A DNA stretch of 43,906 nt from an uncultured Prevotella sp. Its GTDB lineage: Bacteria > Bacteroidota > Bacteroidia > Bacteroidales > Bacteroidaceae. This document shows, in pieces, positions 1-43,906 of this stretch. The position numbers and the translations under genes were made by a program. The first letter of the stretch is position 1; the number at the start of each line of letters is the position of its first letter. Below the pieces are notes generated by a model. That model searched no databases and had not been told where the DNA came from. It worked only from the letters and a program-made list of their open reading frames with translations. The stretch is taken from positions 1-43,906 of the forward strand of contig CAJOOC010000086.1 in the NCBI GenBank assembly GCA_905236165.1. The letters run 5' to 3'.

Positions 1-735
1 AGATTCAAGCAAGTAGTAGAAGAATTCGAGAATGAGAAAGTTACTATCAATGTCGAGAACGCTACGGAGTTCAAGGCAGGCGATATAAACAAGTATCTGA
101 CTGGATTTGAAGTGTTAAACCCCGATTTGGTGATTTGTCATTTAGACTCCAAGGCATCTATGCAGCTTACCATTACCATCAACAAGGGCCGTGGCTACGT
201 TCCTGCTGATGAGAACCGTGAGTTCTGCACAGACCTCAACTCAATCGCTATCGATTCTATCTACACCCCTATCCGTAACGTTAAGTTCAGTGTTGAGCCT
301 ACCCGTGTCGAGCAGAAGACCGACTACGACAAGCTCATCCTTGAGATAACGACGGACGGTTCCATCCACCCGAAGGATGCGCTGAAGGAGGCTGCCAAGA
401 TTCTCATCTATCACTTCATGCTCTTCTCCGACGAGAAGATTCAGTTTGAGGATACTGGCATCGATGTCAACCAGGACTTCGACGAGGAGATACTCCACAT
501 GCGTCAGCTCCTTAAGACCCGTCTTGTTGACATGAACCTCTCGGTTCGTGCTCTCAACTGTCTGAAGGCTGCCGATGTTGACACACTCGGCGACCTTGTA
601 CAGTATAACAAGACCGATCTCCTTAAGTTCCGCAACTTCGGCAAGAAATCGCTGTCAGAGCTTGATGATTTGCTCGATAGTCTGAATCTGTCGTTTGGAA
701 CTGACATTTCAAGGTACAAACTTAATCAGGAGTAA
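1..735 (+). CDS. rpoA: RNA polymerase alpha subunit, 3' part
   Basis: The reading frame is open from the first base, so the gene begins outside the window; 244 C-terminal residues are present of about 330 usual in Bacteroidetes. The alpha subunit dimerises to start assembly of RNA polymerase, and its C-terminal domain contacts promoter DNA and activators. Visible parts are the end of the N-terminal assembly domain ([14 protein letters not shown], then the [16 protein letters not shown] stretch) and the C-terminal helix-hairpin-helix domain ([19 protein letters not shown], then [13 protein letters not shown]). It is followed 81 bp later by rplQ, the standard end of the bacterial alpha operon. 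Identification is by conserved sequence and gene order; the gene looks intact where visible. Confidence 0.97.
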
Positions 736-816
736 CGTGCCGCGCCTCTCCTGCCTACCTTGGCAGAGACGGAGCACAGGGCTGCCTGGTTACAAATCAA
801 AATCAAAAACAGTCAA

Positions 817-1335
817 ATGAGACACAATAAGAAATTCAACCATCTCGGTCGTACTGCATCTCATCGTTCTGCTATGCTTGCAAACATGGCAGTGTCGCTG
901 ATTATGCACAAAAGAATCACTACGACCGTTGCCAAGGCTAAGGCCTTGAAGAAGTATGTAGAGCCCCTCATCACGCGCTCTAAGGAAGACACCACCAACA
1001 ACCGCCGCGTTGTATTCTCTTACCTGCAGGACAAGTTCGCCATCAAGGAGCTCTTCTCTGTAGTTAGCGAGAAGGTAGGCGACCGTCCCGGTGGCTATAC
1101 CCGTATCATCAAGCTCGGCAGCCGTCAGGGCGACGCAGCAGATATCTGCTTCATTGAGCTTGTTGACTTCGACGAGGCAATGGCAAAGACTCCAAAGGCA
1201 GCCAAGAAGACTCGCCGTGCAGGCAAGAAGTCAGCTGCTGCTCCTGCTGTCGAGGCAGCTCCCGCTGCTGAGGCCGTAGCAGAGGAGGCACCTGCAGCAG
1301 AGGCTGAGGCAACAGCAGAGGCCAAGGCTGAGTAA
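817..1335 (+). CDS. rplQ: Large subunit ribosomal protein bL17
   Basis: 172 residues. The start at [12 protein letters not shown] is the conserved bL17 N-terminus; an in-frame extension further upstream is not conserved in the family. bL17 is a structural protein of the 50S subunit. Residues 1 to about 120 match the bL17 core ([17 protein letters not shown], then [19 protein letters not shown]). The last roughly 45 residues are a low-complexity tail rich in Ala, Glu and Lys, which is common in Bacteroidetes bL17 and probably disordered. It follows rpoA in the same operon and ends before a strong terminator at about 1408-1452. Confidence 0.97.
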
Positions 1336-1407
1336 ACTGACAAGTATTAAGGTGAGTCCCTGCAGAAGATGGGGACAGCATCCACCGATACTACCAATAC
1401 TAATAGA

Positions 1408-1452
1408 GATTGCCCTGATGCACTAACAATGCAGTGGGGCAATCTTTTTTTT
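1408..1452 (+). terminator. Rho-independent terminator after rpoA-rplQ
   Basis: GATTGCCC at 1408-1415 pairs with GGGCAATC at 1437-1444 and is followed directly by a run of eight T. It lies after the last gene of the alpha operon. Confidence 0.8.
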
Positions 1453-1487
1453 CATTGTTTCTTTCGCTCAACACATACACGACACCT

Positions 1488-2111
1488 ATGCGCAACATCT
1501 TTCCCACTAACGAACGTGGCAATGCACTGACTCATCTCATCGGCGCCGTCTTCGCCCTCTCCTCCATCTGGATGGTGTGGCCTGCCGTCTACAAAGGCTG
1601 GCAGTGGGCCTTTGGCGTTATATTCTTCATCGTGGGCATGTTCCTCATGTTCCTCAGCAGCACTATGTACCATTGGTGGTGGCCAGGCAAGGGGAAGGAT
1701 GTGCTTCGCAAACTCGACCATATCTCCATCTATGTCATGATAGCATGTTCCTACACTCCAATATGCGTGGCCGTTGTGGGAGGCTGGATAGGGTGGACCG
1801 TCTTTGGGGTACAGTGGGCCATCGTCATCGGGGGCGTGTTCTATAAGGTCTTCGCCATGGGCAAGTACCCGCGTCTGTCGTTGGCTCTCTATCTCTTCAT
1901 GGGCTGGAGCGTATTGCTCGTAATAAAGCCGGTGATAGAGCGTCTATCACCGGCTGCATTGGCGTGTATCGTTGCTGAGGGCGTTCTCTATACCGTGGGC
2001 ACATACTTCTTCGCTCACGATGAGAAGCGGCATTTCCATGCCATTTGGCATGTCTTCGTGCTTCTCGGAGCCATGGCCCATTGGACTGCGGTGCTCCTTA
2101 TTCTTTTATAG
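1488..2111 (+). CDS. Hemolysin III / TrhA family membrane protein
   Basis: 207 residues from the ATG at MRNIFPTNERGN; a longer in-frame start would overlap the terminator hairpin. The family (YqfA/TrhA, related to PAQR receptors) consists of seven-helix membrane proteins with a likely metal site, and is linked to membrane energetics or lipid homeostasis rather than proven haemolysis. The family motifs are present: STMYH around residues 58-62, LDHISIYVMIACSYTP from about 76, and a C-terminal HAIWHVFVLLGAMAHW with the expected histidines. Hydrophobic segments cover most of the length. It is convergent with the downstream leftward protease gene, and its trigger and substrate cannot be read from sequence. 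Confidence 0.88.
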   Translation: MRNIFPTNERGNALTHLIGAVFALSSIWMVWPAVYKGWQWAFGVIFFIVGMFLMFLSSTMYHWWWPGKGKDVLRKLDHISIYVMIACSYTPICVAVVGGWIGWTVFGVQWAIVIGGVFYKVFAMGKYPRLSLALYLFMGWSVLLVIKPVIERLSPAALACIVAEGVLYTVGTYFFAHDEKRHFHAIWHVFVLLGAMAHWTAVLLILL

Positions 2112-2143
2112 GAGCCGTGAGGGAGGCCGTCAGCGTCATTCCT

Positions 2144-2290
2144 TTACAGGTTATACTCACCTGTCTCATCGTCTTGCCATTCAGGGTCTGAGGGAGTGTT
2201 GTTAGCCTTTGGCTCCGACACCATGACGAAGCTGATGCAGTGCTTCATCGTGGCGATGCGCAGTGTTGGTATGATATATTCCTTCTTCAT
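2144..2290 (-). CDS. 48-residue small protein downstream of the C10 protease
   Basis: A short leftward frame begins MKKEYIIPTLRIATMKH and ends GEYNL. Its ATG is 5 bp after the stop of the C10 protease gene, so the two are probably one transcript. The N-terminus resembles the MKK-x-Y-I-x-P start of short Bacteroidales proteins, which I know only as uncharacterised. It has no signal peptide or membrane segment; the middle has a short hydrophobic patch (ISFVMV) and the C-terminal half is acidic and polar. The position suggests a partner, chaperone or immunity-like role for the protease, but that is inference. No function is claimed. Confidence 0.6.
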   Translation of the reverse strand: MKKEYIIPTLRIATMKHCISFVMVSEPKANNTPSDPEWQDDETGEYNL

Positions 2291-2295
2291 AATTC

Positions 2296-4845
2296 TTATT
2301 TTATCATTGTTCCGGCAGTAGTAAAGGTGCCGTTAGGTGTTACTATTACTATGTGTCCGTCTTTCACGGTCTTCCTTATGCTCTGCTTCTGCGTCTCAGC
2401 ATCGGTGGTGCTTGTGATGCCCGTAGTGCTGTCGGTGAAGAGCAGCGAGCTGTACAGGTATGACAGTGCATCAGGCACCTTCAGATAAGCCTTGTATGGG
2501 CTGCAGCGCTGTGTGTTGTCTGCTGCTACCTTGTAGAATGCCAGGCCGGTCGCCGGCAGATTCTGCATCACGTAGCTGCCCTGTGGCACGTAAACAGCCT
2601 CGTTTGTCGTATTGCCTACCAGCAGACCGTTCTGATACTGTCCCGTAGGTGTCGTAGGACCGCTGAAGGAGTATGTTCCTGCAGTGCCGCTGACGAGGTA
2701 TGCCTTGTTCATGGCAATCTCCGTAGCCTCGCTCTTTGTCAGCAGAGAGCCTTCCACATCAGTCACCTCATATAGCGTCAGCCCTGCTGGCTTCTCAGCG
2801 CTGAACGGCAGACACAGCGTACCCCAACCTGCAGAACTAAGCTTGTAGTCGATGGTCTGCTTGGCTGTTGGGATAAAGTATGTCTGATATAAATTATATA
2901 ATGTAGTACCTGATGTGTAATCATCAATTTCTATCGAATATCTTGAATTCTCGGTAAGGGTAAGGCCTGAGGTGTTCGTCTTGTTGAGTTCTACTGTGGT
3001 GCTTTCACCGTTGGCCAGTGTCAGATAATACATCCAATAGCCGCATGAACTGCCGCCACTCTCTGGGTAAATCCATGTTACGATAAGCTTGTTGTTGATG
3101 TCTGCCCCTGAATTGTTCTTAAACTTCAGCGTCAGGTTCATGCTTTCATCGTTTGTGCCGTCAAGAATAGTATATTCGCCGTTCTTGCCAAATGAAGGCA
3201 CATCTGTAAGATACAATGTATTTCCTTCTGTTATCTCAAGCGTGGGAATCGTTTCTTGTGTTGTTGGAATGTCTTTCCATACTGGCGTTTCTTCTGCGTT
3301 GTCGTAATATGTAGGATATACGTGGTAGGTCTGTCCTGCTTCTGCAAATATATTTAGGCTAAATCCTTTTACGTTAGAGGAAATAAGCGGAAAAGAGTTC
3401 TGGTCCAAGTTGTTTGATGGACCTTTCAGATAGATGCTCTCGTTTGTGGATGTATTCTCCAACCTCACGCCATAGGAAAGGCTCTTCGTCTCAAAGCTGC
3501 TATTCTTGAAAATTCCGAGCAAATAGAGTTTAGCGCCTACGTTTAATGATGTGATGGTAGAGGCACCGTTAGACAGAGAATATCCATCAGGGTTTGTCAC
3601 TTTGCATGCATAGGCATTTCCCTGATTTGGCTGTATTCCTATCAGCACGTCCTGATCTTGGTCGTAAGATGAACCTGCTGCTCCGCCACCTGAGCCTGTG
3701 CCGTCAGGAGTCAGGGCCTTGACACCGTTTGCCGTGCCTTGCAGAGGGAAGAACCCATTGCAGTTGCCACTCCAGCCCCAGTTCATGTGGTAAAGGTCGT
3801 TGCCGTCCTCATATTTGTATCCGTCGCATATAAAGGAATGACCAGCGGAGCCAGTGCTGCCACTGTAGATAACAGGCCTGTCTGATGCCAGCTCTGCATA
3901 AATCATCTCGGCCCATGTGTCATCGTTGTAAAAGACGCGTTCTTCAAAAGACATGCCCTTGTCATATCCGAAATAATTGATCATTCCCCGCCCCAAGACT
4001 TCCGTTGATGCAGAGGAACCACCGTTGTAGAAGGTACAATAGTTCATGCTTGCAGCCACACCGCAGTGGTACATCAGGGTAGCTACAGCATTCTCTGCGT
4101 CTGTTCCTGTCCCTGAATCAGTGCCGCTGTACGAATTGTAGGAGTAGGTCGTAGTCATCTTGTCCCACTGGTACGTGGTGCTACCGAAATCAGCACTGTA
4201 TGTTTTGCTGTATGCTGATTCATAGGTTTTACTTCCTGTACCAGTAGTCGGGTACTTATGATAGAACATCACCTGTGCAGCAGCTGTAGCTACACATCCC
4301 GTTGCTGTTGCATTATTATAATCCGTGTAGCTGCATTGAGTGTAAAATTTCGGTATCGCCGTGTTAAATGGCGCCACCTGGTCCCATGTCGTTTCTACAA
4401 GGGGAGCGATGTCGGCACGGGCAATGGTGTTCACCTTCCCCTTTGCTGGTTGACTGAGGGATATGGTGCCCTGCTTCACGCCCTTGATGGCGCTGCTGAT
4501 CTGCTGCTGGTACTGCCCTAACCACCATTTCACGTTCTCCGGTGCTGTGGCATAGTCGAAGGTGCCGTGGTCCACGTAGCCCAGTATGGTGCGTGCTGCC
4601 TCGTCACCGCCAACGATTACGAAGCCGCCGCCGCTCTGGTTGAACACATAATAATATGTTTCGTCACCTTGCTGCGCAGTATACGCCAGTTTCACCTCCG
4701 CTGTCGTGCCGCCCTTGGCGCCGGCGGTGTGCTGGCTGAGGAATGCGGAAGCCTTCTGCTGCGCATCGCTGAGGCTTACAGTCTGACCGTACATCGTTGT
4801 CGCCGATGCCATCAGAATGAATAATGCTGTGAATAAGTGTTTCAT
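2296..4845 (-). CDS. Secreted C10 (streptopain-like) cysteine protease
   Basis: 849 residues. A signal peptide covers about residues 1-21 (hydrophobic LFTALFILMASATT, then YGQT). Residues about 22-120 look like the inhibitory Spi/C10 propeptide (YYYVFNQSGGGFVIVGGDE). The catalytic domain has the nucleophile C184 in TATGCVATAAAQVM and the general base H336 in GSAGHSFICDGY, followed by the HMNWGWSG motif at about 353-360, as in SpeB and interpain. The remaining ~480 residues are beta-rich and end in a KDGHIVIV...GTMIK tail like Bacteroidetes C-terminal sorting regions, which suggests type IX secretion. The family cleaves host proteins with broad specificity. A promoter lies just upstream and a 48-residue gene just downstream. 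Confidence 0.92.
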   Translation of the reverse strand: MKHLFTALFILMASATTMYGQTVSLSDAQQKASAFLSQHTAGAKGGTTAEVKLAYTAQQGDETYYYVFNQSGGGFVIVGGDEAARTILGYVDHGTFDYATAPENVKWWLGQYQQQISSAIKGVKQGTISLSQPAKGKVNTIARADIAPLVETTWDQVAPFNTAIPKFYTQCSYTDYNNATATGCVATAAAQVMFYHKYPTTGTGSKTYESAYSKTYSADFGSTTYQWDKMTTTYSYNSYSGTDSGTGTDAENAVATLMYHCGVAASMNYCTFYNGGSSASTEVLGRGMINYFGYDKGMSFEERVFYNDDTWAEMIYAELASDRPVIYSGSTGSAGHSFICDGYKYEDGNDLYHMNWGWSGNCNGFFPLQGTANGVKALTPDGTGSGGGAAGSSYDQDQDVLIGIQPNQGNAYACKVTNPDGYSLSNGASTITSLNVGAKLYLLGIFKNSSFETKSLSYGVRLENTSTNESIYLKGPSNNLDQNSFPLISSNVKGFSLNIFAEAGQTYHVYPTYYDNAEETPVWKDIPTTQETIPTLEITEGNTLYLTDVPSFGKNGEYTILDGTNDESMNLTLKFKNNSGADINNKLIVTWIYPESGGSSCGYWMYYLTLANGESTTVELNKTNTSGLTLTENSRYSIEIDDYTSGTTLYNLYQTYFIPTAKQTIDYKLSSAGWGTLCLPFSAEKPAGLTLYEVTDVEGSLLTKSEATEIAMNKAYLVSGTAGTYSFSGPTTPTGQYQNGLLVGNTTNEAVYVPQGSYVMQNLPATGLAFYKVAADNTQRCSPYKAYLKVPDALSYLYSSLLFTDSTTGITSTTDAETQKQSIRKTVKDGHIVIVTPNGTFTTAGTMIK

Positions 4846-4891
4846 AGAGTGTTGTTTGACTTTTGTTTTTTGTTCTTATATCCTTCGGCTG

Positions 4892-4922
4892 CAAAGATAC
4901 TAATAATTTTTCTTTTACCAAA
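4892..4922 (-). promoter_or_regulatory. Promoter for the C10 protease
   Basis: On the minus strand TTTG (4922-4919), a 19-bp spacer and TATCTTTG (4899-4892) match the Bacteroidetes sigma-ABfr consensus exactly. It lies 47 bp before the protease ATG. Confidence 0.75.
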
Positions 4923-4989
4923 GAAAAAACAAGTTTTTTTGTTCCTCTCCCTTATATCATCTGCCAGGGTGTCATCTGCCAGCAGCTTT

Positions 4990-5027
4990 AATTCGTTAGT
5001 TTGTTAATTTGTTAATTTGTTAATTCG
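4990..5027. repeat. AT-rich repeat at the gluQRS 3' end
   Basis: Three to four head-to-tail copies of GTTAATTT(G) overlap the gluQRS stop codon. A near reverse complement lies at 5936-5970, so the gene is bracketed by inverted copies. Related words recur at about 6710-6745. Confidence 0.7.
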
Positions 5028-5936
5028 AATGTCTTCCCTCGGCACCTTGTCCCAGTCGAAGAGCGGCAGCAGCTCTTCCGCTGTTGTGGGGGTGGGGTGG
5101 GGCAGTAAGCCGGCCAGATGTCCCAGCATCCCTATAATCTCCTGTGGGGTATGGCGCAGTCTCAGTTCTCCCATGTCCATGCTCTTGTCGCGTTTCGACA
5201 GTCTCTGCCCGGCATCGTTCGTCAGCAGCGGGAAATGTATGTAGCGTGGTGAGCTGAGCCCCAGCAGCTCAGCCATGAATGCCTGTTGCGGCGACGAGAG
5301 AAGCAGGTCTCTGCCCCGCACCACCTCCGTCACGCCTGTCAGGGCATCGTCCACTACCACCGCCAGCTGATAGGCGAAGGCCCCATCCTTGCGGCGCACG
5401 ATGAAGTCGCCCACCTGTTCGTACAGGTCTACCGTCACGTCGCCGTAGTGTCCGTCGTGAACCGTCACCACCCTGTGCGGCACCTCCACGCGTAGCGCGG
5501 CAGCTCCTGCTTTCACAGCAGCTATGGTGGTTCCCCCCTCCCTCACTTCGGTGAGGGCCGGTGTGTGGCTTTCCCTATGCACTACCACCCTTCCGTCGCT
5601 CTCGTGCGGGGCCTGTGTGGCCAGGATGTCGGCGCGTGTCCTGTGGCATTCATACAGCACGCCCTGCTCCCTTAGTTTCTCAAGGTATGCGGCGTATATC
5701 TCTGTGCGCTGGCTCTGATACACCACCTCACCGTCCCATGTCAGCCCTAACCATTCCAGGTCGTCCATCACGCGGTCGGCATACTCTTGCCTGCTACGCT
5801 GTGGGTCTATGTCCTCTATGCGCAACAGCCACCGACCCTCCTGCTTATGTGCGGAGAGCCATGAGAGCAGAGCACTGAACACATTGCCCAGATGCATCCT
5901 GCCCGTGGGCGATGGTGCGAAACGACCGGTGATCAA
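5004..5936 (-). CDS. gluQRS: Glutamyl-Q tRNA(Asp) synthetase
   Basis: 310 residues, a truncated GluRS-like enzyme that activates glutamate and attaches it to queuosine in the anticodon of tRNA-Asp. The N-terminus GRFAPSPTGRMHLGN contains the HIGH-type signature (H15-N18), LRIEDIDPQRS follows, and the KMSKS-type loop is LSKRDKS near residue 245. The anticodon-binding domain of true GluRS is absent, which separates it from gltX. The last six codons (INKLTN) and the stop fall inside an AT-rich TTAATTTG repeat, so the extreme C-terminus may be repeat-derived. Similar repeats lie just upstream of the start. It has no close operon partner. Confidence 0.9.
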   Translation of the reverse strand: MITGRFAPSPTGRMHLGNVFSALLSWLSAHKQEGRWLLRIEDIDPQRSRQEYADRVMDDLEWLGLTWDGEVVYQSQRTEIYAAYLEKLREQGVLYECHRTRADILATQAPHESDGRVVVHRESHTPALTEVREGGTTIAAVKAGAAALRVEVPHRVVTVHDGHYGDVTVDLYEQVGDFIVRRKDGAFAYQLAVVVDDALTGVTEVVRGRDLLLSSPQQAFMAELLGLSSPRYIHFPLLTNDAGQRLSKRDKSMDMGELRLRHTPQEIIGMLGHLAGLLPHPTPTTAEELLPLFDWDKVPREDIRINKLTN

Positions 5937-5970
5937 ATTAACGAATTAACAAATTAACAAATTAACGAAT
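5936..5970. repeat. AT-rich repeat at the gluQRS 5' end
   Basis: Copies of AATTAAC(A/G)A are the inverted counterpart of the array at 4990-5027. It occupies the leader of gluQRS, so it may hold part of its promoter. Confidence 0.65.
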
Positions 5971-6008
5971 TCCGTCCCTTCCCATTTAGACAACGGTGCA
6001 ACGAGGGC

Positions 6009-6112
6009 CAGGGACGTGGGCGTCTCGCCCGCGATGCCGTAAGGCATATTACGCTGATGCGGGCACAGAGGATGTTCCATTTTCTGTCGCGGGCGAGACG
6101 CCCACGTCCCTG
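6009..6112. repeat. Perfect 26-bp inverted repeat element
   Basis: The arms 6009-6034 and 6087-6112 are exact reverse complements of 26 bp (starting CAGGGACGTGGGCGTCTC), separated by 52 bp that contain a nested TGCC-GTAA-GGCA hairpin. It sits between two leftward genes, cdd and gluQRS. It looks like a small intergenic repeat or MITE-like element. No transposase frame is inside and no obvious target duplication was seen. Confidence 0.8.
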
Positions 6113-6185
6113 ACCTCAGCATCACATCACCTCCCCTATGGGGGAGGCTGGGAGGGGGCTTTCCCTGATAGGGCTGGGAGGGGGC

Positions 6186-6665
6186 TCATGATAGGGTAGG
6201 GTTGAGGTCAAACCCTTCTGGCAGCAGTTCCTTTAGGGACCACCGTTTTAGTTGCGTGACATTGCCGTCCTTATCGGTGCTGGCGCATGCAATGGTGAAG
6301 TCCGGGCTGCATAGCTCCGCCATCACCTGCCTGCATACTCCGCAGGGCGTGCAGAAGTCTGTCTTCTCGCTGCCTGCCTGCCCGCCTACTATGGCAATGG
6401 CCTTGAAACGGCTGCGCCAGTCGTAGTCTTCGGCACAGGCGGCTCCGGGCTCTCCTGTCGCCTTCACGTCGCTAACGGCCTTGGCGAAGGCCACTCGCTC
6501 TGCACATAGCGACGGGCTATAGGCTGCATTCTCTATGTTGCAGCCGGTATACACCGTGCCGTCGCTGCAAAGCAGTGCCGCGCCTACCTTATAGTGGGAA
6601 TATGGTGCATAGGCCTGCCTTCGTGCCGCCAGCGCAGTGAGGATTAGTGATTTCATCTCGTCCAT
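6186..6665 (-). CDS. cdd: Cytidine deaminase
   Basis: 159 residues, the size of the small tetrameric type. It hydrolyses cytidine or deoxycytidine to uridine or deoxyuridine in pyrimidine salvage. The zinc site is complete: C54-A-E56 in PSLCAERVAF, where E56 is the proton shuttle, and the PCGVCRQ motif with C108 and C111. The substrate loop HYKVGAALL and the GCNIENAAYSPS stretch are also conserved. The start MDEMKSL is preferred because a -7 element (TACCTTTG on the minus strand, 6699-6692) lies 27 bp upstream; the second Met four codons in is an alternative. Confidence 0.94.
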   Translation of the reverse strand: MDEMKSLILTALAARRQAYAPYSHYKVGAALLCSDGTVYTGCNIENAAYSPSLCAERVAFAKAVSDVKATGEPGAACAEDYDWRSRFKAIAIVGGQAGSEKTDFCTPCGVCRQVMAELCSPDFTIACASTDKDGNVTQLKRWSLKELLPEGFDLNPTLS

Positions 6666-6691
6666 GTCTTGCTTGTTGTAGGTTTCTGCGG

Positions 6692-6699
6692 CAAAGGTA
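6692..6699 (-). promoter_or_regulatory. Promoter -7 element for cdd
   Basis: TACCTTTG on the minus strand, at the usual distance from the cdd start. The -33 element is not clear. Confidence 0.55.
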
Positions 6700-6830
6700 A
6701 TACTTTTTTTCGAATTAACAAATTAAGGTATTAACAAATTATCGATTCATAGTTTCAGACGCTCCAATAGCCCTGGAAACTCACCGTCAAAACCAGTCTC
6801 GGAGGGTCAACCGTCAACCCTTATGCAACA

Positions 6831-6907
6831 GACGGTCTATTAGCGTCTAATCGACGGTCTATTAGCGTCTAATCGACTGTCTATTACCGTGTAATCGACC
6901 GTCGATT
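6831..6907. repeat. 22-bp tandem repeat, about 3.5 copies
   Basis: Units begin at 6831, 6853 and 6875, with a partial fourth at 6897. The first two are identical (GACGGTCTATT then AGCGTCTAATC); the third differs at three positions. Each unit is itself two related 11-bp halves. It lies in the 540-bp gap between the divergent cdd and AraC-type genes (6666-7205). The rest of that gap holds AT-rich words and the two promoters, and no gene I can support. Confidence 0.8.
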
Positions 6908-7148
6908 GCAACGCCCTGAATAACAGTGTGTTGCAAGGCTGTCTTTCTGCTGCGGTTCCTTCCGTGCCCTGTCAGAGTGTCTTCTGTTGGTGCTTTTTTC
7001 CTTTTTTGGCTGGCGCTGCAGCATTGTCAAAAAGCCATAAAATCACGTCAGAAGGCTCATAAAAACGTAGAAGAAGCGTTAAAGATACCTTAAAAGTCCA
7101 AAAACATAAAAAATCCAACTTTATAGCAAAATAAATCCGACAAAGTTG

Positions 7149-7178
7149 TTGTAGTAAAGAGAAAAATGTGTACCTTTG
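7149..7178 (+). promoter_or_regulatory. Promoter for the AraC-type gene
   Basis: TTG (7149-7151), a 19-bp spacer and TACCTTTG (7171-7178). Predicted initiation at about 7185 leaves a 20-nt leader before the ATG at 7206. Confidence 0.65.
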
Positions 7179-7205
7179 TCCCCGAAAACTGAAGATAAGC
7201 CTCCC

Positions 7206-7550
7206 ATGAGCGCAAATAAAGAAGGAATACATACGCGTATCCTGCTGTGTTTGGAGCGAGACCGCTGCTACACCGACAAAGAGATGTCGATGGAAAAGAT
7301 GAGTAGGCTTGTAGGCACAAATACGTCCTACCTCTCCAATGTTGTCAACAAGGAATTCGGCTGCCGGTTCAAAGAGCTCATCAACCGCTACCGTACCGAG
7401 ATGGCACAGCGCGAGATCCTGCGGCAAGACGATGCCACCTATGCCACCGGCGAGAAATGCGGTTTCACGTCCAGGGCAAACTACTACGAGGTGTTCAGAC
7501 GAATGACAGGGCTGACACCCTATCAGTATCTTCGGACTGCGAGGAAATAA
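7206..7550 (+). CDS. Solo AraC-type DNA-binding protein
   Basis: 114 residues, almost nothing but an AraC/XylS helix-turn-helix domain. The first helix-turn-helix is around residues 28-50 (MEKMSRLVGTNTSYLSNVVNKEFG) and the second ends with GFTSRANYYEVFRRMTGLTPYQYL, the conserved family C-terminus. No sensor or response-regulator domain is attached, so it may bind DNA constitutively, act with a partner, or be a remnant of a longer hybrid sensor. The start is set by the promoter at 7149-7178. It is followed on the same strand by the large lipoprotein gene, but the 145-bp gap argues against tight co-transcription. Targets are unknown. Confidence 0.85.
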   Translation: MSANKEGIHTRILLCLERDRCYTDKEMSMEKMSRLVGTNTSYLSNVVNKEFGCRFKELINRYRTEMAQREILRQDDATYATGEKCGFTSRANYYEVFRRMTGLTPYQYLRTARK

Positions 7551-7694
7551 CTAACGGGTGTCCTTCTGGTACACCTTATTAATAATAAATAAAGGAATAT
7601 TTAATAAAGCGTAAAGAAAAAAGAAATTAATTGTATTAACAAAAAGAAATCATCAAAAAACAACTTTTATTTAATAACTTATTTTTAAACTTTT

Positions 7695-10600
7695 ATGAGA
7701 AAGAAAATTTTTAGTGCTTTGATGCTTGTAGCATTTTTTGCTGCTACATCATCAACATTGGTTTCTTGTAAGGATTATGACGATGACATCAGTGCTGTCA
7801 ATACTCGTATTGACAACCTCAACACTGAGCTGAATAATGACATCGCAAGCCTTACGAACCAGCTCAACACCGCTAAGACTCAGCTGCAGGACGCTATTAA
7901 CAACAATAACGCCCTCATCCAGAGCCTTACACAGCGTGTTGCAAATGACGAGACGCAGTTCAATGCTGCTATCGCTGCCCTGCAGAAGGGTCTTACAGAC
8001 GAGGCTTCTGCACGCGACGCTGCTGACCAGTTCCTCCAGAGCCAGATTCAGGAGAACCAGCAGAACATCGTTAAGCTCGCTGCTCGCGTAGCTGCTCTTG
8101 AGAGCGCAATGGAGCAGGCTCAGGCTGCCATCAAGGCTCTTGAGGACACAAAGGCTGACAAGGCTGCCCTTCAGGCTGCTCTTGAAGAGGCTGCTGCTAC
8201 TCACGCTGCCCTGACAGGTCGTCTCGACGCTCTGGAGAAGGCTATCGCTGCTGAGACATCTGCTCGTCAGGCTGCTGACGTTGCTGAGGCTAATGCACGC
8301 GAGGCTGCCGACAAGGCTGAGGCTGCTGACCGCGCTGCTGCTGACGCTGCTGAGGCCAGTGCACGCGAGGCTGCCGACATCGCCATTGAGGCTGCTTACA
8401 AGGCTGCTGACGTTAACCTGCAGACCCAGATCACAGCAAACCTTAAAGCAATCGAGGCTCTTCAGGCATTCCAGGCTGAGCAGCTGCTGAACAACGCTGC
8501 ACAGCAGAAGGCTATCGAGGACAACGCTAAGGCTATCGAGGACAACGCTAAGGCTATTGATGACCTCGCTAAGCAGGAAGCTGCTGACGTTGAGGCTCTG
8601 AACAAGCTCATCGCGGCTAACGCTAAGGCTATTGACGATCTCGCTAAGCAGGAAGCTAAGGACATTGAGGACCTGACCAAGGCTCTGAACGATTTCAAGT
8701 CTGAGGTTGCTGCTACTTACGCTACTAAGAAGGAGCTTGGTGACTTCCAGAAAGAGGTTGCTGCTACCTACGCTACAAAGAAGGAACTTGCTGACGGCAT
8801 GGAAGAGGCTAACAAGAAGATCAACGCTGTTAACGACCGCGTTAACCTCCTGAACGTCCTCATCTCTAAGCGTCTCACTTCTATCGTCTTCGCTCCTAAC
8901 AAGTACATCGACGGTGTAGAGTGCATCGACTTCTCTTCTATCAAGTATAAGACTTGGGGTAAGGCTGACGCTGCCGACAAGGATCAGAAGGCTGAGTTCC
9001 TCCGTGACTACCCAACTGATAAGAACTACTCTGGTGACAATGGCATTGCTAAGCCAGACTCATTCCTCATCGACAACGGCACAACAACCGCTACTTACTA
9101 TGTTAACCCAACAGGTGTACAGACCGAGAACATCGCTTCTCTGGAGTATCTGCACAACTACGCTACAAACTACCTCACACGTGCTGACAACGTGAAGGAC
9201 GGTATCAAGCTGAATGTTGCTGGTTACAAGGTTGAGAACGGTAAGCTGACTGTTAAGCTGACTAAGAACGTTTCTCAGGTTGCTAACAAGAACCAGATCA
9301 ACAATGGTAACAAGGACTTCACCATCGTTTCTCTGAAGGCTGAGATCGCTAAGGAACAGCTCACTGACGATGAGACTTCTGCTGCTGTTTACTCTGACTG
9401 GGCACGCCTCTATGAGGAGACAAGCAAGGTACGTATCCACCAGAAGGGTGCAAAGGAGAACGCTGCTGCAGCTCACTTCTATGCATTCTCTGAGATCTAC
9501 AACGTCTTCAATAAGGCCTATGCTGATGCAGTTCCAGTCACTCCGAGCTCTGCAAACGCTCTCCACTTCAAGTATCCATACGATAATCAGCACATCCTCA
9601 AGAACGTTAAGTACAATAGCACACTTAACCTGAACTCTCTTGACGACGTTTGTGACACTAAGGGTGCCCTCATTGACTATGAGTCTTATGGCCTCAAGTT
9701 CGAGCACAACCTCGTAGAGTACAACGTGCTGAACGAGAACCAGACTAACGACGCTACCAACCAGAAGAAGTATGCTAAGATTGAGAAGGACGCAAACGGT
9801 AACGACATCCTTTCTTCTTGCGCTGCTGATGGTACTATCACTAACGGTAGAAACCGCGACGCTATCGGTAAGACTCCTGTTATCCAGGTTGTTCTGAAGG
9901 ACACCATCAACAATCAGGTTGTTGACGTTCGCTACTATCGTATCCTCTGGACTATGGAGAGCCCTGAGACCAAGACTTATGACGAGCAGACATTCAACTT
10001 CGACTGGGGTTGCGGTGACGTTTACGGTTCACGCATCCAGGAGGCTGAGCTCAACAAGTTCTATGCTTGGGCAAGCGAGGATGGTAATGGCTTCGACCAG
10101 ATCACATTCCACGCTATCTATCAGTTCGATACCGCTCTCTATGCTACAGCTGACGCTGCTAAGGATCAGGATGGTACACAGGTTGTTGGTACTGTAGCTG
10201 ACCTCTGGTCTGCTTCACAGTCTACACAGGCTCACAACGTAACATTCGACTTCGACAAGTCTGAAAAGCTGACACTCGACCTCTACAATGGTAAGGCTGT
10301 AGAGCGCATGGGTTACATCGCTGTTAGGTCTAAGCTTTATGGCTATGCTGCATTCATCATCCCTGTTAAGGCTATCATCTCATATCTTGGCCCACAGATC
10401 AAGGCTGGTGCTTCTTACAACCAGACTGCTTGGGACTTCCAGGGTGGTTCATCTGCTGCATACTCTATTGACAACATCCAGAAGTATGTTACCTCTAACC
10501 CAACTCTGACCAACAATCCTCTCTATGGTCTTGAAAAGGGCTTCACTGATGCTCAGTTCATCAACGACCTGCTGAACAACTATAACATCAACGGTCAGGC

Positions 10601-11519
10601 TCCACAGGAGCTTAAGCAGCTCCTCGTAAATGTTTACAAGGTTGAGAGCGATAAGGAGAAGGTTCAGAAGGTAGAACTTGCTGACTCTGTTAAGATCATC
10701 TTCGACGAGGCTCGTCTCGGCATCCTCCCAGGTGAGGCTAAGTGGACTCTGTCTAACGACAAGCTGACTCTCTACTACAAGAATATTATCGCTGCTCAGA
10801 TCTACGAGGGAACTAAGATTCGTCTCTACGAGGGTGCTACTCCTGGTAAGGGCGGTGTTCCAACTGATGGTGCTCTCCTGCTTGTGAACTACACAGCTGA
10901 TGAGACAACTGACGTTAACACTATCAAGAACGCTGTTCCTGTTAAGCTCGTTGGTACTCAGTGTACTCTCGACGTAGATCAGGATAAGTATCTCGTTCGC
11001 TTCGAGAAGCCTCTGACAACTATCGCTCCTAACGTAACTCTCGAGGTTAAGGACCAGATCACTACTACCAACATCGGTGGTGCTGACTACCCAGGTTCTG
11101 TAGCTTCTCCAGCTATCTCTAACCTCTTCGGTCTGAAGGAGACATTCGGTCAGTATCGCACTGTTCTCGGTGAGGGTGCTACTCCAGGTCTTGCTTCTTG
11201 GTACATCGTAGGTGCTCCAAACTATAACCTCGCTGGTGCTAAGACCAACTACAAGAAGGATGGTACTATCGGTGACAAGTGTGAGACTAACATCCACGAG
11301 ATTCTCGACAGCAACGGTAATGAGTACTTCCAGATTGCTATCATCGACTGCGCTGACGGTCAGAAGCACTTCCAGTTCCAGAACCAGAATGGTAACGCTC
11401 TGAAGCAGCCTATCTTGATTCAGTTCGACGTTACTATCGACACTAAGTGGCTCAAGAAAATCAAGTACACTGTAACAGTTACTGTTCAGCCTAACACCAA
11501 CCCTGGTGGCGCAAAGTAA
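7695..11519 (+). CDS. Large coiled-coil surface lipoprotein
   Basis: 1274 residues. A type II signal peptide ends in the lipobox TLVSC with the lipidated Cys at 25, followed by KDYDDD. That Lys-plus-acidic pattern resembles the Bacteroidetes lipoprotein surface-export signal. Residues about 30-380 are an Ala-, Glu- and Asp-rich heptad region (repeats such as AKAIEDN and AATYATKKEL) predicted to be a long coiled coil. About 390-1274 is a beta-rich globular part I do not recognise. Codon choice is very narrow (mostly GCT, AAG, AAC, GAC, CTC), as expected for a highly expressed gene. A stalk-plus-head adhesin or S-layer-like surface protein fits; the ligand is unknown. Confidence 0.85.
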   Translation: MRKKIFSALMLVAFFAATSSTLVSCKDYDDDISAVNTRIDNLNTELNNDIASLTNQLNTAKTQLQDAINNNNALIQSLTQRVANDETQFNAAIAALQKGLTDEASARDAADQFLQSQIQENQQNIVKLAARVAALESAMEQAQAAIKALEDTKADKAALQAALEEAAATHAALTGRLDALEKAIAAETSARQAADVAEANAREAADKAEAADRAAADAAEASAREAADIAIEAAYKAADVNLQTQITANLKAIEALQAFQAEQLLNNAAQQKAIEDNAKAIEDNAKAIDDLAKQEAADVEALNKLIAANAKAIDDLAKQEAKDIEDLTKALNDFKSEVAATYATKKELGDFQKEVAATYATKKELADGMEEANKKINAVNDRVNLLNVLISKRLTSIVFAPNKYIDGVECIDFSSIKYKTWGKADAADKDQKAEFLRDYPTDKNYSGDNGIAKPDSFLIDNGTTTATYYVNPTGVQTENIASLEYLHNYATNYLTRADNVKDGIKLNVAGYKVENGKLTVKLTKNVSQVANKNQINNGNKDFTIVSLKAEIAKEQLTDDETSAAVYSDWARLYEETSKVRIHQKGAKENAAAAHFYAFSEIYNVFNKAYADAVPVTPSSANALHFKYPYDNQHILKNVKYNSTLNLNSLDDVCDTKGALIDYESYGLKFEHNLVEYNVLNENQTNDATNQKKYAKIEKDANGNDILSSCAADGTITNGRNRDAIGKTPVIQVVLKDTINNQVVDVRYYRILWTMESPETKTYDEQTFNFDWGCGDVYGSRIQEAELNKFYAWASEDGNGFDQITFHAIYQFDTALYATADAAKDQDGTQVVGTVADLWSASQSTQAHNVTFDFDKSEKLTLDLYNGKAVERMGYIAVRSKLYGYAAFIIPVKAIISYLGPQIKAGASYNQTAWDFQGGSSAAYSIDNIQKYVTSNPTLTNNPLYGLEKGFTDAQFINDLLNNYNINGQAPQELKQLLVNVYKVESDKEKVQKVELADSVKIIFDEARLGILPGEAKWTLSNDKLTLYYKNIIAAQIYEGTKIRLYEGATPGKGGVPTDGALLLVNYTADETTDVNTIKNAVPVKLVGTQCTLDVDQDKYLVRFEKPLTTIAPNVTLEVKDQITTTNIGGADYPGSVASPAISNLFGLKETFGQYRTVLGEGATPGLASWYIVGAPNYNLAGAKTNYKKDGTIGDKCETNIHEILDSNGNEYFQIAIIDCADGQKHFQFQNQNGNALKQPILIQFDVTIDTKWLKKIKYTVTVTVQPNTNPGGAK

Positions 11520-11552
11520 GCGAAAGCACTACTTAATTATTACATAAAAGCC

Positions 11553-11587
11553 GAAGGGCTCAGCGCCAGTAATGGCCTGAGCCCTTC
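11553..11587 (+). terminator. Terminator after the coiled-coil lipoprotein
   Basis: GAAGGGCTCAG (11553-11563) pairs perfectly with CTGAGCCCTTC (11577-11587), and an inner GCC/GGC pair extends the stem. The following tail (ACTTTGTTTG) is only moderately T-rich, so it may act as an attenuator. Confidence 0.6.
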
Positions 11588-11611
11588 ACTTTGTTTGATA
11601 ACTTTACAGTT

Positions 11612-12187
11612 ATGAGAAGAAACATATTTCTATTTGCCATTGCAGCGCTCATGGCCTGCGGAATGTCTTCCGTCTTTACTTCATGTAAGGAGAAGACCGC
11701 TAAGGACAAGCTGAACCTCCCAGAGGCTCCGCTCATTACCCTTGAGGATACTATGCGTGCATTCTCCATGACGAAGGAATATATGGAGGCTCTGAAGAAT
11801 GATCAGGTGGACTCTGCACTGAGTCTGCTCATGTATTATCCTGCCGACACCGTCATGTCTCTGCCCGCTGAGGTGAAGAATCGTCTGAAGCAACAGTACA
11901 AGCTCTTCCCTATAAAGGATTACAAGATGGAGACTTCTCACTTCACTGACCAGTATGAAGCTCGCGTGACATATAAGTATCGCTTTATGGACCCGCCTGC
12001 TGATGATCCTAACTATCCTGTTACGATGAATGTAACACTGCAGGTGAAGTTCTATAGGGGAGACTATTACCTCAGTCTCTACGATCACACGGTTCTTACG
12101 CGCGGCAACACTACGGAAGAAGAGCGTGAAACCAAGGAATTCCTTGAAAAAGCCAAGGAAAAGTGGGATGAGGAAAGAGGTGAATAA
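11612..12187 (+). CDS. Small lipoprotein of unknown function
   Basis: 191 residues from the ATG at MRRNIFLFAIAALM. A type II signal peptide ends at VFTSC (Cys 25), so it is probably outer- or inner-membrane anchored. The mature part is about 165 residues: a short linker (KEKTAKDKLNLPEAP), a helical stretch (DTMRAFSMTKEYMEALKNDQVDSA) and a beta-rich region (ARVTYKYRF, MNVTLQVKFYRGDYYLSL). This layout recalls NTF2-like or DUF4878-like lipoproteins, but I cannot assign it. It is 92 bp after the large lipoprotein, across a hairpin, so read-through coupling is possible. Confidence 0.8.
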   Translation: MRRNIFLFAIAALMACGMSSVFTSCKEKTAKDKLNLPEAPLITLEDTMRAFSMTKEYMEALKNDQVDSALSLLMYYPADTVMSLPAEVKNRLKQQYKLFPIKDYKMETSHFTDQYEARVTYKYRFMDPPADDPNYPVTMNVTLQVKFYRGDYYLSLYDHTVLTRGNTTEEERETKEFLEKAKEKWDEERGE

Positions 12188-12260
12188 TCCTATTCCGTCC
12201 TCCCCTTGTGGAGAGTCAACTATAGTCTCCGGAATCTCTGGAGCCTTCGGACAATAAAAA

Positions 12261-12296
12261 ACGAGACCGATGAAACTTCTGTTTCACCGGTCTCGT
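12261..12296. terminator. Long hairpin between host genes and prophage
   Basis: A 16-bp stem with one G-T pair, starting ACGAGACCGATGAAAC, loops over TTCT and closes with GTTTCACCGGTCTCGT. Both sides carry A or T runs, so it could terminate in both directions. It is the last structured element before the prophage repressor; the rest of the 330-bp gap (12188-12516) shows no gene. The prophage left end probably lies in this gap, but no attachment core was found. Confidence 0.6.
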
Positions 12297-12516
12297 TGCA
12301 TTTTGCTTGTCGGGATGACCAGAAAAAATATTTCGACAGTTTTTTCTGATAATCAGGGACTTCGCAATGATAAAAAAATCATAATTGACATACTTGCGTC
12401 CGAGTTTCGTCCGACATCCTTGTTGCTGGCTCACCATATTCCATCGCTTGTGGTGAATATTTATAAGAATATTTTAACTTTCGTTATAATGTAGTTTTGT
12501 GCTTAAATCTATACTT

Positions 12517-12975
12517 TTATTCGTTTCCGAATTTAGAAGACAGGTCTTCGTATCGCTTTTTCCATTCTGCTAATTCTGCATCCTTCATACTTATTATGTG
12601 TTCTTTGGCTGCAATTAGTTCGTCTTTCAAGGCAACAATTTCACCCAGATGGTCAATCTTCTGTGTTAGGTCATTGTTTACTGTGCTGTTGATGATGTTG
12701 TTGTTGCCGTTTACGCTGTCGCTTTTTTGCTGCGCGACCTCTCCAGGTTCGAAGTCTACGAAGAAATCTATAGGCATGCCTGTTTCCTTCATGAGTCCGG
12801 TGAGGATACTTAATGTAATATTGTGTCCATACCTGAAGAAGGGCGCAAGGTTGTAATCTTCGCCTCCTCCGTTTTTTCTCGGTCTACGGTACTTCGCAAG
12901 AGCATGGGAGAGTTCTGTGTATGCTCCCCTGTGCTCCCTCAGATATTGTTTTAGCCTTGTTCCGTTGTATATCAT
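12517..12975 (-). CDS. Phage repressor-like DNA-binding protein
   Basis: 152 residues on the minus strand, facing the rightward early genes. The N-terminal ~70 residues (TRLKQYLREHRGAYTELSHAL, then NITLSILTGLMKETGMPIDFFVDF) have the shape of a helix-turn-helix domain, and the C-terminal ~55 residues (LTQKIDHLGEIVALKDELIAAKEHI) form a coiled coil likely to dimerise it. There is no peptidase-type (LexA-like) cleavage domain. The divergent position with promoters on both sides of 12985-13060 is the classic lysis-lysogeny layout, so a CI-like repressor role is inferred from context and fold rather than from a named family. Confidence 0.6.
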   Translation of the reverse strand: MIYNGTRLKQYLREHRGAYTELSHALAKYRRPRKNGGGEDYNLAPFFRYGHNITLSILTGLMKETGMPIDFFVDFEPGEVAQQKSDSVNGNNNIINSTVNNDLTQKIDHLGEIVALKDELIAAKEHIISMKDAELAEWKKRYEDLSSKFGNE

Positions 12976-13010
12976 TAGTTAAAACGTTAAAAGATACAAA
13001 ATAACACAGC

Positions 13011-13018
13011 AAAGTTAC
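13011..13018 (-). promoter_or_regulatory. Promoter -7 element for the repressor
   Basis: TAACTTTG on the minus strand, 36 bp before the repressor start. The -33 part is weak. Short palindromes AACGTT (12985-12990) and GTTATAAC (13020-13027) lie beside it and are candidate operators. Confidence 0.45.
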
Positions 13019-13028
13019 GTTATAACAT

Positions 13029-13058
13029 TGCAGATTTAATATTTATCATTAACTTTGC
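13029..13058 (+). promoter_or_regulatory. Early rightward prophage promoter
   Basis: TTG (13029-13031), 19 bp, TAACTTTG (13051-13058). It drives the run of small genes beginning at 13097 and overlaps the repressor's upstream region. Confidence 0.65.
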
Positions 13059-13096
13059 ATGCAAATTTACAAATAAATCTTCAAAACAACAAGAAA

Positions 13097-13306
13097 ATGA
13101 CGAAGAAACTTACGCCTGTGGGACTTAAGGCCTATCGTGACGGTTTGGTAAGGGTTGAGCGTGTGAAGCTGACAAATTTCATTGCACTCGAGCTTGGCAT
13201 TAGTGCCTTTAGCGTGATAGGAAAGTTTTCGGGCAGGCAGCAATGGAAGCCTGCTGAGCTGATTGCAATAAATACGATAATAGAGAAAGAGTTATGGAGA
13301 ACATAG
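13097..13306 (+). CDS. Small DNA-binding-like early protein (Cro-like position)
   Basis: 69 residues from MTKKLTPVGLKAYRDGL. An earlier in-frame ATG overlaps the promoter -7 element and is rejected as a start. The protein is basic and helical, and the segment LTNFIALELGISAFSVIGKFSGRQQWKPAELIAINTII has the spacing of a helix-turn-helix. As the first rightward gene opposite the repressor it holds the Cro position. That role is inferred from place and size, and no family is recognised. It overlaps the next gene by 13 bp. Confidence 0.6.
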   Translation: MTKKLTPVGLKAYRDGLVRVERVKLTNFIALELGISAFSVIGKFSGRQQWKPAELIAINTIIEKELWRT

Positions 13307-13842
13307 AGTTTTACATGTGGGGGGGGAAGGTGAGATATCGCATCAATGGTCAGGAGCATGTCCTGGATCAGAAGGACCGGGATATCATTGATTTTGTTCT
13401 TGATAGTCTGCAGCGGTATTTCCCCGAAGCTCTCGACGCTCTTAGCGATGAGTATGCTGACTCGAAAGCTAACAGGCGTTACTATGACTTCAGGAGGGTT
13501 GATAGGTTCGTAAGGTGCAACTTCGCTGAAGCGGACGCCCTTCAGATGGATATCGGCGGCGGCATTATGCATTTCGAAGAGGTGAAGTGTCCCATGAGAG
13601 GAATATGCCGTCATGAACACAAGATATGCAAACCGCGCTTCAAGGTGCCGGTGCCGGAGGAAGAAGGCAAGGTTGCCGCCCTCTATTCAAGAGGCCTTAC
13701 CGCCGATGAGATAGCGGGAGTGCTCCGTAAGAGCATCAAGACGGTTAAGAACCAGCTCACCAGCGCAACGAAGCGGCTGAAACTGAGCAAGACGAGGGAC
13801 CTGATAAAGATTTTCAGTATATATAATATTACTACGCTATGA
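13294..13842 (+). CDS. LuxR-type transcription regulator with Cys/His motif
   Basis: 182 residues. The C-terminal 60 residues (EEEGKVAALYSRGLTADEIAGVLRKSIKTVKNQLTSATKRLKL) form a LuxR/GerE-type helix-turn-helix, like sigma region 4. Before it lies a Cys/His cluster (C99, C105, H107, H109, C112) that could bind a metal. The N-terminal half is not recognised. It probably controls later phage genes. Eight consecutive G at 13319-13326 encode residues 9-11; slippage there would shift the frame almost at the start of the protein. It overlaps the gene before by 13 bp and the next by 4 bp. Confidence 0.75.
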   Translation: MENIEFYMWGGKVRYRINGQEHVLDQKDRDIIDFVLDSLQRYFPEALDALSDEYADSKANRRYYDFRRVDRFVRCNFAEADALQMDIGGGIMHFEEVKCPMRGICRHEHKICKPRFKVPVPEEEGKVAALYSRGLTADEIAGVLRKSIKTVKNQLTSATKRLKLSKTRDLIKIFSIYNITTL

Positions 13843-14144
13843 AGATAAGAGATTTCGAGACGGCCATCTGCGCTCTGGACTGCCCTATAGAGCTCGACGA
13901 GGTGAAGCTGCAGGGCGGCCATGTCCGCAGGTTTTTCGGGCACAGGGCTCCGGTGGTGACGGTGACGCTGGAAGAAAAACAGGTGCACAGAGGCGGACAA
14001 CTGCTGATGTGGGACGAGTTCGGACGCGCGTATTCATGTCTGCTCAATACGGTGGGCAGCCAGGAGATACAGCACGACACGCACGAGGGCGTGACGGAGA
14101 GCTGCTACGAAAGAGATACTGTTTTTGACCTGAAATTCGACTGA
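13839..14144 (+). CDS. Hypothetical early phage protein
   Basis: 101 residues; the start overlaps the previous stop in an ATGA arrangement, which indicates translational coupling. It is compact and mixed in charge (KIRDFETAICALDCPIELDEVKL, then VVTVTLEEKQVHRGGQLLMWDEFGRAY). No signal peptide, membrane segment or known motif is seen, and no function is proposed. Confidence 0.6.
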   Translation: MKIRDFETAICALDCPIELDEVKLQGGHVRRFFGHRAPVVTVTLEEKQVHRGGQLLMWDEFGRAYSCLLNTVGSQEIQHDTHEGVTESCYERDTVFDLKFD

Positions 14145-14147
14145 GGT

Positions 14148-14345
14148 ATGAAGACAGGTGATCGTATAGTGGTAAGTGCCGCCGTGACTGGCGACGGCGT
14201 GCAGCACCGGGGCTGGATAGCCGATATGTGCGAGTTCATGGGACGGACGTTCGTGACGGTCAAGTTCGACACCCCTGCCGTTGACGGACGGCAAGGGTGC
14301 GTAATAAGCAATCCGGAATTGATATGGAAAGAGGAAGCATTATGA
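14148..14345 (+). CDS. Hypothetical small early protein
   Basis: 65 residues starting MKTGDRIVVSAAVTGDGVQHRG, 3 bp after the preceding stop. It looks like a small beta-barrel or SH3-like fold (alternating strands around IVVSAAV, GWIADM, FVTVKFD), which is a guess from pattern only. It overlaps the next gene by ATGA. Confidence 0.55.
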   Translation: MKTGDRIVVSAAVTGDGVQHRGWIADMCEFMGRTFVTVKFDTPAVDGRQGCVISNPELIWKEEAL

Positions 14346-14542
14346 ACCGTAACCTATATGAGTTTGGCAAGTTCTGCTACCAGCTGGCAGGCTACACCTA
14401 CGCGGGCATTGTGCTGACTGTGGTTCTCGACATGGGTTCTTACGGCAGACGATACTTGGTATTCGGGGTGCTGCTTGCTTTTAGTTTCGCCTTGATGGGA
14501 ATAATTATAATATATATGTCTAACTTAAACAATAGATTTTGA
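14342..14542 (+). CDS. Small two-helix membrane protein
   Basis: 66 residues from MNRNLYEFGKFCYQ, chosen because it gives the ATGA overlap with the previous gene; an upstream in-frame start would overlap it by 49 bp. Two hydrophobic segments (about 10-28 and 36-58, LVFGVLLAFSFALMGIIIIY) predict an inner-membrane hairpin. Superinfection exclusion, or a holin, would fit by size, but nothing in the sequence settles it. Confidence 0.5.
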   Translation: MNRNLYEFGKFCYQLAGYTYAGIVLTVVLDMGSYGRRYLVFGVLLAFSFALMGIIIIYMSNLNNRF

Positions 14543-14638
14543 ATGGATACAATAGACTATGTGGCAGCATTCTGTGCCTTGGTGGTTATAATAAACCTCG
14601 TCCTGGTTATAAATGTGATTAGAAGCAGGAAACGCTAA
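14543..14638 (+). CDS. 31-residue single-span membrane protein
   Basis: A very short frame, MDTIDYVAAFCALVV... ending NVIRSRKR, starts on the base after the previous stop. It has one hydrophobic segment of about 20 residues and a strongly positive C-terminus, the usual shape of a small inner-membrane protein. Tight packing between two genes supports it as real. No function is proposed. Confidence 0.5.
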   Translation: MDTIDYVAAFCALVVIINLVLVINVIRSRKR

Positions 14639-14645
14639 GACTTAT

Positions 14646-14900
14646 ATGGAAAGACAAAAAGAGAAATACTGCTCCAAGTGTCGTCGGCTGCTCCCGCTGA
14701 CAGAGTTCCTGCTATACCGCCACAGTAACGGCAGGGTGTATACAAGGTCGGAATGCAAAGGCTGCGAGAGGGAGTATCATCAGAAGAGGCGCGAGAAGGA
14801 CAGGGAGTACTCGAAGGAATGGCGCAAGTTGCATCCTGAATATTATAAGGATTACCGCCGTCGCCGCAGGGAGAAAGAGAAACAGAACATAATAAAATAA
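14646..14900 (+). CDS. Small zinc-finger-like protein
   Basis: 84 residues. Two Cys pairs (CSKC at about residues 9-12 and CKGC at about 38-41) form a probable zinc ribbon, as seen at the start of phage HNH or endonuclease VII-like proteins, followed by a long basic helix (EYHQKRREKDREYSKEWRKLHPEYYKDYRRRRREKEK). No nuclease histidines follow the zinc motif, so a nucleic acid-binding role is more likely than catalysis. Confidence 0.6.
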   Translation: MERQKEKYCSKCRRLLPLTEFLLYRHSNGRVYTRSECKGCEREYHQKRREKDREYSKEWRKLHPEYYKDYRRRRREKEKQNIIK

Positions 14901-14903
14901 GCA

Positions 14904-15137
14904 ATGAAATGGGCAACATGGAGAAAAAAACGGCCCGAGCAGCCTGACACAAGTGAGTGGGATCAAATGGATTGGATATCCCACGGCATAAAGAAACGGG
15001 AACGGGAAGAACTCGACAAGATGAAAAGGGTGAGTGCGGAGTTCTGGTTGATGAAAGCAGGCTTCGCGGCAGCCATCGCTCATCTGATATGGGATGTTAT
15101 GACAGATATCCTGCGATGGTGCGGTATAATAGATTAA
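14904..15137 (+). CDS. Hypothetical early protein with a possible membrane helix
   Basis: 77 residues, 3 bp after the previous gene. The N-terminal half is charged (WATWRKKRPEQPDTSEWDQMDW, then IKKREREELDKMKRV). The C-terminal half (AEFWLMKAGFAAAIAHLIWDVM) is moderately hydrophobic and may associate with the membrane. It overlaps a convergent frame on the other strand by 41 bp. Confidence 0.5.
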   Translation: MKWATWRKKRPEQPDTSEWDQMDWISHGIKKREREELDKMKRVSAEFWLMKAGFAAAIAHLIWDVMTDILRWCGIID

Positions 15138-15285
15138 GTACAACGACAATCAGTGTGGCCACAATCCACCTTACGGTACTTTGCAGCCTGTCAACTCGAC
15201 GGCTGATAGTGTCGCAAAGGCTAAGCAGGTTGATAAATGCTTCGCGCTGTGGTTCCTTCTTTCCTGTGTCAATCCAAACCTTCAT
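15097..15285 (-). CDS. Small coil-plus-membrane protein, minus strand
   Basis: 62 residues, MKVWIDTGKKEPQREAF..., with a helical segment (INLLSLCDTISRRVDRLQSTV) and one C-terminal membrane span (RWIVATLIVVVLNLLY). A -7 element TACCTTTG (minus strand 15298-15291) sits only 5 bp before the ATG, so translation may be nearly leaderless. The coil-plus-span layout resembles XhlA-like phage proteins, but it could also be an orphan. Its direction against the neighbours makes it less certain. Confidence 0.45.
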   Translation of the reverse strand: MKVWIDTGKKEPQREAFINLLSLCDTISRRVDRLQSTVRWIVATLIVVVLNLLYRTIAGYLS

Positions 15286-15349
15286 GCCTGCAAAGGTAAT
15301 AAGAATAAATCACTCTATGAAAATTTTTTCAAAAAAAACGGCAAAAAAT

Positions 15350-15380
15350 TTTGGCGGTTCGCAAAATGTTTGTATCTTTG
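15350..15380 (+). promoter_or_regulatory. Promoter of the structured leader
   Basis: TTTG (15350-15353), a 19-bp spacer and TATCTTTG (15373-15380) match the consensus exactly. Predicted initiation at about 15387 is right at the first pairing segment of the RNA described next. Confidence 0.75.
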
Positions 15381-15386
15381 CACCGT

Positions 15387-15566
15387 CAAAACTTACAAGC
15401 GGCACAGATGCCGCTGGATTAACGTCCGGCGTTTTTTGTGCCCGTACATATAGAAATAATCGTATAACCACGCCGAGTTGGGAGTCAGGAAACTGCCCCA
15501 CGGATTCTGCTTGTAAGTTCCGGACAGCTCGTAGCGTGGTTTCTTTATGTCAAAATCTTACAAGTT
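15387..15566 (+). ncRNA. Candidate structured regulatory RNA leader
   Basis: A 180-nt untranslated stretch between a strong promoter and the ATG at 15567. Exact pairings exist: 15390-15400 with 15509-15519 (11 bp), 15424-15429 with 15520-15525 (6 bp), 15466-15473 with 15534-15541 (8 bp), plus hairpins 15399-15414 and about 15480-15498. The long-range helices cross one another, so they are either pseudoknots or alternatives. CTTACAAG occurs at 15392-15399 and again at 15557-15564, just before the start codon, and both can pair with CTTGTAAG at 15510-15517. This is the layout of a translational switch. I cannot name an RNA family. Confidence 0.55.
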
Positions 15567-15932
15567 ATGTCACAGAAGAATTATTTTGTGCGCGAGAATG
15601 CAACGGAGCTGCAGTATTTTTGCCAGCTTCAGGTTTCAAACAAATTCCGGAAGGACATGTCAGCCGGCGAGATGGAGCTGTGCACGTGGATGGTGCAGCA
15701 CCTCGTCCATCGCAGCATCAGGGAGGAGCAGTTCCGCCAGGTGCTCGATGCGGTGCAGCAGCATGTCGATGCCATCAACCGCTCATGGGACGGCACGCGC
15801 CCGTTCCTGGTAATGACCTACGTACCGCTGCTGAAGACGGAGAGCGGCTACATACGCATCGAGCGCGCCAACCGCAGACACCAGGCCGTGCTGCTGCCCA
15901 TCATAGATTATCGGGGAGAGGCCAAGGTGTAA
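15567..15932 (+). CDS. Hypothetical protein under the structured leader
   Basis: 121 residues, MSQKNYFVRENATELQYFCQLQ. It is soluble, with helical segments (GEMELCTWMVQHLVHRSIREEQFRQVLDAVQQHVDAINRSW) and a C-terminal part ending in LLPIIDYRGEAKV. There is no recognised domain and no signal or membrane segment. The leader can hide the region just before its start codon, so its expression is probably conditional. Its place before the replication gene suggests an early or replication-linked role, which is inference. Confidence 0.65.
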   Translation: MSQKNYFVRENATELQYFCQLQVSNKFRKDMSAGEMELCTWMVQHLVHRSIREEQFRQVLDAVQQHVDAINRSWDGTRPFLVMTYVPLLKTESGYIRIERANRRHQAVLLPIIDYRGEAKV

Positions 15933-16002
15933 CAGAGACCGCGAGGCCGTATACGGCGGCCTCGCTTCAAAGAGTGTTAAACTGATTAAAAGACAAATCA
16001 AT

Positions 16003-16347
16003 ATGGACAAGTGGTTATTTATAGAGGTGTTTTCGTACAGATCTGTTAATAGAATGGGACAGGAACTTGGAGAGTATGTCCGAGACAAATATGACAGGAC
16101 GGTCGTTCACGCAGACTGCATGAACGATGTAGCTGACGATATCAGGAGCAAGATGGATGAACTGAAGAAGAAATACCCGAGATGCAAGGGGTTTCAGCTC
16201 CGGCATCATAGATATGAAGATTCTGACTATATGATAAGGGATCATATCTGGGCCGGTCACGTAGATCCCAACAAAGACTATGAAGTGTTCGTTCTGCACA
16301 CGAAGAAGATTCGTAAACTTAACCTTGAAACAACATTAAATTTTTGA
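16003..16347 (+). CDS. Hypothetical early phage protein
   Basis: 114 residues, MDKWLFIEVFSYRSVNRMGQELGEY. It is charged and soluble, with a helical middle (DCMNDVADDIRSKMDELKKKYPRC) and an aromatic, basic C-terminal part (FQLRHHRYEDSDYMIRDHIWAGHVD). No motif is recognised. It forms a pair with the next small gene 3 bp later. Confidence 0.6.
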   Translation: MDKWLFIEVFSYRSVNRMGQELGEYVRDKYDRTVVHADCMNDVADDIRSKMDELKKKYPRCKGFQLRHHRYEDSDYMIRDHIWAGHVDPNKDYEVFVLHTKKIRKLNLETTLNF

Positions 16348-16350
16348 GAT

Positions 16351-16566
16351 ATGAAAAGAAAGAAAAGGAACAGGCGCATGTTAACTCTTACCGTCCCCGC
16401 TATAAAGAAATTTCGCGAGATCCTGAAAGAGGGAAGGATGGAAAATTTTCTGATAGATAATGGAGAGAAATTTGGAGCAGGCAGCGTCCGGGTTAAGATC
16501 TATCTAAAACGCCGACCGTGGGTATTAACAATTGAAGCTAAGAGAGTGAAAAAACGTCGCGTTTGA
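16351..16566 (+). CDS. Small highly basic protein
   Basis: 71 residues with about one third Lys and Arg (MKRKKRNRRMLTLTVPAIKKF at the start, KRVKKRRV at the end). A nucleic-acid-binding role is plausible from charge alone. No family is recognised. It ends just before the promoter of the primase-helicase gene. Confidence 0.5.
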   Translation: MKRKKRNRRMLTLTVPAIKKFREILKEGRMENFLIDNGEKFGAGSVRVKIYLKRRPWVLTIEAKRVKKRRV

Positions 16567-16570
16567 GTAT

Positions 16571-16601
16571 TTTGTTAAAAGGTATATTGCTGATACCTTT
16601 G
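16571..16601 (+). promoter_or_regulatory. Promoter for the primase-helicase gene
   Basis: TTTG (16571-16574), 19 bp, TACCTTTG (16594-16601); an exact consensus match, 22 bp before the ATG. Confidence 0.75.
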
Positions 16602-16623
16602 CAAAAGAAAAATTCCGAAAGCT

Positions 16624-19600
16624 ATGATAAAGGATCATATAATAGAAAAGCTATACAGTCTGAATATCCAGGATGTGGTGGCGGACTATGTGGAGTTGAA
16701 GAAAAGCGGTGTCAACTGGAAAGGCCTTTGTCCCTTCCATGATGACAAGAACCCGAGTTTTGTCGTCAGTCCCAGCAAGAATATCTGCCATTGCTTCGTA
16801 TGTGGCAAGGGCGGCAGCCCGATATCCTTCGTCATGGAAAAGGAGAACTGCAGTTTCCCGCAGGCCTGCAAGATTCTGGGAGAGAAATATCATATCAAGG
16901 TTGAGGAGGACGAAAAGCACGAGCCTACCAAGGAGGAGATAGAGCTGCAGCGGAAAAAGGAAAGTGCGTTGGTTATATATGAACGCGTCCAAAGGCATTT
17001 CATGGAATGTCTGCATGCTGACACCCCCGAGGCGAAGGCCGCCTACGGATATGCCGTCTGCAGATGGGGTGCGGAGTCTGTGGAGGAACTGGGTCTGGGC
17101 TATGCTCCGAAAGACTGGCAGGACATAGTGAAGTTTGCTGCGAAGGAGTGTCTGAGCATACCGCTGATGAAAGAGTTGCGACTAATCAGTACCTCGGAGA
17201 AAGGCAACGACTACGGCTTCTACAACGACCGTCTGATGATACCTGTAAGGGACAAATTCGGACGCGTTATCAGCTACACCGCCCGCACTATGGACGAACA
17301 CAAGGAGAAGGGAAGCAAGTATATCAACGGTGCAGAAAGTTTCTTCTTTACGAAGGGCAATCACCTGTTCGGCCTTGACCTTGCCCAGAAAGAGGGAGCG
17401 AAACAGGAGCTCTTTTATGTGGTGGAGGGTGCTCCGGATGTAATAAAGATGCAGCAGATAGGCATCACCAACACTATCGCAGCACTCGGGACAGCCTTCA
17501 CAAAAGAGCAGTTCCAGCTGCTGAAGCGATATCACTGCACGCTGTGCTTCATTCCCGACCAGGACGGTCCGGGCATAGAGGCCGTCAAGAAGAACGGCCG
17601 TCTGGCTATGGAAGCCGGCTTCAGGGTGACAGTGAAAGAGATTCCCCCCATGGTGGACGAGGACGGCACCGAGCACAAACAGGATGCCGACAGCTATTTC
17701 AGGCGTAGCGATGAGGGGGGCAAGAACAGCGCAGAGGCGCAGCTGGCCTCTCTGAACACGGAGGATTTTGTGATATGGCTGGCCAGGCACATATACAACG
17801 AAGATCAGACCGACACTGCCAAGAGCGACAGCATCAAGGAAATATGCGACACGGTAATCCTGGAGCAGGATGAATTCACCCAGGGCAGCCTTATTGATGC
17901 GCTCGGAGAGAAATACGGCCACAAGACATTATGGAAGAATGCCGTGAACGATGCCAAGCGGCGGCGCAATGAGGCCAAGGCTAAAAGGAGTTCTCAGCGC
18001 TCAGGTATCGATCTTAGGAAATACGGTTTCTTTGAGGAACATAACTGTTATTGGAGCAACGAGGACGGAGGCGAGAAGCAATGGTCAAACTTCAAGATGA
18101 AGCCGTTGTTCCACATCATGGGTGTCGATGACTCCAAGCGCCTGTACGAGATAACCAATGTTGACGGCACCACGCGCACGCTGGAGCTCACAGCCGACGA
18201 ACTGGTATCACTGCCCAAGTTCATGACCCGTGTGGAGAGTGCCGGCAATTTCCTGTGGAAGGCAACCATGCAGGAGCTTACCAAGCTAAAGAGCTATCTC
18301 TTTGACATTACAGGCACGGCGATACGCGTGAGACAGTATGGATGGCAGAAACGCGGCTTTTGGGCCTTCGGCAACGGCTGCATATACGACAACGACTGGT
18401 ACCCCGCAGACCACATGGGTATCGTTCACCTCCATGAAGCCAACAAACAGCTTGATAACTACTATCTGCAGGGTGCCAGCGACCTCTATGCCGAAGACAC
18501 CAGTTATTTCTCTTTTGAGAGGCAGTTCGTAATGCCAGAGGGACACAGTAGCATATCACTCAGGAACTTTGCCCTGATGATGGCGGACGTATTCGGTGAC
18601 AATGCCAAGATAGCCATATGTTATCTGCTTGCCACCATCTTCCGTGACATAATTACCGGATACACCACCAATTTCCCGCTGCTCAACCTGTTCGGTCCGA
18701 AGGGCAGTGGAAAGTCTGAGCTGGGCATTACGCTCATGCGCTTCTTCACGAGAGGTGACCGTCCCATCAATCTCCGCAACACCACAGCACCCGGACTGAG
18801 CCAAGCACTGGCCATGACGGCTAACGGCATGGTGCACCTCGACGAGTACAAAAACTCACTCGACATGCGTATCATAGAGATTATCAAAGGTGCATACGAC
18901 GGTGTAGGCCGTTCCCGCCTCGATATGGATCGTGGCAAGCAGGTAGAGAAGACTCCCGTCGACTGCGGCGTCATTGTCAGCGGACAGGAGATGCCTACGC
19001 TGGATATCGCGATGTTCAGCCGTATGATATACTTGACACACGACACCACGGTACATGACCGTGAAGCGAAAGACAAGTTCAACAACCTTGCAGATATAAG
19101 GAAACTGGGGCTGCAGCACCTGACAAAGCAGATACTCTCACACAGGGCTCTTTTCGAAAGCTCATTTTACGACACCTATAACGAGGCTACCAATGAAGTC
19201 TACGACCTCATCGACGGTTCACAGGTGGAAGACCGTCTTTGGCGTAACTGGGTGATGCTGCTGGCCGCCTACAAGACTCTCCATCAGCAGCTGGACTTGC
19301 CATTTGATTATGAAGAAATAAAGAGGCTGTGTGTGGATGGAATAAAACGGCAGAATTCGGAGATAATAAGCAACAACGAGCTGGGCAATCTGTGGAATGC
19401 CATGACATACCTCTATGAGGAAGGTATGATATACAGCGACGGCGACTTCAAGGTGAAGTATGTCAAGACGCTGAAGACCGACCGCACAGAGCGAGAGTAC
19501 CGCACGAACACCCCGGTACTGATGCTGCGCCTGAACCATTTTATCGGCCAGTACAAACGCATGGCCAAGCAACAGGGAGAGACGGTGATGTCCAAGGACT

Positions 19601-19911
19601 CCATCCGCTACTACCTTACTACCAGCGGTGCCTACCTGGGTATGAAGGCATCGGAAAGATGGAAGGTGTTCCAGGATGGCAAGCCTCTAACAGAGGTGCG
19701 CATAGAGCAGGGTGGGCAGGCAAGACAAGCCGATATATGCAAGTTTGACAGGTGCATGTGCTTCGACTATATTATGCTGAAAGAGAAGTTTGACCTGAAC
19801 CTGGAATCTATATCAGCGGAGCGTGCCGAAGAAATGGAGCAGGAAGCTGCAGAGGCAGAAGCCAGGAGCTTCGCCAGAAAGAGAGAGCCGGACATGTTCG
19901 AAAAAGAATGA
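16624..19911 (+). CDS. Phage primase-helicase
   Basis: 1095 residues combining priming and unwinding for phage DNA replication. Residues about 30-75 are a CHC2 zinc finger of the DnaG type (C36, H39, C57, C60). A Toprim primase domain follows, with E268 in VVEGAPDV and the acidic D312-x-D314 in PDQDGPG. The C-terminal half holds a P-loop ATPase: Walker A GPKGSGKS at 691-698, then an acidic HLDEYKN motif as Walker B, and downstream QEMPTLDIAMFSR as a likely sensor region. The central ~250 residues are not recognised. It has its own promoter and terminator, and the iteron array begins about 140 bp after it, which supports a role in origin-dependent initiation. Confidence 0.85.
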   Translation: MIKDHIIEKLYSLNIQDVVADYVELKKSGVNWKGLCPFHDDKNPSFVVSPSKNICHCFVCGKGGSPISFVMEKENCSFPQACKILGEKYHIKVEEDEKHEPTKEEIELQRKKESALVIYERVQRHFMECLHADTPEAKAAYGYAVCRWGAESVEELGLGYAPKDWQDIVKFAAKECLSIPLMKELRLISTSEKGNDYGFYNDRLMIPVRDKFGRVISYTARTMDEHKEKGSKYINGAESFFFTKGNHLFGLDLAQKEGAKQELFYVVEGAPDVIKMQQIGITNTIAALGTAFTKEQFQLLKRYHCTLCFIPDQDGPGIEAVKKNGRLAMEAGFRVTVKEIPPMVDEDGTEHKQDADSYFRRSDEGGKNSAEAQLASLNTEDFVIWLARHIYNEDQTDTAKSDSIKEICDTVILEQDEFTQGSLIDALGEKYGHKTLWKNAVNDAKRRRNEAKAKRSSQRSGIDLRKYGFFEEHNCYWSNEDGGEKQWSNFKMKPLFHIMGVDDSKRLYEITNVDGTTRTLELTADELVSLPKFMTRVESAGNFLWKATMQELTKLKSYLFDITGTAIRVRQYGWQKRGFWAFGNGCIYDNDWYPADHMGIVHLHEANKQLDNYYLQGASDLYAEDTSYFSFERQFVMPEGHSSISLRNFALMMADVFGDNAKIAICYLLATIFRDIITGYTTNFPLLNLFGPKGSGKSELGITLMRFFTRGDRPINLRNTTAPGLSQALAMTANGMVHLDEYKNSLDMRIIEIIKGAYDGVGRSRLDMDRGKQVEKTPVDCGVIVSGQEMPTLDIAMFSRMIYLTHDTTVHDREAKDKFNNLADIRKLGLQHLTKQILSHRALFESSFYDTYNEATNEVYDLIDGSQVEDRLWRNWVMLLAAYKTLHQQLDLPFDYEEIKRLCVDGIKRQNSEIISNNELGNLWNAMTYLYEEGMIYSDGDFKVKYVKTLKTDRTEREYRTNTPVLMLRLNHFIGQYKRMAKQQGETVMSKDSIRYYLTTSGAYLGMKASERWKVFQDGKPLTEVRIEQGGQARQADICKFDRCMCFDYIMLKEKFDLNLESISAERAEEMEQEAAEAEARSFARKREPDMFEKE

Positions 19912-19960
19912 CCTTCTTTACACTTATATAAAGTTTTTTGGAATTTTCCTTTATGCAGGA

Positions 19961-19990
19961 AGCCTGATGCGTGATGCATCGGGCTTTTTG
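19961..19990 (+). terminator. Terminator after the primase-helicase
   Basis: AGCCTGATGC (19961-19970) pairs with GCATCGGGCT (19976-19985) with one G-T pair and a 5-base loop, followed by five T. Confidence 0.75.
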
Positions 19991-20027
19991 CTTTTATAGC
20001 CAGAAAACACCTCGTACAGTTATCATT

Positions 20028-20330
20028 GCGCGCGTGCGCGCGAGAAAAACTATGCACACACATGCACACAACTGCACACATTTTTGTTTATGCTTGATAT
20101 ACAGACGATTACGGATAGCACACAAATAAATAATGGTGCACACGTTGTGCACAAATTTGCACACACTTTGCACACAAGCTTCTAATTTGCACACAAAAGA
20201 CGCATTTTGCACACATTTTTTTTCTTTTGCACACAAAACATATTTCTCTAATTAGCTGATAATAAGGAATATAGTGTTTTGTGTGCAGTTGTGTGCAGCG
20301 TGTGCAGCTGTTTATGTATTCGTGTGCGTG
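20028..20330. repeat. TGCACACA iteron-like array, candidate phage origin
   Basis: A gene-free 500-bp gap (19912-20415) is packed with TGCACACA words. Three copies at 10-bp spacing start at 20053, 20063 and 20073. Five copies of TTTGCACACA start at 20156, 20167, 20186, 20206 and 20226, near 10 or 20 bp apart. Inverted copies TGTGTGCA start at 20280 and 20290, with GTGTGCA at 20300. A perfect inverted repeat GTGCACA-CGT-TGTGCAC is at 20136-20152. Alternating GC (20028-20042) flanks the left side, and an AT-rich stretch (20236-20280) lies inside. The phasing, the mirror symmetry and the adjacent primase-helicase point to a replication origin; a large operator is the alternative. Confidence 0.7.
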
Positions 20331-20364
20331 ATTATTTTTTTTCTACAATAAAACACAACTTTTC

Positions 20365-20394
20365 TTGTAATTACCAGAATTTTTGTTAACTTTG
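20365..20394 (+). promoter_or_regulatory. Promoter after the iteron array
   Basis: TTG (20365-20367), 19 bp, TAACTTTG (20387-20394), 21 bp before the ATG at 20416. Confidence 0.65.
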
Positions 20395-20415
20395 CATCGT
20401 TAAATTGTAGTAACT

Positions 20416-20901
20416 ATGAGTAATATCCAAATCTATGTGAAGCTACCGCTATATGAGCGGGAGTGGTGTGAGTTCCATTTCGGATGTCCATGTGAATTCC
20501 CGCCACAGACTAATCTGAACAATGTTATTAGGCATTTCTCCAGGCAACGGCCTTCAACGGCACTCCCTGAGACTCAGCAGGCGGGCGAGATGGCTATATG
20601 TCTCATGGGAAGCCATTCTAAGAAACCTGAGATGTATAACTATGTTTCCAAACATGGGAAAGATGCCATTGTAGAGGCGATAGATGACCTATTCGTAATG
20701 CATATGTGGGAAGATCTTACTGATATCGGCTGCAGGAGCGTACAGCTTTCAAAGTTGGTAAAGGACTGGATGGAGTCTAATGGTATCTCCATGACGGGTA
20801 ACAATTACGATAACCTGCGCCAGAAATTCCAGCGTATAAAGGATGCGTATAAAAAGAAGGCAGGTATCAATGTCTCGCGCGGTTATAAACACGAAAAGTA
20901 A
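20416..20901 (+). CDS. Hypothetical phage protein
   Basis: 161 residues, MSNIQIYVKLPLYEREWCEFHFG. The first half has the look of a compact alpha-beta domain (PCEFPPQTNLNNVIRHFSRQRP), and the second half is helical and basic (SKLVKDWMESNGISMTGNNYDNLRQKFQRIKDAYKKKAG). That second part could be a DNA-binding unit with winged-helix spacing, but no family is recognised. It is the first gene after the iteron array, with its own promoter. Confidence 0.65.
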   Translation: MSNIQIYVKLPLYEREWCEFHFGCPCEFPPQTNLNNVIRHFSRQRPSTALPETQQAGEMAICLMGSHSKKPEMYNYVSKHGKDAIVEAIDDLFVMHMWEDLTDIGCRSVQLSKLVKDWMESNGISMTGNNYDNLRQKFQRIKDAYKKKAGINVSRGYKHEK

Positions 20902-20990
20902 TAGGATTTCTATAAATCACATAGAAAACACATATATTTCTTTCCACAAAAATCAAATATTTTCTCAACCCCGTTCAACACCGTACATAT

Positions 20991-21404
20991 ATGTCGAAGT
21001 TAGTTCATGTCCGAAAGATAGAAATTGCAGATAGCAGGAGCCTCGAAGGCCTGTTGTTCGTGGACAATACATCGTGTAGATTGGGAAACGCCCCATCTTT
21101 TTCTGAAATCAGCATCAGAGAGTTGGTTGGAGTGACCGTTGATGACGAGTATGAGAATAACCAGAGGGTATATACTACCACTGCCACATTCTCTACATGC
21201 GAAAAAATGCCCTTGTCCAGACGTCGCGTGGTCTTCAGGCTTACATCCATGGACGGCAGGAGGTACCTGATAGGCACAGATTCCCGTCCTTATCCCGTTT
21301 TTAGGGAGAGTAATGCTTTCCCGGGTAAAGCCGGTGACAGCATCCTGAAAAAAGTGACTATAACATGGAAATCCCTTTTTCCAATGCTCCTTATAATTGA
21401 ATAA
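20991..21404 (+). CDS. Hypothetical phage protein
   Basis: 137 residues, MSKLVHVRKIEIADSRSLEGLLFVD. It appears beta-rich, with many short hydrophobic strands (VYTTTATFSTC, RRRVVFRLTSMDGRRYLIGT, KVTITWKSLFPMLLIIE). It lies just before the prohead protease promoter and may be a minor virion or assembly factor. No motif is recognised. Confidence 0.6.
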   Translation: MSKLVHVRKIEIADSRSLEGLLFVDNTSCRLGNAPSFSEISIRELVGVTVDDEYENNQRVYTTTATFSTCEKMPLSRRRVVFRLTSMDGRRYLIGTDSRPYPVFRESNAFPGKAGDSILKKVTITWKSLFPMLLIIE

Positions 21405-21409
21405 GGTAT

Positions 21410-21440
21410 TTTGTCTTTAAGGTTTTATTTCATACCTTTG
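21410..21440 (+). promoter_or_regulatory. Late promoter for the capsid genes
   Basis: TTTG (21410-21413), 19 bp, TACCTTTG (21433-21440), 21 bp before the protease ATG at 21462. It is an exact consensus match. Confidence 0.75.
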
Positions 21441-21461
21441 TGCAAAAGTTTATCACAAGGT

Positions 21462-22601
21462 ATGAAATACGATTTCTATATTACGGGCACTATTGGCGTT
21501 GAGTATGACTGGTGGACGGGCCACCGTGGTACCACCGCCAATATGGTTAAGAATTTCCTGCGCGACCATAAAGACCAGGAAGTGACCATTGCTGTATCGT
21601 CTCTTGGCGGCTACATCGATGACGGACTCACCATTATGGAGTATATCAAGGATCATGGCAAATGCAACATGGTCATAATAGGTATGACGGCAAGTGCCGC
21701 AACCATCCTCTGCATGAAGGCCAAGACGGTGAAGATAGCACGCGGCTCCATGATGCTTATCCACAACAGTTCACAGATGCTCGACGTGTGGACCAGCGCC
21801 AACAAGGAGCAGATAGACACCATAATCCAGCAGTTCCAGCATGAGCGTGAGCAGCTTGACACGATTGACAAGTGCCTGGCCGATATCTACGCTCATAAAA
21901 ACAAGAAGACGCTTGATGAGAACCTTTCTATGATGGGAAAGGAAAGATGGCTCTCCGCTCAGGATGCCCTGGACTTCGGTCTGGTGGATGGTATCCTTGA
22001 CGATGATGACAACACCGTTAAGGCCAAGACAGTGGCTGAAGCATACAGAGGCATTACTGGTGCCAGCGAGCACTATGGCCTTCCTGCCCTGACAAAGGCA
22101 GGTAAGCCGGAACGTAATGTCATACAGCGTATGAGTGAGGCACTGAAGAAAATGTCCGGCATTCTGAACGATGCCGAAACTCAGAGTCCGGAACCTCAAA
22201 CCAAACCAATAATAAATATGAAGAAAATTGTTTTGAATTTCATCTGTGCTATCCTTACTGTCAAGGATATCACCATCAGTGATAAGGGCGAGGCCTCTAT
22301 CACCGAAGACCAGCTGAATATGCTGGAGAATGCTCTGAAGGAGAAGGGTGACCGTATTGCTGCTCTTGAGGCAGAGAAGAATACAGCCATCAGCGACAAG
22401 CAGGCAGCCGAGACAGCCAAGGCCGCAGCTGAGACGGCCAAGGCCACTGCCGAACAGAATCTTGCCACCCTTCAGACGGAGTATGACAATTTCAAGGCCG
22501 AGGCCGGGGCAGACACCCAGCATAAGCCTGTCACACCGTCCGCTGAGGAGAAGAACCTCTCGTCGGCTGAGATGTTTAACCAGGTTAAATCACTTCTATA
22601 A
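21462..22601 (+). CDS. ClpP-like prohead protease with scaffold-like tail
   Basis: 379 residues from MKYDFYITGTIG, whose ATG follows the promoter by a normal leader. Residues 1-200 are an S14 (ClpP-type) serine protease: GGYIDDGL, the nucleophile S78 in GMTASAAT, and H101 in MMLIHNSSQ. Prohead proteases of this type cleave the scaffold and capsid during head maturation. Residues about 250-379 are a coiled coil (LENALKEKGDRIAALEAEKNTAI, then many AETAKA repeats), as in scaffold proteins. An in-frame ATG at 22218 (MKKIVLNF) could start a separate scaffold. The capsid gene begins 2 bp after the stop. Confidence 0.85.
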   Translation: MKYDFYITGTIGVEYDWWTGHRGTTANMVKNFLRDHKDQEVTIAVSSLGGYIDDGLTIMEYIKDHGKCNMVIIGMTASAATILCMKAKTVKIARGSMMLIHNSSQMLDVWTSANKEQIDTIIQQFQHEREQLDTIDKCLADIYAHKNKKTLDENLSMMGKERWLSAQDALDFGLVDGILDDDDNTVKAKTVAEAYRGITGASEHYGLPALTKAGKPERNVIQRMSEALKKMSGILNDAETQSPEPQTKPIINMKKIVLNFICAILTVKDITISDKGEASITEDQLNMLENALKEKGDRIAALEAEKNTAISDKQAAETAKAAAETAKATAEQNLATLQTEYDNFKAEAGADTQHKPVTPSAEEKNLSSAEMFNQVKSLL

Positions 22602-22603
22602 CA

Positions 22604-23929
22604 ATGGCAACAGCAGCACAGCAACTGATGACTCCCGATCAGATGAAGGAGCGCATCACCCCTGCGGAGCTTGAAACCTCCTGCAAGCAGTATAAGCGTG
22701 AACTGATCATGCAGCCCATCGAGGTCATGAAGGACAACACGCTGAAGTATATCACCCTCGTTCCCGGTGTCCGCAACCAGCTTATTTGGGGCGAACTTGC
22801 CGGCGATGCAGAGCTGGCTCCATGGAGTAAGTCGAACAAGAAAGATGCTGACTACAACATCGAGGGTCGCACCCTCCAGGTATGGCCCGGCAACTGCGCC
22901 TACGACTTCGACCCTATGGAGGTGTTCCAGAGCATCTATGGCCAGAGTATCATGCTCGGTCAGTCGATGACTACTCACCAGATAGCCCGTATGGTGGCTA
23001 CATACTTCGCCGCTAAGATCGGTGGTCACCTGAACGACCACGTCTGGGATGCCGTTCGCAATGTCAACGGCAACAAGACCGAAGACCTCTTCGACGGTTT
23101 CGATACCATCATTGGCAAAGAGATTTCTGCCGAGAAACTGAAGAAACAGCTGGGCAACCTCTTCGAGTTCGACGCTGCCATCAGCGAGGCTACTGCCGTA
23201 GATCAGCTGAAGGAGTACTGGCGCAAGGCCAACAATTTCCTGCGTGGCCGCGAGTGCAACATGTACATTCCGGAAAGTGTCTATTGGGCCTACATCGATG
23301 ACTACCAGGCTCGCCATGGTTCGCTTCCGTACAACACCGAGTATGAGAAACTCACTCTCGAAGGCTCCAACGGCAAGTGCCATTTCGTGGTGCTGCCGAA
23401 CATGGCCGATTCCGACTACCTGAAGATCACCACCAAGCAGAACCTGCTGCTCGGCACCGACATCAACTCTCAGGAGAACCATGTCGGCATTCAGAAATAC
23501 TCATCCTGGGAGCTCACCTTCGAGTTTGCCGCTGTCTATGGTGCTCAGATCCGCACACTGGCCAAGGAGGCTCTGTTTGTGGGTAAACTCGCCACCGCCA
23601 CCCCAAGCACGGGAGATGACGATGAAGATCAGGAGACCATCGTAGTGAAGAGCAACACCACCGTCAGCTTTGCCGACAGCGTGAAGTCTGCGACGATGGG
23701 TGAAGAGTTTGCAGGACAGGTGGCTACAACTACTCCTGCAGGCAAGACGCTGACCTATTCATCGTCTGACACCTCCGTTGCCACCGTCGATGCCTCTACA
23801 GGTGCCGTAACACTCGTAGGCGCCGGTACAACTCTCATCACTGCCTCTTTCGCCGGTGACACGACACACAATGCCGCCAGCGCAAGCTACGCACTCACCG
23901 TAGCGGCTGCACAGCAGGGTGAAGGATAA
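22604..23929 (+). CDS. Major capsid protein with C-terminal Ig-like domain
   Basis: 441 residues. The identity as major capsid protein rests on the position right after the prohead protease/scaffold, the length, and a body (about 1-330) with HK97-type features: an N-terminal helix, a DDYQARHG...YEKLTLEG region and a VVLPNMADSDYLKITTKQNLLLGTD stretch. Residues about 350-435 are a separate Ig-like domain of the BIG_2 type (TYSSSDTSVATVDASTGAVTLVGAGTTLITASFAGDTT), joined by an acidic linker (GDDDEDQE). Such domains on capsids are thought to weakly bind mucus or cell surface glycans. A strong hairpin terminator follows. Confidence 0.75.
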   Translation: MATAAQQLMTPDQMKERITPAELETSCKQYKRELIMQPIEVMKDNTLKYITLVPGVRNQLIWGELAGDAELAPWSKSNKKDADYNIEGRTLQVWPGNCAYDFDPMEVFQSIYGQSIMLGQSMTTHQIARMVATYFAAKIGGHLNDHVWDAVRNVNGNKTEDLFDGFDTIIGKEISAEKLKKQLGNLFEFDAAISEATAVDQLKEYWRKANNFLRGRECNMYIPESVYWAYIDDYQARHGSLPYNTEYEKLTLEGSNGKCHFVVLPNMADSDYLKITTKQNLLLGTDINSQENHVGIQKYSSWELTFEFAAVYGAQIRTLAKEALFVGKLATATPSTGDDDEDQETIVVKSNTTVSFADSVKSATMGEEFAGQVATTTPAGKTLTYSSSDTSVATVDASTGAVTLVGAGTTLITASFAGDTTHNAASASYALTVAAAQQGEG

Positions 23930-23955
23930 ACGAAGATCTTTTTTCTGACCGCGAG

Positions 23956-24006
23956 GGAACGGCGGTATCACACCATGAGATCTCAGGGCCGCCGTTCCAT
24001 TTTTTT
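23956..24006 (+). terminator. Terminator or attenuator after the capsid gene
   Basis: GGAACGGCGG (23956-23965) pairs exactly with CCGCCGTTCC (23989-23998), followed by A and eight T. It would let the capsid gene be expressed far above the genes downstream. Confidence 0.75.
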
Positions 24007-24037
24007 TCAGAATCAAAACTATTAAAATATTAGGAAT

Positions 24038-24664
24038 ATGACCTGCACTACTAAATCGCTCTATAAGAGCATAGAGGCGTGCCCTGGCAAAAAGAATACG
24101 CCGGGCATCCGCCGCCGCTTATACTACATAGACCGTCGCGCTATCGCCAAATTCCCCAAGCTGCCCGATGCAGATGATGAGGGTGTCACCGATATGGGCA
24201 AGCTCGCTCAGTATCAGGGTGACTTTGCCCTCGAAAGTGATCAATACTTTAAGTTCATCGACCTGAAGGATGAAGCCAGCAACGTTACCTTCGAGCCTGT
24301 GGGCGAGAACGGCTCGAAACTGTATAACAACCAGGCGAACGCTGTTGTCGCAGGACAGGATGATGAGGTGAAGGGCTTCGCCCGTCAGGCTCTGAACGAC
24401 GACATCGTCTATGTCTATCAGGATCGCGCCGGCAAGTTCTGCGTCCTCGGCAACGAGATGTTCGAGTGCCACACCTCGCCCAGCGGCGACACCGCTGCCG
24501 AGGTAACGGGTGCCGTCACCACAACCTTCGCCATACAGTGCTATGACGAGTGCCCTGTGCCCACCTACACGGGTAAGCTGAAACTTTCGGCAGATGAGGT
24601 TCTGGATTGCTCCACAGGGGAGATTGAAAAGCTTACGAACCAACCAGTCCCAGGAGAGGAATAA
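24038..24664 (+). CDS. Hypothetical virion protein
   Basis: 208 residues, MTCTTKSLYKSIEACPGKKNTPGIRRRLYYIDRRAIAKFP. It looks beta-rich (FKFIDLKDEASNVTFEPVGENG, TTFAIQCYDECPVPTYTGKLKLSADEV) and is acidic at the C-terminus. The position after the capsid and the fold-like pattern suggest a head decoration or tail-tube-like protein. No family is recognised. Confidence 0.6.
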   Translation: MTCTTKSLYKSIEACPGKKNTPGIRRRLYYIDRRAIAKFPKLPDADDEGVTDMGKLAQYQGDFALESDQYFKFIDLKDEASNVTFEPVGENGSKLYNNQANAVVAGQDDEVKGFARQALNDDIVYVYQDRAGKFCVLGNEMFECHTSPSGDTAAEVTGAVTTTFAIQCYDECPVPTYTGKLKLSADEVLDCSTGEIEKLTNQPVPGEE

Positions 24665-24705
24665 GGTTGTCGCTTCCATAGACGTAATTATTAAATAGGA
24701 ATTCT

Positions 24706-24740
24706 GGGGCGGGATTGGGCATAAAGCCTCGTTCCGCTCC
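24706..24740 (+). terminator. Hairpin before the 24756 gene
   Basis: GGGGCGGGA (24706-24714) pairs with TTCCGCTCC (24732-24740) with two G-T pairs, with an inner GGC/GCC pair. It lies in a 91-bp gap and may act as an attenuator. Confidence 0.35.
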
Positions 24741-24755
24741 TTATATATTTATAAC

Positions 24756-25577
24756 ATGGACCATATTCTTACAGCGAAAATACATAATTTCCTCCAGCTT
24801 GCCAAACCCACGGAGGAACAAATACGGGAGGGAGCCACTTTATTGCTTCAGTGTAACCCTAACCGCGAACGCGGCATCTATAATACCGCCATGCGCCGGC
24901 CTGCTGCTGCATTGCCGTGGGTTCGCGCCGACCTGAAGAAGTACTACGATATCAGGATGCGAGGTCTTACCACGCCGGAAGTGGAGAAGTTCAACAGCGA
25001 GACGGTCAAGCGCGTGGAGCAGACACTTTCCCAGGTACCAAGCGGAATGGCACAGGAGGGCGGGGATGCCCCCGTCGTGCCTGTTCTGGGAACACGCGGA
25101 ATACGTGAAGACCACTACAGGCTGCCCCCGGAGATACAGGCCATCTGGGACCGTAATGCGGAAAGATGGAAGAAGATGGGTCGTCTGCATTTCCAGCTGG
25201 CACAGATGATAGCCAAGCCGGGCTATGCACCCTGCGACGGCAACGAACTCTGTTTCCAGCTCCGTAAGATTGACGATGACCTGCGCAATGACTACGATAT
25301 CTATGATTCGTATGTCGTCAAGGCAGACATCGATACTGCTTCTGATTCTTCTGATAAGCTAGAGGCCTTTACGGACAATGTGAGGACCATCCAGAATGCC
25401 CGTACCACCATATCCAGGTCTCTGTCACGCAAGACACCGCATACGGAGACTTCGCTGCAGAAGCTGCAGGATGCTGTCAACACCCTCTTCACCCTGAAGC
25501 AGAATATCAAGGCTGAGACGGCAGAAAAGCTGACAGCTCTCGGAATATCTGTCCCTAACAGAGATGCCGATGCCTAA
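24756..25577 (+). CDS. Hypothetical phage protein
   Basis: 273 residues, MDHILTAKIHNFLQLAKPTEEQI. It is mostly helical (QTLSQVPSGMAQ, PPEIQAIWDRNAERWKKMGRLHFQLAQM, then a C-terminal helical pair around LEAFTDNVRTIQNARTTISRSL). It has no signal or membrane segment. It overlaps the PLD-like gene by 14 bp. Position suggests a packaging or head-assembly role, which is unproven. Confidence 0.6.
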   Translation: MDHILTAKIHNFLQLAKPTEEQIREGATLLLQCNPNRERGIYNTAMRRPAAALPWVRADLKKYYDIRMRGLTTPEVEKFNSETVKRVEQTLSQVPSGMAQEGGDAPVVPVLGTRGIREDHYRLPPEIQAIWDRNAERWKKMGRLHFQLAQMIAKPGYAPCDGNELCFQLRKIDDDLRNDYDIYDSYVVKADIDTASDSSDKLEAFTDNVRTIQNARTTISRSLSRKTPHTETSLQKLQDAVNTLFTLKQNIKAETAEKLTALGISVPNRDADA

Positions 25578-26091
25578 GGGGAAAGATATCGGCCAGCTGT
25601 TGCGCCCTGTCCGTGTAGAGCCTTTGCAGGCTTATTTCGGACAGGGGCTGCACACGCTGGGCCTCCTTAATTGGCTGCTGCCACAGACAGGCAAGGCTGA
25701 CGTGTGGGTCAGCAGCTACAGCACCAGCGAACCGTTCCTCAGCGGTTTCTACTTGCTCAGGCAGAAAGGCTTCGTGAATTACTCTGCCATACTGCTTGAC
25801 CAAAGGGCAGCACGGAAGACACTCCATCTGGAGAGACTCCTGAGTGCAGCCTTCGAACATGTCCTGCTGGGGCAGAACCACTCGAAACTGTTGCTGGTGC
25901 ATAACAAAGATATCTGTGTGTCTGTCGTTACATCGCAGAACCAGACTTATGGCGCACGCGCCGAAAGTACAATCATCAGCACTGACCACAGGGTGTTCGA
26001 CTGCCTCATGCGGCAGTTCCTGGACATCTGCGGTAACGGTGCAGTAGAACTTGACCTGAAGAATGGAAAAGGCATTATTAACTCAGATTGA
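25564..26091 (+). CDS. Phospholipase D-like domain protein
   Basis: 175 residues. An H-x-K motif is present (H106-S-K108 in GQNHSKLLLVHN), followed at the usual distance by SQNQTYGARAEST, similar to the Asn/Glu side of the HKD signature of PLD-family nucleases. VWVSSYSTSEPFL earlier matches the family's first strand. Only one HKD-type copy is present, so activity would need a dimer, as in Nuc-like nucleases. A nuclease or nucleic-acid-processing role in packaging is possible. The assignment is by motif and not certain. Confidence 0.55.
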   Translation: MPMPKGKDIGQLLRPVRVEPLQAYFGQGLHTLGLLNWLLPQTGKADVWVSSYSTSEPFLSGFYLLRQKGFVNYSAILLDQRAARKTLHLERLLSAAFEHVLLGQNHSKLLLVHNKDICVSVVTSQNQTYGARAESTIISTDHRVFDCLMRQFLDICGNGAVELDLKNGKGIINSD

Positions 26092-26332
26092 GCCGCTGGC
26101 ACGGCTGCTGCTGACTCCTTCCCAGATTGGCGATCTTTTGGGGCTGAGTGGTGAGGAGGTGGCAGAGCTGCAGAACCCATACAAGGTGGCAGGCAAGTTA
26201 TACCGCCGCATCCTTGCAGAACAGGCGCGAGACTTGCATGAGAAGACGTTGCGCCTGGCTGACGTAGGATCGCCCACAGCCATTGATGAAGCCAACCAAT
26301 GGCTCAGGACAGCACAGATAAGTATAGAATGA
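26063..26332 (+). CDS. Small packaging-associated protein
   Basis: 89 residues, helical (LARLLLTPSQIGDLLGLSGEEVAELQNP), with a helix-turn-helix-like spacing. It overlaps the PLD-like gene by 29 bp and the next gene by ATGA. The place in front of the terminase genes suggests a DNA-binding packaging factor; the family is not recognised. Confidence 0.5.
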   Translation: MEKALLTQIEPLARLLLTPSQIGDLLGLSGEEVAELQNPYKVAGKLYRRILAEQARDLHEKTLRLADVGSPTAIDEANQWLRTAQISIE

Positions 26333-26988
26333 GATTCGACATCGACTTATATTCCGATAACCTAATGCTTCCGGTAGAGACGCTGCAGGCCAACAAAATG
26401 GCTCCGCAGGTCATCAGCCGCATTCTGCGCCTGCGTGATATCTACAACTATATGTTGCGCAACCCGCTGAAGAAAGACCGTGAATATATCGACTATATAC
26501 AGGCTTCCTACACCGGTTCCGACGGCAAACCGTTGTCTAAGCGTAAAGCCTATGAGGACATCGAGATTCTGCATGCCATCATAGGGAACCTGCAGCAGTG
26601 CTCCAAAGAGTGGCACCGCTGGCGCTTCAACAACATGATTATGGAGGGCTATGCCATAGCACTGCGCAAGGAAGATGCAGCAGCCATCGCAAAGCTGGCA
26701 CGGCAGTATGGCAAATATAACCAACTCGATAAGGAGGATGAGCATGACAGGGGCTATGGAGAAATCCCGAAGATAGTCTTTACCTTCGACGTATCGGCTA
26801 TGGGATTCCAACCTATCGCCAACCTGCAGCATGTCATAGAAGAGCTGGAGGCTCATTTCTCACATTCCTTCTACAACCGTATGGTGGAGGATGCCGACGT
26901 CGTGGAACTGACAGATGCCGTGACAGAAAAGGAGAAACAGGTGGCCAAACAGATTGCAAATAATGCAGACACAACAGCAATATCTTAA
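26329..26988 (+). CDS. Probable small terminase subunit
   Basis: 219 residues from MRFDIDLYSDNL, chosen for the ATGA overlap with the gene before; an in-frame start 30 bp earlier is possible. It is strongly helical (KMAPQVISRILRLRDIYNYMLRN, then DAAAIAKLARQYGKYNQLDKEDE). The location just before the large terminase, overlapping it by 35 bp, is the usual place for the small subunit, which binds the packaging site on phage DNA. The assignment is from position and helical pattern, not motif. Confidence 0.5.
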   Translation: MRFDIDLYSDNLMLPVETLQANKMAPQVISRILRLRDIYNYMLRNPLKKDREYIDYIQASYTGSDGKPLSKRKAYEDIEILHAIIGNLQQCSKEWHRWRFNNMIMEGYAIALRKEDAAAIAKLARQYGKYNQLDKEDEHDRGYGEIPKIVFTFDVSAMGFQPIANLQHVIEELEAHFSHSFYNRMVEDADVVELTDAVTEKEKQVAKQIANNADTTAIS

Positions 26989-28591
26989 CCCGGCACAGGC
27001 ATACATGCTGGCCTTGCTCACAAAGAATATGACAATGGTGGGCGGTCGCGGCATAGGCAAGGGGCTTATTGCCGCCTCTATCCTCAGGCGAAATATCGAA
27101 GGGATGCCGGGCAGCAACACTGCACTCGTCGGCCCCAACTCGAAGCGCATGTGGACGAATATCATCCCATCGTGGGACACACACCTCCGGCGCTGGGGCT
27201 TCGTCGAGAACGTACACTATGCATGGGGAAAGAAACCGGCCAAGGCGTGGGGATGGAAAGAGCCTATCATCAAGCCAATGAACTGGGAAAACACACTATC
27301 CTTCTATAATGGCTCATACGCTACGGTCATAAGTCAGGACCGAAAAGGTACATCCAACTCACAGTCGTTTGACTTCGTCCTGATAGACGAGGCGAAATTC
27401 ATCAACTTCGAACAGCTGAAGGATGAGACCTACCCGGCCAATCGAGGTAACGGCAACGCCTTCGGACATCTATACTACCATCATGGCATCTGTAAGTTCT
27501 CCGATATGCCTACTACCAAGAAAGGTAGCTGGTTCCTGAATGACCGTGATAAATGCAACCCCGAGAAAGTAAAGATGCTCGAGGGTCTGCTGCTGGAGCT
27601 CTCCATGGTAAAGAAACGGCTGGCTGACATGGTGGCCGCCAATCTGAGACCTTCGGCAGCAGAGATGCACTACCTGCGCCGCCTGTCGCGCACAGTAAAC
27701 ATGCTGCGCGCTGAAACATATCTGTATAAGGAGTTCAGCAGCATACAGAACCTCGAGATACTGGGAGAGGAGTTTATCCGTCAGTGTTACCGCGACATGC
27801 CGCCGGCTACGTTCCGCACCACAATCATGTGCCGGCGCGTGGAGCATAGCGAGGACTCGTTCTATAACGCTAAATCTGACCGTAACCTCTATACCGCCGT
27901 CAACAAGACGTATATAGACTCCCTGGGCTACGATATGAACAAGCTGCGCCACGTGGACTGTCGTACCGATGCCGATATCATACCGACGGATCCGCTCTGG
28001 GTGGCATTCGATGCCAACGCTAACATCAACTGGGGCGTAATAGGGCAGCCTGGGGCAGACATGAAACTGCGCATCCTGAAGAGTTTCTACGTCAAGTACG
28101 AACGCCGCCTGCCTGAGCTGGTAGATGATATCTGTCTCTATTATGAACCGCTGAAGCACAAGGAAATCGTATTCGTATTCGATTCTACGTTCGTCGGCAA
28201 CAACTACGGCGTGTCAAAATCCGATTTCCATACCATTATTACTAACAGATTCATTCAGAACGGCTGGATCGTGCGTGAGCTGTATATCGGCAAGCCTTGG
28301 GAGCACCCTGTCAAGCAGCAGCTAATCAATGGCATGTTCCTCGGACAGCGAACCTACCAGATTCTGATCAATGAAGAGAATAACCCGGATATGCTCAACT
28401 CCGTCGACTCTGCAATGACCGTGAATGGCACCAACCAGAAAGATAAGACTGGAGAGAAGGATCCTGAGACTGAAGAAAACCCCTTGCAGGGCCGCACCGA
28501 TGGCTCTGATGCCTTCGACACTCTCTGCATCGGCGTAGAGGCAGGCAACGCCGTCCTCTATGGTGGCGGCGGGGGCGGCGGTATCGCATAG
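26954..28591 (+). CDS. terL: Terminase large subunit
   Basis: 545 residues; the motor and nuclease that pack DNA into the prohead. The ATPase has Walker A GGRGIGKG at 30-37 and Walker B FVLIDE ending in D145-E146. The RNase H-like nuclease acidic residues are D353 (AFDANANIN), D410 (VFDSTFVG) and D516/D519/D522 (DGSDAFD). The start overlaps the small-subunit-like gene by 35 bp. The C-terminus is a run of glycines (LYGGGGGGGIA), unusual and probably disordered. A hairpin that may terminate transcription follows. Confidence 0.88.
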   Translation: MQIMQTQQQYLNPAQAYMLALLTKNMTMVGGRGIGKGLIAASILRRNIEGMPGSNTALVGPNSKRMWTNIIPSWDTHLRRWGFVENVHYAWGKKPAKAWGWKEPIIKPMNWENTLSFYNGSYATVISQDRKGTSNSQSFDFVLIDEAKFINFEQLKDETYPANRGNGNAFGHLYYHHGICKFSDMPTTKKGSWFLNDRDKCNPEKVKMLEGLLLELSMVKKRLADMVAANLRPSAAEMHYLRRLSRTVNMLRAETYLYKEFSSIQNLEILGEEFIRQCYRDMPPATFRTTIMCRRVEHSEDSFYNAKSDRNLYTAVNKTYIDSLGYDMNKLRHVDCRTDADIIPTDPLWVAFDANANINWGVIGQPGADMKLRILKSFYVKYERRLPELVDDICLYYEPLKHKEIVFVFDSTFVGNNYGVSKSDFHTIITNRFIQNGWIVRELYIGKPWEHPVKQQLINGMFLGQRTYQILINEENNPDMLNSVDSAMTVNGTNQKDKTGEKDPETEENPLQGRTDGSDAFDTLCIGVEAGNAVLYGGGGGGGIA

Positions 28592-28625
28592 CTGCTTTTT
28601 TTTCTTTTTCTTGAAAGAAGTACTG

Positions 28626-28666
28626 ACGGGCGGGCGCGTTTTGCGTTCGCCTGTTCCCGTTTTATT
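28626..28666 (+). terminator. Possible terminator after terL
   Basis: ACGGG (28626-28630) pairs with CCCGT (28656-28660), with an inner helix interrupted by a TT bulge, then TTTATT. It starts the 625-bp gap 28592-29216. The rest of that gap has overlapping weak frames on both strands with no promoter or conserved start, so I see no supported gene. Confidence 0.4.
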
Positions 28667-29216
28667 ACCTGCCTTATTTAATCCCTGCAGCTTCCTATCC
28701 TGATGGACGCTCATACTCCCTTCCTGATTGGCTGTTTTTCCTCAGGTGTAAATTATCTATACCATAATAAACTCTGCATGATACCCACTTCCAGGCATCA
28801 TAGTTGCCTGGCTGATGGTGGCACGCCATGGTGTTAGGCTCTAACCGCAAATGGTGCTCTCGTCTGCTCTGTATGACATGCCTGCGCGATATTGCGGGGC
28901 GGTTTGCAGAGCTGTTGTGGATATGGATGTCTCTGATGTTGGTCATGCCGTTGTTCATGGCACTTGTTTCTCCCCTTGTAGGGCTAGTCATTTTTACTTT
29001 GCAAATTTAGCAAGGGCGGCATCCTGCAAGTACCTCGATGCTATTTCTTCAGAATATTTTGAAACGCTTTCCTGATTTGCCGGGCAAATAAGGTTTTTCT
29101 AAATATTCATCGAAATTCCTTGCCTTTACATGCCTGCTCCCCTTCTGCTCTTTTTCGCACGTAAAAATCGAAAAGCCCAAAGGGCACAAGTTAAACCATC
29201 TAAACAACTTACAACA

Positions 29217-29438
29217 ATGACCCACAATGTTCAGACATCCATCTTCAGCCACAACCGCTTGTATGCTAACCACTACTACCTGAATCTCTATCAGGCCTTC
29301 ATCAACACAGAGGACGGTGAGACCTTTGAATATGAGGTTGAAGCCGACACCTTCCACGAAGCCACACAAAAAGCCGAGGAGTATGCTTACAGCCTGGGAG
29401 TGGATATCACCTATGTAGAAGTATATCACATGGTATAA
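29217..29438 (+). CDS. Hypothetical small accessory protein
   Basis: 73 residues from MTHNVQTSIFSHN, chosen over a longer in-frame start because the A-rich leader before it (AAACAACTTACAACA) is typical for Bacteroidetes. It has an alpha-beta pattern (YYLNLYQAF, FEYEVEADTFHEATQKAEEYAYSLGVDITYVEVYH), like small PII-like or HicB-like folds. No function is proposed. Confidence 0.5.
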   Translation: MTHNVQTSIFSHNRLYANHYYLNLYQAFINTEDGETFEYEVEADTFHEATQKAEEYAYSLGVDITYVEVYHMV

Positions 29439-29473
29439 TAAATAAATTCTTCACAATTAAAACAGTTACAATC

Positions 29474-29995
29474 ATGGAAGAGAAAATGATCGTTGTCAAC
29501 AGAACTAAGTCAAACAGCTCAAGTCTTATGGTTTGGCAGGTAGCAATCACCGGGGAAACATTCGTGAAATACTGCAAAAGCCCCCTCAAAGCCCTCCGTT
29601 TGGCTTTCTTGCTGAAAAAGTCTAAAGGCGTGAACATCGCTATGGAAACCATCGCCTCCCTCAAACAGGAGATTAGCCACCAGAAGGAAAGGCTGCAGCA
29701 GCCCGATGTGGAGAGTATCGAAGTACAGGAGACATCTGTTACGATGCGGCGCTTTAAGGAGTTTAAGTCTAAGCATCCGGATGCGTTGCTATTATTCAGG
29801 AATGGTGATTTCTTCACGGCCTATTACCAAGACGCTGAAGATATAAGCGATATCCTGGGCATCGCTATCACTAAGAAAGGTAAGCGCATCACTGCCTCTT
29901 TCCCATACGACGCCCTTGACACATATCTGCCTAAACTTGTCAGGGCAGGCAAGCGTGTCGCCATTTGCGAAACAAAGACTGAGACAGCTGCTTAG
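29474..29995 (+). CDS. Protein with a MutS domain I-like module
   Basis: 173 residues. The C-terminal half (91-167) closely follows the MutS mismatch-recognition domain: FKEFKSKHPDALLLFRNGDFF, then DAEDISDILGIAITKK and SFPYDALDTYLPKLVRAG, ending RVAICE. The aromatic of the recognition loop is kept (F113 in GDFFTAY), but the Glu of the FYE motif is replaced by Thr (T115). No clamp, core or ATPase of MutS is present, so this is a solo module, perhaps used to bind distorted DNA or to compete with MutS. The N-terminal 90 residues are not recognised. The gene is in an accessory block. Confidence 0.7.
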   Translation: MEEKMIVVNRTKSNSSSLMVWQVAITGETFVKYCKSPLKALRLAFLLKKSKGVNIAMETIASLKQEISHQKERLQQPDVESIEVQETSVTMRRFKEFKSKHPDALLLFRNGDFFTAYYQDAEDISDILGIAITKKGKRITASFPYDALDTYLPKLVRAGKRVAICETKTETAA

Positions 29996-30035
29996 GCGGC
30001 CTCAGTCCTTCTTGCTAACTTTAATTTATGAAGTC

Positions 30036-30557
30036 ATGATAAAGTATGCTCTCTTCGATTATGTCCCTAAGCGTTTTCTTAAACGCGTGACATTTGAACA
30101 GCAGGATATCTGCCGTAAGCTCCTCGGCTTCAAACAGGGTAAAAACATCTATTCCCGCTGGGCAGCACGGTTGATCTCCCGCGCTCTTGCCGGTACTGAC
30201 CTTAAAAATGTCACAATCGTCTGTATACCTGCCAGCACGCAATACGCGTATGTTCGCAGATGGAAGCTGTTCTCTGCTGAGCTGTGCCGGATGACAGGCG
30301 CCATCAATGGCTTCGACCGCATACAGGTGTGCGGTACTCGCAGTAAGGCTCATATCTCAGGAGTGCATGAACTTTCAAACAACTTCGGACGTTGTGTTCA
30401 TATCGACACGGATTTCTTCTATGGCAAGAAAGTCCTGGTCATCGATGATGTTTACACTACTGGTAAAACGTCCAGCTCGTTCATAAATGCTATGCAGTCA
30501 TCCGGGGCTTACGTCCTGGCAGCTATGTTCCTTGGCAGAACTAAAAGGTTCTTCTGA
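30036..30557 (+). CDS. Phosphoribosyltransferase-like protein
   Basis: 173 residues from the ATG at MIKYALFDYVPKR; a longer in-frame start overlaps the MutS-like gene. The PRPP-binding signature is clear at 133-145 (VLVIDDVYTTGKT), preceded by a ComF-like central sheet (VTIVCIPASTQYAYVRRWKLF). The N-terminus lacks the ComF zinc finger. PRTases move a phosphoribosyl group; ComF-like members act in DNA uptake or damage-linked functions, and some mobile-element copies have unknown targets. It ends 37 bp before a palindromic operator-like element. Confidence 0.75.
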   Translation: MIKYALFDYVPKRFLKRVTFEQQDICRKLLGFKQGKNIYSRWAARLISRALAGTDLKNVTIVCIPASTQYAYVRRWKLFSAELCRMTGAINGFDRIQVCGTRSKAHISGVHELSNNFGRCVHIDTDFFYGKKVLVIDDVYTTGKTSSSFINAMQSSGAYVLAAMFLGRTKRFF

Positions 30558-30606
30558 AACAGGTGAATGATTATCAGTAACTACTCAGTTGTTAAATATT
30601 GTATAA

Positions 30607-30624
30607 ACTACAAATATTTGTAGT
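30607..30624. promoter_or_regulatory. Perfect 18-bp palindrome, candidate operator
   Basis: ACTACAAAT is mirrored by ATTTGTAGT with no spacer. The half-site ATTTGTAGT recurs at 30647-30655, touching the -7 element TACCTTTG of the following promoter. Confidence 0.6.
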
Positions 30625-30654
30625 AAAACGCTTGCATAGTACGAAAATTTGTAG

Positions 30655-30662
30655 TACCTTTG
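30655..30662 (+). promoter_or_regulatory. Promoter -7 element for the 30681 gene
   Basis: TACCTTTG with TTG at 30632-30634 (20-bp spacer), 18 bp before the ATG. The repeated half-site ATTTGTAGT abuts it. Confidence 0.6.
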
Positions 30663-30680
30663 CATTGTCTTAATAAAACA

Positions 30681-30851
30681 ATGTACAATCAAATGAAACA
30701 GAAATCAGAATTCATGGAAGTTACACCCGACGAAAGGGAGCTTCTCGAAGCTGTCAGGAACTATAACAAATCCTTCCCCGATGGATATCCGGAACTGCTA
30801 TGGTACGCTCAAGAGTTGTTCGACAATATGGTTAGACAGCCTTACTACTAA
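30681..30851 (+). CDS. Hypothetical 56-residue protein
   Basis: 56 residues, MYNQMKQKSEFMEVTPDERELLEAV, helical and charged with an aromatic end (YPELLWYAQELFDNMVRQPYY). The start follows the promoter by 18 bp. It may be the gene controlled by the adjacent palindrome. A 9-bp-stem hairpin (CCTCTCCCC with GGGGAGAGG, 30861-30884) follows it. Confidence 0.55.
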   Translation: MYNQMKQKSEFMEVTPDERELLEAVRNYNKSFPDGYPELLWYAQELFDNMVRQPYY

Positions 30852-30860
30852 AGAACAATG

Positions 30861-30884
30861 CCTCTCCCCGTTCATGGGGAGAGG
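30861..30884 (+). terminator. Hairpin after the 30681 gene
   Basis: CCTCTCCCC (30861-30869) pairs with GGGGAGAGG (30876-30884), loop of 6. There is no clear T-run, so it may be an attenuator. Confidence 0.4.
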
Positions 30885-30907
30885 ATTAATAAAATAACAC
30901 TTAAAAC

Positions 30908-31171
30908 ATGACAAGTATGGAAGCTGTAATGGAATGCCCGGTCATAGTGACCGATATGAAAAGAAGAGTTAAGGACATACAGATGGCTATCTCATGGCGT
31001 GATTTCTCGAACACGTATTTTCAGAGGTCATCGTCTTGGTTTTACCACAAGATGGACGGCATAGACGGTAATGGCGGTCTGGGCGGGTTTAGTGAGGAGG
31101 AAGCAGAACAGATGCGCGGTGCTCTGATAGACCTTTCCAACCGTATCCGCAGAGTTGCAGAGAATATTTAG
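30908..31171 (+). CDS. Hypothetical protein, DUF5053-like
   Basis: 87 residues, MTSMEAVMECPVIVTDMKRRVKDIQMAISW. The ISWRDFSNTYFQRSSSWFYHKMDGIDGNGG stretch recalls a small helical family common in Bacteroides mobile elements that I associate with DUF5053; that memory is not firm. The function is unknown. Confidence 0.55.
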   Translation: MTSMEAVMECPVIVTDMKRRVKDIQMAISWRDFSNTYFQRSSSWFYHKMDGIDGNGGLGGFSEEEAEQMRGALIDLSNRIRRVAENI

Positions 31172-31234
31172 GCGAGGCTTCATTGGCCTTATTAAGACAC
31201 AAGCCGCCCGTCCGCCTGCGGGCGCAGTTTTATA

Positions 31235-31268
31235 CCCCAACCATTAATGCGATGGTTGGGGTTTTCTG
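31235..31268 (+). terminator. Terminator closing the accessory block
   Basis: CCCCAACCAT (31235-31244) and ATGGTTGGGG (31252-31261) form a perfect 10-bp stem followed by TTTTCT. It opens a 448-bp gap (31172-31619). That gap also holds a CACACTTT/AAAGTGTG inverted repeat (31455-31485) and a promoter, and no supported gene. Confidence 0.75.
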
Positions 31269-31585
31269 TTTGCCGGCCATTGACTGCCGATAGCTTCTCC
31301 TCCCTACTAATACATATACCGATGCCTTGCGAAGCGTGTAATTACACTCCGTGCGTAGGGCGGTGTAGGGGTACCTTCAGACAAACTTCCTTGTTCGTCC
31401 AAGGAAGCGAAGACGTAGATGCTGAAAATCAGTGTTTTACAAAAAATCGGTGTTCACACTTTTTTTTGAGGCGTAACAAAGTGTGATTACAACTCGGTTC
31501 CTTCTGCATCTTCTCCTTAATCCTCCTTCGTGCCCTTGCCCCGAAGATGGCCATGCGTGTATTTTCAGTATTAAAGGTTTCTACG

Positions 31586-31593
31586 TACCTTTG
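31586..31593 (+). promoter_or_regulatory. Promoter -7 element for the second virion block
   Basis: TACCTTTG, 26 bp before the ATG at 31620. The -33 region is a degenerate TTTC, so this is weaker than the other promoters. Confidence 0.55.
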
Positions 31594-31619
31594 CAATATA
31601 ATCGACAGAGAAGATTAAT

Positions 31620-32663
31620 ATGGGCATACAGCTATCGTCGCTTAGCGGCAGGACATATTTTACGAGCGACATTCCGGATGTGGACATCAGAACCTCAGGA
31701 GACGACTCTGTAGAGGTTACTGTCAGTTGTGACGGAGAGCAGGTGTTAAAGGAATCTATGTGGCCGGTAGAGAACGTCGTTACGGTCAATGCTCTTGGCG
31801 AGCTCCTTGAGCCTTACGTCAGGAAACGTCTGGTGTCAAGCGTGACGGTCAGTGTATTGTCATCTGATAGTGGCACGTCTTCCGCAACAGCCACGGTTCT
31901 CTATTCCCGTGCTGATGTGGGGATTGATGCAAGTACTTTTTACAACAGCTATTTCCTGAGTATCCTTCAAGGCCCTAAAACAACGGCATTGGGGCGACTG
32001 GAGCTGTTGTGGTATTACGGGGGCGATAGTGCAAAGGTAACGGCAGAATATAACGACGGTACCACGTCTCTGTTAGATGCCGTTATTGAGACAAGCACAA
32101 CACAGTACAGTTGCATTAATGCCAGTGCAGAATACTACACTCAGCAGGGAAAGACTCTGTCGGCATATACCATACATGCAGGTCTCCGGAGTCAGCGGTT
32201 CATTGTAGACCATCTGGTACCCGACTGTGCTCCCATAATGGAGTTCTACAATTCATTCGGGGTTTGGGAACTCCTGTATTGCACAGGGACGCATAAGGTG
32301 GCGCCAGAGTACAAGCGTGACTCCGCGCGTATCAGCGGCAAGACCCGCAATTACCGTATAGAGGAAACCCGTAAGTTTGAGGCTGACACGGGAATCCTGA
32401 CAAAGCCGATGGCCACATGGGTCGATGAGCTGTTCCGCTCTGACGAGGTATATGTGGTGAATGTCTATGGTGGCAGTGTGGAGAACCGTGACAGCGGCAA
32501 GGAGGTAGTTATCACCGAATCAAAGAGTGAGGTGACCAATGAAGATGACAATATGCCGCATTTCTCGTTCACCTATCACTATGCCCAGCGTATACACAAC
32601 GTGCTGCAGCTGGGGCGAGTGGGCAGGATATTCGACAATACCTTCGACCATACTTTCAACTGA
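31620..32663 (+). CDS. Hypothetical virion structural protein
   Basis: 347 residues, MGIQLSSLSGRTYFTSDIPDVDIRT. It is almost entirely beta-strand-like (VEVTVSCDGEQVLKES, SVTVSVLSSDSGTSSATATVLYS), with a final part around FSFTYHYAQRIHNVLQLGR. It opens the operon that leads to the portal and may be a baseplate, tail or head-fibre component. No family is recognised. Confidence 0.6.
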   Translation: MGIQLSSLSGRTYFTSDIPDVDIRTSGDDSVEVTVSCDGEQVLKESMWPVENVVTVNALGELLEPYVRKRLVSSVTVSVLSSDSGTSSATATVLYSRADVGIDASTFYNSYFLSILQGPKTTALGRLELLWYYGGDSAKVTAEYNDGTTSLLDAVIETSTTQYSCINASAEYYTQQGKTLSAYTIHAGLRSQRFIVDHLVPDCAPIMEFYNSFGVWELLYCTGTHKVAPEYKRDSARISGKTRNYRIEETRKFEADTGILTKPMATWVDELFRSDEVYVVNVYGGSVENRDSGKEVVITESKSEVTNEDDNMPHFSFTYHYAQRIHNVLQLGRVGRIFDNTFDHTFN

Positions 32664-32932
32664 TGAATCAGGCTATAAATAAAAAAGTAAAATCGGCGGT
32701 GCACCTTAAGGAAGCACAGCTGTTTCTTGACGAATGCCGCCGTACCCACGAACTGGTATGGCTGACAGTATTGACGAAGGAAGGGAGGCTGTGCCGCTAT
32801 GAAGGATGGCAAGTCCTCAGCAGCTGGTGGCGGCGTGGTACCCACGACTTTAAGAACCCGAAGAACGGACAAATGCGCAAGGTGCGTGACGTGCTGATAT
32901 TTGAGATTAACGGACATCCGGTATATATATGA
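32663..32932 (+). CDS. Hypothetical small protein before the portal gene
   Basis: 89 residues, MNQAINKKVKSAVHLKEAQLFL; the start overlaps the previous stop by one base and the stop overlaps the next start. The core (HELVWLTVLTKEGRLCRYEGWQVLSSWWRRGTHDF) is Trp-rich. The tight coupling suggests a co-assembled connector factor. No family is recognised. Confidence 0.55.
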   Translation: MNQAINKKVKSAVHLKEAQLFLDECRRTHELVWLTVLTKEGRLCRYEGWQVLSSWWRRGTHDFKNPKNGQMRKVRDVLIFEINGHPVYI

Positions 32933-34326
32933 ACAACGAGAGATACTTTTTCGACATTGAGCGAGTAAACAACGTGACAACTACTGCGGTGACGGCAGTA
33001 GCAGCGTTTTCATCGCCTGAGAAGAACAGCATCATGAAAGTCAAGGCCGATGACGGTAACACCTACGAGGTGGTGGCTTGGGGCGATGATAACCAGCTTC
33101 CGTACCAGCTGAAAGAGATGGTGGAGAAAAACTCCGTCCTATCTCAGGATAAGTTCTTCAACGTGCTCACCTGCTACGGGCGTGGCCTGGAGTATATGGA
33201 TGTGGCCACACGGGGCGAGAAAACACCGCTGCCTACCAGCGACAAAGAGGTAAGGCGTTTCTTCATGCGCAACAACATGAAGCGTTTCTTTGCAGAGCAG
33301 GTGACCGACCTGAAATACTATTTCTTCTGCGTATGCGTGGTCATTACGAACCGTGAACGCTCTGAAATAGTGCGCCTCGTACACAAGGATGCCTGCCATG
33401 TGCGCTTCCAGAAACCCGACGAAATGGGACGCAGCAAGCATATTCTCTTTGCCGACTGGAAAGACGACGACAACCCTGAGCACGTCGAGGCAATACCACT
33501 GCTCGACGAATACGACCCTATGGGCGACCTTTTTGCCCGTACCGGTAAGGAGAAAGACGAGCTGGGCTTCTTCAAAAAATCACCCCTCTCGCACACGAAG
33601 TTCGCCATTGTCTGCAAGATACCGACGGTGGGCAGCAGCTGCTACCCCATACCCTACTGGAGTGCCACTCTGCGCGATGGCTGGTATGACATCTACGGCC
33701 TGCTGACGGCGGCCAAGAAAGCGAAGATCAAGAACGGCCAGAATATCCGCTACCATGTAGAGATCAACACGCAGTTCTGGGAGAACCGCGCCCGTGAGCG
33801 GGGCATCCCGCTCAACACGGAAAAGTTCGTGGCCATGAAGGATGAGTTCATCACGAAGCTGCGCGACTACCTGGGCGGTTCGAACAATAGCGACAAGCTG
33901 CTGTGGAGCGAGTTCGATGCATTGCTTGACGGGAAGGAACGGCATAATATTAAGGTGAATGTGGTGGATACCTCCAAGGCTGGCAATGAGTATAACGACG
34001 ACGTGGCTGAGGCAAGCAACGTACTGGCCTACTCAGACAACGTTCATCCAAACCTGGCGGGTGCTACGCCTGGCAAGAGCCAGATGAACAACTCCGGTAG
34101 CGACAAGCGCGAGCTGTTCACGATGAAGCAGGCCCTCGAGACACTGCCCCACGATATGATGATGACCGTGCACAATACCGTAATCCTCTTCAACGACTGG
34201 CAGGACAAGGTCTATCCCGATGTGCCGATGATTATCCTGACTACGCTCGACAAGAATACCGATGCGAAACAAGTAACCACCAATAACGGACAGAAACAAG
34301 ATGGAGATACTGACGGTAATAACTAA
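32929..34326 (+). CDS. Portal-like protein
   Basis: 465 residues. The portal is the dodecameric ring through which DNA enters the head and to which the tail attaches. The middle matches the general portal pattern: a helical stem and wing region around SATLRDGWYDIYGLLTAAKKAKIKNGQNIRYHVEI, and an N-terminal DNQLPYQLKEMVEKNSVLSQDKFFNVLTCYGRGLEYM stretch typical of Bacteroides-phage portals. The assignment is by length, pattern and neighbours, not by a decisive motif. The C-terminal ~40 residues are polar and probably disordered. Confidence 0.6.
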   Translation: MNNERYFFDIERVNNVTTTAVTAVAAFSSPEKNSIMKVKADDGNTYEVVAWGDDNQLPYQLKEMVEKNSVLSQDKFFNVLTCYGRGLEYMDVATRGEKTPLPTSDKEVRRFFMRNNMKRFFAEQVTDLKYYFFCVCVVITNRERSEIVRLVHKDACHVRFQKPDEMGRSKHILFADWKDDDNPEHVEAIPLLDEYDPMGDLFARTGKEKDELGFFKKSPLSHTKFAIVCKIPTVGSSCYPIPYWSATLRDGWYDIYGLLTAAKKAKIKNGQNIRYHVEINTQFWENRARERGIPLNTEKFVAMKDEFITKLRDYLGGSNNSDKLLWSEFDALLDGKERHNIKVNVVDTSKAGNEYNDDVAEASNVLAYSDNVHPNLAGATPGKSQMNNSGSDKRELFTMKQALETLPHDMMMTVHNTVILFNDWQDKVYPDVPMIILTTLDKNTDAKQVTTNNGQKQDGDTDGNN

Positions 34327-35143
34327 GGAAATCTTTGAGAGATATGTGCCTGCGGCCAAGATGCCGGAAAGGCACAGTAGCGTCTTCAACCGCCTGCAGC
34401 AGCAGTTGGCCGCTTCCTACTCAATGATGGTACGCACTCTGGTATCGCCCCAGTGTGAGACGGAGCTTGACAGCAATGATCGGGTGAAGACGCTGGCCGT
34501 CCCCTTGATATGCATCGATGCCTTCGTACGCACTTGTCGTTCCCTCGACCTGGTGCTGACGGCCACCGGCTTTGGCATCGTCTCGACGGAGAGCACCGCC
34601 CCGGCCTCTAAGAGCCGCATTGACGCACTCATTGAGCAGCTGAGCCTTCAGGAACTGGACCTTATCGACGAGATGATTCAGGAATTAATGAAGCTGGAAG
34701 GCTGGGGGATGACAGAACAGGCACAGATGCGTGTGGCTACGCTGTTCTACCGCCCGCAGCAGTTGGAGACCATGACCACACTGAGGTTGACAACCGATAA
34801 CTGGCAGCTGGCGCAAGGCCGTGCCGTGGCCGCCAGTGCAATCCTGCGCAATGAGATCAGCAACGAGTACATGGATGAGCTGTTGCTGAAACTGCGTACG
34901 GCCTCCATGGGGAATGCCGACATCATCATCATGCAGAAGTGCTGCGCATTCATGGCCGACTTCATCAGTATGTACGACACGAACGGAGGCATACCCAACG
35001 AGCTGCTGCTGCGCCAGGTGGTGCATCAGTTAGAGTCCTACCGTGACAGCTATCCTACCTACACCAGTTCAACCCTCTATGCACGCCGCCATGCCGAAAG
35101 ATTCCAGAACCGAAAGGAAGACCCCACTTTCTTCTTTATGTAG
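34301..35143 (+). CDS. Head-connector-like protein
   Basis: 280 residues, MEILTVITKEIFERYVPAAKMPE; its start lies 26 bp inside the end of the portal gene. It is highly helical. Portal-adjacent proteins of this size in Bacteroides phages are usually head-completion or connector proteins; I recall a DUF6712-type family but cannot confirm it. The extreme C-terminus (RRHAERFQNRKEDPTFFFM) is basic then aromatic. Confidence 0.5.
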   Translation: MEILTVITKEIFERYVPAAKMPERHSSVFNRLQQQLAASYSMMVRTLVSPQCETELDSNDRVKTLAVPLICIDAFVRTCRSLDLVLTATGFGIVSTESTAPASKSRIDALIEQLSLQELDLIDEMIQELMKLEGWGMTEQAQMRVATLFYRPQQLETMTTLRLTTDNWQLAQGRAVAASAILRNEISNEYMDELLLKLRTASMGNADIIIMQKCCAFMADFISMYDTNGGIPNELLLRQVVHQLESYRDSYPTYTSSTLYARRHAERFQNRKEDPTFFFM

Positions 35144-35147
35144 TGAG

Positions 35148-35897
35148 ATGCGCTTCTCGTTCCCTGAAGGGTGGGAGAACCTTACACAAGACATGCTGAG
35201 GTATATCCTGCGCATGATGTGGCATGACTCCGGGAAACCCGACTGGGAAATACGCCTGCAGACAGAAGTGGTAGTCCGCTTCTCAGGGATAGAGGTTGTC
35301 AGATGGACACCCTCAGGTTGGTTGTGCAGGGAACATAAGAACGGTAAGGACTTCGTGCTGGACCCGGACATCCTGCCTTCGCTGATTGACAAAGTGACAT
35401 GGGTGACACAGACGGAAGAGATATCGGTGAGGATAGAAGAGGCTGGGGGATACAAGGCAGTAGATTTTGAACTGCAGGAGTTGCCGTTCGGAAGATATCT
35501 CGAAGCCGAGAACCTTTTCCAGTCATACCTGTTGTCTAAATCCGAACAATGCCTCGTAGGATTGGCAGATGTCCTGTATCCCGCCCCTGAGGGGACAGAA
35601 GGCCGGAAGTTCAGAGAGGAAGAGCTGATGGGAGCGTTCCTGTGGTTCAATGCCGTAAAGAGAATCCTTGGAGATCAGTTCCCCAATTTCCTGAAACCGG
35701 CTGCAGAAGGATACCAGAATTCCGTCACAAAGGAAAAGCTGACAGAGAGCATGAGGACGCAGATACGCCTGCTCACCAAAGGCGACGTGACTAAACAACA
35801 ATATATCCTTGACAAGATTGACACATGGACAGCCCTGACCGAGCTTGATGCCCTGGCAAAAGAGGCTGAAGAAATAAAGCAAAAATATGGAAAGTAG
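35148..35897 (+). CDS. Hypothetical connector or tail-assembly protein
   Basis: 249 residues from MRFSFPEGWENLTQDM, chosen because it begins 4 bp after the preceding stop; upstream in-frame starts overlap that gene by about 65-100 bp. The first half is beta-rich (QTEVVVRFSGIEVVRWTPSG), and the second half is helical (ELMGAFLWFNAVKRILGDQ, then KEKLTESMRTQIRLLTKG). It overlaps the next gene by 11 bp. No motif is recognised. Confidence 0.5.
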   Translation: MRFSFPEGWENLTQDMLRYILRMMWHDSGKPDWEIRLQTEVVVRFSGIEVVRWTPSGWLCREHKNGKDFVLDPDILPSLIDKVTWVTQTEEISVRIEEAGGYKAVDFELQELPFGRYLEAENLFQSYLLSKSEQCLVGLADVLYPAPEGTEGRKFREEELMGAFLWFNAVKRILGDQFPNFLKPAAEGYQNSVTKEKLTESMRTQIRLLTKGDVTKQQYILDKIDTWTALTELDALAKEAEEIKQKYGK

Positions 35898-36387
35898 TAC
35901 TTTTGACGCCGTGGCCTATTTCTATGCAATGACTGAGCGTAACAGGCTGGCCAAAGAAAAAGGCTTTGTACCCGTTACCATCAGCAATACGGACAACCTC
36001 GAGGGGCTGATGGAGGATTACCGCGATTACGACCGCTTCGTGGCCGTTACCGACACGAACAGCGGCAACCTCGCCTCTGCCGACGGCGCATACGGGTTCA
36101 CGAAGCGCAGGGCATACACCGTTTTTATCCTCTCGGCATACGAACATGGGAACATGCAGTCGAGGCAAGAGGAACTGGAACTGTGCCGTGAACTGTTCCG
36201 CCAGTTCGTGTCGAGAATACTGCGCGATAAGTACCTCTACGACGAGAAACAGATGTATTTCGACACACACTCCATCCCAAACCAGGAGATTGGCAAGTAT
36301 TACCTCTCCGGCATGACGGGATTACACTTCACTCTGTATGTTCACGAACCTGTAGATTTGCAATATGAAGAGGATCAATGGCGTTAG
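35887..36387 (+). CDS. Hypothetical tail or head-closure protein
   Basis: 166 residues, MESSTFDAVAYFYAMTERNRLA. It has a mixed alpha-beta pattern (YTVFILSAYEHGNMQSRQEELELCRELFRQFVSRIL), close in size to phage head-closure or tail-terminator proteins. It overlaps both neighbours. The role is inferred from position. Confidence 0.5.
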   Translation: MESSTFDAVAYFYAMTERNRLAKEKGFVPVTISNTDNLEGLMEDYRDYDRFVAVTDTNSGNLASADGAYGFTKRRAYTVFILSAYEHGNMQSRQEELELCRELFRQFVSRILRDKYLYDEKQMYFDTHSIPNQEIGKYYLSGMTGLHFTLYVHEPVDLQYEEDQWR

Positions 36388-36910
36388 GACGCCACAGACG
36401 GAGGAAGAACTTCGCCAGTGGGAGCAGGACTGGATTAATATGATGGTCACTATCTGGACGGAGAACATCGTGCGGCTTGGCATCGTCGATACGGGGCATC
36501 TGATGCGTAGCCTTGCGGGACGTGTCGTGGAGAGCGGCGACCGTAAGGAACTGCTGCACGAATTCGCCCTGTATGGCATCTATGTGGCCCGAGGAGTGGG
36601 ATATGGATATGCTCCCGGTAATCCGGGTGACCTGCCTTTTCTGGGAGAGGATTACAGGTCTGAACACGGCCTCGATAAAAAGAGAAAAGTAGGACCGGCA
36701 TGGGGCGGACGTCTGGCTGGAGGTAAACCGCGAAGCAAGAAACGTAACTGGTTCCTGAAGAAGTATATCCGTTCAATGTATGTCCTGGCAGAGATGGAGC
36801 GTAATGTATATGGAGAAATGTTCCTCGGGAACTTATCAAATGTAATGGATTATCTGTTTTCTGATAAAGACAAGACTTCTGCCATCAGCAAGACCTTTTC
36901 GAGGTTCTGA
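36365..36910 (+). CDS. HK97 gp10-like tail-completion protein candidate
   Basis: 181 residues. The DTGHLMRSL motif (residues 42-50) after an amphipathic helix (INMMVTIWTENIVRLG) is the hallmark of HK97 gp10-type or phage minor tail proteins, which join head and tail. The centre has a Gly-rich loop (YGYAPGNPGDL) and a basic stretch (KPRSKKRNW). The family match is by motif memory, and moderate. Confidence 0.5.
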   Translation: MKRINGVRTPQTEEELRQWEQDWINMMVTIWTENIVRLGIVDTGHLMRSLAGRVVESGDRKELLHEFALYGIYVARGVGYGYAPGNPGDLPFLGEDYRSEHGLDKKRKVGPAWGGRLAGGKPRSKKRNWFLKKYIRSMYVLAEMERNVYGEMFLGNLSNVMDYLFSDKDKTSAISKTFSRF

Positions 36911-36924
36911 CTATAGATTAATAT

Positions 36925-38667
36925 ATGGGCAACCAGTATCTAAGAAACATATTTGAAACCATCCGCGACGAGAAACGGTCCCGCGCCAATACCGCCACGC
37001 GCATAGGCGAGGCGTTCCTCGCGCTGCTGTCTTTTCTTGAGGACTCTCCCTACCTCAGGAAAGACCGGGCCGATTCTACCAGCTATATACTTACGATGCT
37101 TGCTGGAGCCGTCATCGGAGGCAGCGGACAGATAAAGCTCAATGCTGACGGCACCATAACATGCGGCAGCGTGACAGCCTCGTTGGAATCCGTGTTCCGG
37201 AAGTTGAAATTCAACGACATCCTCAAGAGTGACGGTGCCTCCAGCGGTTTTGACGGCACGGGGATATACATGACGGCAGGAGAAGGCAAGATAGAAGCCG
37301 ACGTACTGGAGGTGCGCGGATGGATGCGAATCTTCAAGCTGGTCTATAACATGATCCAGGTAATGGAGCAGGACTACCTCTTCAGCGGCGGCGGGGACAT
37401 CGAGAAGGTGGTGGACAACGGCGACGGCACTTTTACTCTCTGCATTCATAAGGAGAAAGAGGGGAGGCATACGGTATTCGGTGATTATGATATACTGTAC
37501 GGAAAGGTGGATGACGAAGGGATAGCGGAAGGAACGGACTATTACACTTCATGGATGAGGGTATGCCAGGACGGAGTGACGCAGAACGAAGGAATGGTAC
37601 CGGATACGGTGCGCGTAGAACTGTGGGATGACAATATGGTACCAGGTGCCCGTAATTTCGCTCCAAAGGCTATGATGACAGTAGCCAGAAGGGGTAATAC
37701 GCAGGATCCTGAGAGACAGTCGTTCTGGGAACTTTCCACCACAGACCATTGCATCACACATTATTGGCATGTGGACCAGCCTAAACTACGCGCCGACAAC
37801 TACGCCTTGGCACTGGGAATACTGCCGGAAATCCTTGATGATGCCGGGGTGCTGCCTGCTACACGTGACAGACAGATGCCGTCACTCTATGTCAACACCA
37901 TCTTCTACGAGAATGCGCACCACATCTACTATCCTTCCAAGATAGTCAAGGTGGACCGCGGACAGTGGGTGACAATGCCCACTACGGTCTATTCCGGAAT
38001 GAGCGGAAGCTATGGCGGGACTGAATACAGTCAGGGACAGACTATCAGCGAGCCGTATCACTGCGAGAACTTCACCCGTAACATGTTCCTGTTACATCGC
38101 CTGTCACCGGCCAACTCCAGCCTGACCGATGAGCAGCTGCTGCAGAAGATGCGCAACGAGTGGCATGTAGATATGGAGACAAGCAGGGCATGGCATCATG
38201 GGGCACTGTGGGAGTGCCTCGTTGACGGGACAACCGAGGAACCAGGCATTAGCGACCACTGGACGATGATAAGCGGACAGCCACTGCGGATAGATTTCTA
38301 TTTTGACCGGGGGACGCTGGTGTGGGTGGACGACGTGCATCTGATGGCCGAAGCCCGCGTGATGATAGGGACAGAAGATATCACTGAAGAGCTGCTGCAG
38401 ATGGTAGCAGAGGGGAAAGTGGATGTCACGTGGACGTGGCAGCGCATGAGCAACGAGGACGGCACACAGACAGCTGCAGATGAACTGTGGCAGCCAGTGA
38501 CACAGGTAGCGTGTCCAAACTGCCTCGTCATCGATCATAAGAGGGGTGATGCCGCAAGACGTGCAGACTGCGGACCGCTGTGGGAAAGTCAGCTGCGCGT
38601 GTGGTACCGATGCACGGCACGCCTCTCAACAGGTGATACGGCTTCGGGAGAAATAGGGATAGGTTAA
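36925..38667 (+). CDS. Large virion protein, probable tail or fibre component
   Basis: 580 residues, MGNQYLRNIFETIRDEKRS. A short N-terminal helix (RIGEAFLALLSFLEDS) and a small Gly-rich region (LAGAVIGGSGQIKLNADGTITCGSV) precede a beta-rich body. There is no enzymatic motif. The location after the connector-like genes and before the DGR target suggests a baseplate or fibre stem. It ends in a terminal SGEIGIG. Confidence 0.55.
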   Translation: MGNQYLRNIFETIRDEKRSRANTATRIGEAFLALLSFLEDSPYLRKDRADSTSYILTMLAGAVIGGSGQIKLNADGTITCGSVTASLESVFRKLKFNDILKSDGASSGFDGTGIYMTAGEGKIEADVLEVRGWMRIFKLVYNMIQVMEQDYLFSGGGDIEKVVDNGDGTFTLCIHKEKEGRHTVFGDYDILYGKVDDEGIAEGTDYYTSWMRVCQDGVTQNEGMVPDTVRVELWDDNMVPGARNFAPKAMMTVARRGNTQDPERQSFWELSTTDHCITHYWHVDQPKLRADNYALALGILPEILDDAGVLPATRDRQMPSLYVNTIFYENAHHIYYPSKIVKVDRGQWVTMPTTVYSGMSGSYGGTEYSQGQTISEPYHCENFTRNMFLLHRLSPANSSLTDEQLLQKMRNEWHVDMETSRAWHHGALWECLVDGTTEEPGISDHWTMISGQPLRIDFYFDRGTLVWVDDVHLMAEARVMIGTEDITEELLQMVAEGKVDVTWTWQRMSNEDGTQTAADELWQPVTQVACPNCLVIDHKRGDAARRADCGPLWESQLRVWYRCTARLSTGDTASGEIGIG

Positions 38668-38690
38668 TGTTTAATTTTAATTAATAAGAG

Positions 38691-38918
38691 ATGTATTACG
38701 TAATTGTTCCTAAAGAAGTATGTGAGCGCCGCAGAGTGTTCACACGTAACCCTCGCACTCCGGATGGGCGCGTGGTATTGACCCTGAAAGACCTGAACCT
38801 TACAAGGTTCTCTTACGGGACAGTGGAGATAGTCAACGGCGACGACCTGCAGTCTGTCATGTCCAGTCAGACGCAGGAGACCGCAAGTGTTAACACAACA
38901 GAGGAAAAGGAGGAATAA
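38691..38918 (+). CDS. Small protein between virion genes
   Basis: 75 residues, MYYVIVPKEVCERRRVF, with a compact beta-rich start and an acidic Thr/Glu tail (ASVNTTEEKEE). It begins 23 bp after the fibre-like gene and ends 3 bp before the next. Probably a small virion or assembly factor; no family is recognised. Confidence 0.5.
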   Translation: MYYVIVPKEVCERRRVFTRNPRTPDGRVVLTLKDLNLTRFSYGTVEIVNGDDLQSVMSSQTQETASVNTTEEKEE

Positions 38919-38921
38919 ACC

Positions 38922-40088
38922 ATGGGAAAGATTATCAGTAATGACTTCGCCCTGAACGCAATGATATCGGGCAAGACACTCATCACAGGCATAGAGGTGC
39001 TGGAGGGTGTGCTTTACCAGAGCATGGATACCGCAGGAAACCTGGCTCCTGACTGGACGGATGCAGGGCCGAAATTCAAGGCCTCAGTGAAAAATACCAA
39101 CGGTATGACGCATCTCTCACTGGCTAACGATGGTGCAGGAAACGACTATGAGAAACTGTATTGGAACGGACAGCTCGTGACATTTAGCGTTTCAGGTCTT
39201 AGCAATGCACTCGGAACGGTGTTCCCTGCTGGAACATTCAAACGCACTACGGACACTGACGGTACGTACATCTACCAGATTGTGAAGAATTTCTTCAGCG
39301 AGTCGGCCAATGCAGACAGTGACCAGTTCCGCATCGAGGGAAAGATCGAGCTGGCAGGCGGAAGATTTCAGGATTTTGTGACTCCTGACCAGCCGGTTAC
39401 CCTCGTCCGTTATTCTACCGGAGGCACACCTTATATCGTTCTCATCAACAACGTACACAATATTATGGTACCGGGAGGTACAGGATACATGGATGCCTTC
39501 CTCTATGATGTGGCAACTATGACGGTGGTGGAGAATGCTACGCCGGAAAAGTGGTTTAATGTTGACGGTACAGGAACAGAAGTGGAATGTACTGCAGCAA
39601 ACGGATATACCATCAGCGGCAACCGACTCACAATTCCTGCAGATGAGGTGAACGGCTATGACAATTTCTGCGCGCGCTTCAAAGTAGGAACGGAATATTA
39701 TCGCGGATATGCATACCTGCGCGATGAGTCGGATGCCATATATGCAGCCTACGATATTACGGGTGACGTGGAAGGTACAGAAGTCGAAGAAGGCGGCACA
39801 GCCAGAGTAAAGATTTACGTCGTTGACAAGGAAGGAACGGTTCTTTCATCATGGGGATTGAGAACGCTGGTACCGAACGTCGTACTGAAGGGCGATGACG
39901 GTACGGCTATTACGCCTGTGGTCTATGCCGGTACAGCAGACACACTGGCCAACGCCGCTACCGCAGTAACAAACATCACTTACAAAGGCGAGGCTTGGAA
40001 AGGAACGCTGGCAGTGCCGTATGATAAACTGGTATCACAATGCGGAGGACGTCTGCAGGGATGGATAAGCCTGGATCCCACTAACTAA
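38922..40088 (+). CDS. Virion protein with Ig-like beta pattern
   Basis: 388 residues, MGKIISNDFALNAMISGKTLITGIEVLEGVLYQ. It has long alternating beta-strand patterns throughout and a region (EVEEGGTARVKIYVVDKEGTVLSSW, then TLVPNVVLKGDDGTAITPVV) like an Ig or carbohydrate-binding fold. It lies directly before the DGR target, so it may be its co-factor or attachment stem. No catalytic motif is seen. Confidence 0.55.
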   Translation: MGKIISNDFALNAMISGKTLITGIEVLEGVLYQSMDTAGNLAPDWTDAGPKFKASVKNTNGMTHLSLANDGAGNDYEKLYWNGQLVTFSVSGLSNALGTVFPAGTFKRTTDTDGTYIYQIVKNFFSESANADSDQFRIEGKIELAGGRFQDFVTPDQPVTLVRYSTGGTPYIVLINNVHNIMVPGGTGYMDAFLYDVATMTVVENATPEKWFNVDGTGTEVECTAANGYTISGNRLTIPADEVNGYDNFCARFKVGTEYYRGYAYLRDESDAIYAAYDITGDVEGTEVEEGGTARVKIYVVDKEGTVLSSWGLRTLVPNVVLKGDDGTAITPVVYAGTADTLANAATAVTNITYKGEAWKGTLAVPYDKLVSQCGGRLQGWISLDPTN

Positions 40089-40100
40089 TATATAGACATT

Positions 40101-43100
40101 ATGAAGAAAAGAACATATGTAGGGGCGGTGACACGCCCGATATCGCTGACGGCGGCCATTAGAGTAGAAAACCCGTACAACGATCAGAATACAGACCAAT
40201 ATGGCACCCTGACGCAAAGTCTGGACTCACTTACCGCTGAGTATTACCCCAACAGACAGACATACCCTACAATCCTGGGGCTGCATGTGCTAATGGAAGA
40301 CCCTAACGGAAACACTGTACAAACCGAAGTGACATGGGGCGGAAGGAATACTGTCGCATGGGAGATAATCAGGAATGGTGTGACAATAGCCGTGACAGCA
40401 CAGTCAGTAGGGGATTTTACTCTCAACGGGCAGCAGCTGCGCGTGAAGCTCAACCAGACAGTGGCAGACGGCAACGTCTTCGTAAGAGCCACAGGAACAT
40501 TCTACGACAGTGTAGGAAGGGCTCAGACAGCCGTTGCGGAAGTGCTGATGGGACTGAGCGTCTCAACTGCTACTAACCTGGCGCTGCTTCGCGATAAACT
40601 GGGAACAGTAGGCTATGTGGGGGAGTTCTTCCGGCTGAACCCGCTAACTCTCGATACGGAGACAAAGCTGGAGAATGCTGCTAACTGGAAGAAGAAATGC
40701 GCCGTACAGCTGTGCGAGGGAACAATGCCTATTCCTGATGCTTTCCCGCTTAACAGTAACGGTGACATCACTGATGAGGAAGACTATGCCGACACACCGC
40801 AAGGCTCGGCATTCTATTTCTGGTTCTATCGCACGCCCGACAACAGACTGATACAATGCACGCAGGACACGGAATGGATAGACGGCGCATGGTTGTCAAA
40901 CGGTACTGCTGCCAAAGAGGTGACGGTGGATCTTACTAAGGTGCAGCAGGTACGTCTGGTGTGTAGGGCTGGCTATATTCCATACGGTCAGTTAGAGGAC
41001 TATCTTGACGATGACGGTCTGGTACGTCCGGAGAAACTGATGCTGGGTTTCAGGGAGATGACATTCGACGTAGGTGTCGAACTGCCTGACGTGGAACGTA
41101 TTACCGTAGCAGATATCGCACACTGCAGACTGGAACGCACGGAACTGGACAGTAGCAGCATCACAATCATAAAACGCGCTATGGTGACAGCAGGAGGTAC
41201 GACGCTAAACAATCTCACAGAGATAACACCGCATACCATTGGCACACAGTCATGGGTGGAGAAGCTATACGCTATAGAATGGTTCCTGACGGATGCCGGC
41301 GGAGATGATATCAGCATCGGAACGGGGGAGTGGCTCCGGATATCTCCTGCCCAGCTGGCCTCACTCAATGGCGCTCCGCTGGATGCCGACAATATGCCGC
41401 CAATGACAGTGAGCGTAGAACCGCGGTATCCGAAGCTTACCGGCAACAATTACGTGGAGGGCTATGTGAGAGGTGCCAGTGCTGTTACTCCCAGTCAGCA
41501 GCAAGGCAACAAAGCCTTCCTGAAACAGTTGGATCTCTGGCTGATTGACACCACAGACAACGAGAACGAGACAACACGAGGCTTGAAACTGATGCGTAAT
41601 AACATCCTGAGGTTTGCAGGAGGCTGCTGGGCTCCTGCTGTTCGTATCAGTGAAGAGATGGCTGCTGATGCCCTGCTGGAGCTGTGGCGGAAAAACAGCA
41701 GCGGCGAGTTTGTGAAATACTGCGATGCTGGCTCCTACGAGCCGGAGGCATATGTGGAGAATGTGCTCAGACCCTATTTCAGTGGAACACTGGCAGGATG
41801 GTACACGGAAGAGGACGGCGGGTGGCCACGGCTGTATAAAATCGTGGAGTCGGAGTATGTCGAGGCACATGCAAGGACACCATGGGAAACGACGAAGACG
41901 AAATTCACCATTGGCGTTGGATATGCCTTCGGAGTCTATCTGCTGGATCATCAGAAACGCAATGATGGAGAATGGGAGTGGAACGGCATCTTCACTGATC
42001 AGACTAAGTGGGATGGTATAGATATCTCGCAATACTACCTTCCACCAACGGCATTCTCACCAGGACCTGTGACGCAGATTGAGGAAAACGGTAAAACGGT
42101 GTTCCGTAATTTCTTCTACTTGCAGCACCCTCAGGGAGGTATCGGAGGCGTATCTGCCGCCGGCATTCTCGGGAGTACGATGTTCAATGAAACAGGACGA
42201 GCCTATCCAAAAACAGATGATGTCAATGCTCTGACAAATGCGACACGTGCCCGCGCTAACAATAGCGTGGAGGGACGTAGCTATCCTTTCGCCGAAGGCG
42301 GTTTCCATGCGCTAAATACACTCATTACATCGCAGGAACTGTTGTATTCGCGCCGCAACCCATTTGTAGGTACGATGTTTGGTAGCGGTATCAGTAGCAA
42401 CGACACATGTAACAGTGAGGCAACATGGCGAAAAAATGGAGGTATCCGTCATAAGGTTGATGGGACTTCAGATTACAGATATGTATTGTGGAGTGCGAAG
42501 CTTCCAGTAAAAAGTGCAGCAAGCAGCAATAAAGACGCTTCTGAAGACCTGAATGACAATCATCCCAAGGAACAGTGCATGGAGAGTCAGTTAGCTGCCT
42601 CCTTTGCGGCGGAGTTCGGCATTGCTCCAACGACTAACACTGCATCTCCAGTATACTTTGATATGTATGGTGGGAAATATTATTGGATGAAACCTGACGG
42701 TGTGGAGTCTCTGGATGAAGGATACATGAATGTCCGTGTATACCGTGAACTGAGCGATATATTGACAGGCTACAACTCTGACGGCGAACAGACTACGTGC
42801 GAAGTGACTGCTATCCTGCGTATGAGCCTGATGGGAGGCATGAACCTTTCTGGAGACATATCTATGTATGCTCAGGGAGGTGCAGAAGTTGTTGGAGAAT
42901 GTACAATTAACCCTAGCACGAGCAAATACGGGAATCCGCTGACTGCATACCTCATTCCGGACCAGACCAAATGGCAGAATGATACCGAAGTGTCAAAGAA
43001 TGCACCGGAGAAATTCCTTATTGAGGAATGTAATGATGCCATCATGACAGGGGAAGGAACCAATATCGCTAACGGATATTACAAACGTCGAATAGGTTAT

Positions 43101-43331
43101 TCGCCAATCAAAGATGAGAATGCTGGTAGTAGTATCGGTAGTTATGAGTGTTGTTATGGTTATACAACCAACAATTGGGGAACTCTCGGCAAGCGTGTTC
43201 GTTTGGCCCTCCGTTTTCGCGGTACTGCGAATACTGCGTACTGTTCGCCGCGCAACTGGTATGCGAACATCAGCGCTTCTAATGCTAATCGCTACTATGG
43301 GGGCTCGGCTCAGGCTAAAATTGGCACGTAA
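40101..43331 (+). CDS. DGR target protein, probable receptor-binding virion protein
   Basis: 1076 residues with a beta-rich body. The C-terminus is encoded by the variable repeat (43203-43315) and carries the diversified positions: T1042, T1045, Y1054, I1057, Y1065 and Q1071 differ from the template-encoded N, N, N, N, N and K, and A1070 differs silently. The pattern around them (RLALRFRG, then AYCSPRNW and NANRYYGGSA) is like the C-type-lectin-like variable domains of other DGR targets, in which variable residues form the ligand face. The gene begins 12 bp after the preceding virion gene, so it is in the late operon. The role as the receptor-binding tip is inferred from DGR systems such as Bordetella phage Mtd. 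Confidence 0.85.
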   Translation: MKKRTYVGAVTRPISLTAAIRVENPYNDQNTDQYGTLTQSLDSLTAEYYPNRQTYPTILGLHVLMEDPNGNTVQTEVTWGGRNTVAWEIIRNGVTIAVTAQSVGDFTLNGQQLRVKLNQTVADGNVFVRATGTFYDSVGRAQTAVAEVLMGLSVSTATNLALLRDKLGTVGYVGEFFRLNPLTLDTETKLENAANWKKKCAVQLCEGTMPIPDAFPLNSNGDITDEEDYADTPQGSAFYFWFYRTPDNRLIQCTQDTEWIDGAWLSNGTAAKEVTVDLTKVQQVRLVCRAGYIPYGQLEDYLDDDGLVRPEKLMLGFREMTFDVGVELPDVERITVADIAHCRLERTELDSSSITIIKRAMVTAGGTTLNNLTEITPHTIGTQSWVEKLYAIEWFLTDAGGDDISIGTGEWLRISPAQLASLNGAPLDADNMPPMTVSVEPRYPKLTGNNYVEGYVRGASAVTPSQQQGNKAFLKQLDLWLIDTTDNENETTRGLKLMRNNILRFAGGCWAPAVRISEEMAADALLELWRKNSSGEFVKYCDAGSYEPEAYVENVLRPYFSGTLAGWYTEEDGGWPRLYKIVESEYVEAHARTPWETTKTKFTIGVGYAFGVYLLDHQKRNDGEWEWNGIFTDQTKWDGIDISQYYLPPTAFSPGPVTQIEENGKTVFRNFFYLQHPQGGIGGVSAAGILGSTMFNETGRAYPKTDDVNALTNATRARANNSVEGRSYPFAEGGFHALNTLITSQELLYSRRNPFVGTMFGSGISSNDTCNSEATWRKNGGIRHKVDGTSDYRYVLWSAKLPVKSAASSNKDASEDLNDNHPKEQCMESQLAASFAAEFGIAPTTNTASPVYFDMYGGKYYWMKPDGVESLDEGYMNVRVYRELSDILTGYNSDGEQTTCEVTAILRMSLMGGMNLSGDISMYAQGGAEVVGECTINPSTSKYGNPLTAYLIPDQTKWQNDTEVSKNAPEKFLIEECNDAIMTGEGTNIANGYYKRRIGYSPIKDENAGSSIGSYECCYGYTTNNWGTLGKRVRLALRFRGTANTAYCSPRNWYANISASNANRYYGGSAQAKIGT
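43203..43315 (+). repeat. DGR variable repeat (VR)
   Basis: 113 bp matching the template repeat at 43570-43682 (offset 367) except at seven positions: 43225 C, 43234 C, 43260 T, 43270 T, 43293 T, 43310 T and 43311 C, each opposite an A in the template. The differences are three A-to-C and four A-to-T. Homology ends at 43315: the next bases differ with no A bias. The 3' part (CTATGGGGGCTCGGC) is identical and GC-rich, as at the initiation-of-mutagenic-homing site of other DGRs. Confidence 0.93.
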
Positions 43332-43340
43332 GGCGCAGCA

Positions 43341-43400
43341 GCGCTGCAAGCGCAATAAAGCCGCTGCAAGCGGCGCGGAAATGGCGGCCTTCGGGCCGCC
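43341..43400 (+). other. Three consecutive hairpins downstream of the VR
   Basis: GCGCT-GCA-AGCGC (43341-43353), CCGCT-GCA-AGCGG (43361-43373) and GGCGGCC-TTCG-GGCCGCC (43383-43400), with the first starting 25 bases after the VR end. A hairpin or cruciform just after the VR is known to promote homing in Bordetella phage DGR; this set may do the same or act as a transcript end. The third loop is a stable C(UUCG)G tetraloop. Confidence 0.7.
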
Positions 43401-43451
43401 TCGCCAAAAAAAAATACTGCTAAAGCTTACGCGTGTGTCATATTTTTTTAT

Positions 43452-43459
43452 TACCTTTG
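43452..43459 (+). promoter_or_regulatory. Probable promoter for the template repeat RNA
   Basis: TACCTTTG is a perfect -7 element 110 bp before the TR. A -33 element is not clear. It would drive a separate transcript through the TR and the reverse transcriptase. Confidence 0.55.
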
Positions 43460-43569
43460 TCGGCGAAAATTATAAATCCACGGGCGTCGTGTCAACTTCT
43501 GCATCGGGACTGAGGCTCTGAAATACGAGGACGTGGTTGAGTCAGTAATGACAATAGGGTGACGTGTCA

Positions 43570-43682
43570 TTGGCCCTCCGTTTTCGCGGTAATGCGAATA
43601 ATGCGTACTGTTCGCCGCGCAACTGGAATGCGAACAACAGCGCTTCTAATGCTAATCGCAACTATGGGGGCTCGGCAAAGGC
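43570..43682 (+). repeat. DGR template repeat (TR)
   Basis: 113 bp with 26 adenines. Read in the frame of the target it gives ten AAY codons (Asn), plus TAC, AGC, TAT, GCA and AAG codons. AAY codons cannot become a stop by change of A, so nearly all variants stay full length; only the single AAG codon could give TAG. No protein is predicted here. The TR would be transcribed and copied by an error-prone reverse transcriptase with adenine-directed mutation. Confidence 0.92.
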
Positions 43683-43880
43683 GAGAAAACCATATATCCG
43701 TGACACGCACCCGCCCGGAAACGGCGAACATAAAAGACCTGCGAGGTGGCGGCATTCTCAGGAATGTGTCTGGTAAGCGCCTCATGGCTCAGCCTGAGCC
43801 GATGTGATAAGTAATTTGATTATTAATTCAAGTTTCGCAAGTTCCTAACTTGCCAGTTTTAATTGATAAAGTTCAACGAA
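43683..43880 (+). ncRNA. TR RNA 3' spacer
   Basis: 198 bp between the TR and a possible next gene; in the known system this spacer folds and primes cDNA. Hairpins GGCTCA-GCC-TGAGCC (43786-43800) and GCAAGTT-CCT-AACTTGC (43837-43853) are visible. The 3' end is not defined. Confidence 0.45.
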
Positions 43881-43906
43881 ATGACTGAGTTTATCCGACC
43901 GATTCA
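43881..43906 (+). CDS. Possible start of the DGR reverse transcriptase
   Basis: An ATG at 43881 opens a frame (MTEFIRPI) to the right edge, after an A-rich leader. DGR reverse transcriptases usually follow the TR, so this is the expected place, but eight codons show no family feature. It could equally be another gene or none. Confidence 0.3.

What the first reader, a model, noticed from the sequence alone, without database searches (positions are those of the whole stretch)
43203..43682. Diversity-generating retroelement: template and variable repeats at the end of a phage virion gene
The two 113-bp copies differ at seven positions, and all seven are adenine in the template (43592, 43601, 43627, 43637, 43660, 43677, 43678). 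Chance would not put every mismatch on A: 26 of 113 template bases are A. The variable copy is the C-terminus of a 1076-residue virion gene; the template is downstream and non-coding. This is the defining signature of a DGR acting on a phage adsorption protein.
Basis: partly seen in the sequence, partly recalled or inferred. Interest (0 to 1): 0.95.

Follow-up and report, generated by a model that had tools for sequence, protein, structure and literature searches.

The report
Prophage hypermutation cassette cut short
A likely prophage of a Prevotella-like bacterium carries the template and target of a hypermutation cassette that likely keeps rewriting the tip of a predicted receptor-binding protein, and its closest relatives carry an unusual reverse transcriptase with asparagine in place of the second aspartate of the active-site motif.

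Summary
Two of the seven (43310, 43311) look like fixed differences shared by relatives; the hypermutated core is 5 of 5 at A. The reading as a diversity-generating retroelement (DGR) holds. A 99%-identical homologue differs at 12 residues, ten at template-A codons of this repeat. In 34 non-duplicate loci, window included, 446 of 470 VR/TR mismatches fall on template A. A reverse transcriptase (RT) follows the template in 29 of 31 loci with enough sequence. The window's own RT is not seen: the contig ends 224 bp after the template, inside a predicted insertion sequence a few bases short of the expected RT start. New beyond the finding: relatives' RTs carry GxPxSP (118 of 120) and often YADN (68 of 120), and a covarying RNA stem brackets the template (9 of 11 pairs; 30 of 33 loci). 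GxxxSP is known from phage crAssE-Sib; I found no DGR paper with YADN.

The parts
40101..43331 (+). DGR target gene, 1076 aa, predicted receptor-binding (tail) protein; variable repeat at its C-terminus
43203..43315 (+). Variable repeat (VR); hypermutable core 43203-43309, 3' end is the IMH-like segment
43299..43315 (+). IMH-like 3' end of VR, matched by an IMH*-like end of TR; role inferred from BPP-1
   Evidence: fixed VR/TR difference in six relatives; BPP-1 layout from passages of PMC12875486
43340..43400 (+). Inverted repeats just after VR (43360-43374; 43383-43400), candidate for the stem-loop that aids retrohoming in BPP-1; inferred
   Evidence: similar in the window and five relatives; single-sequence fold not better than shuffles, z -0.96
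43478..43556 (+). Conserved 5' part of the predicted template RNA
43559..43570 (+). 5' arm of the stem that brackets TR
43570..43682 (+). Template repeat (TR)
43700..43710 (+). 3' arm of the stem that brackets TR
43712..43826 (+). Conserved spacer between TR and the expected RT start
43827..43906 (-). End of a predicted insertion sequence (transposase-like C-terminus on the minus strand), where relatives begin the RT gene; contig ends inside it; its first base may be up to 3 bases further left

Best explanation
The window ends with the target gene, variable repeat and template repeat of a diversity-generating retroelement that likely rewrites the tip of a predicted phage receptor-binding protein, using a reverse transcriptase that is expected just past the contig end, behind a predicted insertion sequence. 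Inferred mechanism: the region from about 43478 to 43826 is transcribed; a stem closes around the template repeat; the RT copies the template repeat into cDNA and misreads its A's; the cDNA replaces the variable repeat, guided by the shared 3' end (IMH/IMH*). Rounds of this would swap up to ten Asn (AAY) codons near the C-terminus for other residues and so would change what the virion binds. Shown: repeats, A-only mismatches, variation between homologues at those codons, order target-TR-RT in relatives, covariation of the stem. Inferred: transcription, copying, homing, receptor binding. In this copy the predicted insertion sequence parts the template RNA from the RT gene; whether the RT survives beyond it, is expressed, or is lost is not known.
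For: Repeats and A-only mismatches. P0001: 10 of 12 residue differences at template-A codons of VR, 2 in the other 1034 residues. Entropy 2.85 bits at ten AAY sites, 0.74 at 28 other VR residues, 0.69 elsewhere, over 35 rows. 46 relatives plus the window: VR/TR pairs in 37 of 47, 34 non-duplicate, 446 of 470 mismatches at A while A is 924 of 3750 template bases (that script penalised non-A mismatches more when trimming ends; with even penalties, my sum of the printed rows is 349 of 367 in 27 pairs, duplicates included). RT after TR in 29 of 31. Best solved relative of the RT family by profile and by fold is 8ub7, titled a DGR RT. Stem: 96.4% of cells paired, 9 of 11 pairs with changes on both sides, 0 of 500 shuffles as high on four of five measures and 11 of 500 on the fifth (the tool warns that related sequences can beat shuffles; slid versions reach at most 55.5% paired); stem at p<=0.05 in 30 of 33 loci, window included. 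Annotated relative: phage crAssE-Sib, target 36.8% and RT 38.9% identical, with VR, IMH, TR, IMH* and RT marked in the record.
Against: No RT in the window and none in the bin by four searches; the bin is 83% complete. Only 5 of 23 core A's are changed here against about half in relatives. The RT family lacks the usual DGR motif GxxxSQ. Of 36 relatives with at least 1500 bases after the target, five have no TR by my scan (L029, with only a 48-base repeat, L032, L037, L039, L044) and six no RT (L031, L032, L037, L039, L041, L044). Two VR/TR pairs stray from the A rule: L061 (12 of 19) and L024 (6 of 9). The AlphaFold model of the target is poor in the VR region and no C-type lectin fold was listed for it. 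Single-sequence folding of the template RNA is no better than shuffles (z -0.14).
Confidence: 0.93

Rival explanations
1. The cassette is a dead remnant: the insertion sequence has cut the RT off, VR is frozen, and the 5 mutations date from before the insertion. (A variant of the best explanation: same system, no longer working here.)
For: Predicted insertion sequence 3-18 nt short of the expected RT start; no RT in the bin; few changed A's. Precedent: DiGReF names a DGR RT disrupted by insertion elements in Acaryochloris marina (PMC3521204, passages).
Against: P0001, nearly identical outside VR, is strongly diverged inside it, so the lineage was active recently. Template, stem and spacer are kept in the window. 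The insertion may sit between template RNA and an intact RT gene, which could still be expressed or supplied in trans.
Confidence: 0.4
2. The insertion sequence at the contig end is a mis-join: assemblers break at repeats, and most cells have the plain target-TR-RT order.
For: Contigs C86 and C87 both end inside the same repeat; only about 80 bases of it are on the contig.
Against: The junction at about 43826 lies inside the contig, and the repeat begins at about the same letters in C87 and in copies from other genomes.
Confidence: 0.2
3. A tandem gene duplication decayed downstream; the A-only pattern is chance.
For: Two copies 92% identical over 118 bases can arise by duplication; only 5-7 differences.
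Against: p = 1.7e-5 for seven, 3.2e-4 for five; the same pattern over 34 non-duplicate loci; RT next to TR in relatives.
Confidence: 0.01

Closest known systems
DGR of epsilon crAss-like phage crAssE-Sib (OR575929.1; PMC11054128: abstract and passages seen)
   Same: Homologous target (36.8% over residues 465-1071) and RT (38.9%), same order target with VR, TR, RT; GxxxSP in the RT
   Different: Its RT keeps YADD; its target is 685 residues, matching the C-terminal 56% of ours; its template is followed directly by the RT; it is a 151 kb crAss-like phage
Bordetella phage BPP-1 DGR (mtd-avd-TR-brt)
   Same: TR to VR, A-directed changes, structured spacer between TR and RT, stem-loop after the IMH of VR (PMC12875486 passages); 8ub7, the best solved RT match, is its RT as I recall
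   Different: BPP-1 has avd 5' of TR and a YMDD RT with GxxxSQ (alignment); in the six closest relatives there is no room for avd between TR and RT (148-188 nt); avd elsewhere was not searched for
Bacteroides hankyphage DGR (PMC12135933, search listing only; that it has a DGR is recalled)
   Same: A DGR in a temperate phage of Bacteroidales
   Different: Not compared by sequence here

Membership tests
Diversity-generating retroelement (DGR) | TR and VR repeats with mismatches at template A | tested here: met
   7 of 7 (5 of 5 in the core)
Diversity-generating retroelement (DGR) | VR at the 3' end of a protein gene, TR outside it nearby | tested here: met
Diversity-generating retroelement (DGR) | VR diverse and the rest constant among close relatives | tested here: met
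   P0001; entropy over 35 sequences
Diversity-generating retroelement (DGR) | RT gene in the cassette | tested here: inconclusive
   Window contig ends 224 bp after TR; RT present in 29 of 31 relatives with TR and enough sequence; not found in this bin
Diversity-generating retroelement (DGR) | RT with (I/V/L)GxxxSQ motif (typical: 90% of DGRs in DiGReF, PMC3521204) | tested here: not met
   Tested on relatives only: GxPxSP in 118 of 120 RT homologues. SP is among the exceptions listed in DiGReF and in crAssE-Sib, so the motif is typical, not strictly defining
Diversity-generating retroelement (DGR) | YxDD active site (typical of RTs) | tested here: not met
   Tested on relatives only: YADN in the six closest with RT; 68 of 120 homologues YADN, 48 YADD. 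The window's RT itself was not seen
Diversity-generating retroelement (DGR) | Measured mutagenic retrohoming | not testable with these tools
   needs an experiment or reads
C-type lectin variable protein | VR in a C-type lectin fold | tested here: inconclusive
   Model low in confidence there; the second-look list spans mainly residues 15-155; the homologous crAssE-Sib protein was modelled as C-lectin by its authors (passages)

The most novel reading that the evidence does not exclude
This cassette belongs to a large clade of DGRs whose reverse transcriptases work with one aspartate of the YxDD box replaced by asparagine (YADN), present the template RNA in a stem-closed loop, and mutate A with a different spectrum (few A to G): a natural, functional exception to the YxDD rule.
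Probability: 0.45. Interest if true: 0.75.

Novelty: new variant of a known kind. Interest (0 to 1): 0.52.

Why it matters
DGR finders that demand the usual RT motif can miss this group: the crAssE-Sib authors report that myDGR failed on their cassette until the motif was changed in silico (passages). The group is not small: 45 target homologues and 161 RT homologues. In a tree of 145 RTs, 71 form an all-YADN clade. The nine loci that I assign to it (eight by the tree; L025 by resemblance only) still show almost A-only change: 126 of 224 core A's changed and 3 non-A changes (my sums of rows). That makes a direct question testable: how does an RT polymerise, and choose its errors, with Asn in that place? 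The covarying stem suggests defined borders for the copied RNA. The window adds a natural break between template RNA and RT.

Tried and rejected
Rfam on the window at gathering scores: 0 families. Phage collection by DNA with the target: no match. Viral contigs with the single target protein: none confirmed; the alignment query worked. Pfam and PHROGs on the target: none. Pfam RVT_1 in the own genome: none, but RVT_1 scores four of the closest relatives' RTs below its cut-off, so I repeated the search with the G298 RT (27), the L054 RT (44) and the RT profile (94). All were empty for G000, 35 of 299 genomes of the genus rang, five of them strongly (E under 1e-50), the rest probably with other RTs. 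Other targets of the same TR: a DNA search of the own genome with 43570-43906 found the known VR as the only TR-like hit; its other hits lie in the end repeat. Continuation of the contig: the end repeat matches C87, but in the orientation of a shared repeat end, not of a continuation. I first read the end repeat as the start of a transposase gene; the plus-strand frames there ran from 5 to 389 codons over seven copies, two of them cut by contig ends. The minus strand gave the C-terminus of a frame shared with one of six copies scanned (L067), weakly DDE_Tnp_1 (E 0.023, under the cut-off); so 'insertion sequence' is a prediction. C-type lectin folds were not listed for the target; its C-terminus was not folded alone.

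The A to G shortage: YADN clade 7 of 126 changes, other YADN loci 9 of 64, YADD 49 of 163; per-locus tests p 0.005 (9 loci counted to the clade), 0.16 (5 other YADN loci), 0.006 (all 14) against 13 YADD loci. The loci are related and selection on codons was not removed; the second group on its own does not support it. I hold it as a lead. Arms swapped between loci: own pairing mean 26.3 against 17.4, and own beats all but at most one of 32 swaps in 20 of 33 loci, so this test is weaker than the covariation count.

Fetched but not counted: same-genus RT loci L089-L093. L089 and L090 hold the RTs of L054 and L057 again; L091 (YADN) and L093 (YADD) have target, TR-like piece and RT; L092 has a weak target match and a divergent RT. 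Dropped before counts: three loci whose target runs off the contig (L023, L048, L053) and three duplicates (L027, L034, L051) in the mismatch sum (L034 and L051 are inside the 31 and 36); L030 in the stem test, flank too short; 41 of 161 RT homologues not listed by the tool; three short RT pieces (L025, L028, L049) left out of the tree.

Full report
What the window is. The window is the whole of contig C86 (43,906 bases) of a draft genome of 2,507,489 bases in 171 contigs, 83% complete. Its left end holds rpoA and ribosomal protein L17 genes. Further right come a DnaG-like primase that matches phage primase families, a head maturation protease, a structural protein with an Ig-like domain and a weak portal match. 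It is therefore most likely a prophage in a bacterial chromosome. The five closest genome-contig relatives are titled uncultured Prevotella or Prevotellaceae, and two of them lie in genomes that the tool lists as the same genus as the window's.

The observation. The two repeats are as described. Two of the seven mismatches, at VR 43310-43311, look fixed: all six closest relatives with a template (L020, L022, L054, L055, L057, L058) read CTCAGGC in VR, with CAAAGG in TR in five and CTAAGG in L057. This is the place of IMH/IMH* in BPP-1 (PMC12875486, passages). The hypermutated core is 107 bases with 5 of 5 mismatches at A.

Variation between homologues. P0001 is 99% identical over 1076 residues. 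It differs at 12: residues 476 and 561, and ten in VR, nine at AAY codons and one at a TAT codon of TR. Over the window and P0001-P0034, the ten AAY-codon residues have mean entropy 2.85 bits, the 28 other VR residues 0.74, the other 1034 residues 0.69; two of those 1034 exceed the median AAY site.

Relatives. Searches gave 34 viral-contig and 12 genome-contig loci. Three targets run off the contig; seven have no template by my scan, two of these with only 192 bases after the target; 36 have VR and TR. With the window that is 37, of which 34 are not exact duplicates. In these, 446 of 470 mismatches are at A; A is 924 of 3750 template bases. Changes: A to T 218, A to C 150, A to G 78, all others 24. 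Exceptions are L061 (12 of 19) and L024 (6 of 9). Of 36 relatives with at least 1500 bases after the target's stop, 30 have the RT; of the 31 that also have TR, 29, two exact duplicates included. In L025, L029 and L049 the RT is in two frames.

The contig end. In the six closest relatives with RT (L020, L022, L054, L055, L057, L058), the predicted RT start lies 32-44 nt after the motif CTCAGCCTGA. In the window the same motif ends at 43797 and is followed by 29 nt, part of which resembles theirs, then by the end repeat (alignment of the window with five of them). The last 83 bases recur at 100% at the end of C87, and 19 of 150 genomes of the genus, the own one included, have a match, several over only 20-40 bases. 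The minus strand carries the end of a frame that is shared with a 157-residue frame in L067, weakly like a DDE transposase. So a predicted insertion sequence sits 3-18 nt short of the expected RT start, depending on where the repeat is taken to begin. The own bin holds no RT of the family (with positives in the same call).

The RNA. The DNA around TR is conserved between the window and five relatives although I see no gene there. RNAalifold on ten loci pairs the bases just before TR with bases 12-44 nt after it (positions). Counted on its own, this helix has 96.4% of cells paired and 9 of 11 pairs with changes on both sides. No shuffle of 500 reached it on four of five measures (11 of 500 on the fifth), and slid versions reach at most 55.5%. 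In 33 loci a stem at p<=0.05 lies there in 30; L028, L031 and L045 fail (letter shuffles, 6 template bases included on each side). The swap test is weaker (20 of 33), and single-sequence folds are not unusual. In BPP-1 the spacer 3' of TR folds and recruits the RT, and a motif 5' of TR ends the cDNA (PMC12875486, passages). I propose, as inference, that this stem marks both borders of the copied stretch. I saw no title or abstract on such a stem in three searches (listings only); the structural paper on the BPP-1 RNA, which I recall, did not come up and was not read.

The RT. A profile search puts 8ub7 first among solved structures (E 2.4e-12; next a group II intron RT, 3.4e-9), and Foldseek on the model does the same (E 1.4e-12, TM 0.75 by target length, titled a DGR RT; model pLDDT 79.5). 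The family has GxPxSP in 118 of 120 listed homologues, YADN in 68, YADD in 48, FADD in 3, YADY in one. In a quick tree of 145 RTs, 71 form an all-YADN group (SH-aLRT 97); the label needs 8 changes, at least 4 forced by well-supported branches; long branches make details unsure. YADN loci still show almost A-only changes: 190 of 355 core A's and 6 others in 14 loci; YADD 163 of 334 and 12 others (7 of them in L061) in 13 loci. DiGReF gives the SQ motif in 90% of its DGRs, with the last two residues varying in 15 of 155, SP among them (PMC3521204, passages). crAssE-Sib has SP and YxDD (PMC11054128, abstract and passages; YADD). A search for DGR with YADN or YxDN found neither word in the eight papers listed; a search for reverse transcriptase with YADN listed one E. 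coli genome paper, not read. For the window's own RT, SP and YADN are predictions from relatives.

Verdict. A real DGR, correctly spotted, in a known class but in a little-described branch of it, with the RT out of sight behind a predicted insertion sequence.

Noticed in passing
window 29474-29995 (+): A 173-aa frame in the phage part with a MutS domain I match (PF01624, E 3.1e-21), too short for the rest of MutS. A mismatch-binding piece in a phage with a DGR is curious, as homing makes mismatches.
   Followed up: no
window 2296-4845 (-): A C10 peptidase with Spi inhibitor domain (PF01640, PF13734), near the host end of the contig.
   Followed up: no
window 5004-5936 (-): A 310-aa frame with a glutamyl/glutaminyl-tRNA synthetase catalytic domain (PF00749), short for a full synthetase.
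   Followed up: no
L021 and L056 (RUG424), end: No template found in the 192 bases after the target; a weak RT-like piece starts about 106 nt after the stop by tblastn (E 1.3e-4), not found by the profile, and the contig ends there. Perhaps VR and TR were collapsed by the assembler.
   Followed up: no
L025, L029, L049: RT split over two frames, although VR/TR of L025 (14 of 14) and L049 (14 of 15) keep the A pattern.
   Followed up: partly
27 loci with VR, TR and RT: A to G changes are rare beside YADN RTs (16 of 190) and commoner beside YADD RTs (49 of 163); related loci, selection not removed.
   Followed up: partly
RT homologue P0146: Active-site box reads YADY inside an otherwise YADD group.
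   Followed up: no
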